This document shows positions 1-64,000 of a stretch of 64,000 nucleotides of DNA, one piece after another. Within the stretch, counting starts at the first letter, position 1. Every line of letters starts with the position of its first letter. The notes below the pieces were generated by a model. The model did not search any database, was not told the DNA's origin, and was given only the letters and a program-made list of their open reading frames with translations. The translations under genes and the position numbers were made by a program. Source of the stretch: Thiothrix unzii (lineage in GTDB: Bacteria > Pseudomonadota > Gammaproteobacteria > Thiotrichales > Thiotrichaceae); contig NZ_CP072793.1 in the NCBI RefSeq assembly GCF_017901175.1, forward strand, positions 2,108,001-2,172,000. Reading direction: 5' to 3'.

Positions 1-1
1 T

Positions 2-163
2 GCCACGGGTGTTGTCGTCAATGACAAACTACCCAGTGCCCTGACATACGTTGACCACGCGCCAGCGACGGCAAACTACAACAGTACATCTGGTGACTGG
101 ACGGTTGGCACAGTCCCCGCCAGACAAACGATGACATTGAACATTAATACCAAAGTCAATTAA
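2..163 (+). CDS. C-terminal fragment of DUF11-repeat surface protein
   Basis: The frame is open from the window edge and ends at TAA 161-163, giving 53 residues. They contain the pattern of a DUF11 (conserved repeat) domain end: VVVNDKLPSALTYVD, then GDWTVGTVPA, then a closing beta strand TMTLNI. Such domains are Ig-like stalks of large secreted or surface proteins, and here the protein ends right after the repeat with no sorting signal. The start and most of the protein lie outside the window, so nothing can be said about its head domains. It converges with the pilY1-type gene that ends at 438. Confidence 0.7.
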   Translation, partial: ATGVVVNDKLPSALTYVDHAPATANYNSTSGDWTVGTVPARQTMTLNINTKVN

Positions 164-269
164 CCCCCTTCGCATCCGTTCAATCCTGAACGGATGTATT
201 AAGTTAAATTCAAGTGGATCTCAAAACAATTTAGCTGATTCTTACAAAACCAAAACATTAACTCACCTT

Positions 270-300
270 GGAGCGGCAGATATTCACCCCTTGCCGCTCC
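270..300. terminator. 9-bp perfect hairpin in convergent intergenic region
   Basis: GGAGCGGCA at 270-278 is repeated inverted as TGCCGCTCC at 292-300 with a 13-nt loop. It lies between the end of the DUF11 gene (plus) and the end of the pilY1-type gene (minus), where a shared terminator is expected. There is no clean T run on either strand, so it may be Rho-assisted or have another role. A weaker hairpin lies at about 389-421. I see nothing else in 164-437. Confidence 0.4.
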
Positions 301-437
301 ACTTTATACCCAACTTATGCAACCACAACATAACTGGCAAATACTGCATCCTGATTCATTTCTCTCCTGCTATTTCATTGCACACTCAACACTCTCGCCA
401 CCGAATTGTTAGCGAGGGGTGTTAAATTAAACACTGC

Positions 438-3400
438 TTAGTGATCACGCCAGAAAGCACGTGGCAAGATTTTACCCAAATCCATATCATTACCATCCAC
501 TACACCCGGAACCAAACTGTTATTGCTATCAACCAACGGACGGCTCATCCTGCCCACACGCACTTCGACAAATTGCTGAGTACAATCGGTTTTATCCGTG
601 CAATCTTTAGCCTCAGCGGTGCTGGGTTTGTGGAACACCAATTGCGCACCATCCAATAGTTCGTTTTTAGCTGCAACCAGCGCACGCTCTTTACCGCCTT
701 TGCGATCCAAGTCAGCAACCGCCGCCCCGGTAAACAAATCAACCACGTAAGCACGTGCTTTTGCCTGACGGTTTTCGCACGAATCCCCCACCGTTACTGA
801 ACCGGGTGTGAAGGTAGTGAATACCACTTTATTCAGGACGGTATTTGAGCTGGCTAATACTTTTTCACCGCTATTCGGCAAGGCATAATACCAGCCTTTC
901 AGTGTCGTATTCGCTGCCAAACCTGTGCCTAACTTGCTGGCATCGTCAATACTTGCCAAGGTACTGTCTTCTTTAATCGGGAATACGCTGCTATCCGGCT
1001 TGTTGCTATATGGCGCACGATCAACCATCACGTAAAAACGATCCTGCACACTGGTATCAAGCGCGAACGCACGATTACCGCTACCAATCGACAAGAATAA
1101 TAGCGTTTTGCCTTGGTATTCCATCAAAGCGACATCCGGTTCAAAGAAGAATTGCCGTTTGGCTGAACCCGTTCCGCCCAATTCAGCAAATTTGCTTAAA
1201 CGCGCCTTGCTGTAATCGTAAAAAGTGTCCGCACTCGTTGGTTTCAGGTCGTGTAAATCCACATCCATATCAACGCGCCATACAGTCCCGCCAGTATCCG
1301 CAAAGTAAAGGCGGTCAAGCGCACCATTACGATCCATATCTAACACCCGAATATCACCGGGGATGCTATGGGTTAACTCGCTGGATGGGGTTAAACCGTC
1401 ACTCGCGCCGCTAATATCACGTAGCGACCACAACCGATCACCCGTTTCTGCATCGACGATATACACGTTACGGCCTTTGCTCATACCGTAACCACCACCG
1501 AATACCAGCACATCAATCAACTCACTGTCATGAGTCGCATTTTCTGTTTTAGGTTTAGCCACACGCATTTTCGCTAAGGCGGGTTTTGACCATGTTTCCC
1601 CTAATTCGCTGAAACCACTGGTCTTGTCATTAATGTACCAAACCAATGCGGGTTTACTGGCGTTACTAATATCCAGCATGTAATACGCCGTGCCACCGGT
1701 ACGTAACCCAAAATACAGGTAAGTTTTAAATGCATCACTGGCATCAACTTTACCATCATTATTGCTATCGTATTGGAAACGCCAAACGTTTAATGCGCCA
1801 TCAATGCCCGCAACATGTGTATCCGGCAAGGCATTTTCATAAAACATTTTCACATTTTTCAGTAAGGCATTCGGCATAAATGCCCATTTTTCCACACCTG
1901 TTGCCGCATCAATAGCATGTAGATAACCCTCGTTAGTCGCCATAAATACTAACGTTGTCGTAGCATCGTAAGACACCAGTTCTGGTTTACCTGTCAACAT
2001 ATCACCCATGTGATAACGCGGCGTGCCATCAGCTTTTTTACCACGGATAAAATCGAGCCATTGATTACGCTCTGGTGCGCCCTGTGCTTCCATCATTGCA
2101 GGCGTGACACCCGGTGCTTTCAATTCAATTAACGTTCTGTTGTTTTTATCGGTATACAACTTACGGGCATCCGGCAACGGTAACTTATTGGCAGCACCAC
2201 CTTTGGTAATATCCTTACCGTCTTTGGTGGTGCTCCAAAAGTCCTGTACCCCATCGTTCATTTCACCAAAAGCATTGGTAACTTCCTTGCCATTCTTATC
2301 CACAACACGCCCATCTTTGCGGGCAAACTTTTTCAGATTACCCGACCATAACGGTGTATCGCTGCGTTTAATCAACGGCATGTAAACGTATTCGTTATTT
2401 GCCAATAAACTAGCGTTGTCCACACCGTAAGCTGGAGTACTGCCATTGAGGATATTATCTTCCTGCACGATACACAGTTGCTCCAGTTTATTGGTAACCG
2501 TCACATCCACTGTTTGATTAGCCAAGATGCTTACCGCGCCCGCTGGGGTAATAACCGGTGTCACATAAGTGTGATCGGTTGGAGCCGTCGGCAACGTGGG
2601 TTCACTAACAGTACAAGTGGTATTTTCAGGGATACTGCCAATCAGTTTGCTTGCCCCGTCTTTGAGCAACACGATTTGGTCAAAACTGTTATCGCTACAA
2701 TCCACCACAATAGCGTAATCCGGGCTGGTAAAACCGGCGGGTTTATCGGTCACCTGCTTGGTCACTCTTAACGAACCTGTTTTCCAGCTCAGGGTATTGG
2801 TGACACTAATGGCACTGGGGTTGCTATTGCTCAAGGTGACAGATGCCGGACTAATGATCGGAGCGGCATACGCATATCCCACTGGAGGGACTGGCAAGGT
2901 TTCCGTTAATGAACAGGTAATGCCCGCCGGAATATCAGTAATCACTGTATTCGCACCATCTTTCAGCTTCACCGTGCGGTTATAGGTCGCGTTAGAGCAC
3001 GTAAGATTCAAGTTGTAATCGGGGCTGACAAAACCCAAAGGCTTATCACCTGTTACGGTTTTACTGATAGTCAGCGATGCGCCGGGAGTTACGCATTCAT
3101 TTACGCCCAATTGGGTAAGACCAAAGTCGTCTCCAGAGTAACTCTTTGCTGCTGAAGTAAACTTGAACTTCATACTATTGGTACTTGCAGTAAAAACATG
3201 CTCTATGCGTTTCCAGCCATTTAAAGGCTTACTATTTGCCGTTTCCGCTGCTGTAACTTCGTAAGCACCAAATACAATGTTACCATCTGGTTTTCCAGTT
3301 ACCCCGCCTGTTCTCAAACGAACAATCGGATTATCTGAAGTGAGGGACTCGTGTACATCAGTAACATAAGCTGAAAATGTATAAGTCTTGCCTACGACTA

Positions 3401-5141
3401 GTCCACTAACATGCTGTTCCCATACTAAATATTCTGCGGAAGGTGGTCCACTAGGATCACCTGTACCTAAAGCGTTACCATTGGAATAAAACCATGTGTT
3501 ACTTGATGAAACATTGTTAGCTGGATCACCGGGAAATGGCTTCTGATCAAGAATCCAGCTTCCTTTCTCCAAATAGAAATCACCCTCTATAATAGAAAAC
3601 TTATTGACTGTACCACCATCACCACCAGTCGCAGGCCAATCCGTCGGGTAGGTGTTATAACCACGATACTGGACTTGAGAATAAAAGTTAGCAGCCGAAT
3701 AAAAATAACCGGGCGTTGTGTTGTTTTTTCCCGGATGTTGATTAATATCTGTAGACGATGGTGATGTGGTAAATCCACCATTGACTACTAAATTAACAGG
3801 TGACGGCACTGTACCTGCCGGACAACTTCCCCCAATCACAGGTGGAGGTGTTGACGGTTGTAACGGATTAGTGACCGTTACTGTTTGCGTCGTGTTATCA
3901 CCGATAGTAACAGGCTGTGCCATGCTGTATTGCGGCGCACCGTAAGTATAACCGGATGGTGCACCACTAGGCGGCGTTTCTGTGACCGTGCATGTGGTAT
4001 TTATGGGGATCGAAACCGAGGTAAAAGTTTCGTTATGCTTCAACTGAAAGTTCTTGTCGTAAAGCGTCGTACCATCGCACTTCAACGTGAAGTCAAACAG
4101 ACGGGTTGAATCCGTAGTACTCCCTGTCACCACTTTTTTAACTGAAATCTTTCCAGACTTCTTCGGCACACCTGCCCAAACACGATAACCCACACTCGGT
4201 GACTTTTCATTTGCAGCCAAACTACTTGGACAGTGACTTGGCGCATTAGTACGATGCGAACAATCAATCTGGGTAAAAGCAGAAGCACCTATCACGACCG
4301 TAGTATTTAAATTACTTTGCAACGTTGTTTCATGGCGATTCCCCCCCATATCACGCAGTCCCCAAGCATTGCCAGTGCCCTGTCCAACTTGCGCCCACCA
4401 AGGCCCATTCGGGTCGTAGAACAAAACTCCCGATGATGCCCCTGTATACATCCCGGTTGAAAAGCTGATACTTGCCTTCGATGGCTGTGAATTACCGGTA
4501 GGATAAGTATTCAAGCTCTGAGTTGCCTTATTCCAATACATCGCTTTCATCAGCTCACTTTGAAGCGGAAGCCTTGGTCTAGGGTCATTCGCGTTAAATG
4601 ATGAAATATTGCTATTGCCACTTGTACCGCTAAAAGTAAATGCGCCTGAATTGACATCTCCGGTTGCTAACCAATTCATATAATGAGCCACTTGATTGAG
4701 CGACAAACCATCAATTGGTAAATTCCCAGCATTACTGCTAGAAGTAATATTGACTGCTCCCCCCGTATCAAATGGAGACCTCACCCTCCATTTCCCACCA
4801 GAAAATTCGTAAGGCTTCCACATTGATCTTCCCGCACCATGATCACCAACCAGCCCATTGCCACTCGCATTAGGGGCTACTGCATTCAGGAAATTAACCC
4901 AGTCCTGAACCGTAATCTGAGTTTGACTTACCATGAACTCATAGTTGACCCCTCCTTTACCTACATCATCAATAACAATCATTTTGTTCGCAAATGAAGG
5001 AGGAACATTATTCAACTTACTGAGAGCGTCAGGATGAATTGTTAATGAAGCTGCATTAACATTCACCATTGCCGCCAAATAAATGACGGCAATAGCAATG
5101 AAGGTTTTCAACAGTGATCGGTGCGGTGTTAAGGAATTCAT
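438..5141 (-). CDS. PilY1-type pilus adhesin with FGE-like and DUF5979 head
   Basis: This 1567-residue protein has a signal peptide (about 1-30, ending VNVNA). About 45-330 resembles the formylglycine-generating-enzyme/sulfatase-modifying fold (GLRDMGGNRHETT, then GYRVWAGV). A DUF5979-like Ig domain follows at about 332-425, then a galactose-binding-like module beginning NLVVNGGF (about 450-680), then two more DUF5979 domains to about 885. The last 680 residues are a PilC/PilY1 beta-propeller with two aspartate-rich calcium loops (DSNNDGKVD and DMDRNGALD). The propeller closely matches the neighbouring PilY1, but the von Willebrand A head is replaced. Its start overlaps the stop of that gene as TAATG, so the two are translationally coupled. 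It probably sits at the pilus tip or cell surface and binds a different target. Catalysis by the FGE-like part is unproven; in surface proteins this fold is often only a binding scaffold. Confidence 0.8.
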   Translation of the reverse strand: MNSLTPHRSLLKTFIAIAVIYLAAMVNVNAASLTIHPDALSKLNNVPPSFANKMIVIDDVGKGGVNYEFMVSQTQITVQDWVNFLNAVAPNASGNGLVGDHGAGRSMWKPYEFSGGKWRVRSPFDTGGAVNITSSSNAGNLPIDGLSLNQVAHYMNWLATGDVNSGAFTFSGTSGNSNISSFNANDPRPRLPLQSELMKAMYWNKATQSLNTYPTGNSQPSKASISFSTGMYTGASSGVLFYDPNGPWWAQVGQGTGNAWGLRDMGGNRHETTLQSNLNTTVVIGASAFTQIDCSHRTNAPSHCPSSLAANEKSPSVGYRVWAGVPKKSGKISVKKVVTGSTTDSTRLFDFTLKCDGTTLYDKNFQLKHNETFTSVSIPINTTCTVTETPPSGAPSGYTYGAPQYSMAQPVTIGDNTTQTVTVTNPLQPSTPPPVIGGSCPAGTVPSPVNLVVNGGFTTSPSSTDINQHPGKNNTTPGYFYSAANFYSQVQYRGYNTYPTDWPATGGDGGTVNKFSIIEGDFYLEKGSWILDQKPFPGDPANNVSSSNTWFYSNGNALGTGDPSGPPSAEYLVWEQHVSGLVVGKTYTFSAYVTDVHESLTSDNPIVRLRTGGVTGKPDGNIVFGAYEVTAAETANSKPLNGWKRIEHVFTASTNSMKFKFTSAAKSYSGDDFGLTQLGVNECVTPGASLTISKTVTGDKPLGFVSPDYNLNLTCSNATYNRTVKLKDGANTVITDIPAGITCSLTETLPVPPVGYAYAAPIISPASVTLSNSNPSAISVTNTLSWKTGSLRVTKQVTDKPAGFTSPDYAIVVDCSDNSFDQIVLLKDGASKLIGSIPENTTCTVSEPTLPTAPTDHTYVTPVITPAGAVSILANQTVDVTVTNKLEQLCIVQEDNILNGSTPAYGVDNASLLANNEYVYMPLIKRSDTPLWSGNLKKFARKDGRVVDKNGKEVTNAFGEMNDGVQDFWSTTKDGKDITKGGAANKLPLPDARKLYTDKNNRTLIELKAPGVTPAMMEAQGAPERNQWLDFIRGKKADGTPRYHMGDMLTGKPELVSYDATTTLVFMATNEGYLHAIDAATGVEKWAFMPNALLKNVKMFYENALPDTHVAGIDGALNVWRFQYDSNNDGKVDASDAFKTYLYFGLRTGGTAYYMLDISNASKPALVWYINDKTSGFSELGETWSKPALAKMRVAKPKTENATHDSELIDVLVFGGGYGMSKGRNVYIVDAETGDRLWSLRDISGASDGLTPSSELTHSIPGDIRVLDMDRNGALDRLYFADTGGTVWRVDMDVDLHDLKPTSADTFYDYSKARLSKFAELGGTGSAKRQFFFEPDVALMEYQGKTLLFLSIGSGNRAFALDTSVQDRFYVMVDRAPYSNKPDSSVFPIKEDSTLASIDDASKLGTGLAANTTLKGWYYALPNSGEKVLASSNTVLNKVVFTTFTPGSVTVGDSCENRQAKARAYVVDLFTGAAVADLDRKGGKERALVAAKNELLDGAQLVFHKPSTAEAKDCTDKTDCTQQFVEVRVGRMSRPLVDSNNSLVPGVVDGNDMDLGKILPRAFWRDH

Positions 5142-8100
5142 TATTCAGTTCCTTTCAATTCATCGCGCCAGAACACCCGTGGCAAAATATCACCCATATT
5201 AGTACCAAGAGGAATATTGGTATTATCAATCAAAGGTAAATTCATTTTACCAATGCGCACTTCAGCCACCTGTGTTCCGCAATCACCCGCCTTGCAAGCA
5301 GTACCATCCGCTGCTGTAGGCTTGCTGAAAACAACTTGCGCGGCATCTAAGATTTCATTAACGCCTGCAATAACAGAACGCTCGGCATCACCATCCTTAC
5401 GGTCGAGGTTTACCGCTGCCCCGCCATTAAATAAATCCAGCACATAAGCCCTCGCACTGTTTGGTGGTGCGGAACAAGGGTCAATACCTTCTTCACTGGC
5501 AGGTGCAGAAGCGAAGGTTGTAAATATGACTTTATTCATAAAGGTTACAGCCGGAGCTAAGACTTTTTCACCGGTGTTAGGCAAATCGTAATACCAGCCA
5601 TGCAAAGTAGTTTCCGTTAACAGACTTTTGCTCGCACCAATTGCAGACGTATTATCTGTGCCATCAGCATTAGTCAAACTAACCAGCTTCGCATTTTCTT
5701 GAATCGGGAAAATGCTGCTATCAGGCGGACTAAATGGGTTACGGTCAATGAACACGTAAAACCGGTCATCACTTTCACTCAACGGGCGGGTACGATAACC
5801 GCTGCCAATGGCCAGTGTTAAGATGGTTTTACCCTGATGCTGCATTAATGCAATATCTGGCTCATAAAAGAACATGCGTTTATTAACGGCGGTTCCGCCT
5901 ACGTTAGCAAACTCACTCAAACGTGCCTTGCTGTAGTCGTAAAACGTATCTGCACCAGCGGGTAATAAATCGCCGACATCCACATCCATATCCACACGCC
6001 ATACGTGTCCTCCGGTATCAGCGAAATACAAACGATCTAATGCACCGTTGCGATCCATATCCATTACCCGAATATCGCCCGGAATACTGTCTGTTAATTT
6101 CGCTGCTGCACCTGTTACATTATCACGCAATGACCAAACTAACGCGCCAGTATCCGCCCGCACGATATAGACATTGCGCCCTTTACTATCTGCTGCACGA
6201 GTAACGCTTGCAGTATTTTCCGTATTTTTTACCGGATCATAACCACCACCAAATACCAATACATCGACCAACTCACTATCATGAGTTGCATTTTCCGGGC
6301 TATTTTTAGCTAGACGCATTTTAGCAAACGCTGGTTTTGACCATGCCTGCCCTAACTCACTAAAGCCGGAAGTTTGATCCGTAATATACCAAACGATTTT
6401 TGGAGAGGCAATGGTGCTAATATCCAGCATGTAATATTCATTACCACCTTGACGCAATCCAAAATACACATAAGTTTTATAAGGATCTGCGGCATCTAAA
6501 ACATTATCACCATCGTCGTCATATTGAAAACGCCATACATTCAATGCACCATCAATACCGGAAATATGCTTTTTCGGCTGGGCATTTTGATAGAAAGTAT
6601 CGACATTTTTCAGTAAAGATTTTGGCATAAATGCCCATTTTTCAACGCCCGTATCAGCATCAATCGCGTGCAAATAGCCTTCATTACTACCAACTATAAT
6701 GTACGGTTTAGAATCATCTGCGGTAATCAGTTGTGGTTTACCGTTGAGCATATCGCCCATGTGATAACGGGGTGTGCCATCAGCTTTTTTACCACGGATG
6801 AAGTCTACCAAATTATCGCGCATCGCATTATCGGATGCTGCCAACCCTAACATCACAGGTGTAACATTGGTTTTATCTAAATTCAGCACTGGCACATTGA
6901 GTTTAACATCTGAGGTATGCGTCAATAACTTTCGAGCATCTGGTAACGGGAGTTTATTGGCAGCACCACCTTTAGTGACATCTTTACCATCTTGTGTCGC
7001 ACTCCATAAATCTTGAGCATTATCTTTAAATACCCCTTGAGCATCGACGGCTTCATTACCATTCTTATCAATTAATTTACCCGTACTATCACGTTTAAAC
7101 TTCTTGAGATTTCCCGGCCATAAAGGCAATACATTACGGTCAAAAACTGGTATGTACACAAACTCGCTATGGCTTAACAATGAGCCTTGATCCACCTGAT
7201 AACTTGGTGAACTGAATGAAGAAGCCGAAGCCGTTACCTTATTGATAATACTATTAAAAGCATCCAATAACGTCGCAGTATCCGATGCTTCAAAGAAACC
7301 ACCTGCCGCTAAAGTGCGCATATAGCTCATTGGATTAAACAACGAAGTCATTACTTGCTGTTCATAATCGGTTAACTCTGCCAATGTCGGTGCGGCTGGC
7401 AATGCAGGTTGCAATCCGTCACCCGTACTTTGAAAGATTGGCGTACCAGATAATTGTAATTTAGGCGAAGTTTCATCCTGCACGCGCTTAATCACGTTTT
7501 CAAATGCCAGTTTCAAACTATCCGCATCATCTGCTTGTGCATAACCCGCAGGTACACTCGCTAACGCTTTCAAATAATTCGTAGCATTGACATCATTCAA
7601 ACCAAAACCGATAGCAAAGGTTTGAATAAACTGATCACCATCCAAAGTCGTTGATTGGTCTTCATTTAATAAGAACTTGGTTAACTCAGGCCCGCATGTG
7701 CCACTTTTATAACCGTTAGGGCTATCAACGCAGGTTTCAGTGGTCAACGTTGCAATATCAGTTGCAGCCGTAGGTAAAGCATTAATACCGCCGCGTGAGG
7801 CACTGTATTCAGGGCGACCATCAGACATCAGTACAATGTAATTTGACTGACATTCTTGTTCTATAGGGGTCTTGTATTTAGCAACGCCCGTAGGTTCACC
7901 ATCACAAAGCTGTTGGTCACACACTTCAACATTGGTGGGTTTGGGGGTGTCAGTACAATCGTAACGAGGACAAGTGTAACTGGTGCAAGAACCACCCGAA
8001 GCATTACCTGCTTCATCAACACTATCAGGAACCCAGCAACAGGCATCATTCGCGACCACACCCCACGTACAAGCATCACGTTGTTCAGTACGACAACTAC

Positions 8101-8803
8101 CCGGCACAATGGTCTGCCAGCATTCCCACCAATCTTTAACGCAACTGGTTATCTCGCCACACGCGCTGCCCGGATCTAAAGTGCCAGTATAACTAGACGG
8201 ATGTGCAGCTCGTATATGATCAGGAAGCTTGCGCCCGAACAGCACGTCCTCACCCCGGTAATAGCGCGTCGCTTCATACAGTGCGTCCACAATGGGCGTG
8301 TAACCATATGCACCCCAATCGCTGGCTACGTCTTTGAGAAACTCACGTACCGGTTGATTCATGCCCTGAGGATTAGGTAAGTTATCCAGCCCCTCTGGAG
8401 TACTTGCCTGAATAATCGACATCGCACTACCGTTACCATCCTTATCCAAATCAATCGGCTTCACCGGAAAGCTCACCCCGTTCGCCGCATCCTCCCCATG
8501 ACCGCCGTAACGCATTAGACCAATGTTCAAATTGGTTGGTGCAGTCGTCAACACTTGGGAAAATACATCCTTCATTACTTCCTGACGACTTTTCCCCGCG
8601 CTTAAACATGAAGCGATCACCGTACCTGTTGCCGGATCAGTACAGTTCATACTCCCGGAGTTATCCAACACAAACAAAATGTTAGGATTTGCGGAAGTAT
8701 TTTGCGCGTAATAAATATCCGTTTCATCCGCCATCAAGGTGGAAGCAAACAACAATGGAGCCAGCCATAACAGCCAACGTAATTTCCGGGGTGTATTTTT
8801 CAT
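5141..8803 (-). CDS. pilY1: PilY1 type IV pilus tip adhesin with vWA domain
   Basis: This 1220-residue protein starts with a signal peptide cleaved near residue 25. It has a von Willebrand A domain with the metal-site motif D47-x-S-x-S (FVLDNSGSM). A cysteine-rich insertion at about 215-300 carries well over a dozen cysteines, which suggests a disulfide-stapled loop. From about 540 to the end it is the PilY1 beta-propeller with aspartate-rich calcium loops (DDDGDNVLD, DMDRNGALD). PilY1 primes pilus assembly together with the minor pilins, controls retraction and binds surfaces. The four minor pilin genes lie directly upstream in the same operon. AAGGG lies about 10 nt before the start ATG. 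Confidence 0.92.
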   Translation of the reverse strand: MKNTPRKLRWLLWLAPLLFASTLMADETDIYYAQNTSANPNILFVLDNSGSMNCTDPATGTVIASCLSAGKSRQEVMKDVFSQVLTTAPTNLNIGLMRYGGHGEDAANGVSFPVKPIDLDKDGNGSAMSIIQASTPEGLDNLPNPQGMNQPVREFLKDVASDWGAYGYTPIVDALYEATRYYRGEDVLFGRKLPDHIRAAHPSSYTGTLDPGSACGEITSCVKDWWECWQTIVPGSCRTEQRDACTWGVVANDACCWVPDSVDEAGNASGGSCTSYTCPRYDCTDTPKPTNVEVCDQQLCDGEPTGVAKYKTPIEQECQSNYIVLMSDGRPEYSASRGGINALPTAATDIATLTTETCVDSPNGYKSGTCGPELTKFLLNEDQSTTLDGDQFIQTFAIGFGLNDVNATNYLKALASVPAGYAQADDADSLKLAFENVIKRVQDETSPKLQLSGTPIFQSTGDGLQPALPAAPTLAELTDYEQQVMTSLFNPMSYMRTLAAGGFFEASDTATLLDAFNSIINKVTASASSFSSPSYQVDQGSLLSHSEFVYIPVFDRNVLPLWPGNLKKFKRDSTGKLIDKNGNEAVDAQGVFKDNAQDLWSATQDGKDVTKGGAANKLPLPDARKLLTHTSDVKLNVPVLNLDKTNVTPVMLGLAASDNAMRDNLVDFIRGKKADGTPRYHMGDMLNGKPQLITADDSKPYIIVGSNEGYLHAIDADTGVEKWAFMPKSLLKNVDTFYQNAQPKKHISGIDGALNVWRFQYDDDGDNVLDAADPYKTYVYFGLRQGGNEYYMLDISTIASPKIVWYITDQTSGFSELGQAWSKPAFAKMRLAKNSPENATHDSELVDVLVFGGGYDPVKNTENTASVTRAADSKGRNVYIVRADTGALVWSLRDNVTGAAAKLTDSIPGDIRVMDMDRNGALDRLYFADTGGHVWRVDMDVDVGDLLPAGADTFYDYSKARLSEFANVGGTAVNKRMFFYEPDIALMQHQGKTILTLAIGSGYRTRPLSESDDRFYVFIDRNPFSPPDSSIFPIQENAKLVSLTNADGTDNTSAIGASKSLLTETTLHGWYYDLPNTGEKVLAPAVTFMNKVIFTTFASAPASEEGIDPCSAPPNSARAYVLDLFNGGAAVNLDRKDGDAERSVIAGVNEILDAAQVVFSKPTAADGTACKAGDCGTQVAEVRIGKMNLPLIDNTNIPLGTNMGDILPRVFWRDELKGTE

Positions 8804-8825
8804 GGTTGTATTCCCTTATTCCAAG

Positions 8826-9260
8826 TTACCAACAAACAGTAGAAGCGTTATTACTACTGTCTTTTGCCGACTTCGCGCCGCGCTGATCTAAAATAATACT
8901 GTTGCATTTGCTATCACTGGCCTGCGTTTTTCCCGTTACGGGTGTCGCTGTGACCGTAAAGGTGGTTTGCGTAACACCGCTCAGTGCCAAGGTGTATTCA
9001 CCTTCAGGGGTCGTGGGGCTATTCGAGTCGTAACCCAACCCCGTCAATGTGGTGGAGTAAGTGCGATTCAGCAGAAAGCTGCGTTCCTGACGCTGGAAAA
9101 CCTCATTCAAACCAACATGTGCATCCGAACGTTTGGCTTTTTGCACGTGCTGCACATAACTGGGGTAAGCAAACGCTGCTAAAATGCCAATAATCGCTAC
9201 CACGATCATCATTTCAACTAAGGTGAAGCCGCGTTGGGTAGGTTTTATCATTGTTATCAT
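8826..9260 (-). CDS. pilE: PilE-like type IV minor pilin
   Basis: This is a 144-residue prepilin. Its short leader ends at G11 and is followed by FTLVEMMIVVAIIGILAAFA, the prepilin peptidase site with Glu at +5 and the hydrophobic assembly helix. Two cysteines near the C terminus (SDSKCNS and TVCW) can form the D-loop disulfide typical of PilE proteins. It sits between pilX and pilY1, as PilE does in minor pilin operons. AGGA lies about 9 nt before ATG 9260; a second ATG three codons on is possible. The major pilin must be encoded elsewhere. Confidence 0.88.
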   Translation of the reverse strand: MITMIKPTQRGFTLVEMMIVVAIIGILAAFAYPSYVQHVQKAKRSDAHVGLNEVFQRQERSFLLNRTYSTTLTGLGYDSNSPTTPEGEYTLALSGVTQTTFTVTATPVTGKTQASDSKCNSIILDQRGAKSAKDSSNNASTVCW

Positions 9261-9285
9261 TGTGTTATTCCTAATGAGTAGAGCG

Positions 9286-9807
9286 TTATGGGGTGGGCGG
9301 AACGGGTTTCACAACCCCCTCAACGTGCCTGCTACGTGCGCCAGTTCCGGTTAACATCGCGTTGGCCTCGGTAATAAACACCCGACACGCCAAACCGCCG
9401 GTATCCGGGGTCATTTCTGTGGTCATGGCAACACCGCGTAATGGCGGGCAACCTTGCGCACTGCCCATTGTGGCAAAACCGGCGGCGGTCACTCCGCTGG
9501 CGGCATCACTATAGCCATCAGCACCGGAAAGCGTGCGTAAGCGCACCACCCCAGCATCCGCACTCGCGGGCAACGCCGTGGTTGATTCCGCTGTGCGTAA
9601 CACTTCAAACAAACTGGCTGATTTACGCAACATCGAGTCCGCACCCTGAAACGTCAGCATGTACATCATCTGATTACCGGCAATGCGACTGTCCGTACCC
9701 GCCATGCGCGAAGCCGCCACCCCAATTACCGTCATCACCAATAAAATCACCAAACCCCACAACAAAGCTGAACCCTGTTCGCGTTTGGCATAACGTGTTT
9801 GCTTCAT
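9286..9807 (-). CDS. pilX: PilX minor pilin
   Basis: The leader KREQG is followed by SALLWGLVILLVMTVIGVAA, a pilin-like helix without Glu at +5, as in PilX/GspK-type tip pilins. The next stretch (ASRMAGTDSRIAGNQMMYM) has the PilX pattern. I chose ATG 9807 because AGAGGA (9814-9819) lies 6 nt upstream; the frame is open further up but would overlap pilW. The protein is 173 residues. It is expected in the pilus tip complex with PilV, PilW, PilE and PilY1. Confidence 0.85.
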   Translation of the reverse strand: MKQTRYAKREQGSALLWGLVILLVMTVIGVAASRMAGTDSRIAGNQMMYMLTFQGADSMLRKSASLFEVLRTAESTTALPASADAGVVRLRTLSGADGYSDAASGVTAAGFATMGSAQGCPPLRGVAMTTEMTPDTGGLACRVFITEANAMLTGTGARSRHVEGVVKPVPPTP

Positions 9808-9817
9808 GCTCATTCCT

Positions 9818-10684
9818 CTAGTTATCCACGACATTGCGCAATTGAATGGTAGTGGTATAAACCGCACGCTGATAACGGTCAGCGGGTGTCGTCACCGTGG
9901 CATCCAATAAGTTATAAGTGCGCACCGAATTCGCCTCTAGGACATTACCTAATGAGCGCACCAATAAAGCCACCTTAATACTCACCACCTGTTCCCAGTT
10001 TGCCGCACCTACATTCGTTGCATTAGCGAAACGGTCGGCTGTACCGTTACCATCCCCATCAATGCCGTACTGAAATTGGATATTTTCAACCCCATTCACA
10101 ATCGGCTGACGATTATCCCAATTGGAACCAACCGCGTATAAGATAGGTACAAACACATTGTTGCTATCACGGGTTGTGCCATCATTATCAACATGAAAAG
10201 CGTTATAAATCAGACTGGCATTCATATTTGCCGCTTTCCCCACCCGGCACTCATCAGGTAATGAAGCACCCGCAGCATCGGTAAAGAGATTATTGTCACC
10301 TAAAAAACGCACACTGATTGCATCGCCGTTAGCATTAAAGGCATCACGAGTACCACGCCCAGTAAAGTCGGTCGCATCTTGAAGATTATTTTTACCGCCA
10401 CCGCACTCTTGCGACACGGGATTAGGATCGCCATTGACAAAGAAATATGCACCTAACGGTAATTTACTGGGTGTGGCATAACCCGCGTGCTCTAAGTGCT
10501 TACGCAACGTTTCCAATGCAGAACGCGCGGACTCATTCATTTGTGAAAGCTCATCGCGCGTTTGGTAATTGCGTTTGCTACTGAAATAAACAGTTCCCAC
10601 CCCGGCAACCAGCACCAAGCTGACTACCATTGCGATCATCATTTCAATCAGGGTGACACCGTGTTGATATTTATGATTAGACAT
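9818..10684 (-). CDS. pilW: PilW minor pilin
   Basis: This 288-residue prepilin has leader MSNHKYQHG and then VTLIEMMIAMVVSLVLVAG with Glu at +5. The motif YFSSKRNYQTRDELSQMNE is characteristic of PilW. The C-terminal half is beta-rich. Its stop TAG (9818-9820) lies 10 nt before the chosen pilX start, and its start follows the pilV stop by 12 bp, so all are one transcript. PilW is a large tip-complex pilin needed for pilus assembly and surface contact. Confidence 0.88.
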   Translation of the reverse strand: MSNHKYQHGVTLIEMMIAMVVSLVLVAGVGTVYFSSKRNYQTRDELSQMNESARSALETLRKHLEHAGYATPSKLPLGAYFFVNGDPNPVSQECGGGKNNLQDATDFTGRGTRDAFNANGDAISVRFLGDNNLFTDAAGASLPDECRVGKAANMNASLIYNAFHVDNDGTTRDSNNVFVPILYAVGSNWDNRQPIVNGVENIQFQYGIDGDGNGTADRFANATNVGAANWEQVVSIKVALLVRSLGNVLEANSVRTYNLLDATVTTPADRYQRAVYTTTIQLRNVVDN

Positions 10685-10696
10685 ACCGTGTGTTCC

Positions 10697-11227
10697 CTAC
10701 AAAACCGCGTTCAGATTGATATTGGATTGTTCGGTATTGTTACCTACCTTGCTGGAGGAATTACGCTCACTCCATACGACGTTAATGTTGACTCCATTAC
10801 GACACACCCCGCCCACGCAAGTGACCGTTAATGACGCGCCCATCAAGTCATTACGCACCCCACCGACCGTACCCGTGCCACAACGCACCTGAAACAAGTC
10901 AATATTGGCAGTTTCCGCACTGGTACACGCCGTCGCTACCGCGCAAGTGGGTACAGTGCCACACGCCGTCGCGCCATCCAATGTGCCGTTGTAATTACCT
11001 GCGTAAGCTCCCGCACGATTAACGCGCATTCGCTCCAGCAAATCGTGAACGAGCCAAGTTGCCTGCTGCATTTGGTAGGAGTTGTGGGTTGTTTTCATAC
11101 CGGCAATTTGTAAACCGGCGAGACCTAGCAAACCCGCAGAAAGAACTAGGGTTGCGATTAACACTTCCAGCAGGCTAAAGCCCGCTTGCCGTCGGGTAGG
11201 GCGAGAATGCGTACTCGTGCGCATCAT
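10697..11227 (-). CDS. pilV: PilV minor pilin, first gene of the minor pilin operon
   Basis: This 176-residue prepilin has a 16-residue leader (ending RRQAG) and then FSLLEVLIATLVLSAGLLG with Glu at +5. The PilV signature LVHDLLERMRVNRAGAY follows. Cysteines at about 100-150 (ACGTVPTCAVATAC) may form disulfides. AGGTGG precedes tandem ATG codons (11227 and 11224). It is the promoter-proximal gene; no fimT/fimU gene is seen upstream, unlike the P. aeruginosa cluster. Confidence 0.88.
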   Translation of the reverse strand: MMRTSTHSRPTRRQAGFSLLEVLIATLVLSAGLLGLAGLQIAGMKTTHNSYQMQQATWLVHDLLERMRVNRAGAYAGNYNGTLDGATACGTVPTCAVATACTSAETANIDLFQVRCGTGTVGGVRNDLMGASLTVTCVGGVCRNGVNINVVWSERNSSSKVGNNTEQSNINLNAVL

Positions 11228-11279
11228 AAGTCCACCTATTAGTATTATTCATTGGGGAGACACTGTATTTATGGATGCT

Positions 11280-11310
11280 AGTATACCGATAAATGCACCG
11301 GTAATGATAA
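11280..11310 (-). promoter_or_regulatory. Possible sigma-70 promoter of the minor pilin operon
   Basis: On the minus strand TATACT (plus 11280-11285) could be a -10 box and TTATCA (plus 11305-11310) a poor -35 at 19-bp spacing. An imperfect palindrome TACCG/CGGTA (11283-11302) lies between them and could be an operator. It is the only candidate in the gap between pilV and the mogA terminator. Confidence 0.3.
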
Positions 11311-11388
11311 GAAACTCAAATCTTGCCGATAAGCTGTATGTTTCGTCCTCTCAGCGGTCAATCTGCATAAATCCGCTTTGCGCTAGGC

Positions 11389-11420
11389 AAAAAAAAGCCC
11401 CGGACTCAACTCCAGGGCTT
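11389..11420 (-). terminator. Rho-independent terminator after mogA
   Basis: On the minus strand AAGCCC and GGGCTT (plus 11395-11400 and 11415-11420) pair, with three more GGA/TCC pairs inside one mismatch. A run of eight T (plus 11389-11396 A run) follows. It stands about 65 bp behind the mogA stop and insulates mogA from pilV. Confidence 0.85.
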
Positions 11421-11484
11421 AATAATCAACTTAACTTGACTCACGGCTTAACGAAAAGTTAGACGCATGAGCTACACAAAAGGT

Positions 11485-12018
11485 TCAAGACGATTTAGGA
11501 CGAAATGCCTTAATTACCTGAGGATCGCACTCAAGGTACGGCCCTTCAATCAAATCAATGCAATAAGGTATCGCCGGAAACACCGCATCCAGGCACTGCC
11601 GAATCGAAGCAGGCTTACCCGGTAAATTTAAAATCAAAGACTTACCACGAATACCCGCTGTTTGGCGTGATAAAATCGCGGTTGGCACGTACTGCAAACT
11701 CACTTGACGCATTAACTCGCCAAACCCCGGCAACATTTTTTCACAAACATTTTCGGTAGCTTCGGGTGTTACATCACGCAATGCAGGCCCCGTGCCGCCG
11801 GTAGTCACGATTAAACAACAGCCTTCGTGATCCGCCAGTTCCATTAGCACTTGCTCAATGCCTTGCTGATCATCCGGGATGCAACGGTAAACGGGTTCAA
11901 ATGCCGACACCAAATACGCTTTCAAGGTATCTAAAATAGCCTGCCCTGAAATATCCGCATAAACCCCCGCACTCGCGCGGTCGGATGCCGTTACAATCCC
12001 GATTTTAATCTGTGACAT
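11485..12018 (-). CDS. mogA: MogA molybdopterin adenylyltransferase
   Basis: MogA activates molybdopterin with ATP to give adenylyl-molybdopterin before molybdenum insertion. The 177-residue protein begins MSQIKIGIVTASDRAS and contains TTGGTGPALRDVTPEAT, the signature of the MogA/MoaB fold. An in-frame start 13 codons upstream would overlap htpX, so I take ATG 12018. It follows htpX by 13 bp and is probably co-transcribed. The neighbour moeB at 46836 may serve the same cofactor pathway, but no other moa or moe genes are near. Confidence 0.88.
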   Translation of the reverse strand: MSQIKIGIVTASDRASAGVYADISGQAILDTLKAYLVSAFEPVYRCIPDDQQGIEQVLMELADHEGCCLIVTTGGTGPALRDVTPEATENVCEKMLPGFGELMRQVSLQYVPTAILSRQTAGIRGKSLILNLPGKPASIRQCLDAVFPAIPYCIDLIEGPYLECDPQVIKAFRPKSS

Positions 12019-12031
12019 TAGCCTGTCATCC

Positions 12032-12922
12032 TTAACGCATGTTTTCCAGCGCGGCAATACGCTCTTCCAACGGCGGGTGCGTCATAAAGATTTTACGCAA
12101 ACCGGTTCCCAAGCCACCCGCAATACCAAACGCTGCCATTTCACCCGGCAAATCTTCAGTCGCATGAGCACCTTGCAACCGCTTAAGGGCGTTAATCATC
12201 TTTTGACGACCTGCCAAATCAGCACCGGCAATATCCGCCTTAAATTCACGGTAGCGTGAGAACCACATCACAATCGCGGTTGCTACAAAGCTCAACAGGA
12301 TTTCCGCAATCATGGAGCCAATAAAATAACCCCAACCCGGACTGCTGCTTTCCTCATCACTGCTACCACTGAAGAAACGATCAATCGCTAAACCGATCAA
12401 ACGCGCAAAAATCATTACAAACGTATTCAATACGCCTTGCAACAAGGTTTGCGTCACCATGTCACCGTTAGCAACGTGCCCAATTTCATGGCCTAATACC
12501 GCTTCCACTTCATCCGCCGTCATGGTGTCCAGCAAGCCTTGGCTCACCGCTACCAAGGCATTATTGCGGTTAGCTCCGGTTGCAAACGCATTGGGGTCTG
12601 GCGAATAGAAAATACCCACTTCCGGCATACCAATACCGGAACGTTCCGCTTGGCGACGCACGGTTTCCACCAACCAACGTTCTTGTGCGGTTTGTGGATT
12701 TTCAATAATTTGCACGCCCATGCTGCGCTTTGCCATCCACTTAGACATCAGCAAACTGATGAAGGAACCGCCAAAACCCACCACGATAGCTACCGTCAAA
12801 ATAGCTCCGGTGCTGCCCGCGCTCATATCAATGCCAAAAACTGCACCGATAATATTCATGGTAAGGAACAACACCGCCATTACAGCCACGTTGGTCAACA
12901 CCAACAAAAGTACTCGCATCAT
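12032..12922 (-). CDS. htpX: HtpX membrane zinc metalloprotease
   Basis: HtpX degrades misfolded inner-membrane proteins together with FtsH. The 296-residue length matches E. coli HtpX (about 293). Two N-terminal membrane helices (about 4-30 and 38-58) precede the catalytic HEIGH motif at 145-149. Two more helices (about 160-180 and 195-220) follow, then EFKADIAGADLAG, which provides the third zinc ligand. The start is one of two adjacent ATGs behind AGAGG. The gene directly precedes mogA. Confidence 0.93.
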   Translation of the reverse strand: MMRVLLLVLTNVAVMAVLFLTMNIIGAVFGIDMSAGSTGAILTVAIVVGFGGSFISLLMSKWMAKRSMGVQIIENPQTAQERWLVETVRRQAERSGIGMPEVGIFYSPDPNAFATGANRNNALVAVSQGLLDTMTADEVEAVLGHEIGHVANGDMVTQTLLQGVLNTFVMIFARLIGLAIDRFFSGSSDEESSSPGWGYFIGSMIAEILLSFVATAIVMWFSRYREFKADIAGADLAGRQKMINALKRLQGAHATEDLPGEMAAFGIAGGLGTGLRKIFMTHPPLEERIAALENMR

Positions 12923-12996
12923 TTCTCAAAACCTCTTGTGTTTGATTTTCCTAGCAGCAATATAAGGTTTGGGTAGCGGGATTCAAGTTTTCCCTA

Positions 12997-15234
12997 CTAA
13001 TTGACGCTTATCTCCAGACCAGTGACGTTTTGGTAGCCTTTCGGAAGTAATTTGCCACGTTTCGCGCGTTCACTGCGGTATTCTTCCAATTCCGCACCCT
13101 TGATAGTTTTAAACTGCTTACCCGCACGAATCAGCAACGCCGCATTCGCAGGCAAAATCGCCGCAAACTGCACCGTTTCATCGGCAATACCCAACCCGCC
13201 TTTTTTCAGGCTGATCAACTTATTGCCCTTGCCTTTGGACAATTGCGGCACATCTTGCAAGCCTATCACCAACACATAACCCGATGATGACACCAACACC
13301 AGCGAATCGGTGGCAATGCTCGTCACCAACAACGGCTGTAAAATCGCTACGCCCTCGCCCACCGTCAGAGTCACTTTGCCCGCTTTCACCCGACTTTGCA
13401 TCTCGCCAAAGGCACACAAGAAACCGTAACCTTCCGCCGAATGCAGCAAATACTGATCGCTGTCTTTGCTCATCAGCGCGTATTGAAACTTCGCGCCTGC
13501 CGGTGGTGCCAGCTTGCCGGTCAACGGTTCACCCTGTCCGCGTGCCGATGGTAAGGCATTCGCAGGCAATGCATAGGTGCGCCCGGTGCTGTCCAGCAAC
13601 ACCACTTGCTGGCTGGAACGCCCGCGTACCGAAGTCAGGAATTCATCACCCTGCTTGTAGCTCAATGAAGCCGGGTCAATATCATGCCCTTTTGCCGACC
13701 GAATCCAGCCCATTTTCGACACCACTACCGTCACCGGCTCAGAAGGCGTTAACGCGGTTTCATCCAACACTTGTGCTGCCGCCCGTTCTTGCAAGGGCGA
13801 ACGCCGTGCATCACCGTACAACTTCGCGTCTTCTTTCAGCTCTTTGCGGATCAAACTGGTGAGTTTGGTATCGGAACCCAGCAACGCCAGCAGGGTTTCT
13901 TTTTCCTTTTCCAATTCGTCCAATTCGCCGCGAATCTTCATTTCTTCCAATCGTGCCAATTGGCGCAATTTGGTATCGAGAATGTAATCCGCCTGAATCT
14001 CGGTTAACTCGAAGCGGCGCATCAACACCGCTTTCGGCTCGTCTTCGGTGCGGATAATGTGGATCACTTCATCAATATTGAGGAATGCCACCAGCAAACC
14101 CGCCAATAAATGCAGGCGTTTTTCGACTTTATCCAACCGCCATTGCAAGCGGCGCGTCACCGTTTGCCGCCGGAAGGTCAGCCATTCGGTCAAAATATGC
14201 AGCAAGTTTTTGACTTGCGGACGACCATTCAGCCCGATCATATTCATATTGACGCGGTAACTGCGTTCTAAATCGGTGCTGGCGAATAAATGCGACATCA
14301 GCATGTCCACATCCACGCGGTTGGAACGCGGCACGATGACCAAGCGCACCGGCTGTTCGTGGTCGGATTCATCGCGTAAATCTTCCACCAACGGCAGTTT
14401 CTTCGCCTGCATTTGCGCGGCGATTTGCTCCAGAATCTTGCTGCCCGACACCTGATACGGCAAAGCAGTAATAATAATGTCGCCGTCTTCAATTTCGTAA
14501 CGCGCCCGCATTCGGAACGTGCCGTTGCCCTTTTCGTAGAGCGCGAGGAAATCCGCCGCCGGCGTAATGATTTCGGCTTCGGTAGGAAAATCCGGCGCGG
14601 GAATGTGCTGATGCAAATCCTGCAAGGTCGCATTGGGGTGATCCAGCAAATGCAGGCAAGCATTTACCACTTCACGCAAGTTGTGCGGCGGAATATCGGT
14701 CGCCATCCCCACCGCAATGCCGCTGCCACCGTTGAGCAAAATATTCGGTAAACGTGCGGGCAAAATGGTTGGCTCTTCCAATGACCCATCAAAATTCGGC
14801 TGCCATTGCGCCGTGCCCTGCCCCAATTCTTGCAGCAATACTTTGGCGTAAGCGGTCAAACGCGATTCGGTGTAACGCATTGCCGCAAACGATTTCGGGT
14901 CATCTTGCGAACCCCAGTTGCCCTGCCCATCCACCAGCGTGTAGCGGTAGGAAAACGGTTGCGCCATTAACACCATTGCTTCGTAACACGCCGAGTCGCC
15001 GTGCGGGTGGAATTTACCCAATACGTCACCGACAGTACGCGCTGATTTTTTGTGTTTGGAAGCTGCCGTCAGCCCTAATTCGGACATGGCGTAAACAATG
15101 CGGCGTTGTACGGGCTTTAAGCCGTCGCCAAGATGAGGTAATGCGCGATCAAGAATGACGTACATGGAATAGTCGAGATAGGCTTTCTCGGTGTATTCCT
15201 GTAGCGGGAGGGTTTCGATGCCTTCGTAGTTCAT
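12997..15234 (-). CDS. parC: DNA topoisomerase IV subunit A
   Basis: ParC is the DNA-breaking subunit of the topoisomerase that unlinks daughter chromosomes. The 745-residue protein has catalytic Tyr121 in [10 protein letters not shown]. The quinolone-resistance region [12 protein letters not shown] carries the sensitive-type Ser81 and Glu85. The C-terminal half forms the DNA-wrapping propeller. I place the start at ATG 15234 (MNYEGIETL) behind AAAGAGA rather than 10 codons upstream. parE is not in the window. Confidence 0.95.
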
Positions 15235-15311
15235 GGGTGTCTCTTTATTTTTGCTGTAGGGCAAGCAATATAGATACTATAACTATTTGATTTAATAAGG
15301 AAATAAGAATT

Positions 15312-15385
15312 TGGAGGCTGAACTCAGAATCGAACTGAGGTACTCGGATTTGCAATCCGGTGCATTACCCCTATGCTATTCAGCC
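15312..15385 (-). tRNA. tRNA-Cys(GCA)
   Basis: The minus strand folds as a 74-nt cloverleaf with acceptor GGCTGAA/TTCAGCC. The anticodon loop TTGCAAA contains GCA, the T loop is TTCGATT, and CCA is encoded. It is the last gene of the Gly-Gly-Cys tRNA cluster. No hairpin terminator is visible behind it. Confidence 0.95.
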
Positions 15386-15417
15386 TGGGTCGGTGGGTAC
15401 AACCACCGTAGAAAAAT

Positions 15418-15492
15418 TGGAGCGGGAAACGAGATTCGAACTCGCGACCCCAACCTTGGCAAGGTTGTGCTCTACCACTGAGCTATTCCCGC
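15418..15492 (-). tRNA. tRNA-Gly(GCC), second copy
   Basis: 75 nt on the minus strand: acceptor GCGGGAA/TTCCCGC, D arm with AGTGGTA, anticodon loop TTGCCAA (GCC), T loop TTCGAAT, encoded CCA. It is identical to the copy at 15546-15620, 53 bp upstream, and shares its transcript. Confidence 0.96.
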
Positions 15493-15545
15493 TTATATGA
15501 AGGCTTGAAACTGAAAATTCTGTGGTTAAAGAATCTTCAAAAATT

Positions 15546-15620
15546 TGGAGCGGGAAACGAGATTCGAACTCGCGACCCCAACCTTGGCAAGGTTGTGCTC
15601 TACCACTGAGCTATTCCCGC
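15546..15620 (-). tRNA. tRNA-Gly(GCC), first copy
   Basis: 75 nt on the minus strand with anticodon GCC and encoded CCA, identical to the copy at 15418-15492. It is the promoter-proximal gene of the tRNA cluster; the start lies 14 bp downstream of a near-consensus -10 box. Confidence 0.96.
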
Positions 15621-15634
15621 TGAACAGGCTGCGA

Positions 15635-15663
15635 ATAATAATGACCGATGGTAATACTGTCAA
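15635..15663 (-). promoter_or_regulatory. Strong sigma-70 promoter of the tRNA cluster
   Basis: On the minus strand TTGACA (plus 15658-15663) and TATTAT (plus 15635-15640) are exactly 17 bp apart. The GC-rich discriminator GCAGCC follows, which is usual for stringently controlled stable-RNA promoters. It lies between the ligA stop and the first tRNA-Gly. Confidence 0.8.
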
Positions 15664-15692
15664 CCTTCCGCGCTGCTTTTTTTACAGACCTG

Positions 15693-17892
<2,200 letters not shown>

Positions 17893-19092
17893 TTACGGAT
17901 TCTTGCTGGTTAGTATTCGGCGGTATCCGGCGGTATCCGGCACTTCGGAAATGCCGGATACTCGCGGACGCTGAAATTCTATATCAATGGAATCGCTAAT
18001 TTCACGGATGCGTGGCTCTTGCAAACCATGATCAAGACAGGTTTTTTTGATCCGTTGCAGGCCAGTCCCCCATTGTTCGATATAGCCTAATTCTTTGAAA
18101 ACACGAGCAATGACGCGATTGCGGATTTCGGAACGGCCTTCACGCAAACCATCTGCCGTCAGCGTACGAGGAAACCCACCGGGGGAAACAATATTGACAA
18201 TATCGTCGTATATACCCACTTTAATGTCACGTCCCTGATTGGTGTAATCACGATGGATAAGAGCGTTAGTCAATGCTTCACGTAAAGCAGCCTCAGGGAG
18301 TTCATAAGTATCGGTACGTTGCAATCCCTTGATTTCACCACGCAGATTGATGTGGTTTTTGATAAAGGCTTCTGCTTGCTCCAATTGACTGAACAGATCA
18401 CCCGTATATTCCTTACGATCAAGGAACAGGCTCATGTCCGTACCTTTGAAACGGGCACATTTGGTCGTGACATGAGGCAATTTCCCAAGCAAGATGAGTA
18501 AACCTTGCGTGGGGAATAAATGCCCCTGGTCTTGGCGGACAAGCTTCAAATTTTTGAGCTTTTCATCATCCAGCGGTTTACCTTTGGCAGCAAAGCGGAT
18601 TTGCAATGGGGTTAAATCCAGTTCTTGTAGCCGAAACTCAGGGCAAATCTCTTCATCAAAACTTTGATTGATACGTTGACGTTCTAATTCAACCAATTGC
18701 AACAATTCAGCCTTACGGTTGCAAGCACCGATACGTAGGTATGTACCGTTATTTTTACCTTCGGCTTTAAGGTAGTAAGGCATTAAATTGCCACGAAAAA
18801 TCTCAACAACCAACACCAATTTACCATTGATATTACTAGTGTAAATCTCCGGCAATAAAGGCGGATAACAACGGTCAAGAATAATACTGGTAATCTGGTC
18901 TTGCAGGGTAAAAATATCCGTTTCAGCAACACCCGCAATTTTACGATGATCATCCACGCCGATTATCAGCTTGCCACCACTCGTGTTCGCAAACGCTACC
19001 GCCGTCTGAGCAATTTGCTCATGACGTGGAAGCTGGCGTTTTAACTCCAGCGTTTTGCTTTCACCTTGATGAATTTGATGGATGAGATTCAT
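17893..19092 (-). CDS. AlbA_2/RecG-like ATPase regulator, 3'-frameshifted
   Basis: The 399-residue product begins with an AlbA_2 (Schlafen-type) domain at about 1-130 (ESKTLELKRQLPRHEQ, then FANTSGGKLIIGVDDHRK). It continues to a GHKL-like ATPase domain at about 240-340 (LREALTNALIHRDYTNQG and NIVSPGGFPRTLTADGLREG). Members normally end with a winged helix; here the frame runs off through the 10-bp repeats and stops 21 residues later. The start is ATG 19092 behind AGAGGA, 13 bp after rlmD, so they may be co-transcribed. Such proteins are thought to act as transcriptional or defence-linked regulators; the substrate is unknown. Confidence 0.75.
   Translation of the reverse strand: MNLIHQIHQGESKTLELKRQLPRHEQIAQTAVAFANTSGGKLIIGVDDHRKIAGVAETDIFTLQDQITSIILDRCYPPLLPEIYTSNINGKLVLVVEIFRGNLMPYYLKAEGKNNGTYLRIGACNRKAELLQLVELERQRINQSFDEEICPEFRLQELDLTPLQIRFAAKGKPLDDEKLKNLKLVRQDQGHLFPTQGLLILLGKLPHVTTKCARFKGTDMSLFLDRKEYTGDLFSQLEQAEAFIKNHINLRGEIKGLQRTDTYELPEAALREALTNALIHRDYTNQGRDIKVGIYDDIVNIVSPGGFPRTLTADGLREGRSEIRNRVIARVFKELGYIEQWGTGLQRIKKTCLDHGLQEPRIREISDSIDIEFQRPRVSGISEVPDTAGYRRILTSKNP
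17911..17940. repeat. 10-bp tandem repeat at the frameshift point
   Basis: CGGTATCCGG occurs exactly twice in tandem (17921-17930 and 17931-17940) and is preceded by a 7/10 degenerate copy (17911-17920). A unit not divisible by three inside coding sequence changes the frame each time a copy is gained or lost. Two copies give the truncated product and three would restore the full-length protein. One copy would meet a TAA almost at once. Confidence 0.9.
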
Positions 19093-19105
19093 ACTATCCT
19101 CTTGC

Positions 19106-20443
19106 CTATTTCTCAAACACCGCAATAGATTCAACGTGCGATGTATGCGGAAACATATCCATCACCCCTGCACTCACTAAGCGATAGCCGTGCGTATTCA
19201 CCAATTCACCCGCGTCACGCGCTAAAGTTGCCGGATCGCAGGAAATATACACAATGCGTCCCGCTTTGAGCTTGCCGATATGCTCAATGATTTCTTTCGC
19301 GCCCGCACGCGGTGGATCAAGTAAAATCTTGTCGTAACGGTGTTTTTTCAGCCAAGGTTCGCGGTGTAAATCCTCGCCCATCAGGTTGCAAGCGTAGTAA
19401 TCGGTGTTGTGAATGCCGTTGGCGTGCGCCGCCGCACGAGCGCGTTCCACCATCGCCATATCGCCTTCCACACCAATCACTTGCGCGGCATGACGCGCCA
19501 ATGGCAAAGTAAAATTGCCCAAGCCACAGAATAAATCTAGTACCGTATCGGTGGGTTCAGGTGCAAGCAATTCCAAGGCACGCGCTACCATTTTACGGTT
19601 GAGCGGTTGATTAACTTGGAAAAAGTCGAGCGGGACAAAACCTACTTTGGTATTGAACTGCGGATGTTCGTAATACAACGTCGGGTTTTCAGGATAAATG
19701 CAGTGAACCGTTTCAGGGCCTTTAGGCTGCAAATAAAGCTGATAATCCCCTTCACGGGCAAAGTCGATTAATTTTTGCGTGTCTGTGTCAGACAAGGGTT
19801 CCATGTGACGCACCACCAGCGCAGTGGCATTATCACCCACTGCCACTTCGATCTGCGGAATGGTTTCACGCGCCTCCATGCCACCCACTAAAGCTTGAAA
19901 ATCAGTGAGATGTTCGCCGATGCTAGGGTGTAAAATTTCGCAACGGTTGAGTTCTGCGAGGAAACCACCTTCTTTTTCGCGGAACCCCACCAACGCTTTC
20001 TCTTTCTTACGCACCCAACGCGCACCCAAACGGGCTTTACGACGGTATGCCCACCCTTCAGCGGTCAAAGGTTCAAGCACTGTTTCAGGTTCGACTTTGC
20101 CGATGTATTTAAGATTATTGAGCATGGCTTGCTGTTTGTGGCGAATCTGCCCTTCCAGCGAAATGTGTTGCCAGCTACACGCACCGCATACGCCGAAATG
20201 TTCGCAGCGCGGCTCTACCCGTTCTGGTGATGGCGTAAGGACGGTTTCGACCTTACCTTCGTCGTGTTTAGCTTTGTAAGAGGTGTAGCGAAAAGCGACG
20301 GTTTCACCCGGCAACGCACCGTCAATGAATACGGTTTTGCCGTCAATGTGGGCGACACCCTGACCGTCAAGCGTGAGGGATTCGATAGTGGTTTCGACAA
20401 GTGGGCTGTTTTTTACGCCACGGGGTTTTCTGCTGCGACTCAT
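19106..20443 (-). CDS. rlmD: 23S rRNA m5U1939 methyltransferase RlmD
   Basis: RlmD (RumA) methylates U1939 of 23S rRNA using SAM and carries a [4Fe-4S] cluster. The 445-residue protein has an N-terminal TRAM domain (LTLDGQGVAHIDGKTVFIDG) and cluster cysteines in RCEHFGVCGACSWQ and NRCEIL. The SAM motif is LDLFCGLGNFTLPLA, and the catalytic-cysteine region is IVYISCDPATLARD. I use ATG 20443 (MSRSRKPRG); an upstream in-frame start would overlap fccB. Confidence 0.93.
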   Translation of the reverse strand: MSRSRKPRGVKNSPLVETTIESLTLDGQGVAHIDGKTVFIDGALPGETVAFRYTSYKAKHDEGKVETVLTPSPERVEPRCEHFGVCGACSWQHISLEGQIRHKQQAMLNNLKYIGKVEPETVLEPLTAEGWAYRRKARLGARWVRKKEKALVGFREKEGGFLAELNRCEILHPSIGEHLTDFQALVGGMEARETIPQIEVAVGDNATALVVRHMEPLSDTDTQKLIDFAREGDYQLYLQPKGPETVHCIYPENPTLYYEHPQFNTKVGFVPLDFFQVNQPLNRKMVARALELLAPEPTDTVLDLFCGLGNFTLPLARHAAQVIGVEGDMAMVERARAAAHANGIHNTDYYACNLMGEDLHREPWLKKHRYDKILLDPPRAGAKEIIEHIGKLKAGRIVYISCDPATLARDAGELVNTHGYRLVSAGVMDMFPHTSHVESIAVFEK

Positions 20444-20499
20444 GCTGATATTTAGACTCCGACACCTCTGACAGGCAATGGTGTCGGATTCTACCAGCT

Positions 20500-21792
20500 T
20501 TAAAAGAACACATCCTGCGTAAAGTTGTTGTACCAACTGTAAGCGTATTGCACGTCGATTAAACGTTCTTCTTCTGCCGCTGCTAAGGGTGATGTGCCGC
20601 CTGCATTCGGTACACTTTCAATCGTTGTGCCGTTAGCAGATAGCCGATAAATGCCAACCACGGAAATCGCGTAATCATCGCCCACTAAACTGTAACAACC
20701 GTTGGAAAACGAGGTTCTGCCCGGTTCGCGCCCGTTCAATAACGCTGCTACGGCTAAGGCGCAGGCTTTGGCTTCCGAATTCGCGGCGAAACCTGATTTG
20801 GGCAACGGATTAGCAATACACGCATCACCAATGACGTGAATATTGTCATGCAAGGTGGATTCAAAGCTAGCAACGGCAACCGGACACCAGCCACTGCTAT
20901 CGGTTAATCCAGCACTGAACGCCAACGCACCCGCTTTTTGTGCCGGGATAATGTTCAACACGCTGGCTGCAATTCGTTCGCCACCTGCGGTTGTAACGGT
21001 TTTCGTGGCAACATCCAAACTCACGACGGCATTGGTTCCGCCCGATGCCCATTCAATCATGTCACCGTCATTGCCGTAACCGTACAACTGCATCCAGCCC
21101 TCTTCAAACAAAGCTTGCTTGGTAAAGCTGGTTTTCGGATCAAGAATCAACACTTTGCTGTTGGGCTTGTGCTTTTTGAAATAACTGGCAACTTGGCTGG
21201 CACGTTCATACGGCGCGGGCGGGCAACGGTAAGGATTGGGTGGTGCAACCATTACGAATGTGCCGCCGTTAGGCATGGCTTCAAGCTGGGAACGCAGCAA
21301 GGTGGTTTGCTCACCTGCTTTCCATGCGTGCGGAATCTGTTGCGCCACATCCGCGCTGTAATTTTCAATGGTTTCGTAACGGTAGTCGATCCCCGGTGCG
21401 ACAATGCAGCGATCATAGGGGAAGTTACCAGCAGTGGTTTGCACGAATTTAGCCACAGCATCAATGGCGGTGACTTCGGCTTGCACCACGGTAATACCGC
21501 GTCTTTCCAAGCCCGCGTAACCGAATTTCAGCGAGTCTAAAGTGCGCCCGCCACCCAACACTTCGTTACTCATGTAACAGGTGTAGTAGTGTGCATTTTT
21601 TTCGATCAGGGTAACGTTGATGCTAGGGTCGGCGAGTTTCAGGTACTTGGCAGCCGTTGCACCAGCCGTACCGCCACCGATAATCACCACATTAGCATTT
21701 GCACCCCAGCTACGAGTCGAAATGCCGGATAGCAAAACCAAACCACCCGCACTCAGGGCTTTCAAAAACTGTCGACGGTTTACGTTTGTCAT
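20500..21792 (-). CDS. fccB: Flavocytochrome c sulfide dehydrogenase flavoprotein
   Basis: FccB oxidises sulfide in the periplasm and passes electrons to a c-type cytochrome subunit. The 430-residue protein has a twin-arginine signal (NRRQFLKALSAGG) and the FAD fold VVIIGGGTAGATAAKYL. Cys72 in YYTCYMSNEV matches the covalent FAD attachment site. Cys190 (PYRCPPAPYER) and Cys303 (GWCPVAV) match the redox disulfide. No cytochrome subunit gene (fccA) is adjacent. Instead the gene follows the DUF1501 gene by 11 bp with its ribosome site on that gene's stop, in one unit with the giant haem-motif protein, which might supply haem. Confidence 0.88.
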   Translation of the reverse strand: MTNVNRRQFLKALSAGGLVLLSGISTRSWGANANVVIIGGGTAGATAAKYLKLADPSINVTLIEKNAHYYTCYMSNEVLGGGRTLDSLKFGYAGLERRGITVVQAEVTAIDAVAKFVQTTAGNFPYDRCIVAPGIDYRYETIENYSADVAQQIPHAWKAGEQTTLLRSQLEAMPNGGTFVMVAPPNPYRCPPAPYERASQVASYFKKHKPNSKVLILDPKTSFTKQALFEEGWMQLYGYGNDGDMIEWASGGTNAVVSLDVATKTVTTAGGERIAASVLNIIPAQKAGALAFSAGLTDSSGWCPVAVASFESTLHDNIHVIGDACIANPLPKSGFAANSEAKACALAVAALLNGREPGRTSFSNGCYSLVGDDYAISVVGIYRLSANGTTIESVPNAGGTSPLAAAEEERLIDVQYAYSWYNNFTQDVFF

Positions 21793-21803
21793 GGTGTGTA
21801 CTC

Positions 21804-23084
21804 CTAAACCGTGATGCCGCTGGATACTGCGGGGTTGAATAATGCCATGCTTTCGGCTTTCAGGTCGTAGCGTTGCGCAAGTGCGTGGGTGTCGATGCCG
21901 AGGAGTTTGCGCAACTCTGCCTGCACGTGACGCGGTTGCAATTGCACCCCGGATTCACTCAATTGCAGAGTATTCGGGTTAATCGCCCGTTTTTCATGAG
22001 TCGCGCCGCTGATGCCAACGATGCGATTTGCCCAAAGTGCGTTTTTCGCCATGATAATGTCACTGCCCAATGACCAGTGGTCTTTACCGTTACCAGCATT
22101 GTAACTAGGAGTGCGCCCCACATCAGAAGTGACATGCACTACCAAACGATCCGCTAGACCCATGCCTTCAGCCTTTGTCCACAAATAATCCAGCAAGCGC
22201 GTGGTATTGATCAACGCATTCGCATGGTTAGTGTCGTGGTTGCCGTGCGTATCAAACCCCCCTGTGCTGAAACACCCGGTTGCAGTCATGCCTGCCGCTG
22301 CCAAGGTCAAAAACAGGTGCATGTTTTGAATGCCATTACGCGCCTGCCCTTGTAAATCGTTGCGGTCAAGCGTGCCGGACAAAACCGTTCCCAACAAATT
22401 CATATCGCCCGTACCAGCGCGAGCGCGTTGCAGTTCATCGAGCTTTTCCTGCCAACGTGGGAGGTTATTGGGCTGGCTTACTTGCGCTTGCAAACGTTCG
22501 TCGCGAAAACGCTGTAGGGTACTGACGTGCGAATTCGCGTAATAACTGCGCGTCGCATCGTAGTAATTAGGATTTGCCAAGGTACGCAGCAAGGTTTCAT
22601 CCGGCAATACCGTGAATGGCATGATCCCGGCGGTTTCCGAAAAACCGCCATCACGCACAAACGGCATAGGTACGGTCGGTGCTGCCACCGCAGCGTACAA
22701 CTCGTTCAAGGACGGATAACCTTGCATCAAATTGCCGGTATTGCGATTGCGTTCCGCCGCTTCATGTCCGTTAGTTTGAATGTCAATGCCATTCACCACC
22801 AACATGTAACGCTGGTATTTATCAAAAAATGCCGCGTTTTCCGCCATGGGTGCATAGCGTAAATTACCCGCTTCACCTGCCACCTGCGTGCTTGCCCAGC
22901 GATTAACCAGCGGGTTATTACGCGGGTCGGAAAACGAGCTGTGATCCCATCCCCCACCAAGATTCAGGGTTAACAGGATTTTCCCGGTATGCAAATTCGC
23001 CGCCTGTACACTGTTGCTCACCCACGGCAGTGAGGTAGCAAACCCGACAGCACCCAGCGTCTTTAAAAAGTTGCGTCTGTTCAT
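21804..23084 (-). CDS. Tat-exported DUF1501 protein
   Basis: This 426-residue protein has a twin-arginine signal (MNRRNFLKTLGAVGFATSLP) cleaved near 28 (VQAANL). It shows the DUF1501 pattern: LNLGGGWDHSSFSDPRNNP near the N terminus, FSTGGFDTHGNHDTNHAN in the middle, then VVHVTSDVGRTPSYNAGNGK. DUF1501 proteins belong to the alkaline-phosphatase/sulfatase-like superfamily and usually accompany DUF1800 or haem-rich DUF1592/1588 proteins; their reaction is not established. It sits 21 bp after the giant gene and 11 bp before fccB. Confidence 0.85.
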   Translation of the reverse strand: MNRRNFLKTLGAVGFATSLPWVSNSVQAANLHTGKILLTLNLGGGWDHSSFSDPRNNPLVNRWASTQVAGEAGNLRYAPMAENAAFFDKYQRYMLVVNGIDIQTNGHEAAERNRNTGNLMQGYPSLNELYAAVAAPTVPMPFVRDGGFSETAGIMPFTVLPDETLLRTLANPNYYDATRSYYANSHVSTLQRFRDERLQAQVSQPNNLPRWQEKLDELQRARAGTGDMNLLGTVLSGTLDRNDLQGQARNGIQNMHLFLTLAAAGMTATGCFSTGGFDTHGNHDTNHANALINTTRLLDYLWTKAEGMGLADRLVVHVTSDVGRTPSYNAGNGKDHWSLGSDIIMAKNALWANRIVGISGATHEKRAINPNTLQLSESGVQLQPRHVQAELRKLLGIDTHALAQRYDLKAESMALFNPAVSSGITV

Positions 23085-23105
23085 GCCTGACTCTCCTCAC
23101 TCACC

Positions 23106-26100
23106 TTATTCGTACAAGAAACGTGCATCGGTCAACAGGTACATCATTACGATGCTCCACGCGCGTTTCGTGCGCTGCGGGTCTTCCCCATCGTTGTAAA
23201 GGCGGCAAGCACTCGTGCCAACACCGCTGGCATCGGCTTGAACCTCACTAAACAGACGATAAGTACGGTCGATTTCCGCATCATCCAAAGGCAAATCTTC
23301 ATTCAGCAAATGTTTATGCAGGAATTGGATATTGCTGCGGATGCGTTTTTCTCCAGCCGCCATGTAATCGCTGCCATTAGCCACGACGCGCAGATAAGTG
23401 TCGTCCACAAAAGCGTCGGTGTTGCTATTGGCTGCACCCAAATTCCGCCCTTGCATCACGAAGCGGATCAGGCGGGTATTAGCTGGCACATTGGTCGAGG
23501 TGGAGAAGTTTTCCCACCGGTCACGCGCACTGCTCAAGACAGCGGATGTGCCAATTTCAACGCCACTGGCATCACGGAAGCTGAGGGAAATGCTGGCTTC
23601 ATCGTTATTAGTCGACCAGCCCCGTAAAGCTGCACCGAAGACAGCACGCCCCTGACCCGCATCAATCGTCGTCGCCCATGCGGTAACGTCGACATCCTGA
23701 TACATCCGCCCCAATGGTGTCGGGGTTTTGCATATGCTGCCGGGGTTGAAAATCGCCTGCCCGTTACGGATTGACGGCCCGCCATCACAACCCGACTTGC
23801 CTGAGAGAATACGTGCCGTACCTTGCTCAATCACCCAGCTTGCCATGCCTTGTTCCGCACCCGGATTCAACAACATATTGGCCTGACTATCGCCCAACTC
23901 TTCCAGAGTTGGTGTGTCGGTAGCTTCGACGAAACGGAACAATTTACGCTCAGTCGCCTTGTTAAGGAAATCGTTGTAAACCGTATTGCAACTAAGCTCA
24001 ATCGCCATGCGTTCAGGAATTTTACTCATGAGCGTGTTCATTTCGGTGTTAGGCGTTGGCTTCAAACTACCCCCGTCAAAACCACCGTAGAACAAGCCCA
24101 TGCGATCACTCCACGCACGTTCAGGGCGGAACGACGACCATTCAGCACCCACCAACGATTTGAGTTTGCCATTAATTTCCTCTGGGGTAAGTAAACGTGC
24201 AATCCCCAAATCAGGTATCGCCTGTTTACCCGTCGCGTCCAAGTAGCCAGATTCCGCACGGAACAATGGACTAGCCACCATATTGATTAGCAAGTCTTTA
24301 ACGTTCCAGACACCGTGACCACTATCTTGGCGGAATTGTTCAGCCAAAGTAGTGAGCTGCGCATCTTGCTCGTTAAACGCCGCCATTTGCTGTGCGTAAC
24401 CTTCCGCTGCCGGATTTACTGGCGCAGTCAACGGTTCACGTTTGAACAGTGTGCGATACCAGAAATGCACCGCGCCTTTGGCAAAGCGTTGATCCGCAAC
24501 CAAATGCTTACCCAACCATTGCAGGCTGTCTTGCAAACCTTCCGCCGCTGCCACGTTACTGGCAGGTGTTTTCAGCGTCAGGAAGACATCATCCGCATAC
24601 ACATCAAGGAATTTATCCGCCCAGGTATTCGGTGAACGCACTCCACGCAGATTAAAGCGCAAGTGGCGGGTTCCCACCGGCACAGCCTGCTCAGCCTTTT
24701 GATTACCCCATGTCCAACCAATCGTTTCTAACAAGATACGGCTTTCACCCAACACCTTGTCATCCGTGCCAACAAACGTTACCCAAACGGAAGGAATATC
24801 ACCGCTACCTTTGGTACTCATGTAAGCACCGTAGTTGACTGCGGCTTTACCTGCATCGACTACACTGGCATGGCTAGTAATGTCTATGGTTTGTTGCAAC
24901 AAGGTTTCAGCCGTCACTTGATTACACACACCAAGGTGGAACAATGCCTGCCCAGACTTAGGGTCACGGGTAATGCGTGAACACCCGGCTTTATTACTGG
25001 CTTCTGCTTTACCTGTTACGGTTGTCCAGCCCGATACCCCGGACTCTGCTGATGGGTTAACCAACAAGTTAACGCTGTCCACCCACGTTTCACTACCGAA
25101 ACCTGTGAAACCTCCCGGCATGGCTTTGCCATCTAATCCCGGCATCAACATATCGCGATACCACAAATCACCTTTTTGATACCACGCCTGCCCCAAATGG
25201 CTCAGCGGATAAGAAGAAGATTTGTAAGCACCCGCCAAGGAATCTTTATCACCTTGCGTACCGTTAAAGTTTTGCAGGTAACGGGCATTATTACCCCATT
25301 CCTTAAATGCACCCGCCACCGGATCCATTACTGTATGGCAAACCATGCAGTTCGGATTTTCCATGGTTGGTACTCGGAAATTACCATTGCCGCTGTCATT
25401 CAACGGGCGTTGCGCCAAAGCTTCAATGTTCAGACCTAAGAATTGCTTGTAAACCTTAGAGGCACGGTGACGGTTACGGTTAGTATCGGTGGTTGGGAAG
25501 CGCGATAACCACGCATTCGTCGTCAACACCCCAGCGTGCGGGAATGGTTTATTCGCAAAACGCGCCGATACTTGCGGAATACGTGCGGGGCGCAATTCGC
25601 TTTGATCGCTCACATTCGTAAACGCTTCCAAGGGTTGCGCACCCAAGGCTTTCGACAACATGGGGTTCAAAACGGTGTAATCTGCTGTCAGTACTTCTGT
25701 CCAAGGACGGTCACTGCCCACAATGTACTGCATCAGGAACACCGGCTCTTTACGAATCGTATCGCTGACAATGTTCATTTCGGCGGTAGTGAGCGTCGCT
25801 AATGCAGGGAAGTCCATCGTTTGGATGCCGCCATTACCGCTATTAACCCGTGCCGCACCATTGCTCAAGAACACTTCATGCCCTGCGCGGTACACAAACG
25901 GATTCAATGCCCCAGCCGCATCCAGCATGGTACGCAGCGTACTGCGGAAGGTTTCCTCAGAAGTCACTGCCGCCAATTCTGCTGCTGTCGGGGTACGATT
26001 CAGCAATAGCACCGCTGCTTTACGCAAGGTTTCTGGGTAATCCAGCAATTGCACCCCATTCGGTGTCGCGGTTTCGCTGGAAACACTCGCCACCACTTCA

Positions 26101-29100
26101 TTACTCACCACCGAACGGTTGCCAGAGGCATCCACAGCCACGATGGTGTAACGGTAACTGCCTTGCGCTAAGCCGGTATCCGTAAAGCTGTTGTAACGGC
26201 TGCGCCCAATCAATACGCCATCGCGGTAAATTTCGTAGTAAGACACACCCCATTCATCGGAAGCATCCATCCAAGTTAAGGTCACACCCGTTGGCGTGTA
26301 TGCAGCCACCTCCACATACTCAGGGGCATCAGGAGCTTGGCTATCCGCTGAGGAACTCGCATAAAATGCTGCTAATGCATTCAACGCTTCCCCATCTTCA
26401 CGCGCCAGCAACGCGCTTAGCTGATTTGCCATGCCGGTTGGTGCGTGGCTGCGTTTGGCGGCGTAATCTTGCAGAGTACGTTCCAAATAAGGCTGCCACT
26501 GCCCAGCTAAACGCACGCCCGTCAAACTGTCATCACGCCCATTCGCCGTGTGGCAACTCGCGCAATATTGCTGATGTAAGCCCTGCCCACGTGCCACTTG
26601 GGCTGCATCGGTGGTTTGCTCAGTCACCTTGAAGGTTTGCGCCGCAAAAAACGTTGCCAGTTGGTCAATTTCTTGCGCACTGTAGCCTTTCGCAATCCGC
26701 CCCATGACAGTAGAAGCACGATTGCCTGTTTGGTAATCACGCATCAATTTACTGAAATAGTGGCTATCCATTCCCGCCAGACCCGGTGTCGCGGGGCCAT
26801 GACTGACACCGTTCGTACCGTGGCAGGACGCACAGTTTGCTGCCATTGATTCCACCAAAACAGCCACGCCGGTACTGGTATTGACGGCATCACACTGCTG
26901 TGGATCAGCTAATTTATCCAGCAAAGTAGTAAACACTTGCAATGCGTCTGACCCTACAGGCAATACCGCACCACCGCCGTGCGCAACTTGTCCGCTGGCT
27001 TTTTGCAATACCGTGGTTTTGCCTACGGTTTGGGTAATGGCATTCAACGCATTGAGATTACGTGCGCTGGCATTGTCACCCGTGCTGAAAATCAAACGAC
27101 TGTTTTGCGCCATACCGCCAGCAACGTGACAACTGGCACAGTTACCAACATGGGTTTCCACTTGTTGCTGGTAATACAGTTGAGTCGATTCGCAAATGGC
27201 GGATAAGCTGGTTTCCACGGCATTGCTGGCAATGGAGGCATTTCCAGCCGCGTCTTCCGCCGTCACGCTGTAACGGTAGGTGTTGCCAAGCTGCACATCT
27301 GTATCGGTGTAAGTAGCTAATTTACTGACTGCCAATAAACGCCCGTTACGCAATACACGGTATTGAGCCACGCCCACGTTATCGTTTGCCGCATCCCAAC
27401 GCAGTGCCACTTGCAAGCGTGTGGCATCCGCATTCGCGCTCATATTTGCCGGGGCACTCGGCGCGGTGGAATCACCACTGAGTAAACTAACCGCCGCACT
27501 CGACTCAGAACGATTACCTGCACTGTCGACTGCTACTACCTGATAACGGTAGGTAGTATTTTGCTGTACGCTGCTATCACCAAAACGTGCTGCGGTGCTT
27601 GTGCCAATTTCCTGTCCATCACGCAAAATCCGGTAAGCCGCAACACCCACATTATCGGTAGCCGCTTGCCAACTTAAGGTCACTTGCCCTTTATCCGCAA
27701 ACGCCTGTAACGCTTGTGGCACAGAAGGCGGCGTACCATCGCTGGTATACGCGGTCAATGGATTCGACATCAGGGAAACATTGCCTGCGGCATCCAACGC
27801 CAACACGTTATACGCATAGCGGCTAAAGCTGCTCAAACCGTTATCGGTGAAACTTGGTGTAGTGGTTTCTGCCACTTGTACCCCATCACGCAATACCCGG
27901 TAACGTGCCACTGCCACATTGTCGCTGGCTGCTTGCCACACCAACTGGATCGAATCACCCGTTACCGCCTGCGCTCTCAGATTCTCGGGTTGGGTCGGTG
28001 CTTGCGTATCCGGGATGGTAACGTTCAAAGTACTTGGCAATGACTCACGCCCACTCGCCCACAACGCAGTCACACGATAGGCATAGCTGTGGGTAACAGT
28101 CACATCGGTATCGGTAAACCTGGGCGTAGTGACTGTTGCAACCAACTCACCATCACGATACACGCGGTAAGAACTGGCTAACTCCTGCGCTGTCCAATCC
28201 AAAGTAGCCGCTGTTTGCGTCACTTGACTGGCTTTTAAATTGACCGGTGCTTGCGGTTGCCCAGACAGATCAATTTGCCATGCCAATTGCGCTACCGCAC
28301 CGCCGCCACTTTCGTAGTATTCGACTTTAACCTCATGCGTACCTTCTGTCAGGAAAACGCGCTTGGTATAAGTGGTCGCACCTTGTGGTTTCCACGAGTC
28401 AATTAAAGGTTTGCCACCAACCCACAGGCGGAAACCATCATCGGTACGCGCGGTAAAAGTATATTCGCCTTCTGCAAAAGTGAAATTACCGACCCAGCGT
28501 GCCGAGAAATTATCGCGCGGAACAGCAGGTGTAGGGCTTTCATATTGCCAATCAAAGTTAATGGCATTGTCTAAGCGCGTATCCAACGGTGCACCTTGCA
28601 ACCCAATGCCATTAAAGAACGCCGCACAGAATTGACCATCCGGGACAGTGCTGCAATCAGGGGCTTTTTCCCACGTTACTTTTGCCTTCGCAGCCGCCCA
28701 ACTATCGCGGTATTCGATTTTCAGATCGTGTAAACCGGGCGACATTTTCTTGAGCAGTTGGTATTTACCATAATTAGGCCAAACCTGACTCCACGCATTC
28801 AACGGTAACTCGTCACCATCGACCCAAATCCGCACACCATCATCCACATCCGTAGCGAAACGGTAAGTGGCATCTTCAAAGTTTACTTTACCGACCCAAC
28901 GTGCGGAGAAGGCATCTCTCCACACCATTGGTTCGGGTTGCGCATCGCCCCAAGCGTAATCAATCGTAGCTGGGGTTTTCAGCACTTGTGCCGGAATCCC
29001 TGTCAATTCCTGATTATTGAAGTAAGACAGACAAAACGCATTTTCCGGGGTTGTGCCGCAACCATCGACTAACTGCCAACCCAAGTTAAGGAAAGCCGCG

Positions 29101-31442
29101 CCGTAACGCTCACGGTATTCAACTTTAACGGTATGATTACCCGCTTCAATAAACGGTGCGGATTGCGCTTTACCCGACCAACGCCAATCGGAACTCCACT
29201 GGTCAATCACCAGTTGATCGCCGACCCACACTTTTACCCCGTCATCCATCTCAGTATTGAAACGATAATAGCCGGAAGTAGGGAAATCGAATTTACCCAA
29301 CCAGCGAGCCGAGAACATATCAGCGGGCACGCCGTGCATCACGCGCCCAGTACCCCAGTTAACATTCAATGCATTCACTTTTTGAGTGCGCAATACCTCA
29401 CCCGCTAACGCATCACCGGCATAAAACGCGCCACAAAAAGCGTTGTCAGGTGCGCCTTCACAATCGGCACGTTGTTCCCACGACATCATGGCACGCGCCC
29501 AACCACCGTACTCACGCATTTCTACTTTGATGCGATGTTTTCCGGCAGGCAAAGACACATCGTGGAAATGTTCTTTTGCGTCATTGCTTTCCCACAAATT
29601 AATGATCAAGTCGTCGCCAACCCATACCCGCATCCGGTCATCAGCTTTGGCGAGAAACCGATAATCACCTGCCAGCTCAAAATCACCCTGCCAACGCACA
29701 GCAAAGTTATCGGCATTAACGCCCCGCGCCGGTACGCCATCTTGCCATTCGTAATTAATCGCGGTTTCATTTTGGATTTTTGCCGGATTACCCACGAAAT
29801 CGACGTTGTTGTAGTATTCCGCACAGAATTGCCCGGTAGGAATATTGTCGCAGCTTTGGGTTTTTTCCCAATTCAACTTCGCTACTGCACCGCCACCGCG
29901 CTCGTAATATTCCATTTTGACGCGATGCTTACCCGCGCTCAGGGTTTTGCTTTTGAAGTAAGTGGCTGGTGGTTGATCTTTCCACGCATCAACTAATAAC
30001 TCATCGTCAACCCATACCCGCACGCCATCATCAGCGGTCGTGGTGAAGGTGTAATTCCCGGCTGCAAACTGAAAATCACCAACCCAACGGGAGGAGAAGT
30101 TATCAGCAGCAGGCAAACTCGGCAACGGCTTACCATTACCCCAATCAAACGCAATGGTAGGCGTAGATGCAATTGCTGCTGGTGTGCCACTCAACAAACG
30201 ATTTGAGAAAAACTGCCCACAAAACTTACCGCTCGGCACGGTAGAACAATCATCTGCTGCACTGCTAGCGAGGCGTTGCATCCCCAGTTCCAACACCGCT
30301 TCATCGGCTAAATCAGTGTATTCCAGCTTCAAGGTATGCAAACCGGACAAGGCCACATCAGCACTCAAGTTGCGGGCAGCGGTGGTTTCACCCACGTTAC
30401 CATCCAACAACAATTGATCATCTACCCAAAGCCGCACTTGATCATCAGCCTTAATCACAAACTGATAAAGCCCCGCCGGAAGATCAAGATTTGCGTTGTA
30501 TTGCACCGTAAACTGATCACGTCCGGCAGCAGCATCTGCCCCGCCCGACTTCCAGTCGCGTGCAAACAACACGGTTGCAGCACCCGCAGCATCAACGGCT
30601 GGAACTGTTTTTTCTACCAATAAAGTGGCAGGGGCAGCAAGCGCATCACCGGCGTAATACGCAACGCATTCGCGCCCAACCGCCAAAGGTTGAGGGCAAC
30701 TGACCACCTGCGGATTTTCGCTTTCGGTTAACCACACACCCTGTCCTGATGCCGGATTATTCACGCTATGCACTTGCGCGGCTGGCACAGTCACTTGCAA
30801 ACCAGCCACGGCAAAGACTGCGGGCTGTTGCTGAAGAATGGTATTCGTCAGTGGTGTAGAAGCATCCAACTGCGGGCTAAACCGCCATACCGTACCGTTA
30901 GCCCCGCGTGCGGAAGTCAGCACAAACGGCTGTTGCCATGCAGATAAATTATCCACCGTGGTATTCGCAGCAGTCACACCCAACACGGCATCCACTTCTT
31001 GCAGGGTTTTATTTAGACTGGTTTCTTGGTCTGCCGTCGCACTGGCGTTTTGATAAACAAACTGACGCGCTCCGGTCAATGCCGCATGAATCACCATTTC
31101 CTGATACAAATCGCTACCCGCTAGTAACGCACTCATCCCACTGGCTGCGGCTGGGTTCGGTGGGTTCAAGGTTGGAAAAACAGACTCAGGCGAGGACAAC
31201 ACCATGCTACGCAGGCGGTTAGTTTCATAACGGAATGCGTTAAATGGCGTAGCTGGATAAGCCGCACCGTCGATCTGCAAGCCCGCATCCGGCAAAATAC
31301 CCGTCAGGTTACTCTCAAGCGATGGATACGCATTGACACTATTGAAAAACAAAAAAATGGGTAGAAAACCATTCAAAATGATACGTTGCAACAAGCAAGA
31401 AACGCGCACAGACAACGTGCCCTTATTATGTGGCGATCTCAT
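23106..31442 (-). CDS. Giant exported PA14/FN3 multihaem protein
   Basis: This 2778-residue protein has a signal peptide at about 1-38 (GFLPIFLFFNSVNA). About six PA14 modules follow (about 260-1050; repeats headed CxxxPxxxFC and closing on HxxKVEYRE-like strands), then four fibronectin-III domains (about 1065-1415). Three CASCH haem motifs lie near 1435, 1537 and 1627 and a fifth FN3 at about 1706-1792. A DUF1592/1588-like region contains a fourth haem motif CMVCH near 2032. Two NPxAExG-type ligand-binding modules lie near 2125 and 2525. PA14 domains usually bind glycans. The true start is ATG 31442 behind GAGGA, not the TTG upstream. It is the first gene of the trio with DUF1501 and fccB and probably acts outside the cytoplasmic membrane in electron transfer or substrate binding. 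Confidence 0.82.
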   Translation of the reverse strand: MRSPHNKGTLSVRVSCLLQRIILNGFLPIFLFFNSVNAYPSLESNLTGILPDAGLQIDGAAYPATPFNAFRYETNRLRSMVLSSPESVFPTLNPPNPAAASGMSALLAGSDLYQEMVIHAALTGARQFVYQNASATADQETSLNKTLQEVDAVLGVTAANTTVDNLSAWQQPFVLTSARGANGTVWRFSPQLDASTPLTNTILQQQPAVFAVAGLQVTVPAAQVHSVNNPASGQGVWLTESENPQVVSCPQPLAVGRECVAYYAGDALAAPATLLVEKTVPAVDAAGAATVLFARDWKSGGADAAAGRDQFTVQYNANLDLPAGLYQFVIKADDQVRLWVDDQLLLDGNVGETTAARNLSADVALSGLHTLKLEYTDLADEAVLELGMQRLASSAADDCSTVPSGKFCGQFFSNRLLSGTPAAIASTPTIAFDWGNGKPLPSLPAADNFSSRWVGDFQFAAGNYTFTTTADDGVRVWVDDELLVDAWKDQPPATYFKSKTLSAGKHRVKMEYYERGGGAVAKLNWEKTQSCDNIPTGQFCAEYYNNVDFVGNPAKIQNETAINYEWQDGVPARGVNADNFAVRWQGDFELAGDYRFLAKADDRMRVWVGDDLIINLWESNDAKEHFHDVSLPAGKHRIKVEMREYGGWARAMMSWEQRADCEGAPDNAFCGAFYAGDALAGEVLRTQKVNALNVNWGTGRVMHGVPADMFSARWLGKFDFPTSGYYRFNTEMDDGVKVWVGDQLVIDQWSSDWRWSGKAQSAPFIEAGNHTVKVEYRERYGAAFLNLGWQLVDGCGTTPENAFCLSYFNNQELTGIPAQVLKTPATIDYAWGDAQPEPMVWRDAFSARWVGKVNFEDATYRFATDVDDGVRIWVDGDELPLNAWSQVWPNYGKYQLLKKMSPGLHDLKIEYRDSWAAAKAKVTWEKAPDCSTVPDGQFCAAFFNGIGLQGAPLDTRLDNAINFDWQYESPTPAVPRDNFSARWVGNFTFAEGEYTFTARTDDGFRLWVGGKPLIDSWKPQGATTYTKRVFLTEGTHEVKVEYYESGGGAVAQLAWQIDLSGQPQAPVNLKASQVTQTAATLDWTAQELASSYRVYRDGELVATVTTPRFTDTDVTVTHSYAYRVTALWASGRESLPSTLNVTIPDTQAPTQPENLRAQAVTGDSIQLVWQAASDNVAVARYRVLRDGVQVAETTTPSFTDNGLSSFSRYAYNVLALDAAGNVSLMSNPLTAYTSDGTPPSVPQALQAFADKGQVTLSWQAATDNVGVAAYRILRDGQEIGTSTAARFGDSSVQQNTTYRYQVVAVDSAGNRSESSAAVSLLSGDSTAPSAPANMSANADATRLQVALRWDAANDNVGVAQYRVLRNGRLLAVSKLATYTDTDVQLGNTYRYSVTAEDAAGNASIASNAVETSLSAICESTQLYYQQQVETHVGNCASCHVAGGMAQNSRLIFSTGDNASARNLNALNAITQTVGKTTVLQKASGQVAHGGGAVLPVGSDALQVFTTLLDKLADPQQCDAVNTSTGVAVLVESMAANCASCHGTNGVSHGPATPGLAGMDSHYFSKLMRDYQTGNRASTVMGRIAKGYSAQEIDQLATFFAAQTFKVTEQTTDAAQVARGQGLHQQYCASCHTANGRDDSLTGVRLAGQWQPYLERTLQDYAAKRSHAPTGMANQLSALLAREDGEALNALAAFYASSSADSQAPDAPEYVEVAAYTPTGVTLTWMDASDEWGVSYYEIYRDGVLIGRSRYNSFTDTGLAQGSYRYTIVAVDASGNRSVVSNEVVASVSSETATPNGVQLLDYPETLRKAAVLLLNRTPTAAELAAVTSEETFRSTLRTMLDAAGALNPFVYRAGHEVFLSNGAARVNSGNGGIQTMDFPALATLTTAEMNIVSDTIRKEPVFLMQYIVGSDRPWTEVLTADYTVLNPMLSKALGAQPLEAFTNVSDQSELRPARIPQVSARFANKPFPHAGVLTTNAWLSRFPTTDTNRNRHRASKVYKQFLGLNIEALAQRPLNDSGNGNFRVPTMENPNCMVCHTVMDPVAGAFKEWGNNARYLQNFNGTQGDKDSLAGAYKSSSYPLSHLGQAWYQKGDLWYRDMLMPGLDGKAMPGGFTGFGSETWVDSVNLLVNPSAESGVSGWTTVTGKAEASNKAGCSRITRDPKSGQALFHLGVCNQVTAETLLQQTIDITSHASVVDAGKAAVNYGAYMSTKGSGDIPSVWVTFVGTDDKVLGESRILLETIGWTWGNQKAEQAVPVGTRHLRFNLRGVRSPNTWADKFLDVYADDVFLTLKTPASNVAAAEGLQDSLQWLGKHLVADQRFAKGAVHFWYRTLFKREPLTAPVNPAAEGYAQQMAAFNEQDAQLTTLAEQFRQDSGHGVWNVKDLLINMVASPLFRAESGYLDATGKQAIPDLGIARLLTPEEINGKLKSLVGAEWSSFRPERAWSDRMGLFYGGFDGGSLKPTPNTEMNTLMSKIPERMAIELSCNTVYNDFLNKATERKLFRFVEATDTPTLEELGDSQANMLLNPGAEQGMASWVIEQGTARILSGKSGCDGGPSIRNGQAIFNPGSICKTPTPLGRMYQDVDVTAWATTIDAGQGRAVFGAALRGWSTNNDEASISLSFRDASGVEIGTSAVLSSARDRWENFSTSTNVPANTRLIRFVMQGRNLGAANSNTDAFVDDTYLRVVANGSDYMAAGEKRIRSNIQFLHKHLLNEDLPLDDAEIDRTYRLFSEVQADASGVGTSACRLYNDGEDPQRTKRAWSIVMMYLLTDARFLYE

Positions 31443-31555
31443 GATTTCCTCGCAACCAGACAAAGCTGTATTATGTTTATGTATTGTATGTTGCTAACTT
31501 TACCGTGGTGAGGTGCGGGAAGCTAGCCGTTTATGCCCTATTAACCCGCCATTCA

Positions 31556-32566
31556 TCAGAAAATTATATTAGGTTCCGCCTCTAGCCCAACCCCAAACTT
31601 TTCCTGTACCGAAGCCATAATCTTCTGTGCAAACGCCCAAACCTGCTGGCCTGTAGCATTACCGTGATTCACCAAAACCAAAGCGTGCTTGTCGTAAGTA
31701 CCTGCATCGCCATCACGCTGCCCTTTCCAACCGCATTGATCAATCAGCCAACCGGCGGATAATTTCACACCCTCGCCGTGTGTCCAACCGGGAATAGCGG
31801 GGTATTGTGCTTGTAAATTCGCCCATTGCAGTGGCGATACCACGGGATTTTTGAAAAAGCTGCCCGCGTTACCGATTTCCACCGGATCAGGGAGCTTACT
31901 GCGCCGAATGTTCATAATTGCATCACTGATGACACGTGCATTCAGCGTTTTGCCTTCAAGCTGTTCGCGTACCCCGGCATAATCCATTTTCCACTGTGGC
32001 TGACGCGGCAAACGAAACACCACCGTCACAATTAACCACCGCCCCGGCTCGACTGATTTAAAATAACTATCGCGATAGCCAAACTGACATTCCGCTTGGC
32101 TGAACTCACGGATTTCCCCGGTGCGCCAATCCAACGCCTGCACTTCATAAATGCAATCTTTCGCCTCGACCCCATACGCACCAATATTTTGCATCGGAGC
32201 CGCGCCCACCGTTCCCGGAATCAGCGATAAATTCTCCAAACCTGCAAAACCCTGCTCAATCGTCCAGCGCACAAAGTCGTGCCAATTTTCACCCGCCGCA
32301 CCACGCACATAAACATAATCCTGATCCTGCCCCAACACTTCACGCTGCAATAAACGCACATGAACCACCAAGCCCGGAAAATCATCCACCAACAGCAAAT
32401 TACTGCCACCGCCTAAAAACATCACCGGTAAATCAGGGTGTTGCGCCGCCCACTGCATAATACTGCGCACTCCACCGAGTTTGCGTAATACACAAAAATA
32501 ACGGGCTTTTGCCTCCAAACCGAAGGTATTCAAAGCTTTCAGGCTGACATTTTCACGAATTTGCAT
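31556..32566 (-). CDS. murB: UDP-N-acetylenolpyruvoylglucosamine reductase
   Basis: MurB reduces the enolpyruvyl group to make UDP-MurNAc for peptidoglycan, using FAD and NADPH. The 336 residues match the E. coli-type (type I) enzyme: TFGLEAKARYFCVL, FLGGGSNLLL, LSLIPGTVGAAPMQNIGAYG, then the YRDSYFK loop and NAGSFFKNP with the catalytic serine. It follows rluA by 21 bp. The gap to the giant gene (about 110 bp) has no clear terminator. Confidence 0.95.
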   Translation of the reverse strand: MQIRENVSLKALNTFGLEAKARYFCVLRKLGGVRSIMQWAAQHPDLPVMFLGGGSNLLLVDDFPGLVVHVRLLQREVLGQDQDYVYVRGAAGENWHDFVRWTIEQGFAGLENLSLIPGTVGAAPMQNIGAYGVEAKDCIYEVQALDWRTGEIREFSQAECQFGYRDSYFKSVEPGRWLIVTVVFRLPRQPQWKMDYAGVREQLEGKTLNARVISDAIMNIRRSKLPDPVEIGNAGSFFKNPVVSPLQWANLQAQYPAIPGWTHGEGVKLSAGWLIDQCGWKGQRDGDAGTYDKHALVLVNHGNATGQQVWAFAQKIMASVQEKFGVGLEAEPNIIF

Positions 32567-32587
32567 AAAAGTAGTTAGGTCATGCAG

Positions 32588-33238
32588 TTAAAACGGGACA
32601 GCACTATTGACCGAAAGCGTCGCGCCCGTCAACGGGTGCGGCAAACGAATCTGACTAGCGTGCAACAACAAACGCGGGGCTTGAGCACAAACCGCTGCAC
32701 TCGCGTACAACTCATCCCCCAAAATCGGGTGCTGCAACGCCTGCAAATGCACCCGCAATTGATGGGTGCGCCCGGTCACTGGCTCTAATGCCACCCGCGT
32801 GGTATCACTCGGCGAATCATAATTTAGCACTTGATAACGGGTACATGAGGCTTTACCGCGCTCAAAACACACCATCTGACGCGGGCGATTTGGCCAATCG
32901 GTAATCAGCGGCAAGTTGACTTCCCCATTCAACGGCTGCAAGCAACCGCTCACCACCGCCTGATAACACTTATGCACTTGGCGTTGCTGAAACGCGATGC
33001 TTAACGCCCGCTCCATCGCCTTACCCCGCGCCAACACCATCAAACCCGACGTGCCCATGTCTAAACGATGCACGATCAACGCATCCGGGAAATCCACCTG
33101 CACTCGACTAATCAAACAATCCTGCTTATCGTCACCCCGACCGGGAACGGACAACAACCCCGCTGGTTTTTCCACCACCAGCAGCGCATCATCGGCATAC
33201 AAAGGTACAATTTCCGTGGCAGGCGGCGCGTAAATCAA
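32588..33238 (-). CDS. rluA: RluA-family pseudouridine synthase
   Basis: This 216-residue protein is close in length to E. coli RluA, which makes pseudouridine in 23S rRNA (746) and tRNA (32). The catalytic motif is VHRLDMGTSGLMVLA, with the aspartate after HRL. The family motif GRTHQLRVHLQALQHPILGD is near the C terminus. No S4 domain is present, which favours RluA over RluC/D. It is divergent from the methyltransferase gene and lies upstream of murB. Confidence 0.88.
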   Translation of the reverse strand: MIYAPPATEIVPLYADDALLVVEKPAGLLSVPGRGDDKQDCLISRVQVDFPDALIVHRLDMGTSGLMVLARGKAMERALSIAFQQRQVHKCYQAVVSGCLQPLNGEVNLPLITDWPNRPRQMVCFERGKASCTRYQVLNYDSPSDTTRVALEPVTGRTHQLRVHLQALQHPILGDELYASAAVCAQAPRLLLHASQIRLPHPLTGATLSVNSAVPF

Positions 33239-33331
33239 GCGGTAAAATCCCCTAATAATGAACCATTATCATCGTGCAATTCACCCAAAACATCAATTAG
33301 AATGCCTTTTTGCCAACGACTGATACGCACC

Positions 33332-34039
33332 ATGCAACTGCAAAACCCTCACGCCACCACTCACTGTAACGAACTCGAACTCATCGCCAAGCACCTGCCG
33401 CTTGATCACGCCACGGTACTCGAACTCGGTTGCGGCACGGCACGCATGACGCGCTCACTGGTGGAACGCTTCCCCATTGCACGGATTATCGCCACTGAAG
33501 TTGACCGCATTCAGCACGCCAAAAACCTCGCCAGCGATTACCCCGATACCATTGAATTCCACGAAGGCGGCGCACAAGCGATTGACCTGCCCGACAACAG
33601 CGTTGACGTGGTGTTTATGTTCAAATCGCTGCATCACGTACCGCAAGAACTCATGGCGCAAGGCTTGCTGGAAATTGCCCGCGTGTTAAAACCCGGCGGC
33701 TTGGCTTGGATTTCCGAACCCGTTTACGCGGGTAAATTCAACGACATCCTGCGCTTATTTCACGATGAAAAAGTGGTGCGCGAACTGGCATTTCAAGCGG
33801 TGTGCGACGTTGTAGCCTCCGGTAAATTGCAATTAGTCGAACAAATATTCTGCAATACTGAAACCCGTTTTGCGGATTTTGCCGAGTTTGAAACACGGAT
33901 TTTGAACGTGACTCACACTAACCACAAACTGGACGACACGCTGTACGCGCAAGTGCAGCAGCGGTTTGCGGCGCATATGGGTGAAGATGGGGTGAAGTTT
34001 GCTAATCCGGCGCGGTTTGATGTGTTGAGGAAACCGTAG
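33332..34039 (+). CDS. Class I SAM-dependent methyltransferase
   Basis: The 235-residue protein has SAM motif I (VLELGCGTARMTRSLVER), an acidic residue after strand 2 (ATEVDRIQ), motif IV NSVDVVFMFKSLHH and the post-motif LEIARVLKPGGLAWISEP. This is the Methyltransf_11/UbiE-like class. The substrate cannot be told. The frame is open far upstream, but homologous sequence starts at about ATG 33332; no good ribosome site is seen, and ATG 33302 is an alternative. It is transcribed alone, divergent from rluA. Confidence 0.75.
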   Translation: MQLQNPHATTHCNELELIAKHLPLDHATVLELGCGTARMTRSLVERFPIARIIATEVDRIQHAKNLASDYPDTIEFHEGGAQAIDLPDNSVDVVFMFKSLHHVPQELMAQGLLEIARVLKPGGLAWISEPVYAGKFNDILRLFHDEKVVRELAFQAVCDVVASGKLQLVEQIFCNTETRFADFAEFETRILNVTHTNHKLDDTLYAQVQQRFAAHMGEDGVKFANPARFDVLRKP

Positions 34040-34059
34040 CGCAATTGCCGATTAAGATC

Positions 34060-34217
34060 GGCCGGCTCATACGAGCCGACCATCTACAGCCAGCGGGTTA
34101 GTGTGAGGGAGTCAGCGACTGACTGTAGAAAAAGGTGGGTTTACGCTCAAGCGAACCCTTGAGCCGGACTCTAGCAAGAAAAGTGTAAAGAGCGGTTTAC
34201 ACTCACCAATTTTTTTC
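34060..34217. other. Cluster of four hairpins in a 361-bp intergenic region
   Basis: The gap 34040-34400 holds four palindromes. They are 34060-34081 (9 bp, one mismatch), 34110-34124 (AGTCAG/CTGACT), 34145-34164 (GCTCAAG/CTTGAGC, 6-nt loop) and 34182-34203 (AGTGTAAA/TTTACACT, 6-nt loop). A run of seven T follows at 34210-34216. The last may terminate the methyltransferase transcript. The others suggest a structured RNA or operators for the small XRE regulator downstream. The rest, 34218-34400, is AT-rich with nothing recognisable. Confidence 0.5.
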
Positions 34218-34400
34218 ATAATTTTTATCAAGAAATCGTATTTCATCTCAATAGGCCGCAACAGAAGACCACATGAAAGCAGAGCATGTTAATCACCAGA
34301 GTAATAAGTTGATTATTAAATAAAAATTAACAAGGTGTATTTTCCTACCTTTCGCCTGCAATCTACCTCATCCAGAATACCGTATTGGGGAAGTGGTTAA

Positions 34401-34685
34401 GTGAGGAAAACCCAGCATATGTCTGCATTAGATCTGGCGCATCACCTGCGCGAACAATTAGAGGCATTAGGAATGACGATAACGGAAGCGTCCGCACGCT
34501 CCGGCATTTCACGTCAAACATGGCATAGATTGTTACAAGCTGACATCGACGAAGCTAAGCTGTCTACCTTAGTCAAAGTTGCTAATGTTTTAGAGACACA
34601 TGTCCTCACTTTGTTGACCGTATATTTTCAAAGAAAACCTATTGAGCAGTACGCTACTCGACAAGAGCATCTTCATCTGCATTGA
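34401..34685 (+). CDS. Small XRE-type helix-turn-helix protein
   Basis: This protein of 94 residues (or 88 from ATG 34419) has a helix-turn-helix pattern MTITEASARSGISRQTWHRLL near 30-50, followed by a helix LSTLVKVANVLETHVLTLL. The GTG at 34401 has GGGGA upstream; the ATG at 34419 has GAGGA at a longer distance, so the start is open. No toxin partner adjoins it. It could regulate itself through the palindromes upstream. Confidence 0.6.
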   Translation: MRKTQHMSALDLAHHLREQLEALGMTITEASARSGISRQTWHRLLQADIDEAKLSTLVKVANVLETHVLTLLTVYFQRKPIEQYATRQEHLHLH

Positions 34686-34812
34686 TGCCTTGGCAAGGCA
34701 CACCACTCATTTCACTAGGCATTGGAGGCGCGGTTAACCGCTATTGAAAGTAGCGAAACCGCCTGCAACCTGCTACCCTTTCCGGCTCATTAAGGAATGC
34801 CTAGATACCGCC

Positions 34813-36855
34813 ATGAAGCCAAGAAAAATCCTCATCACCAGCGCACTGCCCTACGCCAATGGCCCGATTCATATTGGTCACATGGTCGAATACATCCAGA
34901 CGGATATTTGGGCGCGTTTTCAACGTTTGCGCGGCAATGAATGCTATTACGTGTGCGCGGATGACACGCACGGCACACCGATCATGCTGCGGGCGCAACA
35001 AGAAGGCATTACCCCGGAACAATTGATTGCCCGCATAGGCGCGGAACATCAGCGTGATTTTGCAGGGTTTAGGGTCGGTTTCGACAATTACTACACCACG
35101 CACTCTGACGAAAACCGCCATTTCGCCGAATTCATCTACAAAGCAGCGCGTGACAATGGGCATATTGAAAAGCGCACGATTCGCCAAGCTTACGATGCGC
35201 AAGCGAACATGTTCCTGCCCGACCGCTTCATTAAAGGCGAATGCCCACGTTGTGGCGCGGCGGATCAATACGGCGATAACTGCGAAGCTTGCGGTGCGAC
35301 TTACTCCCCCACTGATTTGAAAAATGCGGTGTCGGCAATTTCCGGCACGACTCCGATTGAAAAAGAAACCGACCACTATTTCTTTAAGCTGGGGCATTTT
35401 GAAAGCTTCCTGCGCGAATTCCTCGCCAGCGGTGCGGTACAAAAAGAAATAGCCAATAAGCAAATGGAATGGTTTGAGTCGGATCAAGGCTTGAGCGATT
35501 GGGATGTTTCCCGCGATGCGCCTTACTGGGGCTTTAAAATTCCCGACACTGATGACAAATATTTTTACGTGTGGCTGGATGCGCCGATTGGTTATTTAGC
35601 CAGCTTCAAAAACCTGTGTGAGCGCACCGGGCTGGATTTTGATAGTTTCTGGAAACCCGATTCCACCGCCGAGGTGTATCACTTCATCGGCAAAGACATC
35701 GCCTATTTCCACACGCTATTTTGGCCTGCCCTGTTGCATGGCGCGGGTTTCCGCACCCCTAGCGCAGTCCATTGCCACGGCTTTTTGACAGTGAATGGCG
35801 CGAAAATGTCCAAATCACGCGGCACATTTATCCAAGCCGAAAGCTATCTCAAGCATTTGAACCCTGAGTGGCTACGCTATTATTTCGCCAGCAAACTCAG
35901 CAATGGCGTGGATGACATCGACCTCAACCTCGAAGACTTCGTAGCACGGGTCAACAGCGATTTAGTCGGCAAAGTGGTTAATATTGCCTCGCGTTGCGCC
36001 GGTTTCATCAACAAGCGATTTGACAACAAACTGGCTGATATGCTGCCTGATAGCGCGTTATATCAGGAGTTTAGCGATGCCTCTGAGCGTATCGCCGAAC
36101 TTTACGAAACCCGCCGCTACGGTCAGGCGATGCGCGAAATCATGGGCTTAGCTGACAAGGCCAACCAATACGTTGACGAACAAAAGCCGTGGGTACTCGC
36201 CAAAGACCCCGAACGCCTTGCCGACGTACAAAACGTTTGCACCCAAGGCATCAATATGTTCCGTGCGATTGTGAGCTACCTCAAGCCGGTTCTCCCACAA
36301 TTGGCGGTGGATGCAGAAAGCTTCCTCAATGCCGGTGAACTAACTTGGGCAAGTGTTGCGACACCTCTGATTGGCAGCGAAATTGCTACGTTCAAAGCTC
36401 TGATGACTCGTGTTGAACCAGCAATGGTCGAAGCCATGCTCGAAGACAACAAACAAGCCATCCAGCCCGCAGCCGTAAACAATACTGCGCCCCCAGCCTC
36501 AAGCCAACTGACCGACGACCCTATCGGTGCCACGATTGACTACGACGATTTCGCCAAAATCGACTTACGCATCGCTAAAATCGTTAAAGCGGAACACGTC
36601 AAAGGCGCGGATAAGCTGGTGCAGTTGACGCTTGACCTCGGTGGTGAAACCCGCAACGTATTCGCGGGCATTAAATCAGCGTATGATCCCGCCGATCTGG
36701 AAGGGCGGCTGACAGTCATGGTGGCGAATTTAGCTCCCCGCAAAATGCGTTTCGGCATATCCGAAGGCATGGTATTAGCCGCAGGCCCCGGTGGTAGTGA
36801 TTTATTCATTCTCACCCCAGACAGCGGTGCGCAACCCGGAATACGTGTAAAATAA
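34813..36855 (+). CDS. metG: Methionyl-tRNA synthetase
   Basis: This class I synthetase charges tRNA-Met. The 680 residues have the HIGH motif at 20-23, a zinc knuckle [18 protein letters not shown], the KMSKS loop near 331-335, an anticodon-binding helical domain and a C-terminal EMAPII/Trbp111 dimerisation domain from about 575 ([20 protein letters not shown]). I use ATG 34813 ([10 protein letters not shown]) rather than the in-frame start 23 codons upstream. It is followed after 16 bp by the DUF349 gene. Confidence 0.95.
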
Positions 36856-36871
36856 ACAAGGTAAAATCAGC

Positions 36872-39124
36872 ATGTTAGGGAATTTATTTAAGCCGAAGTG
36901 GTTACACAAGGATGCCAAAGTGCGCATCCAAGCTATACAAGGTTTAGCCGGAGATAGCGTCGAACTGATCAAGCTCGCGCAAACCGACCCCGATATGGGG
37001 GTGAGAAGTGAAGCCATTACCCGTTTAAGCCATCTGCCCACGCTGATTCAACTGGGACATGGTGCAACACCACTGGCAGACCGGGCGCGGCAACGTGTCA
37101 TTATCCTCGCAGCAACGGATCACCACCACGACACCCTGTTGGCGGACGTGTTTAGTTGGTTGCAAAACCCTGCACTGCTTACCAGCATCGCACGTGATAG
37201 CGAACGCGGGGTCAAGCTGCGCCGCCACGCGATTGAGCAACTCAACGACCAGAACCTGTTGTTTGAGATTGCCAGCAACGATGCATCCAAAGAAATTCAA
37301 TACCTTGCGGCAACACGTTTACACGATTTAGAAAAACTCAAACTGCTCGATAAACAGCACGGTAAAACCAACAAGCGTTTGCGTCAATTACTCAAAGAAC
37401 GCATCGACCAAGAACAGCACGCACAACAACTTCAGCAACGTATTGCTAATTTATGTGATGACGCAGAAAGTCTTGGCAAACGCAGCACTTGGGCGCAGGA
37501 AAAAACCCGCGCACTCACCCTGCAACAACGCTGGCAAGAAACCGTGCGGCACGCCAGCCCTGCACACCAAACGCGCTTTGATACCGCCATTCAAGCGTTT
37601 CAGCAGCAATTAAGTGCTTACGAAACCGAACAGGCGCAACGTGCCGAACAACAAGCGCAACAAGCGGCTGAACAGGCACGCATTGCTGCCGAAGCCGCTG
37701 CTTTAGCAGAGCAACAAGCTCAAGCGGCGCGCGAACAGCAAGAGCAAATGCAGCAAGCGCAAGCTCAGGCACGCCAACAACGTCAGCAGCAACAAGCCCA
37801 ACAAAGCGAGGTGCAGCAACACCTGCATCAAGCGTTACAAACCTTGGAAGCGCATCTAGAAGCCGAACGCTACGGCGAAGCGATTGACCAGCACCAGAAC
37901 CTGCTGCAAACCCTGAAGGAAACTGCCAACCTGCCAGCGGGCGAACGCGCATTTTTCCAACGCCGAATTCAAATGCTTACCCCTTACATCCGCGAATTGC
38001 AGGATTGGCGACGTTGGGGAACCGATCAGGCACGCAAGCAACTGATTGAAACAGCAGAAAACTTACGCACTGACGATGCGCTTGACCCACAAGAACGCGC
38101 CAAACAAGTTCAAACCTTGCGCAACGAATGGCGAAAACTCTCCCAAATGGAACCGGGGCAACAACGCGCTTTATGGAAAGCCTTTGATGCCAACGTTACC
38201 GCCGCTTATGAACCCAGCAAACAGCACTTCACTGAGCAAGCGCAGCAACGCCAAGCCCATCTGGAACAACGCAACGCGCTATGTGCCCAACTGGAAGCTT
38301 TGCACGCGGAAACCGACTGGGACAATGCCGACTGGCGCAGCCTGCAAAATCACATCAATCAGTTGCGCAAACAATGGAAAGAAGCGGGTACGGTCGGACA
38401 CAAAGACTGGAAAATCATCAATGACCGTTTTAATGCCGCGATGGATTTACTCGATGTGCCTTTCAAAACCGAACGTGAACACAACTGGCAAGAACGTGAG
38501 CAACTGGTAGCCGAAGCGCAAGCCCTATTGGAACAAACCGACACCGCGCAAGCCATTGAAGACGCAAAAAATCTGCAAGCACAATGGCACATTACCCTGC
38601 CCTCACGCCCTGCGGATGAACAACGCCTATGGAAACAATTCCGCGAACCGATTGATACATTGTTTACCCGTTCCCGCGAAGAACGCCAGCAGCAACGTCA
38701 TGAACGTGACGCACACCTTGCCGAAACCGCACGCCTCGAAGCCGAAAAACGCCAACGCGAACTTGAACAGCAGCAACAAAAACGTGCCGAATGGGACGCT
38801 TTGATCGCGCAAGGCATCAGCAATAAATCTGCCGCAACCGACCCTGATACCCAGCAAGCCAATCAAACAGCCGGTGAAAAGCTGTGCCTGCAACTGGAAA
38901 TTCTGCTGGATTTGGAAACACCCGCTGCCTTCCAGAAAGCGCGGATGGAATACCAACTGGCGCAACTTTCTGAAAGCATGTTGACCCGCCGGGAATTGCA
39001 ATCGCCTACCACACAAGCCTTGCCCTTGTTAAAGCAATGGTACGCACTGGGTGGCATGGCGGAAGAAGCGGCAAGCGTGCAAATTGAGCGGATTGAGAAG
39101 ATTCAAGCCGCGATTCAAGGTTAA
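36872..39124 (+). CDS. DUF349 coiled-coil protein
   Basis: This 750-residue soluble protein has no signal peptide. Residues 1-150 look like HEAT-type helical repeats (VRSEAITRLSHL, LRRHAIEQLNDQ, IQYLAATRLHDLEKL). About 240-325 is a Gln/Ala-rich coiled coil. The remainder contains repeated DUF349 units (tryptophan-spaced helices such as LRNEWRKLSQMEPG and LRKQWKEAGTVGHKDWKIIN). DUF349 proteins are widespread in gammaproteobacteria without an agreed function. It is probably co-transcribed with metG and converges with rdgC. Confidence 0.85.
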   Translation: MLGNLFKPKWLHKDAKVRIQAIQGLAGDSVELIKLAQTDPDMGVRSEAITRLSHLPTLIQLGHGATPLADRARQRVIILAATDHHHDTLLADVFSWLQNPALLTSIARDSERGVKLRRHAIEQLNDQNLLFEIASNDASKEIQYLAATRLHDLEKLKLLDKQHGKTNKRLRQLLKERIDQEQHAQQLQQRIANLCDDAESLGKRSTWAQEKTRALTLQQRWQETVRHASPAHQTRFDTAIQAFQQQLSAYETEQAQRAEQQAQQAAEQARIAAEAAALAEQQAQAAREQQEQMQQAQAQARQQRQQQQAQQSEVQQHLHQALQTLEAHLEAERYGEAIDQHQNLLQTLKETANLPAGERAFFQRRIQMLTPYIRELQDWRRWGTDQARKQLIETAENLRTDDALDPQERAKQVQTLRNEWRKLSQMEPGQQRALWKAFDANVTAAYEPSKQHFTEQAQQRQAHLEQRNALCAQLEALHAETDWDNADWRSLQNHINQLRKQWKEAGTVGHKDWKIINDRFNAAMDLLDVPFKTEREHNWQEREQLVAEAQALLEQTDTAQAIEDAKNLQAQWHITLPSRPADEQRLWKQFREPIDTLFTRSREERQQQRHERDAHLAETARLEAEKRQRELEQQQQKRAEWDALIAQGISNKSAATDPDTQQANQTAGEKLCLQLEILLDLETPAAFQKARMEYQLAQLSESMLTRRELQSPTTQALPLLKQWYALGGMAEEAASVQIERIEKIQAAIQG

Positions 39125-39140
39125 ATCGCCGCTTCAGCCA

Positions 39141-40046
39141 TTAGGGTGCGGGTGCTGAAAAGCACCCCATCAAATCCGCCAACAACTGCGTCACTTCCCC
39201 CGTCATCAGGGCAAATTCAATATCCAACCGTTCCGCGTGCGATTGCGGATCGGCATCTTTCAAGGTGTCTTCCAGCACATCCAAAAAGCGCACCTTACGC
39301 ACCTGCAATTCATCAGTCAGCACAAAACTGATTTTATCCGCCCACACCAGACCCAGTTTCGACACGACTTTACCGGCGGTGAAATTAGCTTGCACCGCTT
39401 CGGTGGTTAGTTCGTGACGTTTGAAGACTGCGACACTTTTTTCATCACCTTGACTGCGCAATTCGCATTCTTCACCCAAACTAAATGGCGCAGGCATCCC
39501 GCCCTCTTTCAGCCATTGGGTCATTAAAAACGTCGGGGTAATATCGGTTTTCGGCACGGTAGTAGGCAATGAACCCAAACAGGTGCGCAACAATTTGGTC
39601 ATGCGTTCGGCTTGTGCCGCCGCTGAAGTATTAATCACCATCCAGCCATTGACCGGATCAAGCCATGCATCCATTTTGCGGGTGCGGGTAAAGGCTTGTG
39701 GCAGTAATTCAAACTCAATTTGTTCACGTAAGTCTTTCTTTTCGCGATTGCTAACTTTGCGGTCTTCTTTGAGTTCAATGTCGGCGACGCGCTCATCCAG
39801 CTCTTCACGCACCACCGAGGCAGGCAGCATACGTTCCTGATGCGCCAAGGTGAGCAACATATAATCGCCAGCCACCAGCAACAGTTGTTCACTATTACGT
39901 CCGAAGGGTGAAACCCAACCGCTGGCTTCGCGCTGTTCTTTATTGCAACCCAAGAATGGCTTGCTTTCTAATGCATCGTGTAATGCTTCTGGGGTAACGC
40001 TGAAATCGCTGCCTAAACGGAGCAAATGAAGATTTTTAAACCACAT
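39141..40046 (-). CDS. rdgC: Recombination-associated protein RdgC
   Basis: RdgC is a ring-shaped DNA-binding protein on the nucleoid that limits RecA loading. The 301 residues match the E. coli length and begin MWFKNLHLLRL. Family motifs include FLGCNKEQREASGWVSPFG, RKMDAWLDPVNGWMVINTS, and LGLVWADKISFVLTDELQVR near the C terminus. It ends 16 bp from the convergent DUF349 gene and has no partner genes. Confidence 0.94.
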   Translation of the reverse strand: MWFKNLHLLRLGSDFSVTPEALHDALESKPFLGCNKEQREASGWVSPFGRNSEQLLLVAGDYMLLTLAHQERMLPASVVREELDERVADIELKEDRKVSNREKKDLREQIEFELLPQAFTRTRKMDAWLDPVNGWMVINTSAAAQAERMTKLLRTCLGSLPTTVPKTDITPTFLMTQWLKEGGMPAPFSLGEECELRSQGDEKSVAVFKRHELTTEAVQANFTAGKVVSKLGLVWADKISFVLTDELQVRKVRFLDVLEDTLKDADPQSHAERLDIEFALMTGEVTQLLADLMGCFSAPAP

Positions 40047-40102
40047 ACGGTTATGCCTTGTTATGGATTGCGGGTGCGCGGATTATGCCAAGCCTGCCGG
40101 GG

Positions 40103-41233
40103 TTAAACCAGCGGTAATGTCCCGAATTGCACCCAAGGGTTTTTCAGCCCCAACCACTGCTGCGCCAACGTGCCGTAGACTTTACGGAAATCCACGGTTT
40201 GCTGCGGGTTGCCATCAGCATCCAACTCGTGCAATCGCGGGGCATCGCCGTAAATACCGCCACGCACCCGACCGCCTAGCAATAATTGCACCGAAGCCGT
40301 GCCGTGATCCGTACCCTTGCCCCGATTTTCCTGCGCCCGCCGCCCGAATTCCGAATACGTCATCACTACCACATCATTCCACCGCCCGCCGCGCTGCATT
40401 GCCCGTGCAAACGAGTCCAAGCCGCCCGCGAGGTGGTGCAACAAATTGCTATGCGCCACGACTTGATTGCTGTGCGTATCAAAACCTTCCTGTGTCACTA
40501 AATACACCGGCGCATCCACCCCACTGAGAATCATCTGCGCCACTGATTCCAGATCACGCCCCAAAGCACTGGTGGCAAACGGCACACCTACCGCTACCGG
40601 TTGATGCAATTTACTGCCCAATTGCTGACCTGCTGCGTAAAGCTGATGCTGAGTGCGCGTCAAATGCGCCAACGCAGGGGTAACAGTCGCCGGGGCAATA
40701 TCGTCCACTAAACTCACTTGACTGAGAAAAACCGCCGGACTTTGCATTGCCAGCGCGTGACAATCCTTACCCAATAACGGCCCCAGTTGTTCGCCCATCA
40801 CGATGCCATGCAAACCGTTCCCTGCCAAGGTTTGCGCTAACCAACCCTGTTCCGGCGCACGTTGTGCAGTACTGGCGGTTTCCCAAATATCATTGGAACG
40901 AAAATGCGACAAATCCCCGTGCGGATAACCTACCCCTTGCACCCATGCCATTTGCCCCGCATCCCACCAAGGTTTGAGTGCTTTAAGGTAAGGGTTTAAG
41001 CCCATCCCCTGCCCGGTATCAATGACCTGATGACGCGGTATCGCCAGCGTTGGGCGCAGTGAATAATACAAAGGGTCAGCATGGGGAATCAGGGTATTCA
41101 AGCCATCATTGCCACCCGCCAATTTAACCAACACCAGAACGCGCCGCTGGCTGGGGCTAGCAGATGCGATGGATGGCAACCAACTCAAAAACGGTGCGGC
41201 AGCACCCCATTGTAAAAAAGCTCGGCGATTCAT
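40103..41233 (-). CDS. Tat-exported DUF1501 protein (second locus)
   Basis: This 376-residue protein has a twin-arginine signal (MNRRAFLQWGAAAPFLSW) cleaved near 26. DUF1501 motifs are VLVKLAGGNDGLNTLIPH, then FDTHSNQVVAHSNLLHHL and MTYSEFGRRAQENRGKGTDHG near the C terminus. This is the canonical form of the family and keeps the EFGRR...GTDHG motif, which the copy at 21804 has changed. It lies 11 bp behind a DUF1800 gene, the usual partner. The pair is exported and of unknown reaction. Confidence 0.88.
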   Translation of the reverse strand: MNRRAFLQWGAAAPFLSWLPSIASASPSQRRVLVLVKLAGGNDGLNTLIPHADPLYYSLRPTLAIPRHQVIDTGQGMGLNPYLKALKPWWDAGQMAWVQGVGYPHGDLSHFRSNDIWETASTAQRAPEQGWLAQTLAGNGLHGIVMGEQLGPLLGKDCHALAMQSPAVFLSQVSLVDDIAPATVTPALAHLTRTQHQLYAAGQQLGSKLHQPVAVGVPFATSALGRDLESVAQMILSGVDAPVYLVTQEGFDTHSNQVVAHSNLLHHLAGGLDSFARAMQRGGRWNDVVVMTYSEFGRRAQENRGKGTDHGTASVQLLLGGRVRGGIYGDAPRLHELDADGNPQQTVDFRKVYGTLAQQWLGLKNPWVQFGTLPLV

Positions 41234-41244
41234 GCGATTCCCCC

Positions 41245-42537
41245 TTAAGACACTTGAAAAGCTGGGTCAAGCAACAAAGCCCGCACCAAACGCCGGTCGC
41301 CCGCAATACTCGGCAACGCTTGCAACGGCGACACTGGCAACATCCATTCCACCAGCTCTTGTTCGCTGGCTTGAGGCAGTTTCAACCCGGTTTCGACCCG
41401 CTGATTCAAGTCACCACGCGATAATTTGGTCAAATACGAGGTGCGCACCAGTAAGGTTTGGGTACTGATCCAATGTTCGCCGCCCTGCCAGCCCTTGACG
41501 TTGGGCGGGTCGAATAATTCCTGCCCCAATAAACGGCACAAATTGACCATTGCTGTGATGGATTCTCGCGGGTAAGGAATCATCCGCACCGTACCGACCA
41601 GAATTTCAATCGGTGATTTGATCAGCGTCCCTTTGTTGCGTTGCGCCCAAAAAGCTTCGCTGGTTAACACCGCACTCAGCAAGGCTTTGATTTCATAACC
41701 GGAGGTGCGTAATACCTGTGCCCAAGAGCGCACCGTTGCGGCATCCGGTGTGCCGTTATTGACGAAGTTTCGCCAGAACTTTTCACTAAGGTGTTCAGCG
41801 GTACGCGGGTGTTCCAGCAGAATGGCAATAATGTCTTCACCGCTAAATGTTCCGCTTTTGCCTAAGAAACTAACGCGGCTCGTGTCGTGCTGATCGGCAC
41901 GGACCACAAACTTTCCGTTGCGGTTATCCACGCCCCAACCGGTAAAGGCTTTCGCAGCGGCTTTGACATCGGCCTCGCTGTAATGCCCGCGCCCCAGCGT
42001 GAACAGCTCCAACAATTCACGCGCGAAGTTTTCATTGGGGTTGCCTTTGATATTTTGGTAGCCATCCAAATACACCAGCATCGCGGGATCTTTAGCAATC
42101 GCGTGTAACAGTTCCGCAAAATTACCCAAAGCATGACGACGTAATAACAGGTTTTGTTGGTGCAACAGACTGGGTTGCAAAGTTTTCTGGATTGATGAGG
42201 TAAAATGATTGTGCCAAAACAAGGTCATACGCTCTATCAGCGGAGCGCGGGTTGCCAGCAACTGCGTTACCCACCAAGCTTGCAAACGCTTACCTTCGGC
42301 TTGCGCCAGCATCCAGGCTTGGGTACGGTGTTGTGCATCCATCAGGCGCATCGGTTCGAGCGTATGCCACGCGCTCATCGCAGGTGGTGCAGCTAACGGC
42401 GATGCAGGCGGGTTTAAAACCGCAGCCACGGCCTCGTCACGTGACTTGCTCTGCAAGCGTTTGATTTGATCCCATTCCGCACCCAGCCCGGTACGGGCAA
42501 CCAAATGCCGCGCCTCCCCAAAGGTGAGTCCATCCAT
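41245..42537 (-). CDS. DUF1800 protein
   Basis: The 430 residues follow the DUF1800 pattern: EARHLVARTGLGAEWDQ at the start, MTLFWHNHFTSS, then NPNENFARELLELFTLGRGHYSEADV and AKAFTGWGV. The C-terminal part is LLGQELFDPPNVKGWQGGEHW. No clear signal peptide is seen from ATG 42537; the protein may leave the cell with its Tat-exported DUF1501 partner 11 bp downstream. The reaction is unknown. Confidence 0.88.
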   Translation of the reverse strand: MDGLTFGEARHLVARTGLGAEWDQIKRLQSKSRDEAVAAVLNPPASPLAAPPAMSAWHTLEPMRLMDAQHRTQAWMLAQAEGKRLQAWWVTQLLATRAPLIERMTLFWHNHFTSSIQKTLQPSLLHQQNLLLRRHALGNFAELLHAIAKDPAMLVYLDGYQNIKGNPNENFARELLELFTLGRGHYSEADVKAAAKAFTGWGVDNRNGKFVVRADQHDTSRVSFLGKSGTFSGEDIIAILLEHPRTAEHLSEKFWRNFVNNGTPDAATVRSWAQVLRTSGYEIKALLSAVLTSEAFWAQRNKGTLIKSPIEILVGTVRMIPYPRESITAMVNLCRLLGQELFDPPNVKGWQGGEHWISTQTLLVRTSYLTKLSRGDLNQRVETGLKLPQASEQELVEWMLPVSPLQALPSIAGDRRLVRALLLDPAFQVS

Positions 42538-42606
42538 AATATCCTGCCCGTAAATCTTTGGTATTGGTATGCATTAGAATACCGGCAGTCTATAAAGTTC
42601 AAAGTG

Positions 42607-43632
42607 TTAGCTGGATAAGGGGCGGCGAAATCCCGCCAAAGATAGCACTGATGATATAAAAGAAATCAGCGTTAATAAGCCACTGACTAATAATTCAACC
42701 GACTTGCGCAACACCCGCACCGTCCCAATCGCGCTTTTCCCCAGAAACTTCAAAATGCCTTTGGTTTCCGTGCCGTATTTCAGACTCAGCTTTTCCAAAC
42801 GCACTAAATCATCAGCATTATCAACGTACTTCAATACGTGCAACGCATCAGCAGTGGAGCTGGCTTTACGGATATTGTTTACCCGCTCCGCCGTGCCCTG
42901 CAATGCCCGCATCGCCTGTGGGTTGTAAGCTTTGACCGCAGCTTTACCCACACCATCCATACTGCGCTCAGTGCGGGTGGCGAGTAAAAACGCTTTGTAG
43001 TTAAACACATCTGAGCTTTGCTTCAGCAAAAGCTGTTGGAAATTCGGAGTCAAACGCCCGGAACGCGCGGCTAATTTGGTGGTAGATACCCCGCCTTTGA
43101 CTGGCGTTGTCGCCCCCACACTCGCCACCGTTGCCGCCGTCAAACCCACCCCAACGCCCGCCAAGGTGACGATTAACGGATTAATCGTGCCGCCTTTAGC
43201 ATGAATCTGGTATTGCTCCCACAAATCGCGTACATCGCCCACCACGGTAAAATCCGACGCAATCGCACCCGCGACACCCGCACCACTGGCGGCATCACCC
43301 GCAACAAAGCCGGTGGTGAAATCGTTAACAGTACGTCGTGCCGTATTTAACGGGGATTCAAGCCGTGCTAAATCCGCCTGAAACTCCACCGGACTGATGG
43401 GATAACCGAAAGTTTGCGCTAAATTCAAATACATCCGCGCATCGCTGGGGTTATCCGCGACAATAGCTTCACGAATATTTTGGCGCACTTCGTCAGCCGT
43501 CACCTGATGCAACATCAATTGCGCCACATCGGGAGCCAACTCATCGTATTGCCAATAATCCAGCAAACTCTTAATACCACCCGCCAACAGCAACAATGAA
43601 GCCAGCAATAGCGGGAATCTCCAGTAATTCAT
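42607..43632 (-). CDS. Membrane protein of unknown function
   Basis: I do not recognise this 341-residue protein. It has an N-terminal membrane helix or signal anchor (about 5-20), a helical stretch at about 30-95, a glycine/alanine-rich region with a likely helix or pair at about 110-185 (TLAGVGVGLTAATVASVGA), a basic helical middle, and a hydrophobic helix near the C terminus (about 310-332, LLVSGLLTLISFISSVLSLA). It stands alone between the DUF1800 pair and the Rrf2 regulator. Confidence 0.6.
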   Translation of the reverse strand: MNYWRFPLLLASLLLLAGGIKSLLDYWQYDELAPDVAQLMLHQVTADEVRQNIREAIVADNPSDARMYLNLAQTFGYPISPVEFQADLARLESPLNTARRTVNDFTTGFVAGDAASGAGVAGAIASDFTVVGDVRDLWEQYQIHAKGGTINPLIVTLAGVGVGLTAATVASVGATTPVKGGVSTTKLAARSGRLTPNFQQLLLKQSSDVFNYKAFLLATRTERSMDGVGKAAVKAYNPQAMRALQGTAERVNNIRKASSTADALHVLKYVDNADDLVRLEKLSLKYGTETKGILKFLGKSAIGTVRVLRKSVELLVSGLLTLISFISSVLSLAGFRRPLSS

Positions 43633-43671
43633 GGGGAAATCCTGAGGGTCTTGGGGATGGCTGAGTATAGC

Positions 43672-43712
43672 AAAAAAAACGACCGCGTTGTGGCTCAGGC
43701 AACGCAGTCGTT
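43672..43712 (-). terminator. Rho-independent terminator after the Rrf2 gene
   Basis: A 13-bp stem with one mismatch (AACGACCGCGTTG at 43679-43691 region pairs with CAACGCAGTCGTT ending 43712) is followed on the minus strand by eight T (plus 43672-43679). A second palindrome, ACACTGCC/GGCAGTGT (43720-43727 and 43741-43748), lies between it and the gene stop. Confidence 0.88.
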
Positions 43713-43769
43713 GGGGGAAACACTGCCTCGGAGGAGAGTGGGCAGTGTCGGAGGGAAGCGGGCTACACC

Positions 43770-44264
43770 TTACAGTGCAGCGTGTTGTCCCATGCTAGGG
43801 AAAGTTAAACGTGCCGGGAACATGCGTGCAATCATGCTCGCGGTTTCGCTCATTTTGTACGCTTTACGCGGGATTTTATGGCCTTCCATCAAGCTATCGA
43901 GGCTGATGCCATCGAGAAACTGATAAAACTGTTGGCTTAAATCTTCCCACATACGCGCCACCAGCTCGCGCTGAGGTGTGCTTACAGTGTCCGTATCCTG
44001 CTCTGGCTCTTGCTCAGCCACCGTGGCAATTTCCGCGAGGCTGATTTCCTCAGCGGGACGTGCCAAACGGTAGCCACCGCCGGGGCCGCGAATCCCTTCC
44101 ACCAAGCCGCCGTTACGCAACCTAGCGAAAATCTGTTCCAGATAGGACAATGAAATGCCTTGCTGCGTGGCTATATCCCCCAAGCGCATCGCGCCGGTAT
44201 CATCGTGGATCGCCAGTGTCAGCATGGCCATAATGGCATGTTGGCCTTGCGTGGATAGTTTCAT
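43770..44264 (-). CDS. Rrf2/IscR-type regulator lacking cluster cysteines
   Basis: The 164-residue protein starts with the Rrf2 winged helix: MKLSTQGQHAIMAMLTLAIH, then ISLSYLEQIFARLRNGGLVEGIRGPGGGY, very close to IscR. In IscR the following loop carries three cysteines for a [2Fe-2S] cluster. Here the loop reads VAEQEPEQDTDTVSTPQ and the whole protein has no cysteine, so it cannot bind that cluster the same way. The dimer helix (ARMWEDLSQQFYQFLDGISL) is kept. No isc genes adjoin; it is divergent from nhaR. Confidence 0.88.
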   Translation of the reverse strand: MKLSTQGQHAIMAMLTLAIHDDTGAMRLGDIATQQGISLSYLEQIFARLRNGGLVEGIRGPGGGYRLARPAEEISLAEIATVAEQEPEQDTDTVSTPQRELVARMWEDLSQQFYQFLDGISLDSLMEGHKIPRKAYKMSETASMIARMFPARLTFPSMGQHAAL

Positions 44265-44387
44265 GTTTTACATTCCTACTGTGTGTTGCTTTGTTCTTGA
44301 CAGTTACTATACAAGCCCATGATGATAAGAAAAATTCGTTATTTATACGTAAATACATCGAAAAAAACTGATGATTGAGAGGTGCTC

Positions 44388-45290
44388 ATGCTCAACTACA
44401 AACACCTGTATTACTTCCGCGAAGTCGCCACCAACGGCAGTATTGCCCGCGCCAGTGAAAGCCTGCACCTGACCCCGCAAACCATTAGCGGTCAATTGAG
44501 TTTGCTGGAGGAAAGCTTAGGCACAGAATTGTTTCAACGCAGCGGGCGCAATCTCGAACTCACTGAAGCTGGGCAAGTCGCGTTGAATTACGCTGATGAA
44601 ATCTTCCAATTGGGCGCGGCATTAGAAACGGCGATGCAACACCACCCCAAAGGCGGCGTGCGAATCTTTCGGGTAGGCGTGGCGGATGTTGTACCAAAAT
44701 CCATTGCCTATCGCTTGCTGGAACCCGCCATGAGCTTGAATATGCCGGTGCGGATTGTGTGTACCGAAGGTAAATTGACCGATTTACTGGCAGAACTCGC
44801 TGTTCATCGCATGGAATTGGTGATTGCCGATAGCCCAATGCCCCCCAGTATTAATGTACGTTGTTTTAATCACGAATTGGGCAGTAGTGGCATTAGTTTT
44901 TTTGCGAGTGCATCGGTACGGGCAGGTTTACAAGGGGAATTTCCGCAGTGCTTGAATAACGCGCCATTGCTAATCCCCAGCGTTGGGACAGCGGTGCGTA
45001 ATAAGTTACGCCAGTGGTTTTTAGAACAGCAGATTTACCCGGAAATCGTCGGCGAGTTCGACGATAGCGCATTAATGAAAGCCTTCGGGCAAGCGGGCAG
45101 CGGTATTTTTGTAGCACCCACCGCGTTGGAAGCAACTTTGCTGCAAGAAAGCACTGGGATGACGTTATTGGGGCGTGCTGACACGATTATCGAACGGTTT
45201 TTTGCCATTTCAGTCGAGCGGCGCATTACCCATCCTGCGGTGATGGCGATTACCAAACACGCGCAGGATTGGTTGCACAAAAACAAATAA
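44388..45290 (+). CDS. nhaR: NhaR-like LysR-family regulator
   Basis: The 300-residue protein begins MLNYKHLYYFREVATNGSIA, the NhaR-type opening of LysR regulators, with the helix-turn-helix ARASESLHLTPQTISGQLSLLEE. The effector domain follows from about 90. In E. coli NhaR activates the sodium/proton antiporter gene nhaA; no antiporter gene is in this window. I use ATG 44388 behind AGAGG, 6 bp downstream of an in-frame GTG. It is convergent with the Sel1 gene after 11 bp. Confidence 0.85.
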   Translation: MLNYKHLYYFREVATNGSIARASESLHLTPQTISGQLSLLEESLGTELFQRSGRNLELTEAGQVALNYADEIFQLGAALETAMQHHPKGGVRIFRVGVADVVPKSIAYRLLEPAMSLNMPVRIVCTEGKLTDLLAELAVHRMELVIADSPMPPSINVRCFNHELGSSGISFFASASVRAGLQGEFPQCLNNAPLLIPSVGTAVRNKLRQWFLEQQIYPEIVGEFDDSALMKAFGQAGSGIFVAPTALEATLLQESTGMTLLGRADTIIERFFAISVERRITHPAVMAITKHAQDWLHKNK

Positions 45291-45301
45291 CGCTAAATCA
45301 C

Positions 45302-46750
45302 TTAGCCGGTTTTTAGCATCGACAAATTGCGTTCGGCATTGGCGTTGCCTTGCGAAGCAGCGTTGCTAAACAGTTGTTTGGCGCGTTTTGGATCTTTTTT
45401 CACACCATTGCCCATTACGTAAAGCACACCGAGGTTGTTTTGGGCTTCGGTAAAACCAGCTTCGGCAGCTTTGTTGTACCAGTGCGCGGCTTGTTTGTAA
45501 TCTTGCTTCACCCCGCGCCCGTCTTCGTACAACAAACCGAGGTTGTATTGCGCTTTCGGGTAGCCTTGGCGAGCTGCTTTTTCGTACCAATACGCGGCTT
45601 CACGCGGGTCATTGGGTAAACCACCCAAACCGTCTTCGTACATTGTGCCCAGCATCAATTGGGCGGATTTATTGCCCGCTTCTGCTGATTGCTTCACCAC
45701 TTCAGGTTCGACACCGGTTAAATCGAGACTATCCGCACCGCCTGTATCAGCGAGTGCGGCGGCAGGTGTTTCAACAGCCGCAAGCGGTGCTACCGCAGGA
45801 GCTGCTGCAACGAGCTTGGGTGCTGCGGCAACTTCTGGTGCGGAAGTGGCTTGAGGTTGTTCGACGGGTTCGGGTTCCGCTGGGATTGCCGCCACTGTTG
45901 GCGTAGGTGCGGGCGCGGCAGCCTCCGTAGGCACATCGCCACCTTGCGATAATAAGGCTAAACGCGATGCGACATGGCCTTGCGCAGCAGCTTGTTCAAA
46001 CCAAAAACGTGCTTGGGTTTTATCTTGTTGTAAATATTGCCCGTTGGCATACAGCAAACCCATGCCGTATTGCGCTTCGGCGTAACCGGATTGTGCCGCT
46101 TGCCGCTGCCATTTAAGGGATTGACTAATATCTGCACCTTGTTCGCGATACAATAAGGCCAAAGCGTATTGCGCCCGACCGTGACCTTTTTGCGCAGCTT
46201 GGGTCAGCCACTGTTGCGCCTGTTCCTTATCCTGCGGTACACCACGCCCGCCTTGGTAAATCAAACCCAATTCAAATTGTGCGTCACGATCACCTTGTTC
46301 CGCCGCTGCTTGAATTTCACTGATCGCGGTAGCAGGTTTCGCCGATTGTTGGCGACGGTTGCGATACCAAGTTTCCATTGCGGAATTGCCGCCCTTCGCC
46401 ACCGGAGCGGGTTTGCTGGCAGGCGCGATATTTGCCACATTAACAGGCGCAGGCGTTTGCGTGGTTTCAACGGGTTCGGGTAATTCGGAGGTTTCTACCG
46501 CTGCGGTTGCGTCGGTGGATGTGGTTTCCTCAGCATCATCGGTTGGCGTTTCAGCCGCCGCCGCTTCCAGCAGTGCGTCAGGACGTGCCGACCAAGGGGG
46601 AGCTTGTTCTTGCGGGTTAGGTGTTTCCACGGGTTTAAAGGTTTGCGTGCTTGCCCACACGGGAGTCAAGTTTGCACAGAGTAACCCCGCGACGACAGCT
46701 TGCGAAGCAAACAGGGAAAAACGCCAAGGTTTTGGTTTTATTGTTATCAT
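45302..46750 (-). CDS. Exported Sel1-repeat protein
   Basis: The 482-residue protein has a signal peptide (about 1-32, SQAVVAGLLCANLTPVWAS), then an acidic Pro/Thr/Glu linker. Sel1-like repeats come in two blocks: about four at 120-270 (DAQFELGLIYQGGRGVPQD and so on) and about four near the C terminus (SAQLMLGTMYEDGLGG, KAQYNLGLLYEDGRGVKQD, EAQNNLGVLYVMGNGVKKD). An Ala/Pro/Glu-rich spacer separates the blocks. Sel1 repeats form a helical scaffold for protein contacts; partner unknown. ATG 46750 is the start that gives a proper signal peptide. Confidence 0.82.
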   Translation of the reverse strand: MITIKPKPWRFSLFASQAVVAGLLCANLTPVWASTQTFKPVETPNPQEQAPPWSARPDALLEAAAAETPTDDAEETTSTDATAAVETSELPEPVETTQTPAPVNVANIAPASKPAPVAKGGNSAMETWYRNRRQQSAKPATAISEIQAAAEQGDRDAQFELGLIYQGGRGVPQDKEQAQQWLTQAAQKGHGRAQYALALLYREQGADISQSLKWQRQAAQSGYAEAQYGMGLLYANGQYLQQDKTQARFWFEQAAAQGHVASRLALLSQGGDVPTEAAAPAPTPTVAAIPAEPEPVEQPQATSAPEVAAAPKLVAAAPAVAPLAAVETPAAALADTGGADSLDLTGVEPEVVKQSAEAGNKSAQLMLGTMYEDGLGGLPNDPREAAYWYEKAARQGYPKAQYNLGLLYEDGRGVKQDYKQAAHWYNKAAEAGFTEAQNNLGVLYVMGNGVKKDPKRAKQLFSNAASQGNANAERNLSMLKTG

Positions 46751-46835
46751 GATTGCCCCACGGTACGATCGAGATCTTAAAATTATTCTCGCGAAAATCA
46801 TACCGCGCTCAACCTAACCTTGACTGAATGCTGCC

Positions 46836-47591
46836 ATGAATGATGAATTGCTGTTGCGTTATAGCCGCCAAATCCTGTTGCCCGAAGTCGACATCGCGGG
46901 GCAACAACGCTTGCAAGCGGCGAAAGTGCTGATTATTGGCTTGGGTGGTTTGGGTGCACCTGTTACCTTGTATTTAGCAGCGGCAGGCATTGGGCAACTC
47001 ACACTGGTGGACTTTGACCTAGTGGATTTAACCAATCTCCAGCGTCAGGTGATCCACACCACTGCCAGCATTGGCACGCCCAAGGTGGAATCCGCCGCAC
47101 ACGCCGCACACGCGCTTAACCCGCACATTCAAATTAACCCGGTCAATCAGCGTTGGGATTACCCCGAATTACTGGAAAATGTGCGAGCACATGACGTAGT
47201 AGTGGATTGCAGCGATAATTTCCCGACACGCTTTGATCTGAATCAGGCGTGTAAAACCGCAGCAAAGCCGTTGGTGTCGGGCGCGGTGATTCGTTTAGAA
47301 GGGCAAATTACCACCTTCGATTTTCGCCAGCCAGATGGTGGGTGCTATCGCTGTTTGTACGGTGAAGCGGGTGAAACCGAAGATACGTGCAGCACAACGG
47401 GCATTCTCGCACCCGTGGCGGGGATTATCGGTAGTATGCAAGCCACCGAAACCCTCAAGCTATTGCTGGATTTGCCCACGTTGCACGGGCGGTTATTGCT
47501 GTTGGACGCGAAATACATGCAATGGCGGGAAATGCGCTTGCGTGCAGACCCCGCCTGTCCGGTGTGTGGCTTAACCGAAACGGTTGGTTAA
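46836..47591 (+). CDS. moeB: MoeB/ThiF-family sulfur carrier adenylyltransferase
   Basis: The 251-residue protein activates the C terminus of a ubiquitin-like sulfur carrier (MoaD or ThiS) by adenylation. It has the Rossmann motif VLIIGLGGLGAPVTLYLA, the contact loop TNLQRQVIHT, and two CxxC zinc pairs (CYRC and CPVC). There is no C-terminal rhodanese domain, so it is the short bacterial form. Its last 21 bp overlap the end of the convergent hydrolase gene. MoeB and ThiF cannot be separated by sequence alone here. Confidence 0.85.
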   Translation: MNDELLLRYSRQILLPEVDIAGQQRLQAAKVLIIGLGGLGAPVTLYLAAAGIGQLTLVDFDLVDLTNLQRQVIHTTASIGTPKVESAAHAAHALNPHIQINPVNQRWDYPELLENVRAHDVVVDCSDNFPTRFDLNQACKTAAKPLVSGAVIRLEGQITTFDFRQPDGGCYRCLYGEAGETEDTCSTTGILAPVAGIIGSMQATETLKLLLDLPTLHGRLLLLDAKYMQWREMRLRADPACPVCGLTETVG

Positions 47592-48338
47592 TTCACCAAT
47601 GCCCGCGATACTCACCACCACGGTATCGCCATCTTGCATTCCGCAAACGCCCACCGATGTACCGCAAGCAATCACATCGCCTGGTTCTAAGGTCATGTCG
47701 TGTGATAAATGGCTGACGATTTCCTGCGGCGAAAAGAACATATCCGTCACCGGGTAATCTTGTTTTTGCTCACCATTGAGTTCCACGCGCACCCGCAGCG
47801 TTGCCGGGTCTAAATCAGTAGCGATGTACGGGCCAAATGTGCCGAAATTATCCGCGCTTTTCGCACGAGTCCAATGCACGAAAACCGGGTCACGTTTGAG
47901 TAAATCGCGTGCCGTAACATCATTGACGCAGGTATAGCCAAAAATGTAATCGTCAACCGCCGCCAGCGGCACGGCTTGACAGCGTTTACCAATCACAATG
48001 CCTAATTCACCCTCAAATACCACCATGCCCGCATACCCGGCAGGGCGCGGAATCGGGTCGCCTTCACCGGCAAAACTGTTGGAGGCTTTCAGAAAATATA
48101 AAGGATGTTCGGGTTTATGCAGATTTTCTAACACCGCGCGTTCGTGAAAATTATTCCACAAGCCGATCATTTTGGACGGTTGGCAAGGCATCAGCACCCG
48201 CACCGCCGTTAACGCGAATTCACGCCCGGTCGCTTGCTTGTGTGCGAATAAATCACCCGTGTATTCGGTAATGGTAGCTGCGTTGACTGTGCCAAAACGG
48301 GTTTCACCCTCGGCTTCAAAACGTACCCAATGCGCCAT
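47571..48338 (-). CDS. Fumarylacetoacetate hydrolase family protein
   Basis: The 255-residue protein contains the FAH fold motifs: IGLWNNFHERAVLE, YFLKASNSFAGEGDPIPRP, VFEGELGIVIGKRC with metal-binding glutamates, GYTCVNDVTARDL, then MTLEPGDVIACGTSVGVCGMQDGD. Such enzymes cleave or decarboxylate acylpyruvates and 2-oxo acids in aromatic or amino-acid breakdown; the substrate is not evident. The start ATG 48338 is preceded by AGAGGA. Its 3' end overlaps moeB by 21 bp, tail to tail. Confidence 0.82.
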   Translation of the reverse strand: MAHWVRFEAEGETRFGTVNAATITEYTGDLFAHKQATGREFALTAVRVLMPCQPSKMIGLWNNFHERAVLENLHKPEHPLYFLKASNSFAGEGDPIPRPAGYAGMVVFEGELGIVIGKRCQAVPLAAVDDYIFGYTCVNDVTARDLLKRDPVFVHWTRAKSADNFGTFGPYIATDLDPATLRVRVELNGEQKQDYPVTDMFFSPQEIVSHLSHDMTLEPGDVIACGTSVGVCGMQDGDTVVVSIAGIGELTNRFG

Positions 48339-48427
48339 GCGATCCTCTCTTGCGATAACCAATGCTAAAAGGGAAGCTTACGTGTGCGCTGCACAAAAAT
48401 CCAGAGGCGGGAAGTAAGAGAGGGGGA

Positions 48428-48486
48428 CACCTGTGTTGCGGCAAAGTCTGGAGGAGGAGGAGGAATGCCATACCACAACACAGGTG
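48428..48486. repeat. 11-bp inverted repeat around a purine-rich loop
   Basis: CACCTGTGTTG (48428-48438) and CAACACAGGTG (48476-48486) are perfect inverted copies. Inside, GGCA/TGCC (about 48440 and 48466) can extend the stem. The loop is a run of GGA repeats on the plus strand. It lies in the 285-bp gap between the hydrolase start and the end of the LysR gene; the flanks are also purine-rich. It may be a structured RNA or a regulator site; no ORF is convincing there. Confidence 0.55.
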
Positions 48487-48623
48487 CTTGCAAATGATTT
48501 CAAGGGAGAGGAGGAGAGAACTCAAAATCACCCGTATATTGCAATGCAGCAAATATTAGGTAGTTTAGCTTTGAGGTACAAGCTACATTTTTTCAACTTA
48601 ATGATTAGAAAAACTAACGCAAA

Positions 48624-49577
48624 TTAGGAGCCGGGCGCACTCGCCTCCGTTTGTAACCAAGCCACGAACGCATTCACCGCCCGCTGGCGCACGCCCTCAT
48701 ATTGCGGGCGCACAATGTAATACGCCTGTTCCAATGGCATATCCAGCGCGAACGGGATGCACAACCGCCCTGCTTCAATATCACATTGCGCTAAATTCTT
48801 AATGCTCAGCAACACGCCCTGCCCGTCTATTGCCGCTTCCATCGCCAATGACACGTGATTGAAATGCAACCCCCGTTTCGCATTGACCCCACTCACCCCA
48901 TGCAATGCCAGCCAGTCCGCCCAGCGCGGATGCCCCACGTAAGCCGTGTCATCATGCAGCAAGGTATGAAACACCAAATCCGACGGCGCATGTAACGGGT
49001 GCGGATGTGCCTCACTCACCAACTCAGGGCTACACAAAGGCGCGGCGGAAACACTGAGCAATTTATCCACCCGACAACCCGCATAATGCCCAAAACCAAA
49101 GCGAATCATTACATCCACCTGATGACTACGGAACACCCCATCCATCGCTCCACTTTCCGTCGCCGTATCGGTATCCACCAACCCCGCATCCCCACTGATT
49201 TTCATATCAATATCAGGGTGTTGACGCGAAAAACGGTGCAAGCGCGGCACTAACCACTTAGACGCAAACGACGATGCTGCCCACACCGTAATGCTTTCCG
49301 CTTGACGTTCGCCATGCATCAAAGACACCGCCTGCGCCAAATGATCAAATCCCGAACGCAACGGCGGCAATGCCGCTACTGCTGCTTTAGTTAAAACCAA
49401 GGTACGGTTATGCCGCTCAATCAGGGCAAAACCTAAGAACTCCTCCAAAAATTTAATTTGGTGGCTAATAGCGGCGCGGGTCACATTAAGTTCGGCTGCC
49501 GCTTTGGTAAAACTCAAATGGCGGGCAACGGCCTCAAAGGCACGCAAAGCATTCAGGGGAGGTAATTGTTGAGACAT
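48624..49577 (-). CDS. GcvA-like LysR-family regulator
   Basis: The 317-residue protein begins MSQQLPPLNALRAFEAVARH and has the helix-turn-helix LSFTKAAAELNVTRAAISHQIKFLEE, as in GcvA-type LysR regulators. The ligand-binding domain follows from about 90. The frame is open 18 codons further up, but ATG 49577 gives the standard family start. Upstream, at 49615-49652, lies a perfect inverted repeat that is a candidate for its own operator. The effector is unknown. Confidence 0.85.
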   Translation of the reverse strand: MSQQLPPLNALRAFEAVARHLSFTKAAAELNVTRAAISHQIKFLEEFLGFALIERHNRTLVLTKAAVAALPPLRSGFDHLAQAVSLMHGERQAESITVWAASSFASKWLVPRLHRFSRQHPDIDMKISGDAGLVDTDTATESGAMDGVFRSHQVDVMIRFGFGHYAGCRVDKLLSVSAAPLCSPELVSEAHPHPLHAPSDLVFHTLLHDDTAYVGHPRWADWLALHGVSGVNAKRGLHFNHVSLAMEAAIDGQGVLLSIKNLAQCDIEAGRLCIPFALDMPLEQAYYIVRPQYEGVRQRAVNAFVAWLQTEASAPGS

Positions 49578-49614
49578 GCGGTGGATTATGCCACCAGATG
49601 GGGGGGATGCATAC

Positions 49615-49652
49615 TCTGTAAATTCCGGCATTATACCCCTAGAATTTACAGA
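49615..49652. promoter_or_regulatory. 11-bp perfect inverted repeat, candidate LysR operator
   Basis: TCTGTAAATTC (49615-49625) and GAATTTACAGA (49642-49652) are exact inverted copies with a 16-bp spacer. It lies 38 bp upstream of the LysR start and just before the DUF4143 fragment. LysR proteins bind such AT-rich dyads in divergent promoters. It might instead mark a recombination scar, because the gene to its right has lost its front. Confidence 0.55.
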
Positions 49653-49660
49653 AATAGGCC

Positions 49661-50413
49661 ATGTTACACCGTCATATCATCAACAGCGGCTTTCCCGAAG
49701 TCCAGCGAATTGAACACCCTAAAACGCGGATGCTGTGGTTTAGCTCCTACATTCGCTCTCACGTCGAGCGCGATTTGCTCGACATGGGCAATATCCGCAA
49801 TCTGGACAGCTTTATGCGTTTGTACCTGTCGCTGGCGTTGCGCAGTGCCAATTTGCTAAACAAATCAGATTTAGCCAACGATTGCCAGATTGATACCAAA
49901 ACGCTGGATAATTACCTGAGCATTTTGAAAAACACCTATCAAGTCGCACTGCTAAAACCGTGGTTTACGAATGCAGCCAAACGACTGGTGAAAATGCCCA
50001 AAGTATTTATGCTCGACACTGGGATTTTATGCCATTTGCTAAAGATCACCAGCCCAGCAGAATTACACCAGTCCAATAACCGGGGCGCGGTTTATGAAAC
50101 CTTCGTGCTGAGTGAATTGGTGAAAGCCAATACCTACGCGACGCAGCCAGTGGATTTGAGTTTTTACCGCACGAGCGACGGCAAAGAAATCGACTTTGTG
50201 CTGGATAACGGCAAGGGGTTGGTATTGCTGGAAGTGAAGGCTGCGCATAGCGTGACACCAACGGATTTTCGGCACATGCGCCACTTTATCGAACAAAATC
50301 CGGGGCGAGTGGTGCAGGGAATGGTGTTGTATGCGGGGGAGCGTGCGCTACCGTTCGGGGAGTGCGACGGCGTGGAGTTGTGGGCAGTGCCACTGGGGAT
50401 AATGGCGGGATAA
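49661..50413 (+). pseudogene. N-terminally truncated AAA_14/DUF4143 ATPase
   Basis: The 250 residues match only the back part of the AAA_14-DUF4143 family. They begin at the INSGFPEVQRI motif after the ATPase core and continue through SYIRSHVERDLLDMGNIRNL and VFMLDTGILCHLLKI. They end with the nuclease-like strand set ALYETFVLSELVKA-type, DGKEIDFVLDNGKGLVLLEVKAA. The roughly 150-residue P-loop domain is absent, and its place is taken by the inverted repeat at 49615-49652. It lies outside the integron at the distal end. It could be expressed as a fragment but is most simply a remnant. Confidence 0.75.
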
Positions 50414-50456
50414 GCGAAAGATTATGATCTTTCAGGACTTGGCAGGGTGATAGACG

Positions 50457-50496
50457 CGAGCTGTCACCGCGTCCGTCGTCGAATAACTTGTTGGCG
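50457..50496 (-). repeat. Half attC site (attC-F) at the distal end of the integron
   Basis: On the minus strand the R'' core (plus GTTGGCG, 50490-50496) and the arm reading to GACGGACGCGGTGACAGC match the arms of the sites at 51982, 56202 and 57190. The other half with the R' core is missing, and unrelated sequence follows towards the DUF4143 fragment. It belongs to the toxin-antitoxin cassette. Confidence 0.7.
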
Positions 50497-50509
50497 CATT
50501 AATTTATTT

Positions 50510-50791
50510 TTAAGCAGCTTCGGCGTGTAATTTGATCCCAAGCGCACGAATCACCTTCATCATTGTGTCATAACGGGGTTTTGCACCAGGTGTCAGGGCT
50601 TTATAAAGGCTCTCCCGCCCAAGCCCTGAATCTTTAGCCAGTTGTGTCATGCCACGGGCGCGGGCAACGGTTCTGACAGCCATCAGGAATGTATCAGGGT
50701 CAGGGTCTTCAAGTGCCTCGGATAAATAAGCAGCGATAGTCTCTTCATCATCAAGATAATCAGCCGCATCAAATGGGGTAAATTTTGTCAT
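50510..50791 (-). CDS. Antitoxin of HI1420 type
   Basis: The 93-residue protein matches the addiction module antidote family typified by H. influenzae HI1420: FDAADYLDDEETIAAYLSEA, then a helix-turn-helix MTQLAKDSGLGRESLYKAL and MMKVIRALGIKLHAEAA. It would neutralise the toxin encoded just upstream and repress the shared promoter. Its ATG overlaps the toxin stop by 4 bp (50788-50791). The pair forms one integron cassette. Confidence 0.88.
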   Translation of the reverse strand: MTKFTPFDAADYLDDEETIAAYLSEALEDPDPDTFLMAVRTVARARGMTQLAKDSGLGRESLYKALTPGAKPRYDTMMKVIRALGIKLHAEAA

Positions 50792-51096
50792 GGCGTTGAT
50801 TCCTTGGGCAGATTGTTAGCCATCTCTATGGCTCTCTTGATGTCAGTTTGTTGGGTCGATTTGTCGCCACCCAATAACAATAAATAAACGACATCACCCC
50901 GGCGGGTGAAATAAAGGCGGTAGCCGGGGCCGTAATGGATGCGCATCTCAGACACACCCTCGCCGACAGGCTCACAATCACCAAAGTTACCTTGTTCAGC
51001 CCGCCCAAGCCGTAAAGCAATCTTGGCTTTTGCTTTTTTGTCTCTCAGATTGGATAACCAATCATCGAACTTGTCTGACTTGAGGATGATGTTCAT
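50788..51096 (-). CDS. RelE/ParE-superfamily toxin of HI1419 type
   Basis: The 102-residue protein belongs to the phage Gp49-like/HigB family: FDDWLSNLRDKKAKAKIALRL, NFGDCEPVGEGVSEMRIHYG, then YRLYFTRRGDVVYLLLLGGD. The basic residues R, Y and K in the last strands fit an mRNA-cleaving fold. The toxin precedes the antitoxin, as in HI1419/HI1420. It has its own promoter with an inverted repeat (51103-51130), so the cassette does not rely on an integron promoter. Confidence 0.88.
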   Translation of the reverse strand: MNIILKSDKFDDWLSNLRDKKAKAKIALRLGRAEQGNFGDCEPVGEGVSEMRIHYGPGYRLYFTRRGDVVYLLLLGGDKSTQQTDIKRAIEMANNLPKESTP

Positions 51097-51102
51097 GAGT
51101 TA

Positions 51103-51130
51103 ATTGTATCCGAACAGATACGAATGTAAA
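51103..51130 (-). promoter_or_regulatory. Promoter and operator of the toxin-antitoxin cassette
   Basis: On the minus strand TTTACA (plus 51125-51130) and TACAAT (plus 51103-51108) are 16 bp apart, and the toxin ATG follows 6 bp later, so the leader is very short. An inverted repeat GTATC/GATAC (51106-51110 and 51117-51121) overlaps the -10, which suits repression by the antitoxin. Confidence 0.65.
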
Positions 51131-51174
51131 GGATCATCCCATTATTTGGGTGTTCAAATTTGGCACGCTTTAAC

Positions 51175-51981
51175 CCCTTCATGCGGCATACCCATGATGT
51201 GCCAGCTTTTCGAGGTTGGGCATCAGGCAAAACAGTTTCCATTGCCCGTCCACTTTGGCTTTACTGCGCAAGGTGAAGCGGTGCAGGCGTTTGTTGCCGC
51301 GCAAGTTCCCAAACACGGGTCGACGGTGGCGAAACGTTGGGCGATGATGCGTTTGCCGAGATCTGAATCAATTTTTAGCTTCATCTTTTCAGCGGCTTTT
51401 TCCATGCGTTCCGCTTGGCGCAGGAAGTCAGCGCGTGTGCCGGACTTTTCTTTGCTGGCATTGGACGGCAACTTCACCCCGTCGATGGCAAATAGCTCTT
51501 TGCCGATTAAGCCTTGGCGGTCACAAATCAGCAGCACTTGGGCAAACAGTTTGGCGATCAACTCCCCGGCATTGGCGATGAAGGCCGCCAGCGTGGTGAA
51601 ATGCGACTGGCTGTCACCGGAAACCGCAATGAACAGCATATTCTCACGGCACACCGCTTCGATTTTACGGCTGCTGATAATGCCACGGCTGTAGGCCAAC
51701 AGGATGATTTTGAGTAAAGCCGCCGGGTGAAAGGCTGCCGCTCCCTGCACATCATTCTTATAACGTTGGTGGAAGCCTTCAAGGTCGAGTTCGTTATCCA
51801 CCAAATGGCGTAGCGCGTATTCAAACGTACCGGGCAGGATTTGCCGGTCAAAGTCCAGTGCCAACAGTTTTAAGCCTTGATGCATCGGTTTGTAGCGTGC
51901 CATGCCTGCCTACTCATTAGGGTGCTTGCGATGCCTGATTATCCCACAAAATGGCGGTTTGGAGGGTTATTCTACACCCTC
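51175..51981 (-). mobile_element. IS1182-family element, internally deleted and end-truncated
   Basis: From 51175 to 51981 the sequence matches the complete element at 54414-56201 with few differences. It lacks 798 bp internally (bounded by TCATCT in the complete copy at 54803 and 55601), and it has lost the far inverted repeat. Its transposase-start end still finishes in the terminal repeat TCTACACCCTC (to 51981) and abuts AAC of an attC core, exactly as the complete copy does. Confidence 0.85.
51223..51903 (-). pseudogene. Remnant IS1182-family transposase
   Basis: The frame begins MARYKPMHQGLKLLALDFD and is nearly identical to the transposase at 54600-56123 up to EKAAEKM. It then jumps through the in-frame 798-bp deletion to LKIDSDLGKRIIAQRF. 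A 1-bp deletion near 51315 shifts the frame for the last 30 codons. The catalytic middle is lost, so it cannot transpose itself. Confidence 0.88.
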
Positions 51982-52130
51982 AACCGTCTCGTGTGACGGG
52001 CGCGGCGGGGAGTTTATCGGCGGTCAACCCGTCAACCCGTGGACAGTCTCGTGTGACGGGCGCGGCGGGGAGTCGAACGAGTCGGAGTAGCGGGCTGTCA
52101 CCGCGTCCGTCGTCGAATGTCTCGTTGGCG
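51982..52130 (-). repeat. attC-E, enlarged by an internal duplication
   Basis: On the minus strand it runs from the R'' core (plus GTTGGCG 52124-52130), beside the end of the small membrane protein gene, to the R' GTT (plus AAC 51982-51984), which abuts the deleted IS1182 copy. The arms match attC-B and attC-C. It is longer than they are because the L' arm is present twice, 60 bp apart. Confidence 0.7.
51986..52073. repeat. 28-bp direct repeat inside attC-E
   Basis: The same 28 bp (starting GTCTCGTGTGACGGG) occur at 51986-52013 and 52046-52073, a period of exactly 60 bp. Each copy is one L' arm of the attC palindrome, so the single R'' arm has two possible folding partners. Confidence 0.88.
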
Positions 52131-52172
52131 TATTAATTAGGGTTGCAAAGCACTAATAAAGTGGGCTGTCTT

Positions 52173-52562
52173 TTAATTTGCTGGTCGTGTTATTATTGAT
52201 CGTATCACTTGATAAAGTAGATATAGCATGACAGGCAAAGAGTAAGTCAACATAAAACCTTTAATTATAATAATATCCATCATTAAAAATACAATATATA
52301 AGCTAACTAATATAATCCAAGTTAGGTGAGGGATAGCTTTATATCTTAAGTGGATGAGTAAAGCTAAAGCAGAAAGTATGGCAAGAAAAAGAGCTAAATA
52401 AGATTCAAAGTAATTGGCAACAATGCGAGTAGCTCCATAATCATTACCCATGATAATTTCCCCTTCAGGGGGAGAGAAAGAGAAGTAAATGAAACTGTGG
52501 TAGCTAAAAATCACAATATTGATTAAAAACAAAACCAATATCGTTAAGATTTTTTTGTTCAT
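52173..52562 (-). CDS. Small four-helix membrane protein in a cassette
   Basis: The 129-residue protein has four probable membrane helices at about 5-25, 54-73, 78-97 and 100-123, with a short extracytoplasmic loop after the first. I do not recognise a family. It lies 50 bp behind the HExxH protein gene in the same cassette and just before attC-E. The arrangement fits an immunity or partner protein for that product, but this is inference. Base composition is strongly AT-rich. Confidence 0.6.
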   Translation of the reverse strand: MNKKILTILVLFLINIVIFSYHSFIYFSFSPPEGEIIMGNDYGATRIVANYFESYLALFLAILSALALLIHLRYKAIPHLTWIILVSLYIVFLMMDIIIIKGFMLTYSLPVMLYLLYQVIRSIITRPAN

Positions 52563-52612
52563 AGTTTTTTATGATTGCCGAATTAATTAATATTAAGCTG
52601 CTGAACTTTAAT

Positions 52613-53149
52613 TTACAATTTCTCTCTATAAATTACATTGAAAGCACCAGGGAGTTGAAATGCTTTAATCTTTAATTCTGCTTTGCAAAGCAGAGATGCA
52701 TCATCCATTTTTTCTTCTAAACATTTGATGGTATCCTTATAAGCAGGTCGCTCATATCTAACAGCACTAGCATTGTCCAAATAACCTAGTGCTTTGCCTT
52801 CAGCCTGTCCTTCGCAAATTTTAGGGGCATACTTGCTAAGTTGACTAATATGTATTTGTTCATGTTGAACATAGCAACTATGTATCCCACATTCATCAGA
52901 TATACCTGAACTGATAATCTCTTTAAATCCACCTTTTCCATCACAGGCTGTACCACCCTCTGATTTAATATCGTCTGGTGTAATTATTTGATTTGAAACA
53001 AAAAAGCCATCATTATTCATGCTGCCATCAGCTAATAAGTTTTTTTCAAACTTATTGATAAGTTGCTTATCTGGTTTTGTATCAAGAGCAGAGCTTCTTG
53101 ACACGTTGCGAGTTGTATCGAAAAAATTATTACTAATGCGATCTACCAT
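52613..53149 (-). CDS. Putative HExxH metallopeptidase-like cassette protein
   Basis: The 178-residue protein contains HEQIH at 96-100 in the context CYVQHEQIHISQL, followed by Glu133 in RYERPAY as a possible third zinc ligand. This arrangement is seen in zincin-like domains at the ends of secreted toxins. Six cysteines (69, 87, 92, 112, 143 and 155) suggest disulfides. There is no signal peptide. It shares a cassette with a four-helix membrane protein. Function unproven. Confidence 0.6.
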   Translation of the reverse strand: MVDRISNNFFDTTRNVSRSSALDTKPDKQLINKFEKNLLADGSMNNDGFFVSNQIITPDDIKSEGGTACDGKGGFKEIISSGISDECGIHSCYVQHEQIHISQLSKYAPKICEGQAEGKALGYLDNASAVRYERPAYKDTIKCLEEKMDDASLLCKAELKIKAFQLPGAFNVIYREKL

Positions 53150-53218
53150 GACTGTTATCTTTCATAAAGTTGTCCTTCCGCCAGTGTGGTTAAGATAAGG
53201 AATAAAATGTATCGAATT

Positions 53219-53252
53219 ACCGATAATCGGCATATTTTTAGTGATTATCGGT
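53219..53252. repeat. 10-bp inverted repeat upstream of the HExxH gene
   Basis: ACCGATAATC (53219-53228) and GATTATCGGT (53243-53252) are exact inverted copies with a 14-nt loop. T residues follow on the plus strand, but the nearest genes lie on the minus strand, and it sits 70 bp upstream of the HExxH gene. It is therefore more likely an operator or promoter element than a terminator. Confidence 0.45.
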
Positions 53253-53267
53253 TTTTATCTTAAATGT

Positions 53268-53367
53268 CGCCAACGCCTGGGCTCACCGGCAGCCAAAAGC
53301 GGAGTGGCTTGAAGCGTAGCGGAAAGCCGAGCAGCTTTTGGATGTCCGGTGTAGCCCTTTGTTAGCC
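53268..53367 (-). repeat. attC-D, distinct attC family
   Basis: On the minus strand the R'' core (plus GTTAGCC 53361-53367) holds the stop codon of the gene before it, and the R' core is GTTGGCG (plus 53268-53274). The L arms pair as GGGCTaCACCGG with CCGGTGAGCCC, leaving one unpaired A. This is the extrahelical base expected in attC. CCAAAAGC/GCTTTTGG extends the stem. The sequence differs from the other sites, so this cassette has another origin. Confidence 0.85.
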
Positions 53368-54387
53368 AATTTGTATTTGCCTCACACCATTCCATAGCAT
53401 GTTTTCAATAATCTCTTCAGAACGTGAAATGGTTTTTTCTCTTCTCTCACCATAAGAAATAGAGCTGCGGCTTGTTGTTTTAAACTCGCTAAGATATTCG
53501 AGGTTGAAACGCTCCATATGTGTTTTTGATTCTGTTGCATCTTTCTTTTCTTCGTCGCGCCATACGATCGTAATCCAAAATTCTAATTCGTTTTCCTGAC
53601 CTAGATTTAGCTCACCAATCTTTTTATTGAACGATTGTTTTTTCTTGTCCAGCGTCAATGATATCGAAGGCCCAGCAGAGGTACCTAAATCTTGATAATT
53701 AGTCCATTCAAGTGAAACGCCAAGTAAATCTTTAACAACATCGACAAGGTGTTCAACAGTGAGTTCTGGAGAAAAAGGAATTTCAAGTATCGCAGGAGTT
53801 CGATTGTTGGAGATCCGCATAACCAGGCTAGAATTCTTAACTTCTGATGTATATTGAGATACGTATTGTGGAAAGTAACGTTGATTTGCAAATGCTTGAG
53901 TTACGCGTTCTTTCGCAACAGGAATTCTATAGTCAAACCGATCAGAGATTAAATTTTCGTGGCGAATGCAAAGCTTATCCCAATGCTCTGGGCCTAGAAA
54001 TTCTATTTGCTTTTCATTTAATCCTAGTTTATTAGCTGCATCTATAATCGACGTGAACGCACTGCCAGTATAATTAGCGTTTGTGGCAAACGCGAAAGCT
54101 TCCCATGAGAGCTTTGCTTTCTCTGCAAAAGCAGAGTTTAGAGATTTTATACTTTCAGTTGAACTTAGAGACCCGAATGCGCCTTGTTCATTACTCTTAC
54201 ACTGAAAAGCTCTTTGCGCATTTCTATGAAGTATGTCCACCCCCTTATCGGGTGGCCGAAGCCGAATCAAGGAAGAATCGTTAAGTTCGGCATCCAACAA
54301 AGCATAGCAAAGTGATTCCCAAGCATCGCCGAAGCTTGTGTCTGGTGGATTAATTCGAAGAAACTGTGCTGAAAAATCAAATTTCAC
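53362..54387 (-). CDS. PD-(D/E)XK-like protein with possible ubiquitin-like domain
   Basis: The 341-residue cassette protein shows a nuclease-like N terminus: Glu24 in GDAWESLCYALLD, Asp51 in GVDIL, and Gln62-Cys-Lys64 in AFQCKSNEQG. This spacing is typical of PD-(D/E)XK enzymes with a QxK motif. Residues about 195-270 (ILEIPFSPELTVEHLVDVV, then SISLTLDKKKQSFNKKIGEL and ENELEFWITI) look like a beta-grasp, ubiquitin-like fold. The stop TAA lies in the attC-D core. I infer a defence-type nuclease; neither domain is certain. Confidence 0.55.
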   Translation of the reverse strand: MKFDFSAQFLRINPPDTSFGDAWESLCYALLDAELNDSSLIRLRPPDKGVDILHRNAQRAFQCKSNEQGAFGSLSSTESIKSLNSAFAEKAKLSWEAFAFATNANYTGSAFTSIIDAANKLGLNEKQIEFLGPEHWDKLCIRHENLISDRFDYRIPVAKERVTQAFANQRYFPQYVSQYTSEVKNSSLVMRISNNRTPAILEIPFSPELTVEHLVDVVKDLLGVSLEWTNYQDLGTSAGPSISLTLDKKKQSFNKKIGELNLGQENELEFWITIVWRDEEKKDATESKTHMERFNLEYLSEFKTTSRSSISYGERREKTISRSEEIIENMLWNGVRQIQIG

Positions 54388-54413
54388 GATGCTTCCGTGT
54401 TGTGTTGGCTAAC

Positions 54414-56201
54414 GAGGGTGTAGAAAAACCTAAATCTGATCATCCCATCCAGATCGGTCAGTCATTTTTTTGAACACCCCACACGGCTGACAGGTTTTTT
54501 CACTGTTGCCAACCTCCGGCTTCCTCATAACGCCCTGAATGCCGCCTGATACGGGCAATACGGTGTGTGTTTTCGTGTTTGGCTGCATCATTTCTCCCTT
54601 CATGCGGCATACCCGTGATGTGCCAGCTTTTCGAGGTTGTGCATCAGGCAAAACAGTTTCCATTGCCCGTCCACTTTGGCTTTGCTGCGCAAGGTGAAGC
54701 GGTGCAGGCGTTTGTTACCGCGCAAGTTCCCAAACACGGGTTCGACGGTGGCGAAGCGTTGGGCGATGATGCGTTTGCCGAGGTCTGAATCAATTTTTGG
54801 CTTCATCTGGTCGCTGTGGCTGGGGCTGTCATCACGCTTGCCTTGCAGGAAGGTGACTTGCCGTGCGCGGGTTGTGTCGGGTGTGCGTAGGCATTCGTGA
54901 CGGCGGGTGCAGGGTTCGCAGTCACGCAACGCGCCTTGGAAACGTACCGAGGCATAGCCGTTGAGGGTGCAATTCTTGCCGGTACGGTAGAGGCGTTTGC
55001 CCGCCGGACACAGGCAGTGACTGAGGTCTTCCGCTAACTGGAAATCACCGGGCTTAAAGGTGGTGACTTTGGGCGTTTTGTGGCGTTTGTTGGTTAACGG
55101 GTCGGGCTTTTGTTGGTGGATAGCTTGGTCGGCATAGCGTTCATCGCGTTGACGGTAGTCTTGGTCAGGGATGTAGGCATCAATCCCGGCTTCCGCTAGG
55201 GCTTTGAGGTTGGCTTCACTGTGGTAGCCGTTGTCGGCGGCGATCACCGTTTCGGGCTTACGCATTGAAGCGGTGGCATTGACCACGGGCATCAGTAGTT
55301 CTTGTTCCGACCCTGTGCCGTGGGCTTGGGCTTCGACAATGATTTGGTGCTGGCTGTCGACTGCCGCCACGCCGGTATAGCCTTGTACCACGCCTTTGCT
55401 GGTGGCCATTTTGGCGGATTCGTTGTCGGTACGGTTGGACAAACGGATACCGTTTTTAACCCCTTTGCGGTCTTCGGGGTTGTCCGCCAACCAATCACGT
55501 AACTGCTTGGCTTCGCGTTGTAGGCGTTCCAGTTGTTTGGCTTCGCGTTTGGCTGCTGCCTCATCCGTTTGGCTGGCATCAGTTTGTTGGTGTTTGCCGA
55601 TCATCTTTTCAGCGGCTTTTTCCATGCGTTCGGCTTGACGCAGGAAGTCAGCACGTGTGCCGGACTTTTCTTTGCTGGCATTGGACGGCAACTTCACCCC
55701 GTCGATGGCAAATAGCTCTTTGCCGATTAACCCTTGGCGGTCACATATCAGCAGCACTTGGGCAAACAGTTTGGCAATCAGATCCCCGGCATTGGCAATG
55801 AAGGCCGCCAGTGTGGTGAAATGCGGCTGGCTGTCACCGGAAACCGCAATGAACAGCATATTCTCGCGGCACACCGCTTCGATTTTACGGCTGCTGATAA
55901 TGCCACGGCTGTAGGCCAACAGGATGATTTTGAGTAAAGCCGCCGGGTGAAAGGCTGCCGCTCCCTGCACATCATTCTTATAACGTTGGTGGAAACCTTC
56001 AAGATCGAGTTCGTTATCCACCAAATGGCGTAGCGCGTATTCAAACGTACCGGGCAGGATTTGTCGGTCAAAGTCCAGTGCCAACAGTTTTAAGCCTTGA
56101 TGCATCGGTTTGTAGCGTGCCATGCCTGCCTACTCGTTCGGGTACTTGCGATGCCTGATTATCCCACAAAATAGCGGTTTGGAGGGTTTTTCTACACCCT
56201 C
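54414..56201 (-). mobile_element. Complete IS1182-family insertion sequence
   Basis: The 1788-bp element is bounded by perfect 17-bp inverted repeats, GAGGGTGTAGAAAAACC at 54414-54430 and its complement at 56185-56201. It is flanked on both sides by AAC (54411-54413 and 56202-56204), a 3-bp target duplication. Removing the element restores GGCTAAC next to GTCCGAATT, an attC R' core. So it interrupts attC-C at the very GTT triplet cut by integron integrase. About 170 bp at the left end before the transposase stop hold no gene. Confidence 0.93.
54600..56123 (-). CDS. IS1182-family transposase
   Basis: The 507-residue DDE transposase has the N-terminal DUF772 domain (FEYALRHLVDNELDLEGF, YSRGIISSRKIEAVC). 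The catalytic core includes FAIDGVKLPSNASKE, then VIAADNGYHSEANLKAL. The C-terminal cysteine cluster and end follow (CEPCTRRHECLRTPDTTR, RFATVEPVFGNLRGNK with the catalytic Glu). The frame is intact, so the element may be active. The copy at 51223-51903 is its deletion derivative. Confidence 0.93.
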   Translation of the reverse strand: MARYKPMHQGLKLLALDFDRQILPGTFEYALRHLVDNELDLEGFHQRYKNDVQGAAAFHPAALLKIILLAYSRGIISSRKIEAVCRENMLFIAVSGDSQPHFTTLAAFIANAGDLIAKLFAQVLLICDRQGLIGKELFAIDGVKLPSNASKEKSGTRADFLRQAERMEKAAEKMIGKHQQTDASQTDEAAAKREAKQLERLQREAKQLRDWLADNPEDRKGVKNGIRLSNRTDNESAKMATSKGVVQGYTGVAAVDSQHQIIVEAQAHGTGSEQELLMPVVNATASMRKPETVIAADNGYHSEANLKALAEAGIDAYIPDQDYRQRDERYADQAIHQQKPDPLTNKRHKTPKVTTFKPGDFQLAEDLSHCLCPAGKRLYRTGKNCTLNGYASVRFQGALRDCEPCTRRHECLRTPDTTRARQVTFLQGKRDDSPSHSDQMKPKIDSDLGKRIIAQRFATVEPVFGNLRGNKRLHRFTLRSKAKVDGQWKLFCLMHNLEKLAHHGYAA

Positions 56202-56288
56202 AACGTCCGAATTGACGGGCGCGGCGGGGAGTAGATTGGGCGAAGTCATGGGCTGTCACCGCGTCCGTCGTCGAATAACTCGTTATGC
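56202..56288 (-). repeat. attC-C, interrupted in R' by IS1182
   Basis: On the minus strand the R'' core (plus GTTATGC 56282-56288) stands 2 bp behind the stop of the 126-residue cassette gene. The arms match attC-B (ATTCGACGACGGACGC against GCGCCCGTCAATTCGGAC). The R' core is split: AAC at 56202-56204 on one side of the insertion sequence and GGCTAAC (54407-54413) on the other. Confidence 0.82.
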
Positions 56289-56290
56289 TC

Positions 56291-56671
56291 TTATCGCTGA
56301 TAGCCAAAAATATAAATATATTCATCTATTTCTGTAATAGGGATAGAACCTAAAGATTTAAGTGCTAAAATAAATTCTTCATAAATTGATTTATTTTTTG
56401 TGGTAACACCAGTTATTGGATTCCTAATATTGTGGAATATAGGAAATCTGACGGCATAAATGTCTTTGTATTCTGCTGGGCCTCCAGCGATGCCAGGATC
56501 ATCTATATAAGTTGTTTTTAGCATCTTTGGTTCTGGTGAACGGGCACTCTGAAACTTCTCTCTTTCTGTATAAGCCACTTCAAAAGTGGGGTAGAAATGG
56601 GAGGTCAGTAAAAGCACTTCTCTCCATTTAGTATTATTCATTAAGCTGGCAGAATATTTATTATTTGTCAT
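56291..56671 (-). CDS. Cassette protein of unknown function (126 aa)
   Basis: I do not recognise this 126-residue protein. It is soluble, with no signal or membrane segment. Motif-like stretches are WREVLLLTSHFYPTFEVAYT and YKDIYAVRFPIFHNIRNPITG. It starts 14 bp after the 163-residue gene, so the two share one cassette and probably a function. It is AT-rich and ends 2 bp before attC-C. Confidence 0.65.
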   Translation of the reverse strand: MTNNKYSASLMNNTKWREVLLLTSHFYPTFEVAYTEREKFQSARSPEPKMLKTTYIDDPGIAGGPAEYKDIYAVRFPIFHNIRNPITGVTTKNKSIYEEFILALKSLGSIPITEIDEYIYIFGYQR

Positions 56672-56685
56672 ATGCAGATTATTAT

Positions 56686-57177
56686 TTAAGATTTGATTAT
56701 TTTTTGAAGGTTGATGACCAAGGTTTTATCTTTGAATGGTATTGCATATAGAATGCCTTCACTAATATCTTTATCGCAATTGACCTGTATTGTGCATTTG
56801 TATATTTCTTCGGATGAGAAATTATCAGATATAATTCGTATCATCTCTATTATATACCAAGCAATTTGAAAAGCACGATTTTTATTATTTTCTATTGCTT
56901 TGCTTAATGATTCATCAACTATTAAAGATTCAAATTCTTCTTGTAAGAATCGAACCCAATGACGAATTTTTTCGACTTCGCCAAATGTTACGGTACAGTC
57001 TGGCTTGTATAGGTTAGTGATTGATGTATTTATGTCTTTGTTCGATATGTTGCAGATGTAAGCAAAATATCTGAATTCTCTAAAATATCCATTAACAATC
57101 GAAAGTGCATCTAAATAGCCATCAAGCCGACCAAGCCAGAATTCTATATTTATTTCATTTACGTCTAGATGAGACAT
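56686..57177 (-). CDS. Cassette protein of unknown function (163 aa)
   Basis: I do not recognise this 163-residue protein. It is predicted largely helical at first (FWLGRLDGYLDALSIVNGYF, then EVEKIRHWVRFLQEEFESL) and has strands at the end. There is no signal peptide or membrane segment. It is the first gene of a two-gene cassette between attC-B and attC-C, AT-rich like its neighbours. Confidence 0.65.
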   Translation of the reverse strand: MSHLDVNEINIEFWLGRLDGYLDALSIVNGYFREFRYFAYICNISNKDINTSITNLYKPDCTVTFGEVEKIRHWVRFLQEEFESLIVDESLSKAIENNKNRAFQIAWYIIEMIRIISDNFSSEEIYKCTIQVNCDKDISEGILYAIPFKDKTLVINLQKIIKS

Positions 57178-57189
57178 ATTATTTTATGT

Positions 57190-57279
57190 GCATAACGTCT
57201 GAATTGATGGGCGCGGCGGAGAGTGATTGGTCAGAGTTGCGGGCTGTCACTGCGTCCGTCGTCGAATATCTCGTTAGCT
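57190..57279 (-). repeat. attC-B
   Basis: 90 bp on the minus strand between R'' AGCTAAC (plus 57273-57279) and R' GTTATGC (plus 57190-57196). The arms ATTCGACGACGGACGC and GCGCCCATCAATT pair imperfectly, with unpaired bases on one side as attC sites need for strand choice. The last 13 or so codons of the gene at 57231-57866 lie inside it. The sequence family is shared with attC-C, -E and -F. Confidence 0.82.
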
Positions 57280-57866
57280 ATTTTTGCTTTTTTGCCTTCA
57301 AATTTTACGATATATCCATAATCTAATTTTGCTGGATAGTAAAAACCAGTTACTAGATCATCATTAAATGTTAAAACCATGATGGCATAACCAACCGTTT
57401 TCTTTGATATTTCTATGCCAAAGTAAAATTTATTCCGTTCGACTTTAAATGCTGTTCCTGTCCAAGTAGATCTTAATTTCCCATCATTTTTATTGAATGA
57501 AACTCCAGAGATTTCTGTGCCGAATATTGTTTGTTTTATTGAGAAGCTTACATTGGATTCATCTTGATCAATATCATTACGTAAAGCTATCTCTTTATCT
57601 TTTTCTTTGTTTTCAACAATTGGTGTAGCAATGCCTTTGTAACCGCCTTTTATATATGCCTCTCCCAAATAAAACCTCAATAGAAATTTATTTGAAATAA
57701 TGATCCAAAACATGACTCCAGATACCAATAACTGAGAAATTTTAATGGCCGTATCAAAGTTGTTTAACTGGGTGGCAGGGGTTATGCCAATGAGAAGATG
57801 ATAAATTAATAGGGATATGACGAATGCAATGGCAATGAAAAATCTTAGTACATTTAAATTTATCAT
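57231..57866 (-). CDS. Two-helix plus beta-barrel protein resembling Cap15 (S_2TMBeta)
   Basis: The 211-residue protein begins with two membrane helices at about 5-27 and 42-68. A beta-rich domain follows: GGYKGIATPIVENK, VSFSIKQTIFGTEISGVSF, KLRSTWTGTAFKVERNKFYFG. This order and the pattern IKQTxFxTEI...S..A resemble the SMODS-associated 2TM-beta effector (Cap15), which breaks the inner membrane when a cyclic nucleotide binds. No CD-NTase gene is next to it, so it may work differently. It is a single-gene cassette whose C terminus is read from attC-B. The family call is by eye. Confidence 0.5.
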   Translation of the reverse strand: MINLNVLRFFIAIAFVISLLIYHLLIGITPATQLNNFDTAIKISQLLVSGVMFWIIISNKFLLRFYLGEAYIKGGYKGIATPIVENKEKDKEIALRNDIDQDESNVSFSIKQTIFGTEISGVSFNKNDGKLRSTWTGTAFKVERNKFYFGIEISKKTVGYAIMVLTFNDDLVTGFYYPAKLDYGYIVKFEGKKAKIANEIFDDGRSDSPQL

Positions 57867-57902
57867 AAGAAATAAGTTTTCAAGGTGATTTTAAGTGTAA
57901 GG

Positions 57903-57964
57903 GAGCTAACGTTAAAGCATTTTATGCCGTGTGCGGCAGCACTGGGCATAAATGTCTTGTTGGA
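57903..57964 (-). repeat. attC-A, short site
   Basis: 62 bp on the minus strand, with R'' GTCCAAC (plus GTTGGAC 57958-57964), a perfect RYYYAAC, and R' GTTAGCT (plus AGCTAAC 57903-57909). The L arms pair as CATTTATGCC with GGCATAAAATG, leaving one extra base, and GTGC/GCAC closes the hairpin. It is the attC nearest the integrase. Confidence 0.85.
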
Positions 57965-58079
57965 CGGAACCGCGTGCTACGGAGTCCCACTCTTTATCTA
58001 TAAGGGGATTGCTTTTCCAGCCTTTCGCTACATTAGCCCATGCTGCCCGATTATTTAACACCGACTGCTGCTTTTCCAT
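57912..58079 (-). pseudogene. Remnant of first cassette gene cut by the IS91-like element
   Basis: A 55-residue frame begins MEKQQSVLNNRAAWANVAKG and runs through attC-A. The frame is open into the IS91-like element upstream but changes character at about 58085, next to CTTG (CAAG on the minus strand), a tetranucleotide used by IS91 elements. I take it as the back end of a cassette gene whose front was separated or lost. No family recognised. Confidence 0.4.
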
Positions 58080-58238
58080 TGCCTTGTCACCGCCTGCTAC
58101 CCTGATTGTGGTCAAACATAGCACAGGGTCAGGGGCGTTTCGAGCCTTTTGTCCAGCAGACGCAACAGCCGTGGGGGGCAGTCCGGGGCTGCCTGTTTTT
58201 CCCTTGCCCAAAGCTAAACCTACCTGCCTATTGTGCCG

Positions 58239-59357
58239 TCAACCATACTCCAACCGTTGCGGCGGCAGCGGGTAACGCACCCGCATCATCCCGGTTTTGC
58301 AACAAGGGCAAGGGATGCCATCAAAGCGAGCAATGGCTTCCATTGGCTTGTCTGCCACCATTGGCAGCGTGGGTGCGTAACGGGCAATGGCCTCGCGCAC
58401 TTGCGGCAAGCGGGTTTTGCGGCAGGCATTCGCCAACCAGCCGTAATGGCGGATGCGCAGGAACCCCGCAGGCAATACGTGTTGCAGGAAGCGGCGCAGG
58501 AACTCATCACCCGCCAAGGTCATCACTTTCTGCTGCCCATCGCGGTAATCGTGGTAGCGGAAGCTGACCGTTTCATCGGTGATACCCAACAGGCGCGACT
58601 CACTGATGGCAATCTTGCGGGTGTAGCGTGCCAGATATTTCACCACCGTTTCGGCCTTGTGCAGGCAGGGTTTGGCATACACCACCCAGTCTTTACGCAT
58701 CAGTTGCCCCAGCAATTGTTTAACCTCACCGGGGTGGGTGACACGCGGCAATTGCCCATCCTCGGCAGCCTCCCGCAAGCGGCTGACCAGCTTGCCCCGG
58801 AACAGGCGCGACAGCACTCGGATCGGGAACAGGTAGGTGCTTTTTGCCGGATGCCACTGTTGCGCAGCATCCAATGCCCCGCCGGGGATCAGGCAATGCA
58901 GGTGGACATGCTGGCTGAGGTTCTGCCCCCAGGTGTGCAGTACCGCAGTCATCCCCAATTGCCCGTTGAGGCGTTTGGGGTCATGCCCCAAGGTGTTGAG
59001 TGTGTCCCACACGCTGCGGAACAGGGCATGGTAAACCACCGCTGGATGTAGCCTGACCCAACCGTTCAACTCATGTGGCAGGGTGAACACCAGATGGAAG
59101 TACGGTGCAGGCACAACATTCGCCAGTTCACGCTGTTGCCACTGCTCGCTGGCCTGCTGCTGGCAACGCGGGCAATGGCGGTTGCGGCAGGCATGGTACA
59201 GCGGGACTTCCTCGCCGCATTCCCCACAGCGCAGTTGGAAACCACCCAAGGCAGCGGTGCGGCACGCCAGCAGTTGTTGGCACACCTTGTTCACTGGCGG
59301 TGGCAGCGGCGGCAAGTGTGACTGAAACCGCTGCACCACCTCGGCTAGGCGTAACAT
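58239..59357 (-). CDS. IS91-family Y2 transposase
   Basis: The 372-residue protein has an N-terminal zinc-binding region (RCGECGEEV, HACRNRHCPRCQ). It has the HUH motif in QHVHLHCLIPGG and paired tyrosines in VVKYLARYTRKIAIS, four apart. These define a rolling-circle transposase of the IS91 family. The C-terminal cysteines CPCC may bind zinc too. Its start overlaps the recombinase stop by 13 bp. The frame is intact. Confidence 0.93.
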   Translation of the reverse strand: MLRLAEVVQRFQSHLPPLPPPVNKVCQQLLACRTAALGGFQLRCGECGEEVPLYHACRNRHCPRCQQQASEQWQQRELANVVPAPYFHLVFTLPHELNGWVRLHPAVVYHALFRSVWDTLNTLGHDPKRLNGQLGMTAVLHTWGQNLSQHVHLHCLIPGGALDAAQQWHPAKSTYLFPIRVLSRLFRGKLVSRLREAAEDGQLPRVTHPGEVKQLLGQLMRKDWVVYAKPCLHKAETVVKYLARYTRKIAISESRLLGITDETVSFRYHDYRDGQQKVMTLAGDEFLRRFLQHVLPAGFLRIRHYGWLANACRKTRLPQVREAIARYAPTLPMVADKPMEAIARFDGIPCPCCKTGMMRVRYPLPPQRLEYG

Positions 59358-60214
59358 ACGGCGGCGGCATCCAGCCCCGCCAGCAGATCAATGGCTTGCC
59401 CGCCTTGTTGGGTTTCCGGCAACCAATGCGCATAGCGCATCGTGCTGCTGACATGCTCATGCCCCAACACCTGCTGCAACTGGTGGATCGGCATTCCCGC
59501 CTGCAACGAATGCGTGGCAAACGCATGGCGCAGGCTATGGATGCCGCCTGCCTTGCGGATACCCACTTGCCGCTTGGCGCGCAGGTAGATTTTCTGGGGT
59601 GTCGTCATCGACTGTTGGTAGCCGTAGTATTTCCCCGGAAACAGCCATTGTTTGGGGTGGCAACGCTGCCAGTAAGCCCGCCATTGTGCCAGCAAGGTGT
59701 CGGGTACGGGCACGTAACGGTCTTTTTGCCCCTTGCCCTGCACCACATGCAAGATGCGGCGGCTGCCGTCAATGTCCTGCACCCGGATATTCACCAACTC
59801 ACTGACCCGCAGCCCGCAGGCATAACAGCTCAGCAACAGCAGCCGGTGGGTCGGGTTGTCGGGGGCTGCCACCAGTTGGCTGACCTCCGCCCGCGACAGC
59901 AAATCAGGCAAACGTTGCTGGCGTTTGGGCAAGGCAAAGCGGTAAGCCATAAAATCCGCATCTTCCAGCACCGTCACAAACAGGAAGCGTATCCCGTTGA
60001 AATACAGGTGACAGGTGGAGGATGAAACGTGGCGTTCTTTTAACAGCCACAGCAACCATTGCTGCACCTCATCCGCCGAAATCTTGTCTGGTGAGCGGTG
60101 GTAATAGTGGCTTAGGTCAAGGACGGCTTGGACATAACTGTCGTGGGTTCTGGGGGAATAGCCACGCATCTGCATGGCATCCAGCATCCGCTGGCGCAAC
60201 GGGCTGACTTTCAT
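59345..60214 (-). CDS. Tyrosine recombinase of the IS91-like element
   Basis: The 289-residue protein has an N-terminal core-binding domain (MQMRGYSPRTHDSYVQAV) and a catalytic domain with Arg in YACGLRVSELVNIRV. It also has HSLRHAFATHSLQAG, LGHEHVSSTMRYAH with the nucleophile Tyr. It lacks the extra segment that marks integron integrases, so it belongs to the IS. AGGAG lies 8 nt before ATG 60214. It is probably co-transcribed with the transposase. Confidence 0.9.
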   Translation of the reverse strand: MKVSPLRQRMLDAMQMRGYSPRTHDSYVQAVLDLSHYYHRSPDKISADEVQQWLLWLLKERHVSSSTCHLYFNGIRFLFVTVLEDADFMAYRFALPKRQQRLPDLLSRAEVSQLVAAPDNPTHRLLLLSCYACGLRVSELVNIRVQDIDGSRRILHVVQGKGQKDRYVPVPDTLLAQWRAYWQRCHPKQWLFPGKYYGYQQSMTTPQKIYLRAKRQVGIRKAGGIHSLRHAFATHSLQAGMPIHQLQQVLGHEHVSSTMRYAHWLPETQQGGQAIDLLAGLDAAAVCYA

Positions 60215-60313
60215 GATGGGTTCTCCTGTAAATGTCCATCTATCGGACACTTAAAGTGTGGCTCATCAGAGGAAAATCGTTGGGAATCAGTGGGCTACCG
60301 CGTTAGCGGTTTA

Positions 60314-60391
60314 GTTCAACAGTTTATTAGGCGGCGTTCTGGAATATCAGGATAGGAAGCCTGCGCTCAATCGGTGAGCACACGCCGCCTA
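60314..60391 (-). promoter_or_regulatory. Candidate attI site upstream of intI
   Basis: On the minus strand, reading away from the integrase, GTTGAAC (plus 60314-60320) is a perfect GTTRRRY core. Before it lie two inverted 10-bp arms, TAGGCGGCGT (plus 60328-60337) and ACGCCGCCTA (60382-60391), which could be integrase-binding sites. The position, within 150 bp of intI on the cassette side, is right for attI. The exact limits are not known. Confidence 0.45.
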
Positions 60392-60456
60392 TCTGGTTCG
60401 TCGAGAATTCCGCATAGTCTGGCATTATCATAAGTCGTGTCCCCTAAATTCAGCTA

Positions 60457-61875
60457 ATGTTAATGGATAAGAAGCATACACGAAGTCCCGTAGAACCAGC
60501 AACCTCGTATTCTCATGAGTTCTGGGAAAACTACACACTTTTTCTTGTTAAACAAGGTGTTACTCAGAAGTATGTGACGTGGTATGTATTGCGTACTAAG
60601 CAGTACATTGCCTACTTTCCTGACGATCACATCCGTACCCATACACCCCAGCAAGTAGAAGAATTTCTCAACAAAGTAGGGCGTGAAGTCAACTTGAAAG
60701 CGTGGCAATTTGGGCAAGTCGTCGATGCTATACGGATTCTGTTTTGTCTGGCATTGAAGAAAAGTTGGGCAAACGACTTCGATTGGGAATACTGGTCAGC
60801 GTCGGCGAAAAAGTTAGATGCCAATCATGCCACTGTTGCCCGTGATTACACCGATGCCCTCGAAGGTCTGGAAATGCTCGAAGGTGAAGAGCGTTGTTCC
60901 AATGAGCTTTACCAACGTTACCAACCTGCATTAGCGGAAGTGGTCAAAACGGTGCGTCTCAAAAATTATGCGATGCGCACCGAGCAAACCTATCGTAGTT
61001 GGATTGCCCGCTTTTTCTATTTCCACAAACCCAATGACGCGCATGATTTAGGGGGTAAAGAAGTTAAACAATACCTCGAATACCTTGTGCTTAAACGCAA
61101 TGTGTCAGTTTCTACTCAAAAACAGGCATTAAATGCGATAGCGTTCTTGTTTAATCAAGTGTGGAAACGACCGCTGGATGATTTGGGTGACTTTATCGGT
61201 TCAAAACGTCCGCGTAAATTGCCAGTGGTGTTGTCCCGCGACGAAGTACGCCGCGTCTTCCAGCACCTCAAAGGGACGCACCACTTAATGACCGGTTTGC
61301 TCTACGGTGGCGGGCTACGTCTCATGGAATGCGTGACTTTACGGATTCTGGATGTGGATTTCGATTACAACCAATTGCTGATCCGCAATGCCAAAGGTTT
61401 TAAAGATCGGATTGTGCCATTGCCCGAACGTTTCAAAGAAGCTCTCAAACAACAAATCGCTTTTGTTGAGCGTCAACACCAAATGGATTTGAAAAATGGG
61501 TTTGGTGAGGTGTATCTGCCCGATGCCTTGGGGAGAAAATACCAAAATGCGGCGAAAGAACTACGCTGGCAATATGTGTTTCCTTCCAGTGGTGTCGCTG
61601 CTGATCCACGTTCGGGCGTGGTGCGCCGCCATCATGTGCATGAAACCAGTTTGCAAAAAATCATCCGTCGGGCAGTGAAACAGGCGGGAATTACCAAACA
61701 CGCTACCAGTCACACTTTTCGTCACTCGTTTGCCACCCATTTGCTGGAGTCTGGTTACGACATCCGTACCGTTCAGGAGTTACTGGGACATTCGGATGTA
61801 TCGACGACGATGATTTATACCCATGTGTTGAATACGCCCGGTATCAGTGTACGTAGTCCCGCCGATATGATCTAA
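60457..61875 (+). CDS. intI: Integron integrase IntI with N-terminal extension
   Basis: The 472-residue tyrosine recombinase carries the integron-specific insertion (LPDALGRKYQNAAKELRWQY, VFPSSGVAADPRSGVVRRHH) before the catalytic end. Catalytic residues are Arg near 289 (GGGLRLMECV), H419 and R422 in HTFRHSF, H445 and Tyr454 (TMIYTHVLN). Normal IntI proteins have 320-340 residues and start at about the motif AMRTEQTYRSWIARFFYFH (near 170). Here about 130 extra residues precede it (FWENYTLFLVKQGVTQKYVT and so on), looking like a second SAM-like core-binding domain. It points away from the cassettes, as usual. Confidence 0.93.
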   Translation: MLMDKKHTRSPVEPATSYSHEFWENYTLFLVKQGVTQKYVTWYVLRTKQYIAYFPDDHIRTHTPQQVEEFLNKVGREVNLKAWQFGQVVDAIRILFCLALKKSWANDFDWEYWSASAKKLDANHATVARDYTDALEGLEMLEGEERCSNELYQRYQPALAEVVKTVRLKNYAMRTEQTYRSWIARFFYFHKPNDAHDLGGKEVKQYLEYLVLKRNVSVSTQKQALNAIAFLFNQVWKRPLDDLGDFIGSKRPRKLPVVLSRDEVRRVFQHLKGTHHLMTGLLYGGGLRLMECVTLRILDVDFDYNQLLIRNAKGFKDRIVPLPERFKEALKQQIAFVERQHQMDLKNGFGEVYLPDALGRKYQNAAKELRWQYVFPSSGVAADPRSGVVRRHHVHETSLQKIIRRAVKQAGITKHATSHTFRHSFATHLLESGYDIRTVQELLGHSDVSTTMIYTHVLNTPGISVRSPADMI

Positions 61876-62113
61876 ATCCTAAATACGCTACCGCCCTAGC
61901 CTGTACCGACTAAGATCGCGACAAACCGTCATACATCACCGACAAACGGTTACAATTTATACTGAATTAGCGGTAATTACAAAAGATTTATCGGGGCTGA
62001 ACGAACATCTGTACTGCGGATATTTGCCGTTACCGCAACCCGGCGAAGCGGCGCGTTGTGACGTTGGTTTTCTGGGTGTGGTATGTTGCTTGTTTGAGTT
62101 TGGCAGGTGCGAA

Positions 62114-63064
62114 ATGCTCGAATTTTGGAACATTATCCTGTTTTCTTTATCGGTCACGGGACCGATTTTTATTTTGCTGGCCTTGGGGCTGTGGTTGCGC
62201 CAGCGCAGCGCGATCAGTGATGGCTTTATTGAGGTGGGTTCGCGCTTGGTGTTTACCTGGGCGTTGCCTGCGTTGTTGTTTGTGAATATCGCGAAAACGC
62301 ACATCGACACCACCACGAATTTTCATTTGATGGCTTACGGTTTGGTGGCGATGCTGCTGCTGTTTGTGTTGACGGAGATCATGGTGCATTTCACGGTGCA
62401 GCCGCCAGCGGATCGTGGCGTGGTGGTGCAGGGGATTTTCCGTTCTAACATGGCGATTATTGGGCTGGCGTATTGCGTGAATGCGTATGGTGAAACCGCG
62501 TTGGCTGCCGCGTCGTTATACGTGGGAATATTGAGCATTTTGTTCAATATTCTGGGGGTGATTACCTTGAGCCGCTCGTTACACAAGCAGCAAGGCATTG
62601 GCGGCATACTATGGAATATTGTCACCAACCCGTTGATTATTGGAATTGTGTTGGCGTTACCCTTCGCCGCGTGGGATGTGCGACCACCCGCGTTGCTGAT
62701 GAAAGCCGGGGAAACCTTGGCGGATATGACCTTGCCGTTGGCGTTGTTGTGTACCGGGGCTTCGCTGGATTTTCACACCCTGAAACAGGAAATGAATAAA
62801 ACGCTGCTCGCGACATTCAGCAAGTTGGTATTGATCCCGTTGCTGTTTACCGCTGGCGGTTGGTGGTGGGGTTTTCGCGGGATGGATTTGGGGATTTTAC
62901 TGCTGATGTCATCCGCACCGACGGCGGCAGCGAGTTATGTGATGACCCGCGCAATGGGCGGTAATGCGACACTGGCGGCAAACACTGTCGTACTCACCAC
63001 CCTAGGCTCGCTGTTTACAACCAGCCTAGGGGTAATGATTCTCCAAACCTACAACCTAATGTAG
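62114..63064 (+). CDS. AEC-family permease
   Basis: The 316-residue membrane protein has about ten helices in two halves, as in the auxin efflux carrier/malonate transporter family. It begins FWNIILFSLSVTGPIFILLA, has FTWALPALLFVNIAK after the second helix and RSNMAIIGLAYCVNAYGE in the fifth. The second half shows MTLPLALLCTGASLDF and SSAPTAAASYVMTRAMGG. The substrate is probably an organic acid, not certain. I use ATG 62114. The 238-bp gap behind intI has a possible TATACT box at 61958-61963 and nothing else clear. Confidence 0.85.
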   Translation: MLEFWNIILFSLSVTGPIFILLALGLWLRQRSAISDGFIEVGSRLVFTWALPALLFVNIAKTHIDTTTNFHLMAYGLVAMLLLFVLTEIMVHFTVQPPADRGVVVQGIFRSNMAIIGLAYCVNAYGETALAAASLYVGILSILFNILGVITLSRSLHKQQGIGGILWNIVTNPLIIGIVLALPFAAWDVRPPALLMKAGETLADMTLPLALLCTGASLDFHTLKQEMNKTLLATFSKLVLIPLLFTAGGWWWGFRGMDLGILLLMSSAPTAAASYVMTRAMGGNATLAANTVVLTTLGSLFTTSLGVMILQTYNLM

Positions 63065-63069
63065 CCGTG

Positions 63070-64000
63070 TTACTTCGCAGGCGGAACAGCCGCTGGTGGC
63101 GCAGCCGGTGCAGCGGGTGGCACTGGCGCAACCGGCGCGGCAACAGGTGCTGCTGGCGCGGGTGGTGCAACCGGAGCCGGAACAACAGCCGTTGTTGCCG
63201 CAGCCGGAGCTGGTGCAGCCGCCGCTGATGGCATCCAACCGGAAGTCACGCCCGCTGGTGGTTTGTCAATAATGCGTTCCCCAGCCGTCAAGCCAGACAC
63301 GACTTGCATCTTGCCATTGCCTTGATCAGCACCCAGACGTACCAAGCGCAATTCCGAGGTATTATCGGCTTTCACCACCAATACGCTCGGCAAGCTGCTG
63401 CCTTTCATCAACGCGGTGCTGGGAATGGTCAATACTTGCTTATCGCCTTTATTGCTTTCAGGCAGGTAGATTTCGGCATACATACCCGGCGCGGTGGTAA
63501 TTTCCAGCGGCAGGTCGAATTTAACCGTGACAGTGTGGCGGCTGGCATCGGCAATCGGGTAAATTTCCGCAACACGCACGGAAGTTTGCACACTGCCATC
63601 AATCTTGGCAGGCACTACCATGTCTTGGCTGAGATTGCCTACCAAACCGGACGGCACATCCGCTTGCAGACGCTTGTATTTGACGTAACCGAATTTTACC
63701 AGCGGTTGACCAGGTTGCACGGTATCGCCCACTTCCACCATTTTTTCGAGGATCATCCCCTCAAACGGCGCGTAAGCACTGGCATCACGCAACGCGGTAT
63801 CAATTTCCTGCAATTGCGCATTGGCTTGCTGAAGCTGACTTTGGCTTTGTGAAACGGAGGAAATCGCGTTATTTAAATCCGCTTGGCGAATCGTGTCAGA
63901 GTTGTAACCACCCATCACGGAATCGGCAAACGGGCGCACTGCCATTTTGTCGAACATCGCAGGCAACCCAAACCCCGGCATTGCGCCAATGTCTTTGCTG
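63070..64000 (-). CDS. RND/HlyD-type efflux adaptor subunit, partial
   Basis: The frame is open to the window edge, so the N terminus with signal or anchor and the first lipoyl half are missing. What is visible: the coiled coil (SQSQLQQANAQLQEIDTALR), the lipoyl half with DASAYAPFEGMILEKMVEVGDTVQPGQPL, the beta-barrel (VTVKFDLPLEITTAPGMYAEIYL) and the membrane-proximal domain ending GLTAGERIIDKPP. An unusual 70-residue Ala/Pro tail closes the protein. It probably pairs with an inner-membrane pump encoded elsewhere or past the window. It converges with the permease gene after 5 bp. Confidence 0.85.
   Translation of the reverse strand, partial: SKDIGAMPGFGLPAMFDKMAVRPFADSVMGGYNSDTIRQADLNNAISSVSQSQSQLQQANAQLQEIDTALRDASAYAPFEGMILEKMVEVGDTVQPGQPLVKFGYVKYKRLQADVPSGLVGNLSQDMVVPAKIDGSVQTSVRVAEIYPIADASRHTVTVKFDLPLEITTAPGMYAEIYLPESNKGDKQVLTIPSTALMKGSSLPSVLVVKADNTSELRLVRLGADQGNGKMQVVSGLTAGERIIDKPPAGVTSGWMPSAAAAPAPAAATTAVVPAPVAPPAPAAPVAAPVAPVPPAAPAAPPAAVPPAK

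Follow-up and report, generated by a model that had tools for sequence, protein, structure and literature searches.

A DDE-type insertion sequence of a branch beside IS1182 appears to favour the R′ core (GTT) of integron attC sites as its target, entering in a single orientation and duplicating the 3-bp core, a reading to which we assign a probability of about 0.8. Sequence comparison establishes where the element ends, that 3 bp are duplicated, that insertion at attC recurs in many genomes, and that the targets share a short motif, mostly CGTTR. The window, i.e. the whole stretch of 64,000 nucleotides of Thiothrix unzii that was analysed, holds one complete and one deleted copy (Table 1). The complete copy has perfect 17-bp inverted ends and reads GGACGTT-GAGGGTGTAGAAAAACC...GGTTTTTCTACACCCTC-GTTAGCC on the transposase strand. 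As the original prediction had stated, AAC stands on both sides of it on the forward strand, and its excision rebuilds the R′ core of attC-C: the joined flanks give ...CGCGCCCGTCAATTCGGACGTTAGCC, and the site is matched by the covariance model.

Table 1. Features of the element copies and of the integron in the window.
Feature	Position	Strand	Basis
Complete IS1182-like element, 1,788 bp	54414..56201	-	Homologues over the full length in five other genomes of the genus Thiothrix; divergence directly outside the ends
Terminal inverted repeat, transposase 5′ side, GAGGGTGTAGAAAAACC	56185..56201	-	Read from sequence
Terminal inverted repeat, transposase 3′ side, identical 17 bp	54414..54430	+	Read from sequence
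GTT target triplet, left copy (R′ core of attC-C)	56202..56204	-	
GTT target triplet, right copy, continues GTTAGCC	54411..54413	-	
attC-C (R″ to R′), split at R′ by the element	56202..56286	-	Model R1 match 56198-56286, 97.6 bits
Transposase gene, 507 aa, candidate DDE residues D141, D297, E461	54600..56123	-	ORF, Pfam, NCBIfam, conserved acidic columns
Deleted copy, in which element positions 183-395 adjoin 1188-1788 and the right end is missing	51175..51981	-	BLAST
GTT at intact end of deleted copy (AAC on forward strand)	51982..51984	-	
attC-E, irregular: full attC 52041-52128, then second copy of the 3′ half holding the element	51982..52128	-	Model R1 79.0 bits; repeat family D4
Unoccupied attC of next cassette	57190..57277	-	Model R1 79.8 bits
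Integron integrase gene intI	60931..61869 (contig 2168931-2169869)	+	TIGR02249 432.9 bits, above cut-off

The transposase matched DDE_Tnp_1_6, DUF772 and DDE_Tnp_1 above the Pfam gathering thresholds. Its best NCBIfam match was NF033551 (IS1182; 2.4e-78, over residues 12-502 of 507), with a score of 264.2 bits that lies below the NCBI equivalog cut-off of 270. Six relatives of the branch scored 204.6-268.7 bits, and all seven scanned full-length proteins of the branch fell below the cut-off; two outside members reached 429.3 and 450.4 bits. The predicted family name therefore stands as that of the best-matching family, but given these scores we use 'IS1182-like' rather than assign full membership. 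In a tree with eight other IS1182 relatives, the separation of the branch received support of 99/98, and by this comparison it is a well-supported branch beside the named family. The attC insertion pattern was absent in seven of these eight relatives, and the eighth could not be delimited. Among the aligned proteins (including eight outside members), the candidate catalytic residues were conserved in 26/26 (D141), 25/25 (D297) and 23/24 (E461) cases. No IS110 model appeared among the Pfam and NCBIfam matches, which were of the DDE_Tnp_1-type, IS1182, IS5 and ISNCY; the element thus belongs, as predicted, to a different family from the IS1111-attC elements.

Further copies were collected and their flanks read, as the original prediction had proposed. 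A left-end pattern without any flank, searched in 16 Thiothrix genomes, gave 33 matches in 11 of them. One match, the right end of a mini-element, was dropped, and 32 left ends were kept (two belonging to mini-elements). The preceding triplet was GTT in 29 cases and ATT in three. An attC adjoined 17 of the 32 left ends, always at R′ and in one orientation; none of the insertions lay at the mirror-image R″ core. These 17 calls comprise 13 by the covariance model (one via a flank identical to a modelled one), one weak call at 14.8 bits, and three other attC types recognised by score. Without T. lacustris, the proportion at attC was 15/18. The remaining 15 of the 32 left ends lie at plain CGTT, AGTT or ATT sites without a recognised attC; 12 of them come from the single genome of T. 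lacustris, where attC adjoins only 2 of 14. Copies at sites without attC folds, which had been named beforehand as evidence against targeting, do therefore occur. They leave a strong preference in place but not a strict specificity: attC is preferred, not obligatory.

Both ends could be paired in 36 cases with matching triplets (34 GTT and two ATT), under a filter demanding that both flanks end in TT; three mismatched pairs with poor ends were set aside as spurious. Read from these flanks, the matching triplets are a 3-bp target duplication by the candidate DDE transposase. In the attC-borne copies, the attC is kept on the left side.

Relatives in other Gammaproteobacteria (38-83% identity) showed the same pattern at attC sites of unrelated sequence. 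Their 22 readable left ends comprised 10 at attC by score (10 or more), five by eye only, three uncertain and four not at attC, with weak calls at L007 and L030. Relatives whose left flank could not be read (L052, L056, L058, L065, L066, L069 and L076) were dropped, and a second element lying in tandem beside the first in L057 was not counted. Nine mini-elements of 98-258 bp with the same ends were found in attC, five of them from searches without flank bias. The integrase gene intI was present in 14 of 18 non-Thiothrix host genomes versus 7 of 20 comparison genomes (p = 0.011), the latter taken in list order and unmatched; three of these comparison genomes (G047, G050 and G056) themselves gave weak DNA matches to the element. 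One Thiothrix genome (G006), whose full copy lies at ATT, had no intI at the threshold used.

The attC calls rest on alignment scores and on covariance model R1, which was trained on empty attC sites from two other genomes. Some true sites escape the generic attC score: of 69 attC sites taken from arrays, about 10% scored 0. Among 2,004 control CGTTR sites, about 2.5% scored 10 or more. A simple hairpin energy, computed with the AAC/GTT pairing enforced, distinguished attC sites poorly and was replaced; a minimum free energy test requiring a paired GTT gave a fold in 10 of 26 sites, one of them non-attC (L166), and was left out of the counts.

To gauge the enrichment, attC motifs were set against the background of possible targets. 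The window's own genome holds 18 matches to the genus attC motif versus about 22,700 CGTTR sites (extrapolated from the window), i.e. about 0.08%, and all three of its copies lie in attC (P ~5e-10). Here, an end of the element or of a mini-element stands at R′ in 7 of the 18 motif matches. Even T. lacustris, with its two of 14, is enriched (P ~3e-6).

The original prediction had inferred two independent insertions in the window. As it stated, the deleted copy ends at the same terminal base beside AAC of attC-E and in the same orientation; it adjoins the second attC-E 3′ half, which ends in ..GAGACGGTT with one extra G. Since it aligns only to two separate segments of the element, it has suffered an internal deletion besides the loss of its right end. 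That both copies go back to a single insertion, duplicated with the cassette segment or via recombination, might be suggested by their position in the same array, their shared orientation and their 96-97% identity over the aligned parts (BLAST). Moreover, a third copy 176 kb away in the same genome shares the 395/1188 deletion junction of the deleted copy, which qualifies the claim of independence. However, the left attC and the right flank differ between the window copies, which contradicts duplication of a whole cassette segment; one copy is full length and the two others share a deletion; and many further insertion sites exist in other genomes. We regard a single insertion as extremely improbable.

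An unlikely but more serious alternative is that any CGTTR site is attacked and that copies persist mainly in attC because arrays tolerate them. Indeed, attC and non-attC sites share the motif and the 3-bp duplication, and the expansion in T. lacustris, perhaps recent, took place mostly outside attC. Cassette bodies should, however, be equally tolerable: R′ cores made up 77 of the 419 CGTTR sites counted in 120 kb of element-free cassette arrays, which leaves 342 elsewhere, yet no Thiothrix copy was recognised in a cassette body. (A within-array figure of 14/14 at R′ is partly circular and was not used as evidence.) Also against mere survival in arrays, the third copy of the window's genome sits in a third, isolated attC, the sole genus-motif attC in the 17 kb examined, and the enrichment holds within T. 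lacustris itself. Around the three non-attC copies that do not come from T. lacustris, 16.6-19.9 kb contain no genus-motif attC, and the 12 non-attC copies of T. lacustris lie on contigs other than those of its three motif matches. A copy in genome G276 (L073), about 3.7 kb from an attC-like site, is a possible exception to the empty cassette bodies. Alternatively, the integron integrase might capture a circular form of the element at attC, the flanking GTT being the crossover core rather than a target duplication. IntI recombination takes place at G/TT, which would give the same GTT-element-GTT arrangement, and the junction GTTGAGG resembles GTTRRRY. We consider this very improbable. Two copies (L167 and L148) are flanked by ATT on both sides, and GTT insertions with the same ends occur at non-attC sites, both as expected of a DDE transposase that duplicates 3 bp; in addition, the inverted ends of the element match and its DDE candidates are conserved.

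Under preferential transposition into attC, recognition would comprise two layers. For the transposase itself a short motif in duplex DNA, about (A/C)CGTT(A/G), may be enough, which would account for the leaky insertions elsewhere. The second layer would be a feature shared by sequence-unrelated attC sites, most simply the extruded hairpin with the core at its 3′ foot, which by a rough estimate may raise the insertion rate several hundred fold or more. Such a hairpin would add preference; it is not required, since 17 non-attC sites (15 from Thiothrix, two of G276) showed no hairpin excess (mean z 0.01 versus -0.48, 300 controls). Since the products are simple insertions flanked by a 3-bp duplication, strand transfer itself would have to occur on linear duplex DNA, at the foot of the hairpin. 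The short derivatives of 98-258 bp presumably moved in trans. More tentatively, and at somewhat less than even odds, the branch may have become adapted to recognise either the folded attC or its complex with the integrase, whatever the sequence of the integron, and may use cassette arrays, together with its mini-elements, as a renewable landing pad. The insertion copies GTT, and together with the first bases of the element this triplet reads GTTGAGG, which comes close to GTTRRRY; the attC upstream may thus remain functional, and the element may travel with the following cassette.

Several known systems resemble this pattern in part. The IS1111-attC group (IS110/IS1111 family; ISKpn4, ISPst6) is described in PMC11187229 as lying at one end of the cassette attC, a potentially folded structure, and as using a seekRNA-guided DEDD transposase. 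Recurrent insertion at attC is common to both; in contrast, the element studied here is DDE-type, is bounded by outer inverted ends, duplicates 3 bp, uses a short CGTTR motif and inserts leakily off target. According to PMC5678879 and PMC4923244, IS1272 of the IS1182 family proper (with TnSha1) targets stem-loops, which are wholly or partly deleted without target duplication. Its transposase family is homologous, but the branch described here leaves the hairpin intact and duplicates the 3-bp core at its foot; stem-loop replacement of the IS1272 type was not seen, as GTT or ATT triplets match in 36 pairs and the attC-borne copies retain attC on the left. Group IIC-attC introns, mobile elements at cassette attC sites (PMC9229058, PMC7923331), are ribozyme/reverse-transcriptase elements, unlike DDE transposons. 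The ISAjo2 group of the IS1202 family, as outlined in PMC10132070, inserts in one orientation on the XerC side of dif/pdif, a tyrosine recombinase site; one-orientation insertion beside such a site is shared, and IS family and target site differ. No report of IS1182-like elements at attC was found in the literature searched (coverage excluding bioRxiv and most subscription journals).

To IS1111-attC elements and group IIC-attC introns, the branch would add a third known kind of element that inserts at attC; next to IS1272, it would also offer a tractable example of structure-biased DDE transposition. Integron integrase recognises attC through its fold rather than its sequence; a second, unrelated enzyme family with a preference for the same core would give an independent means of probing attC in cells. 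The attC-targeting insertion sequences known earlier belong to an enzyme family unrelated to that of the branch. Cassette annotation may miss the attC-borne mini-elements in genomes. Finally, two ISPpu20-type copies occupied the same site, the loop of a terminator-like palindrome.

The transposase of the element matches the IS1182 family best, scoring 264.2 bits where the cut-off is 270. Six further relatives from its branch scored between 204.6 and 268.7 bits, all under that cut-off, versus 429.3 and 450.4 bits for two outside IS1182 members scanned against the same model. In a tree of 26 proteins, 18 branch members were grouped on one side (support 99/98), with long outside branches that make the rooting unsure. 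Because the branch scores under the cut-off and separates in the tree, we refer to the element as IS1182-like. The genomes nearest to that of the window (3.72 Mb) are Thiothrix; five other genomes of the genus carry full-length homologues (86-89% DNA identity), and in flank comparisons similarity stopped directly beyond the element ends.

Features of the window and copies of the element in the same genome
Feature	Position	Strand	Remarks
Window	G000:C2:2108001-2172000		
Damaged attC	50420-50494		3' half substituted by other sequence (31.9 bits)
Two-gene cassette downstream of deleted copy	50510-51096		ORFs of 102 and 93 aa, putatively toxin-antitoxin-like by appearance
Segment beside truncated end of deleted copy	51130-51180		GATCATCCCAT, common with right end of complete copy in same sense; GGGTGTTCAAA, common with it in inverted sense
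attC-E	51982-52128		3' half present twice (31-nt repeat, 60 bp apart)
Complete element	54414-56201		1,788 bp; 17-bp perfect inverted ends; 507-aa transposase
Region between intI and cassettes	58239-60250		ORF that we take, by appearance, to be a putative IS91-type transposase; also a tyrosine recombinase-like ORF
Integron integrase gene (intI)	60931-61869	+	above curated cut-off
Copy outside the window	C2:1982406-1983395		

Three copies of the element were found in the genome: the complete one, the deleted one in the window and one outside it. All three begin adjoining an attC core, and no two have the same left flank. On the right, the flanks of the complete copy and the copy outside the window also differ; in the deleted copy the right end is lost and looks scrambled, not simply cut. 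The deleted copy and the one outside the window are 95% identical, and both lack the same internal stretch, so that position 395 is joined to 1188. The latter copy lies in an isolated attC, the single match to the Thiothrix attC motif within 17 kb. Altogether, 7 of the 18 motif matches in this genome bear such an element end at R': the three IS copies, two mini-elements and two ends for which no right end was found nearby.

A left-end pattern holding no flank sequence gave 33 matches in 11 of 16 Thiothrix genomes. One (G012:C26:4934) was excluded because it marks the right-hand terminus of a 100-bp mini-element, and of the 32 left ends kept two belong to mini-elements (G009 and G010). The preceding triplet was GTT in 29 cases and ATT in three; after the right ends (n = 31) it was GTT (26), ATT (4) or CTT (1). 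The original prediction was that the element targets attC: attC adjoins 17 of the 32 left ends. Thirteen of these calls rest on the covariance model R1 (built from 38 attC sites of G013 and G005, genomes without a left-end match), including one via a flank identical to a modelled flank; the window's deleted copy, also among the 13, lies at the repeated 3' half, some 60 bp past its R1 match. The call at locus L030 is a weak R1 match (14.8 bits, E = 0.13), and for three left ends the score points to attC of other types (L008, 14.8; L024, 14.1; and, weaker, L007, 10.4). One occupied attC site is common to T. lacustris and G015, probably through a single ancestral insertion. All attC insertions in this survey occupied R', in one case a duplicated copy of it, and the transposase end faced it the same way each time; none was at R'', a weak comparison, as a bottom-strand CGTTR is present in just 12 of the 77 R'' sites in arrays.

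When both flanks were required to end in TT, 39 end pairs passed, three of which were discarded as spurious (mismatched triplets, poor ends). The remainder were flanked by GTT/GTT (34) or ATT/ATT (2); since ATT/ATT pairs exist, the duplicated triplet is part of the target. Nine mini-elements with the same ends (98-258 bp) were located at attC, one of them (L148) at an ATT core. Those from flank-free end-pattern searches were all in attC (5/5; L111, L119, L146, L148, and L081); the rest, found via attC-motif searches or neighbours, are a biased sample.

Relatives were detected in 17 of 368 other genomes in a class-wide protein search (E <= 1e-60) and in one more in a phylum-wide search (398 genomes, E <= 1e-70); three from plasmid records and two loci (L012 and L015) extended the sample. 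Among 22 readable left ends outside Thiothrix, 10 had a generic attC score of at least 10, five more were recognised by eye (L059, L061, L063, L068, and L071), three were uncertain (L053, L062, and L163), and four were not attC (L012, L073, L075, and L077). With Thiothrix, 26 of 56 GTT-flanked ends reached 10, compared with about 2.5% of 2,004 control CGTTR sites, whose top scorers often resemble real attC sites. The attC sequences differ widely from genus to genus, and the common property is therefore core plus fold. The gene intI was present in 14 of 18 non-Thiothrix host genomes versus 7 of 20 comparison genomes (p = 0.011), the latter picked by handle order and including three with weak DNA matches to the element. 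Of two Thiothrix genomes scanned alongside, T. lacustris has intI, and in G006 it was not found at the threshold used. Near L250, L251, and L257 there are additional attC-like sites or a gene resembling an integrase. In L053 (Catenovulum) the transposase orientation is reversed. At L057 (G276) two copies stand head to tail, the second beginning at the GTT after the first; the duplicated core may have been reused.

Eight outside IS1182 relatives on plasmids (25-28% identity) were examined. Ends could be proposed for all of them except L247, whose limits could not be set; none of these seven had GTT at both ends beside attC. Three had GGTC on both sides, and two ISPpu20-type copies, each bordered by TTAAT left and right, occupied the identical location inside a terminator-like palindrome, with its arms to either side. 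Use of attC therefore appears to be a trait of the element's branch. A liking for palindromes, seen here in the wider family, is also described for IS1272 in two reports (PMC5678879, PMC4923244). In a survey of Shewanella, attC sites are reported not to be interrupted by any IS (PMC9229058).

Sequence comparison establishes a target motif, its duplication and recurrent use of attC cores; how attC is chosen must be weighed against one main rival, namely insertion by motif only combined with survival of copies in attC. The motif CGTTR is frequent, with 390 sites on both strands of the window (about 6,094 per Mb), or roughly 22,700 per genome by extrapolation from that density, compared with the 18 attC-motif matches of the own genome. 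By chance, all three own-genome copies would lie in attC with a probability of about 5e-10, and at least two of 14 T. lacustris left ends with about 3e-6, taking four attC sites there (three motif matches and one variant). In array DNA, 120 kb in total, R' cores account for 77 of 419 CGTTR sites. Fifteen left ends lie away from attC, 12 in T. lacustris and one each in G001, G002, and G006. These 12 in T. lacustris are all off the contigs with its three motif matches (C1, C11, and C39), and the genus motif was absent from 16.6-19.9 kb around the other three, a check that attC of other types could escape. Folding comparison revealed no hairpin excess at 17 non-attC insertion sites, which speaks against a hairpin being required. 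A short duplex motif is therefore proposed as the minimum for insertion, which attC structure, or integrase bound there, would enhance; we infer such hairpin-enhanced target choice.

Within the window, the cassettes are read from the - strand. The 301-aa recombinase-like ORF within 58239-60250 is present five times in the genome. The duplication in attC-E is unusual and is located exactly at the landing site of the deleted copy.
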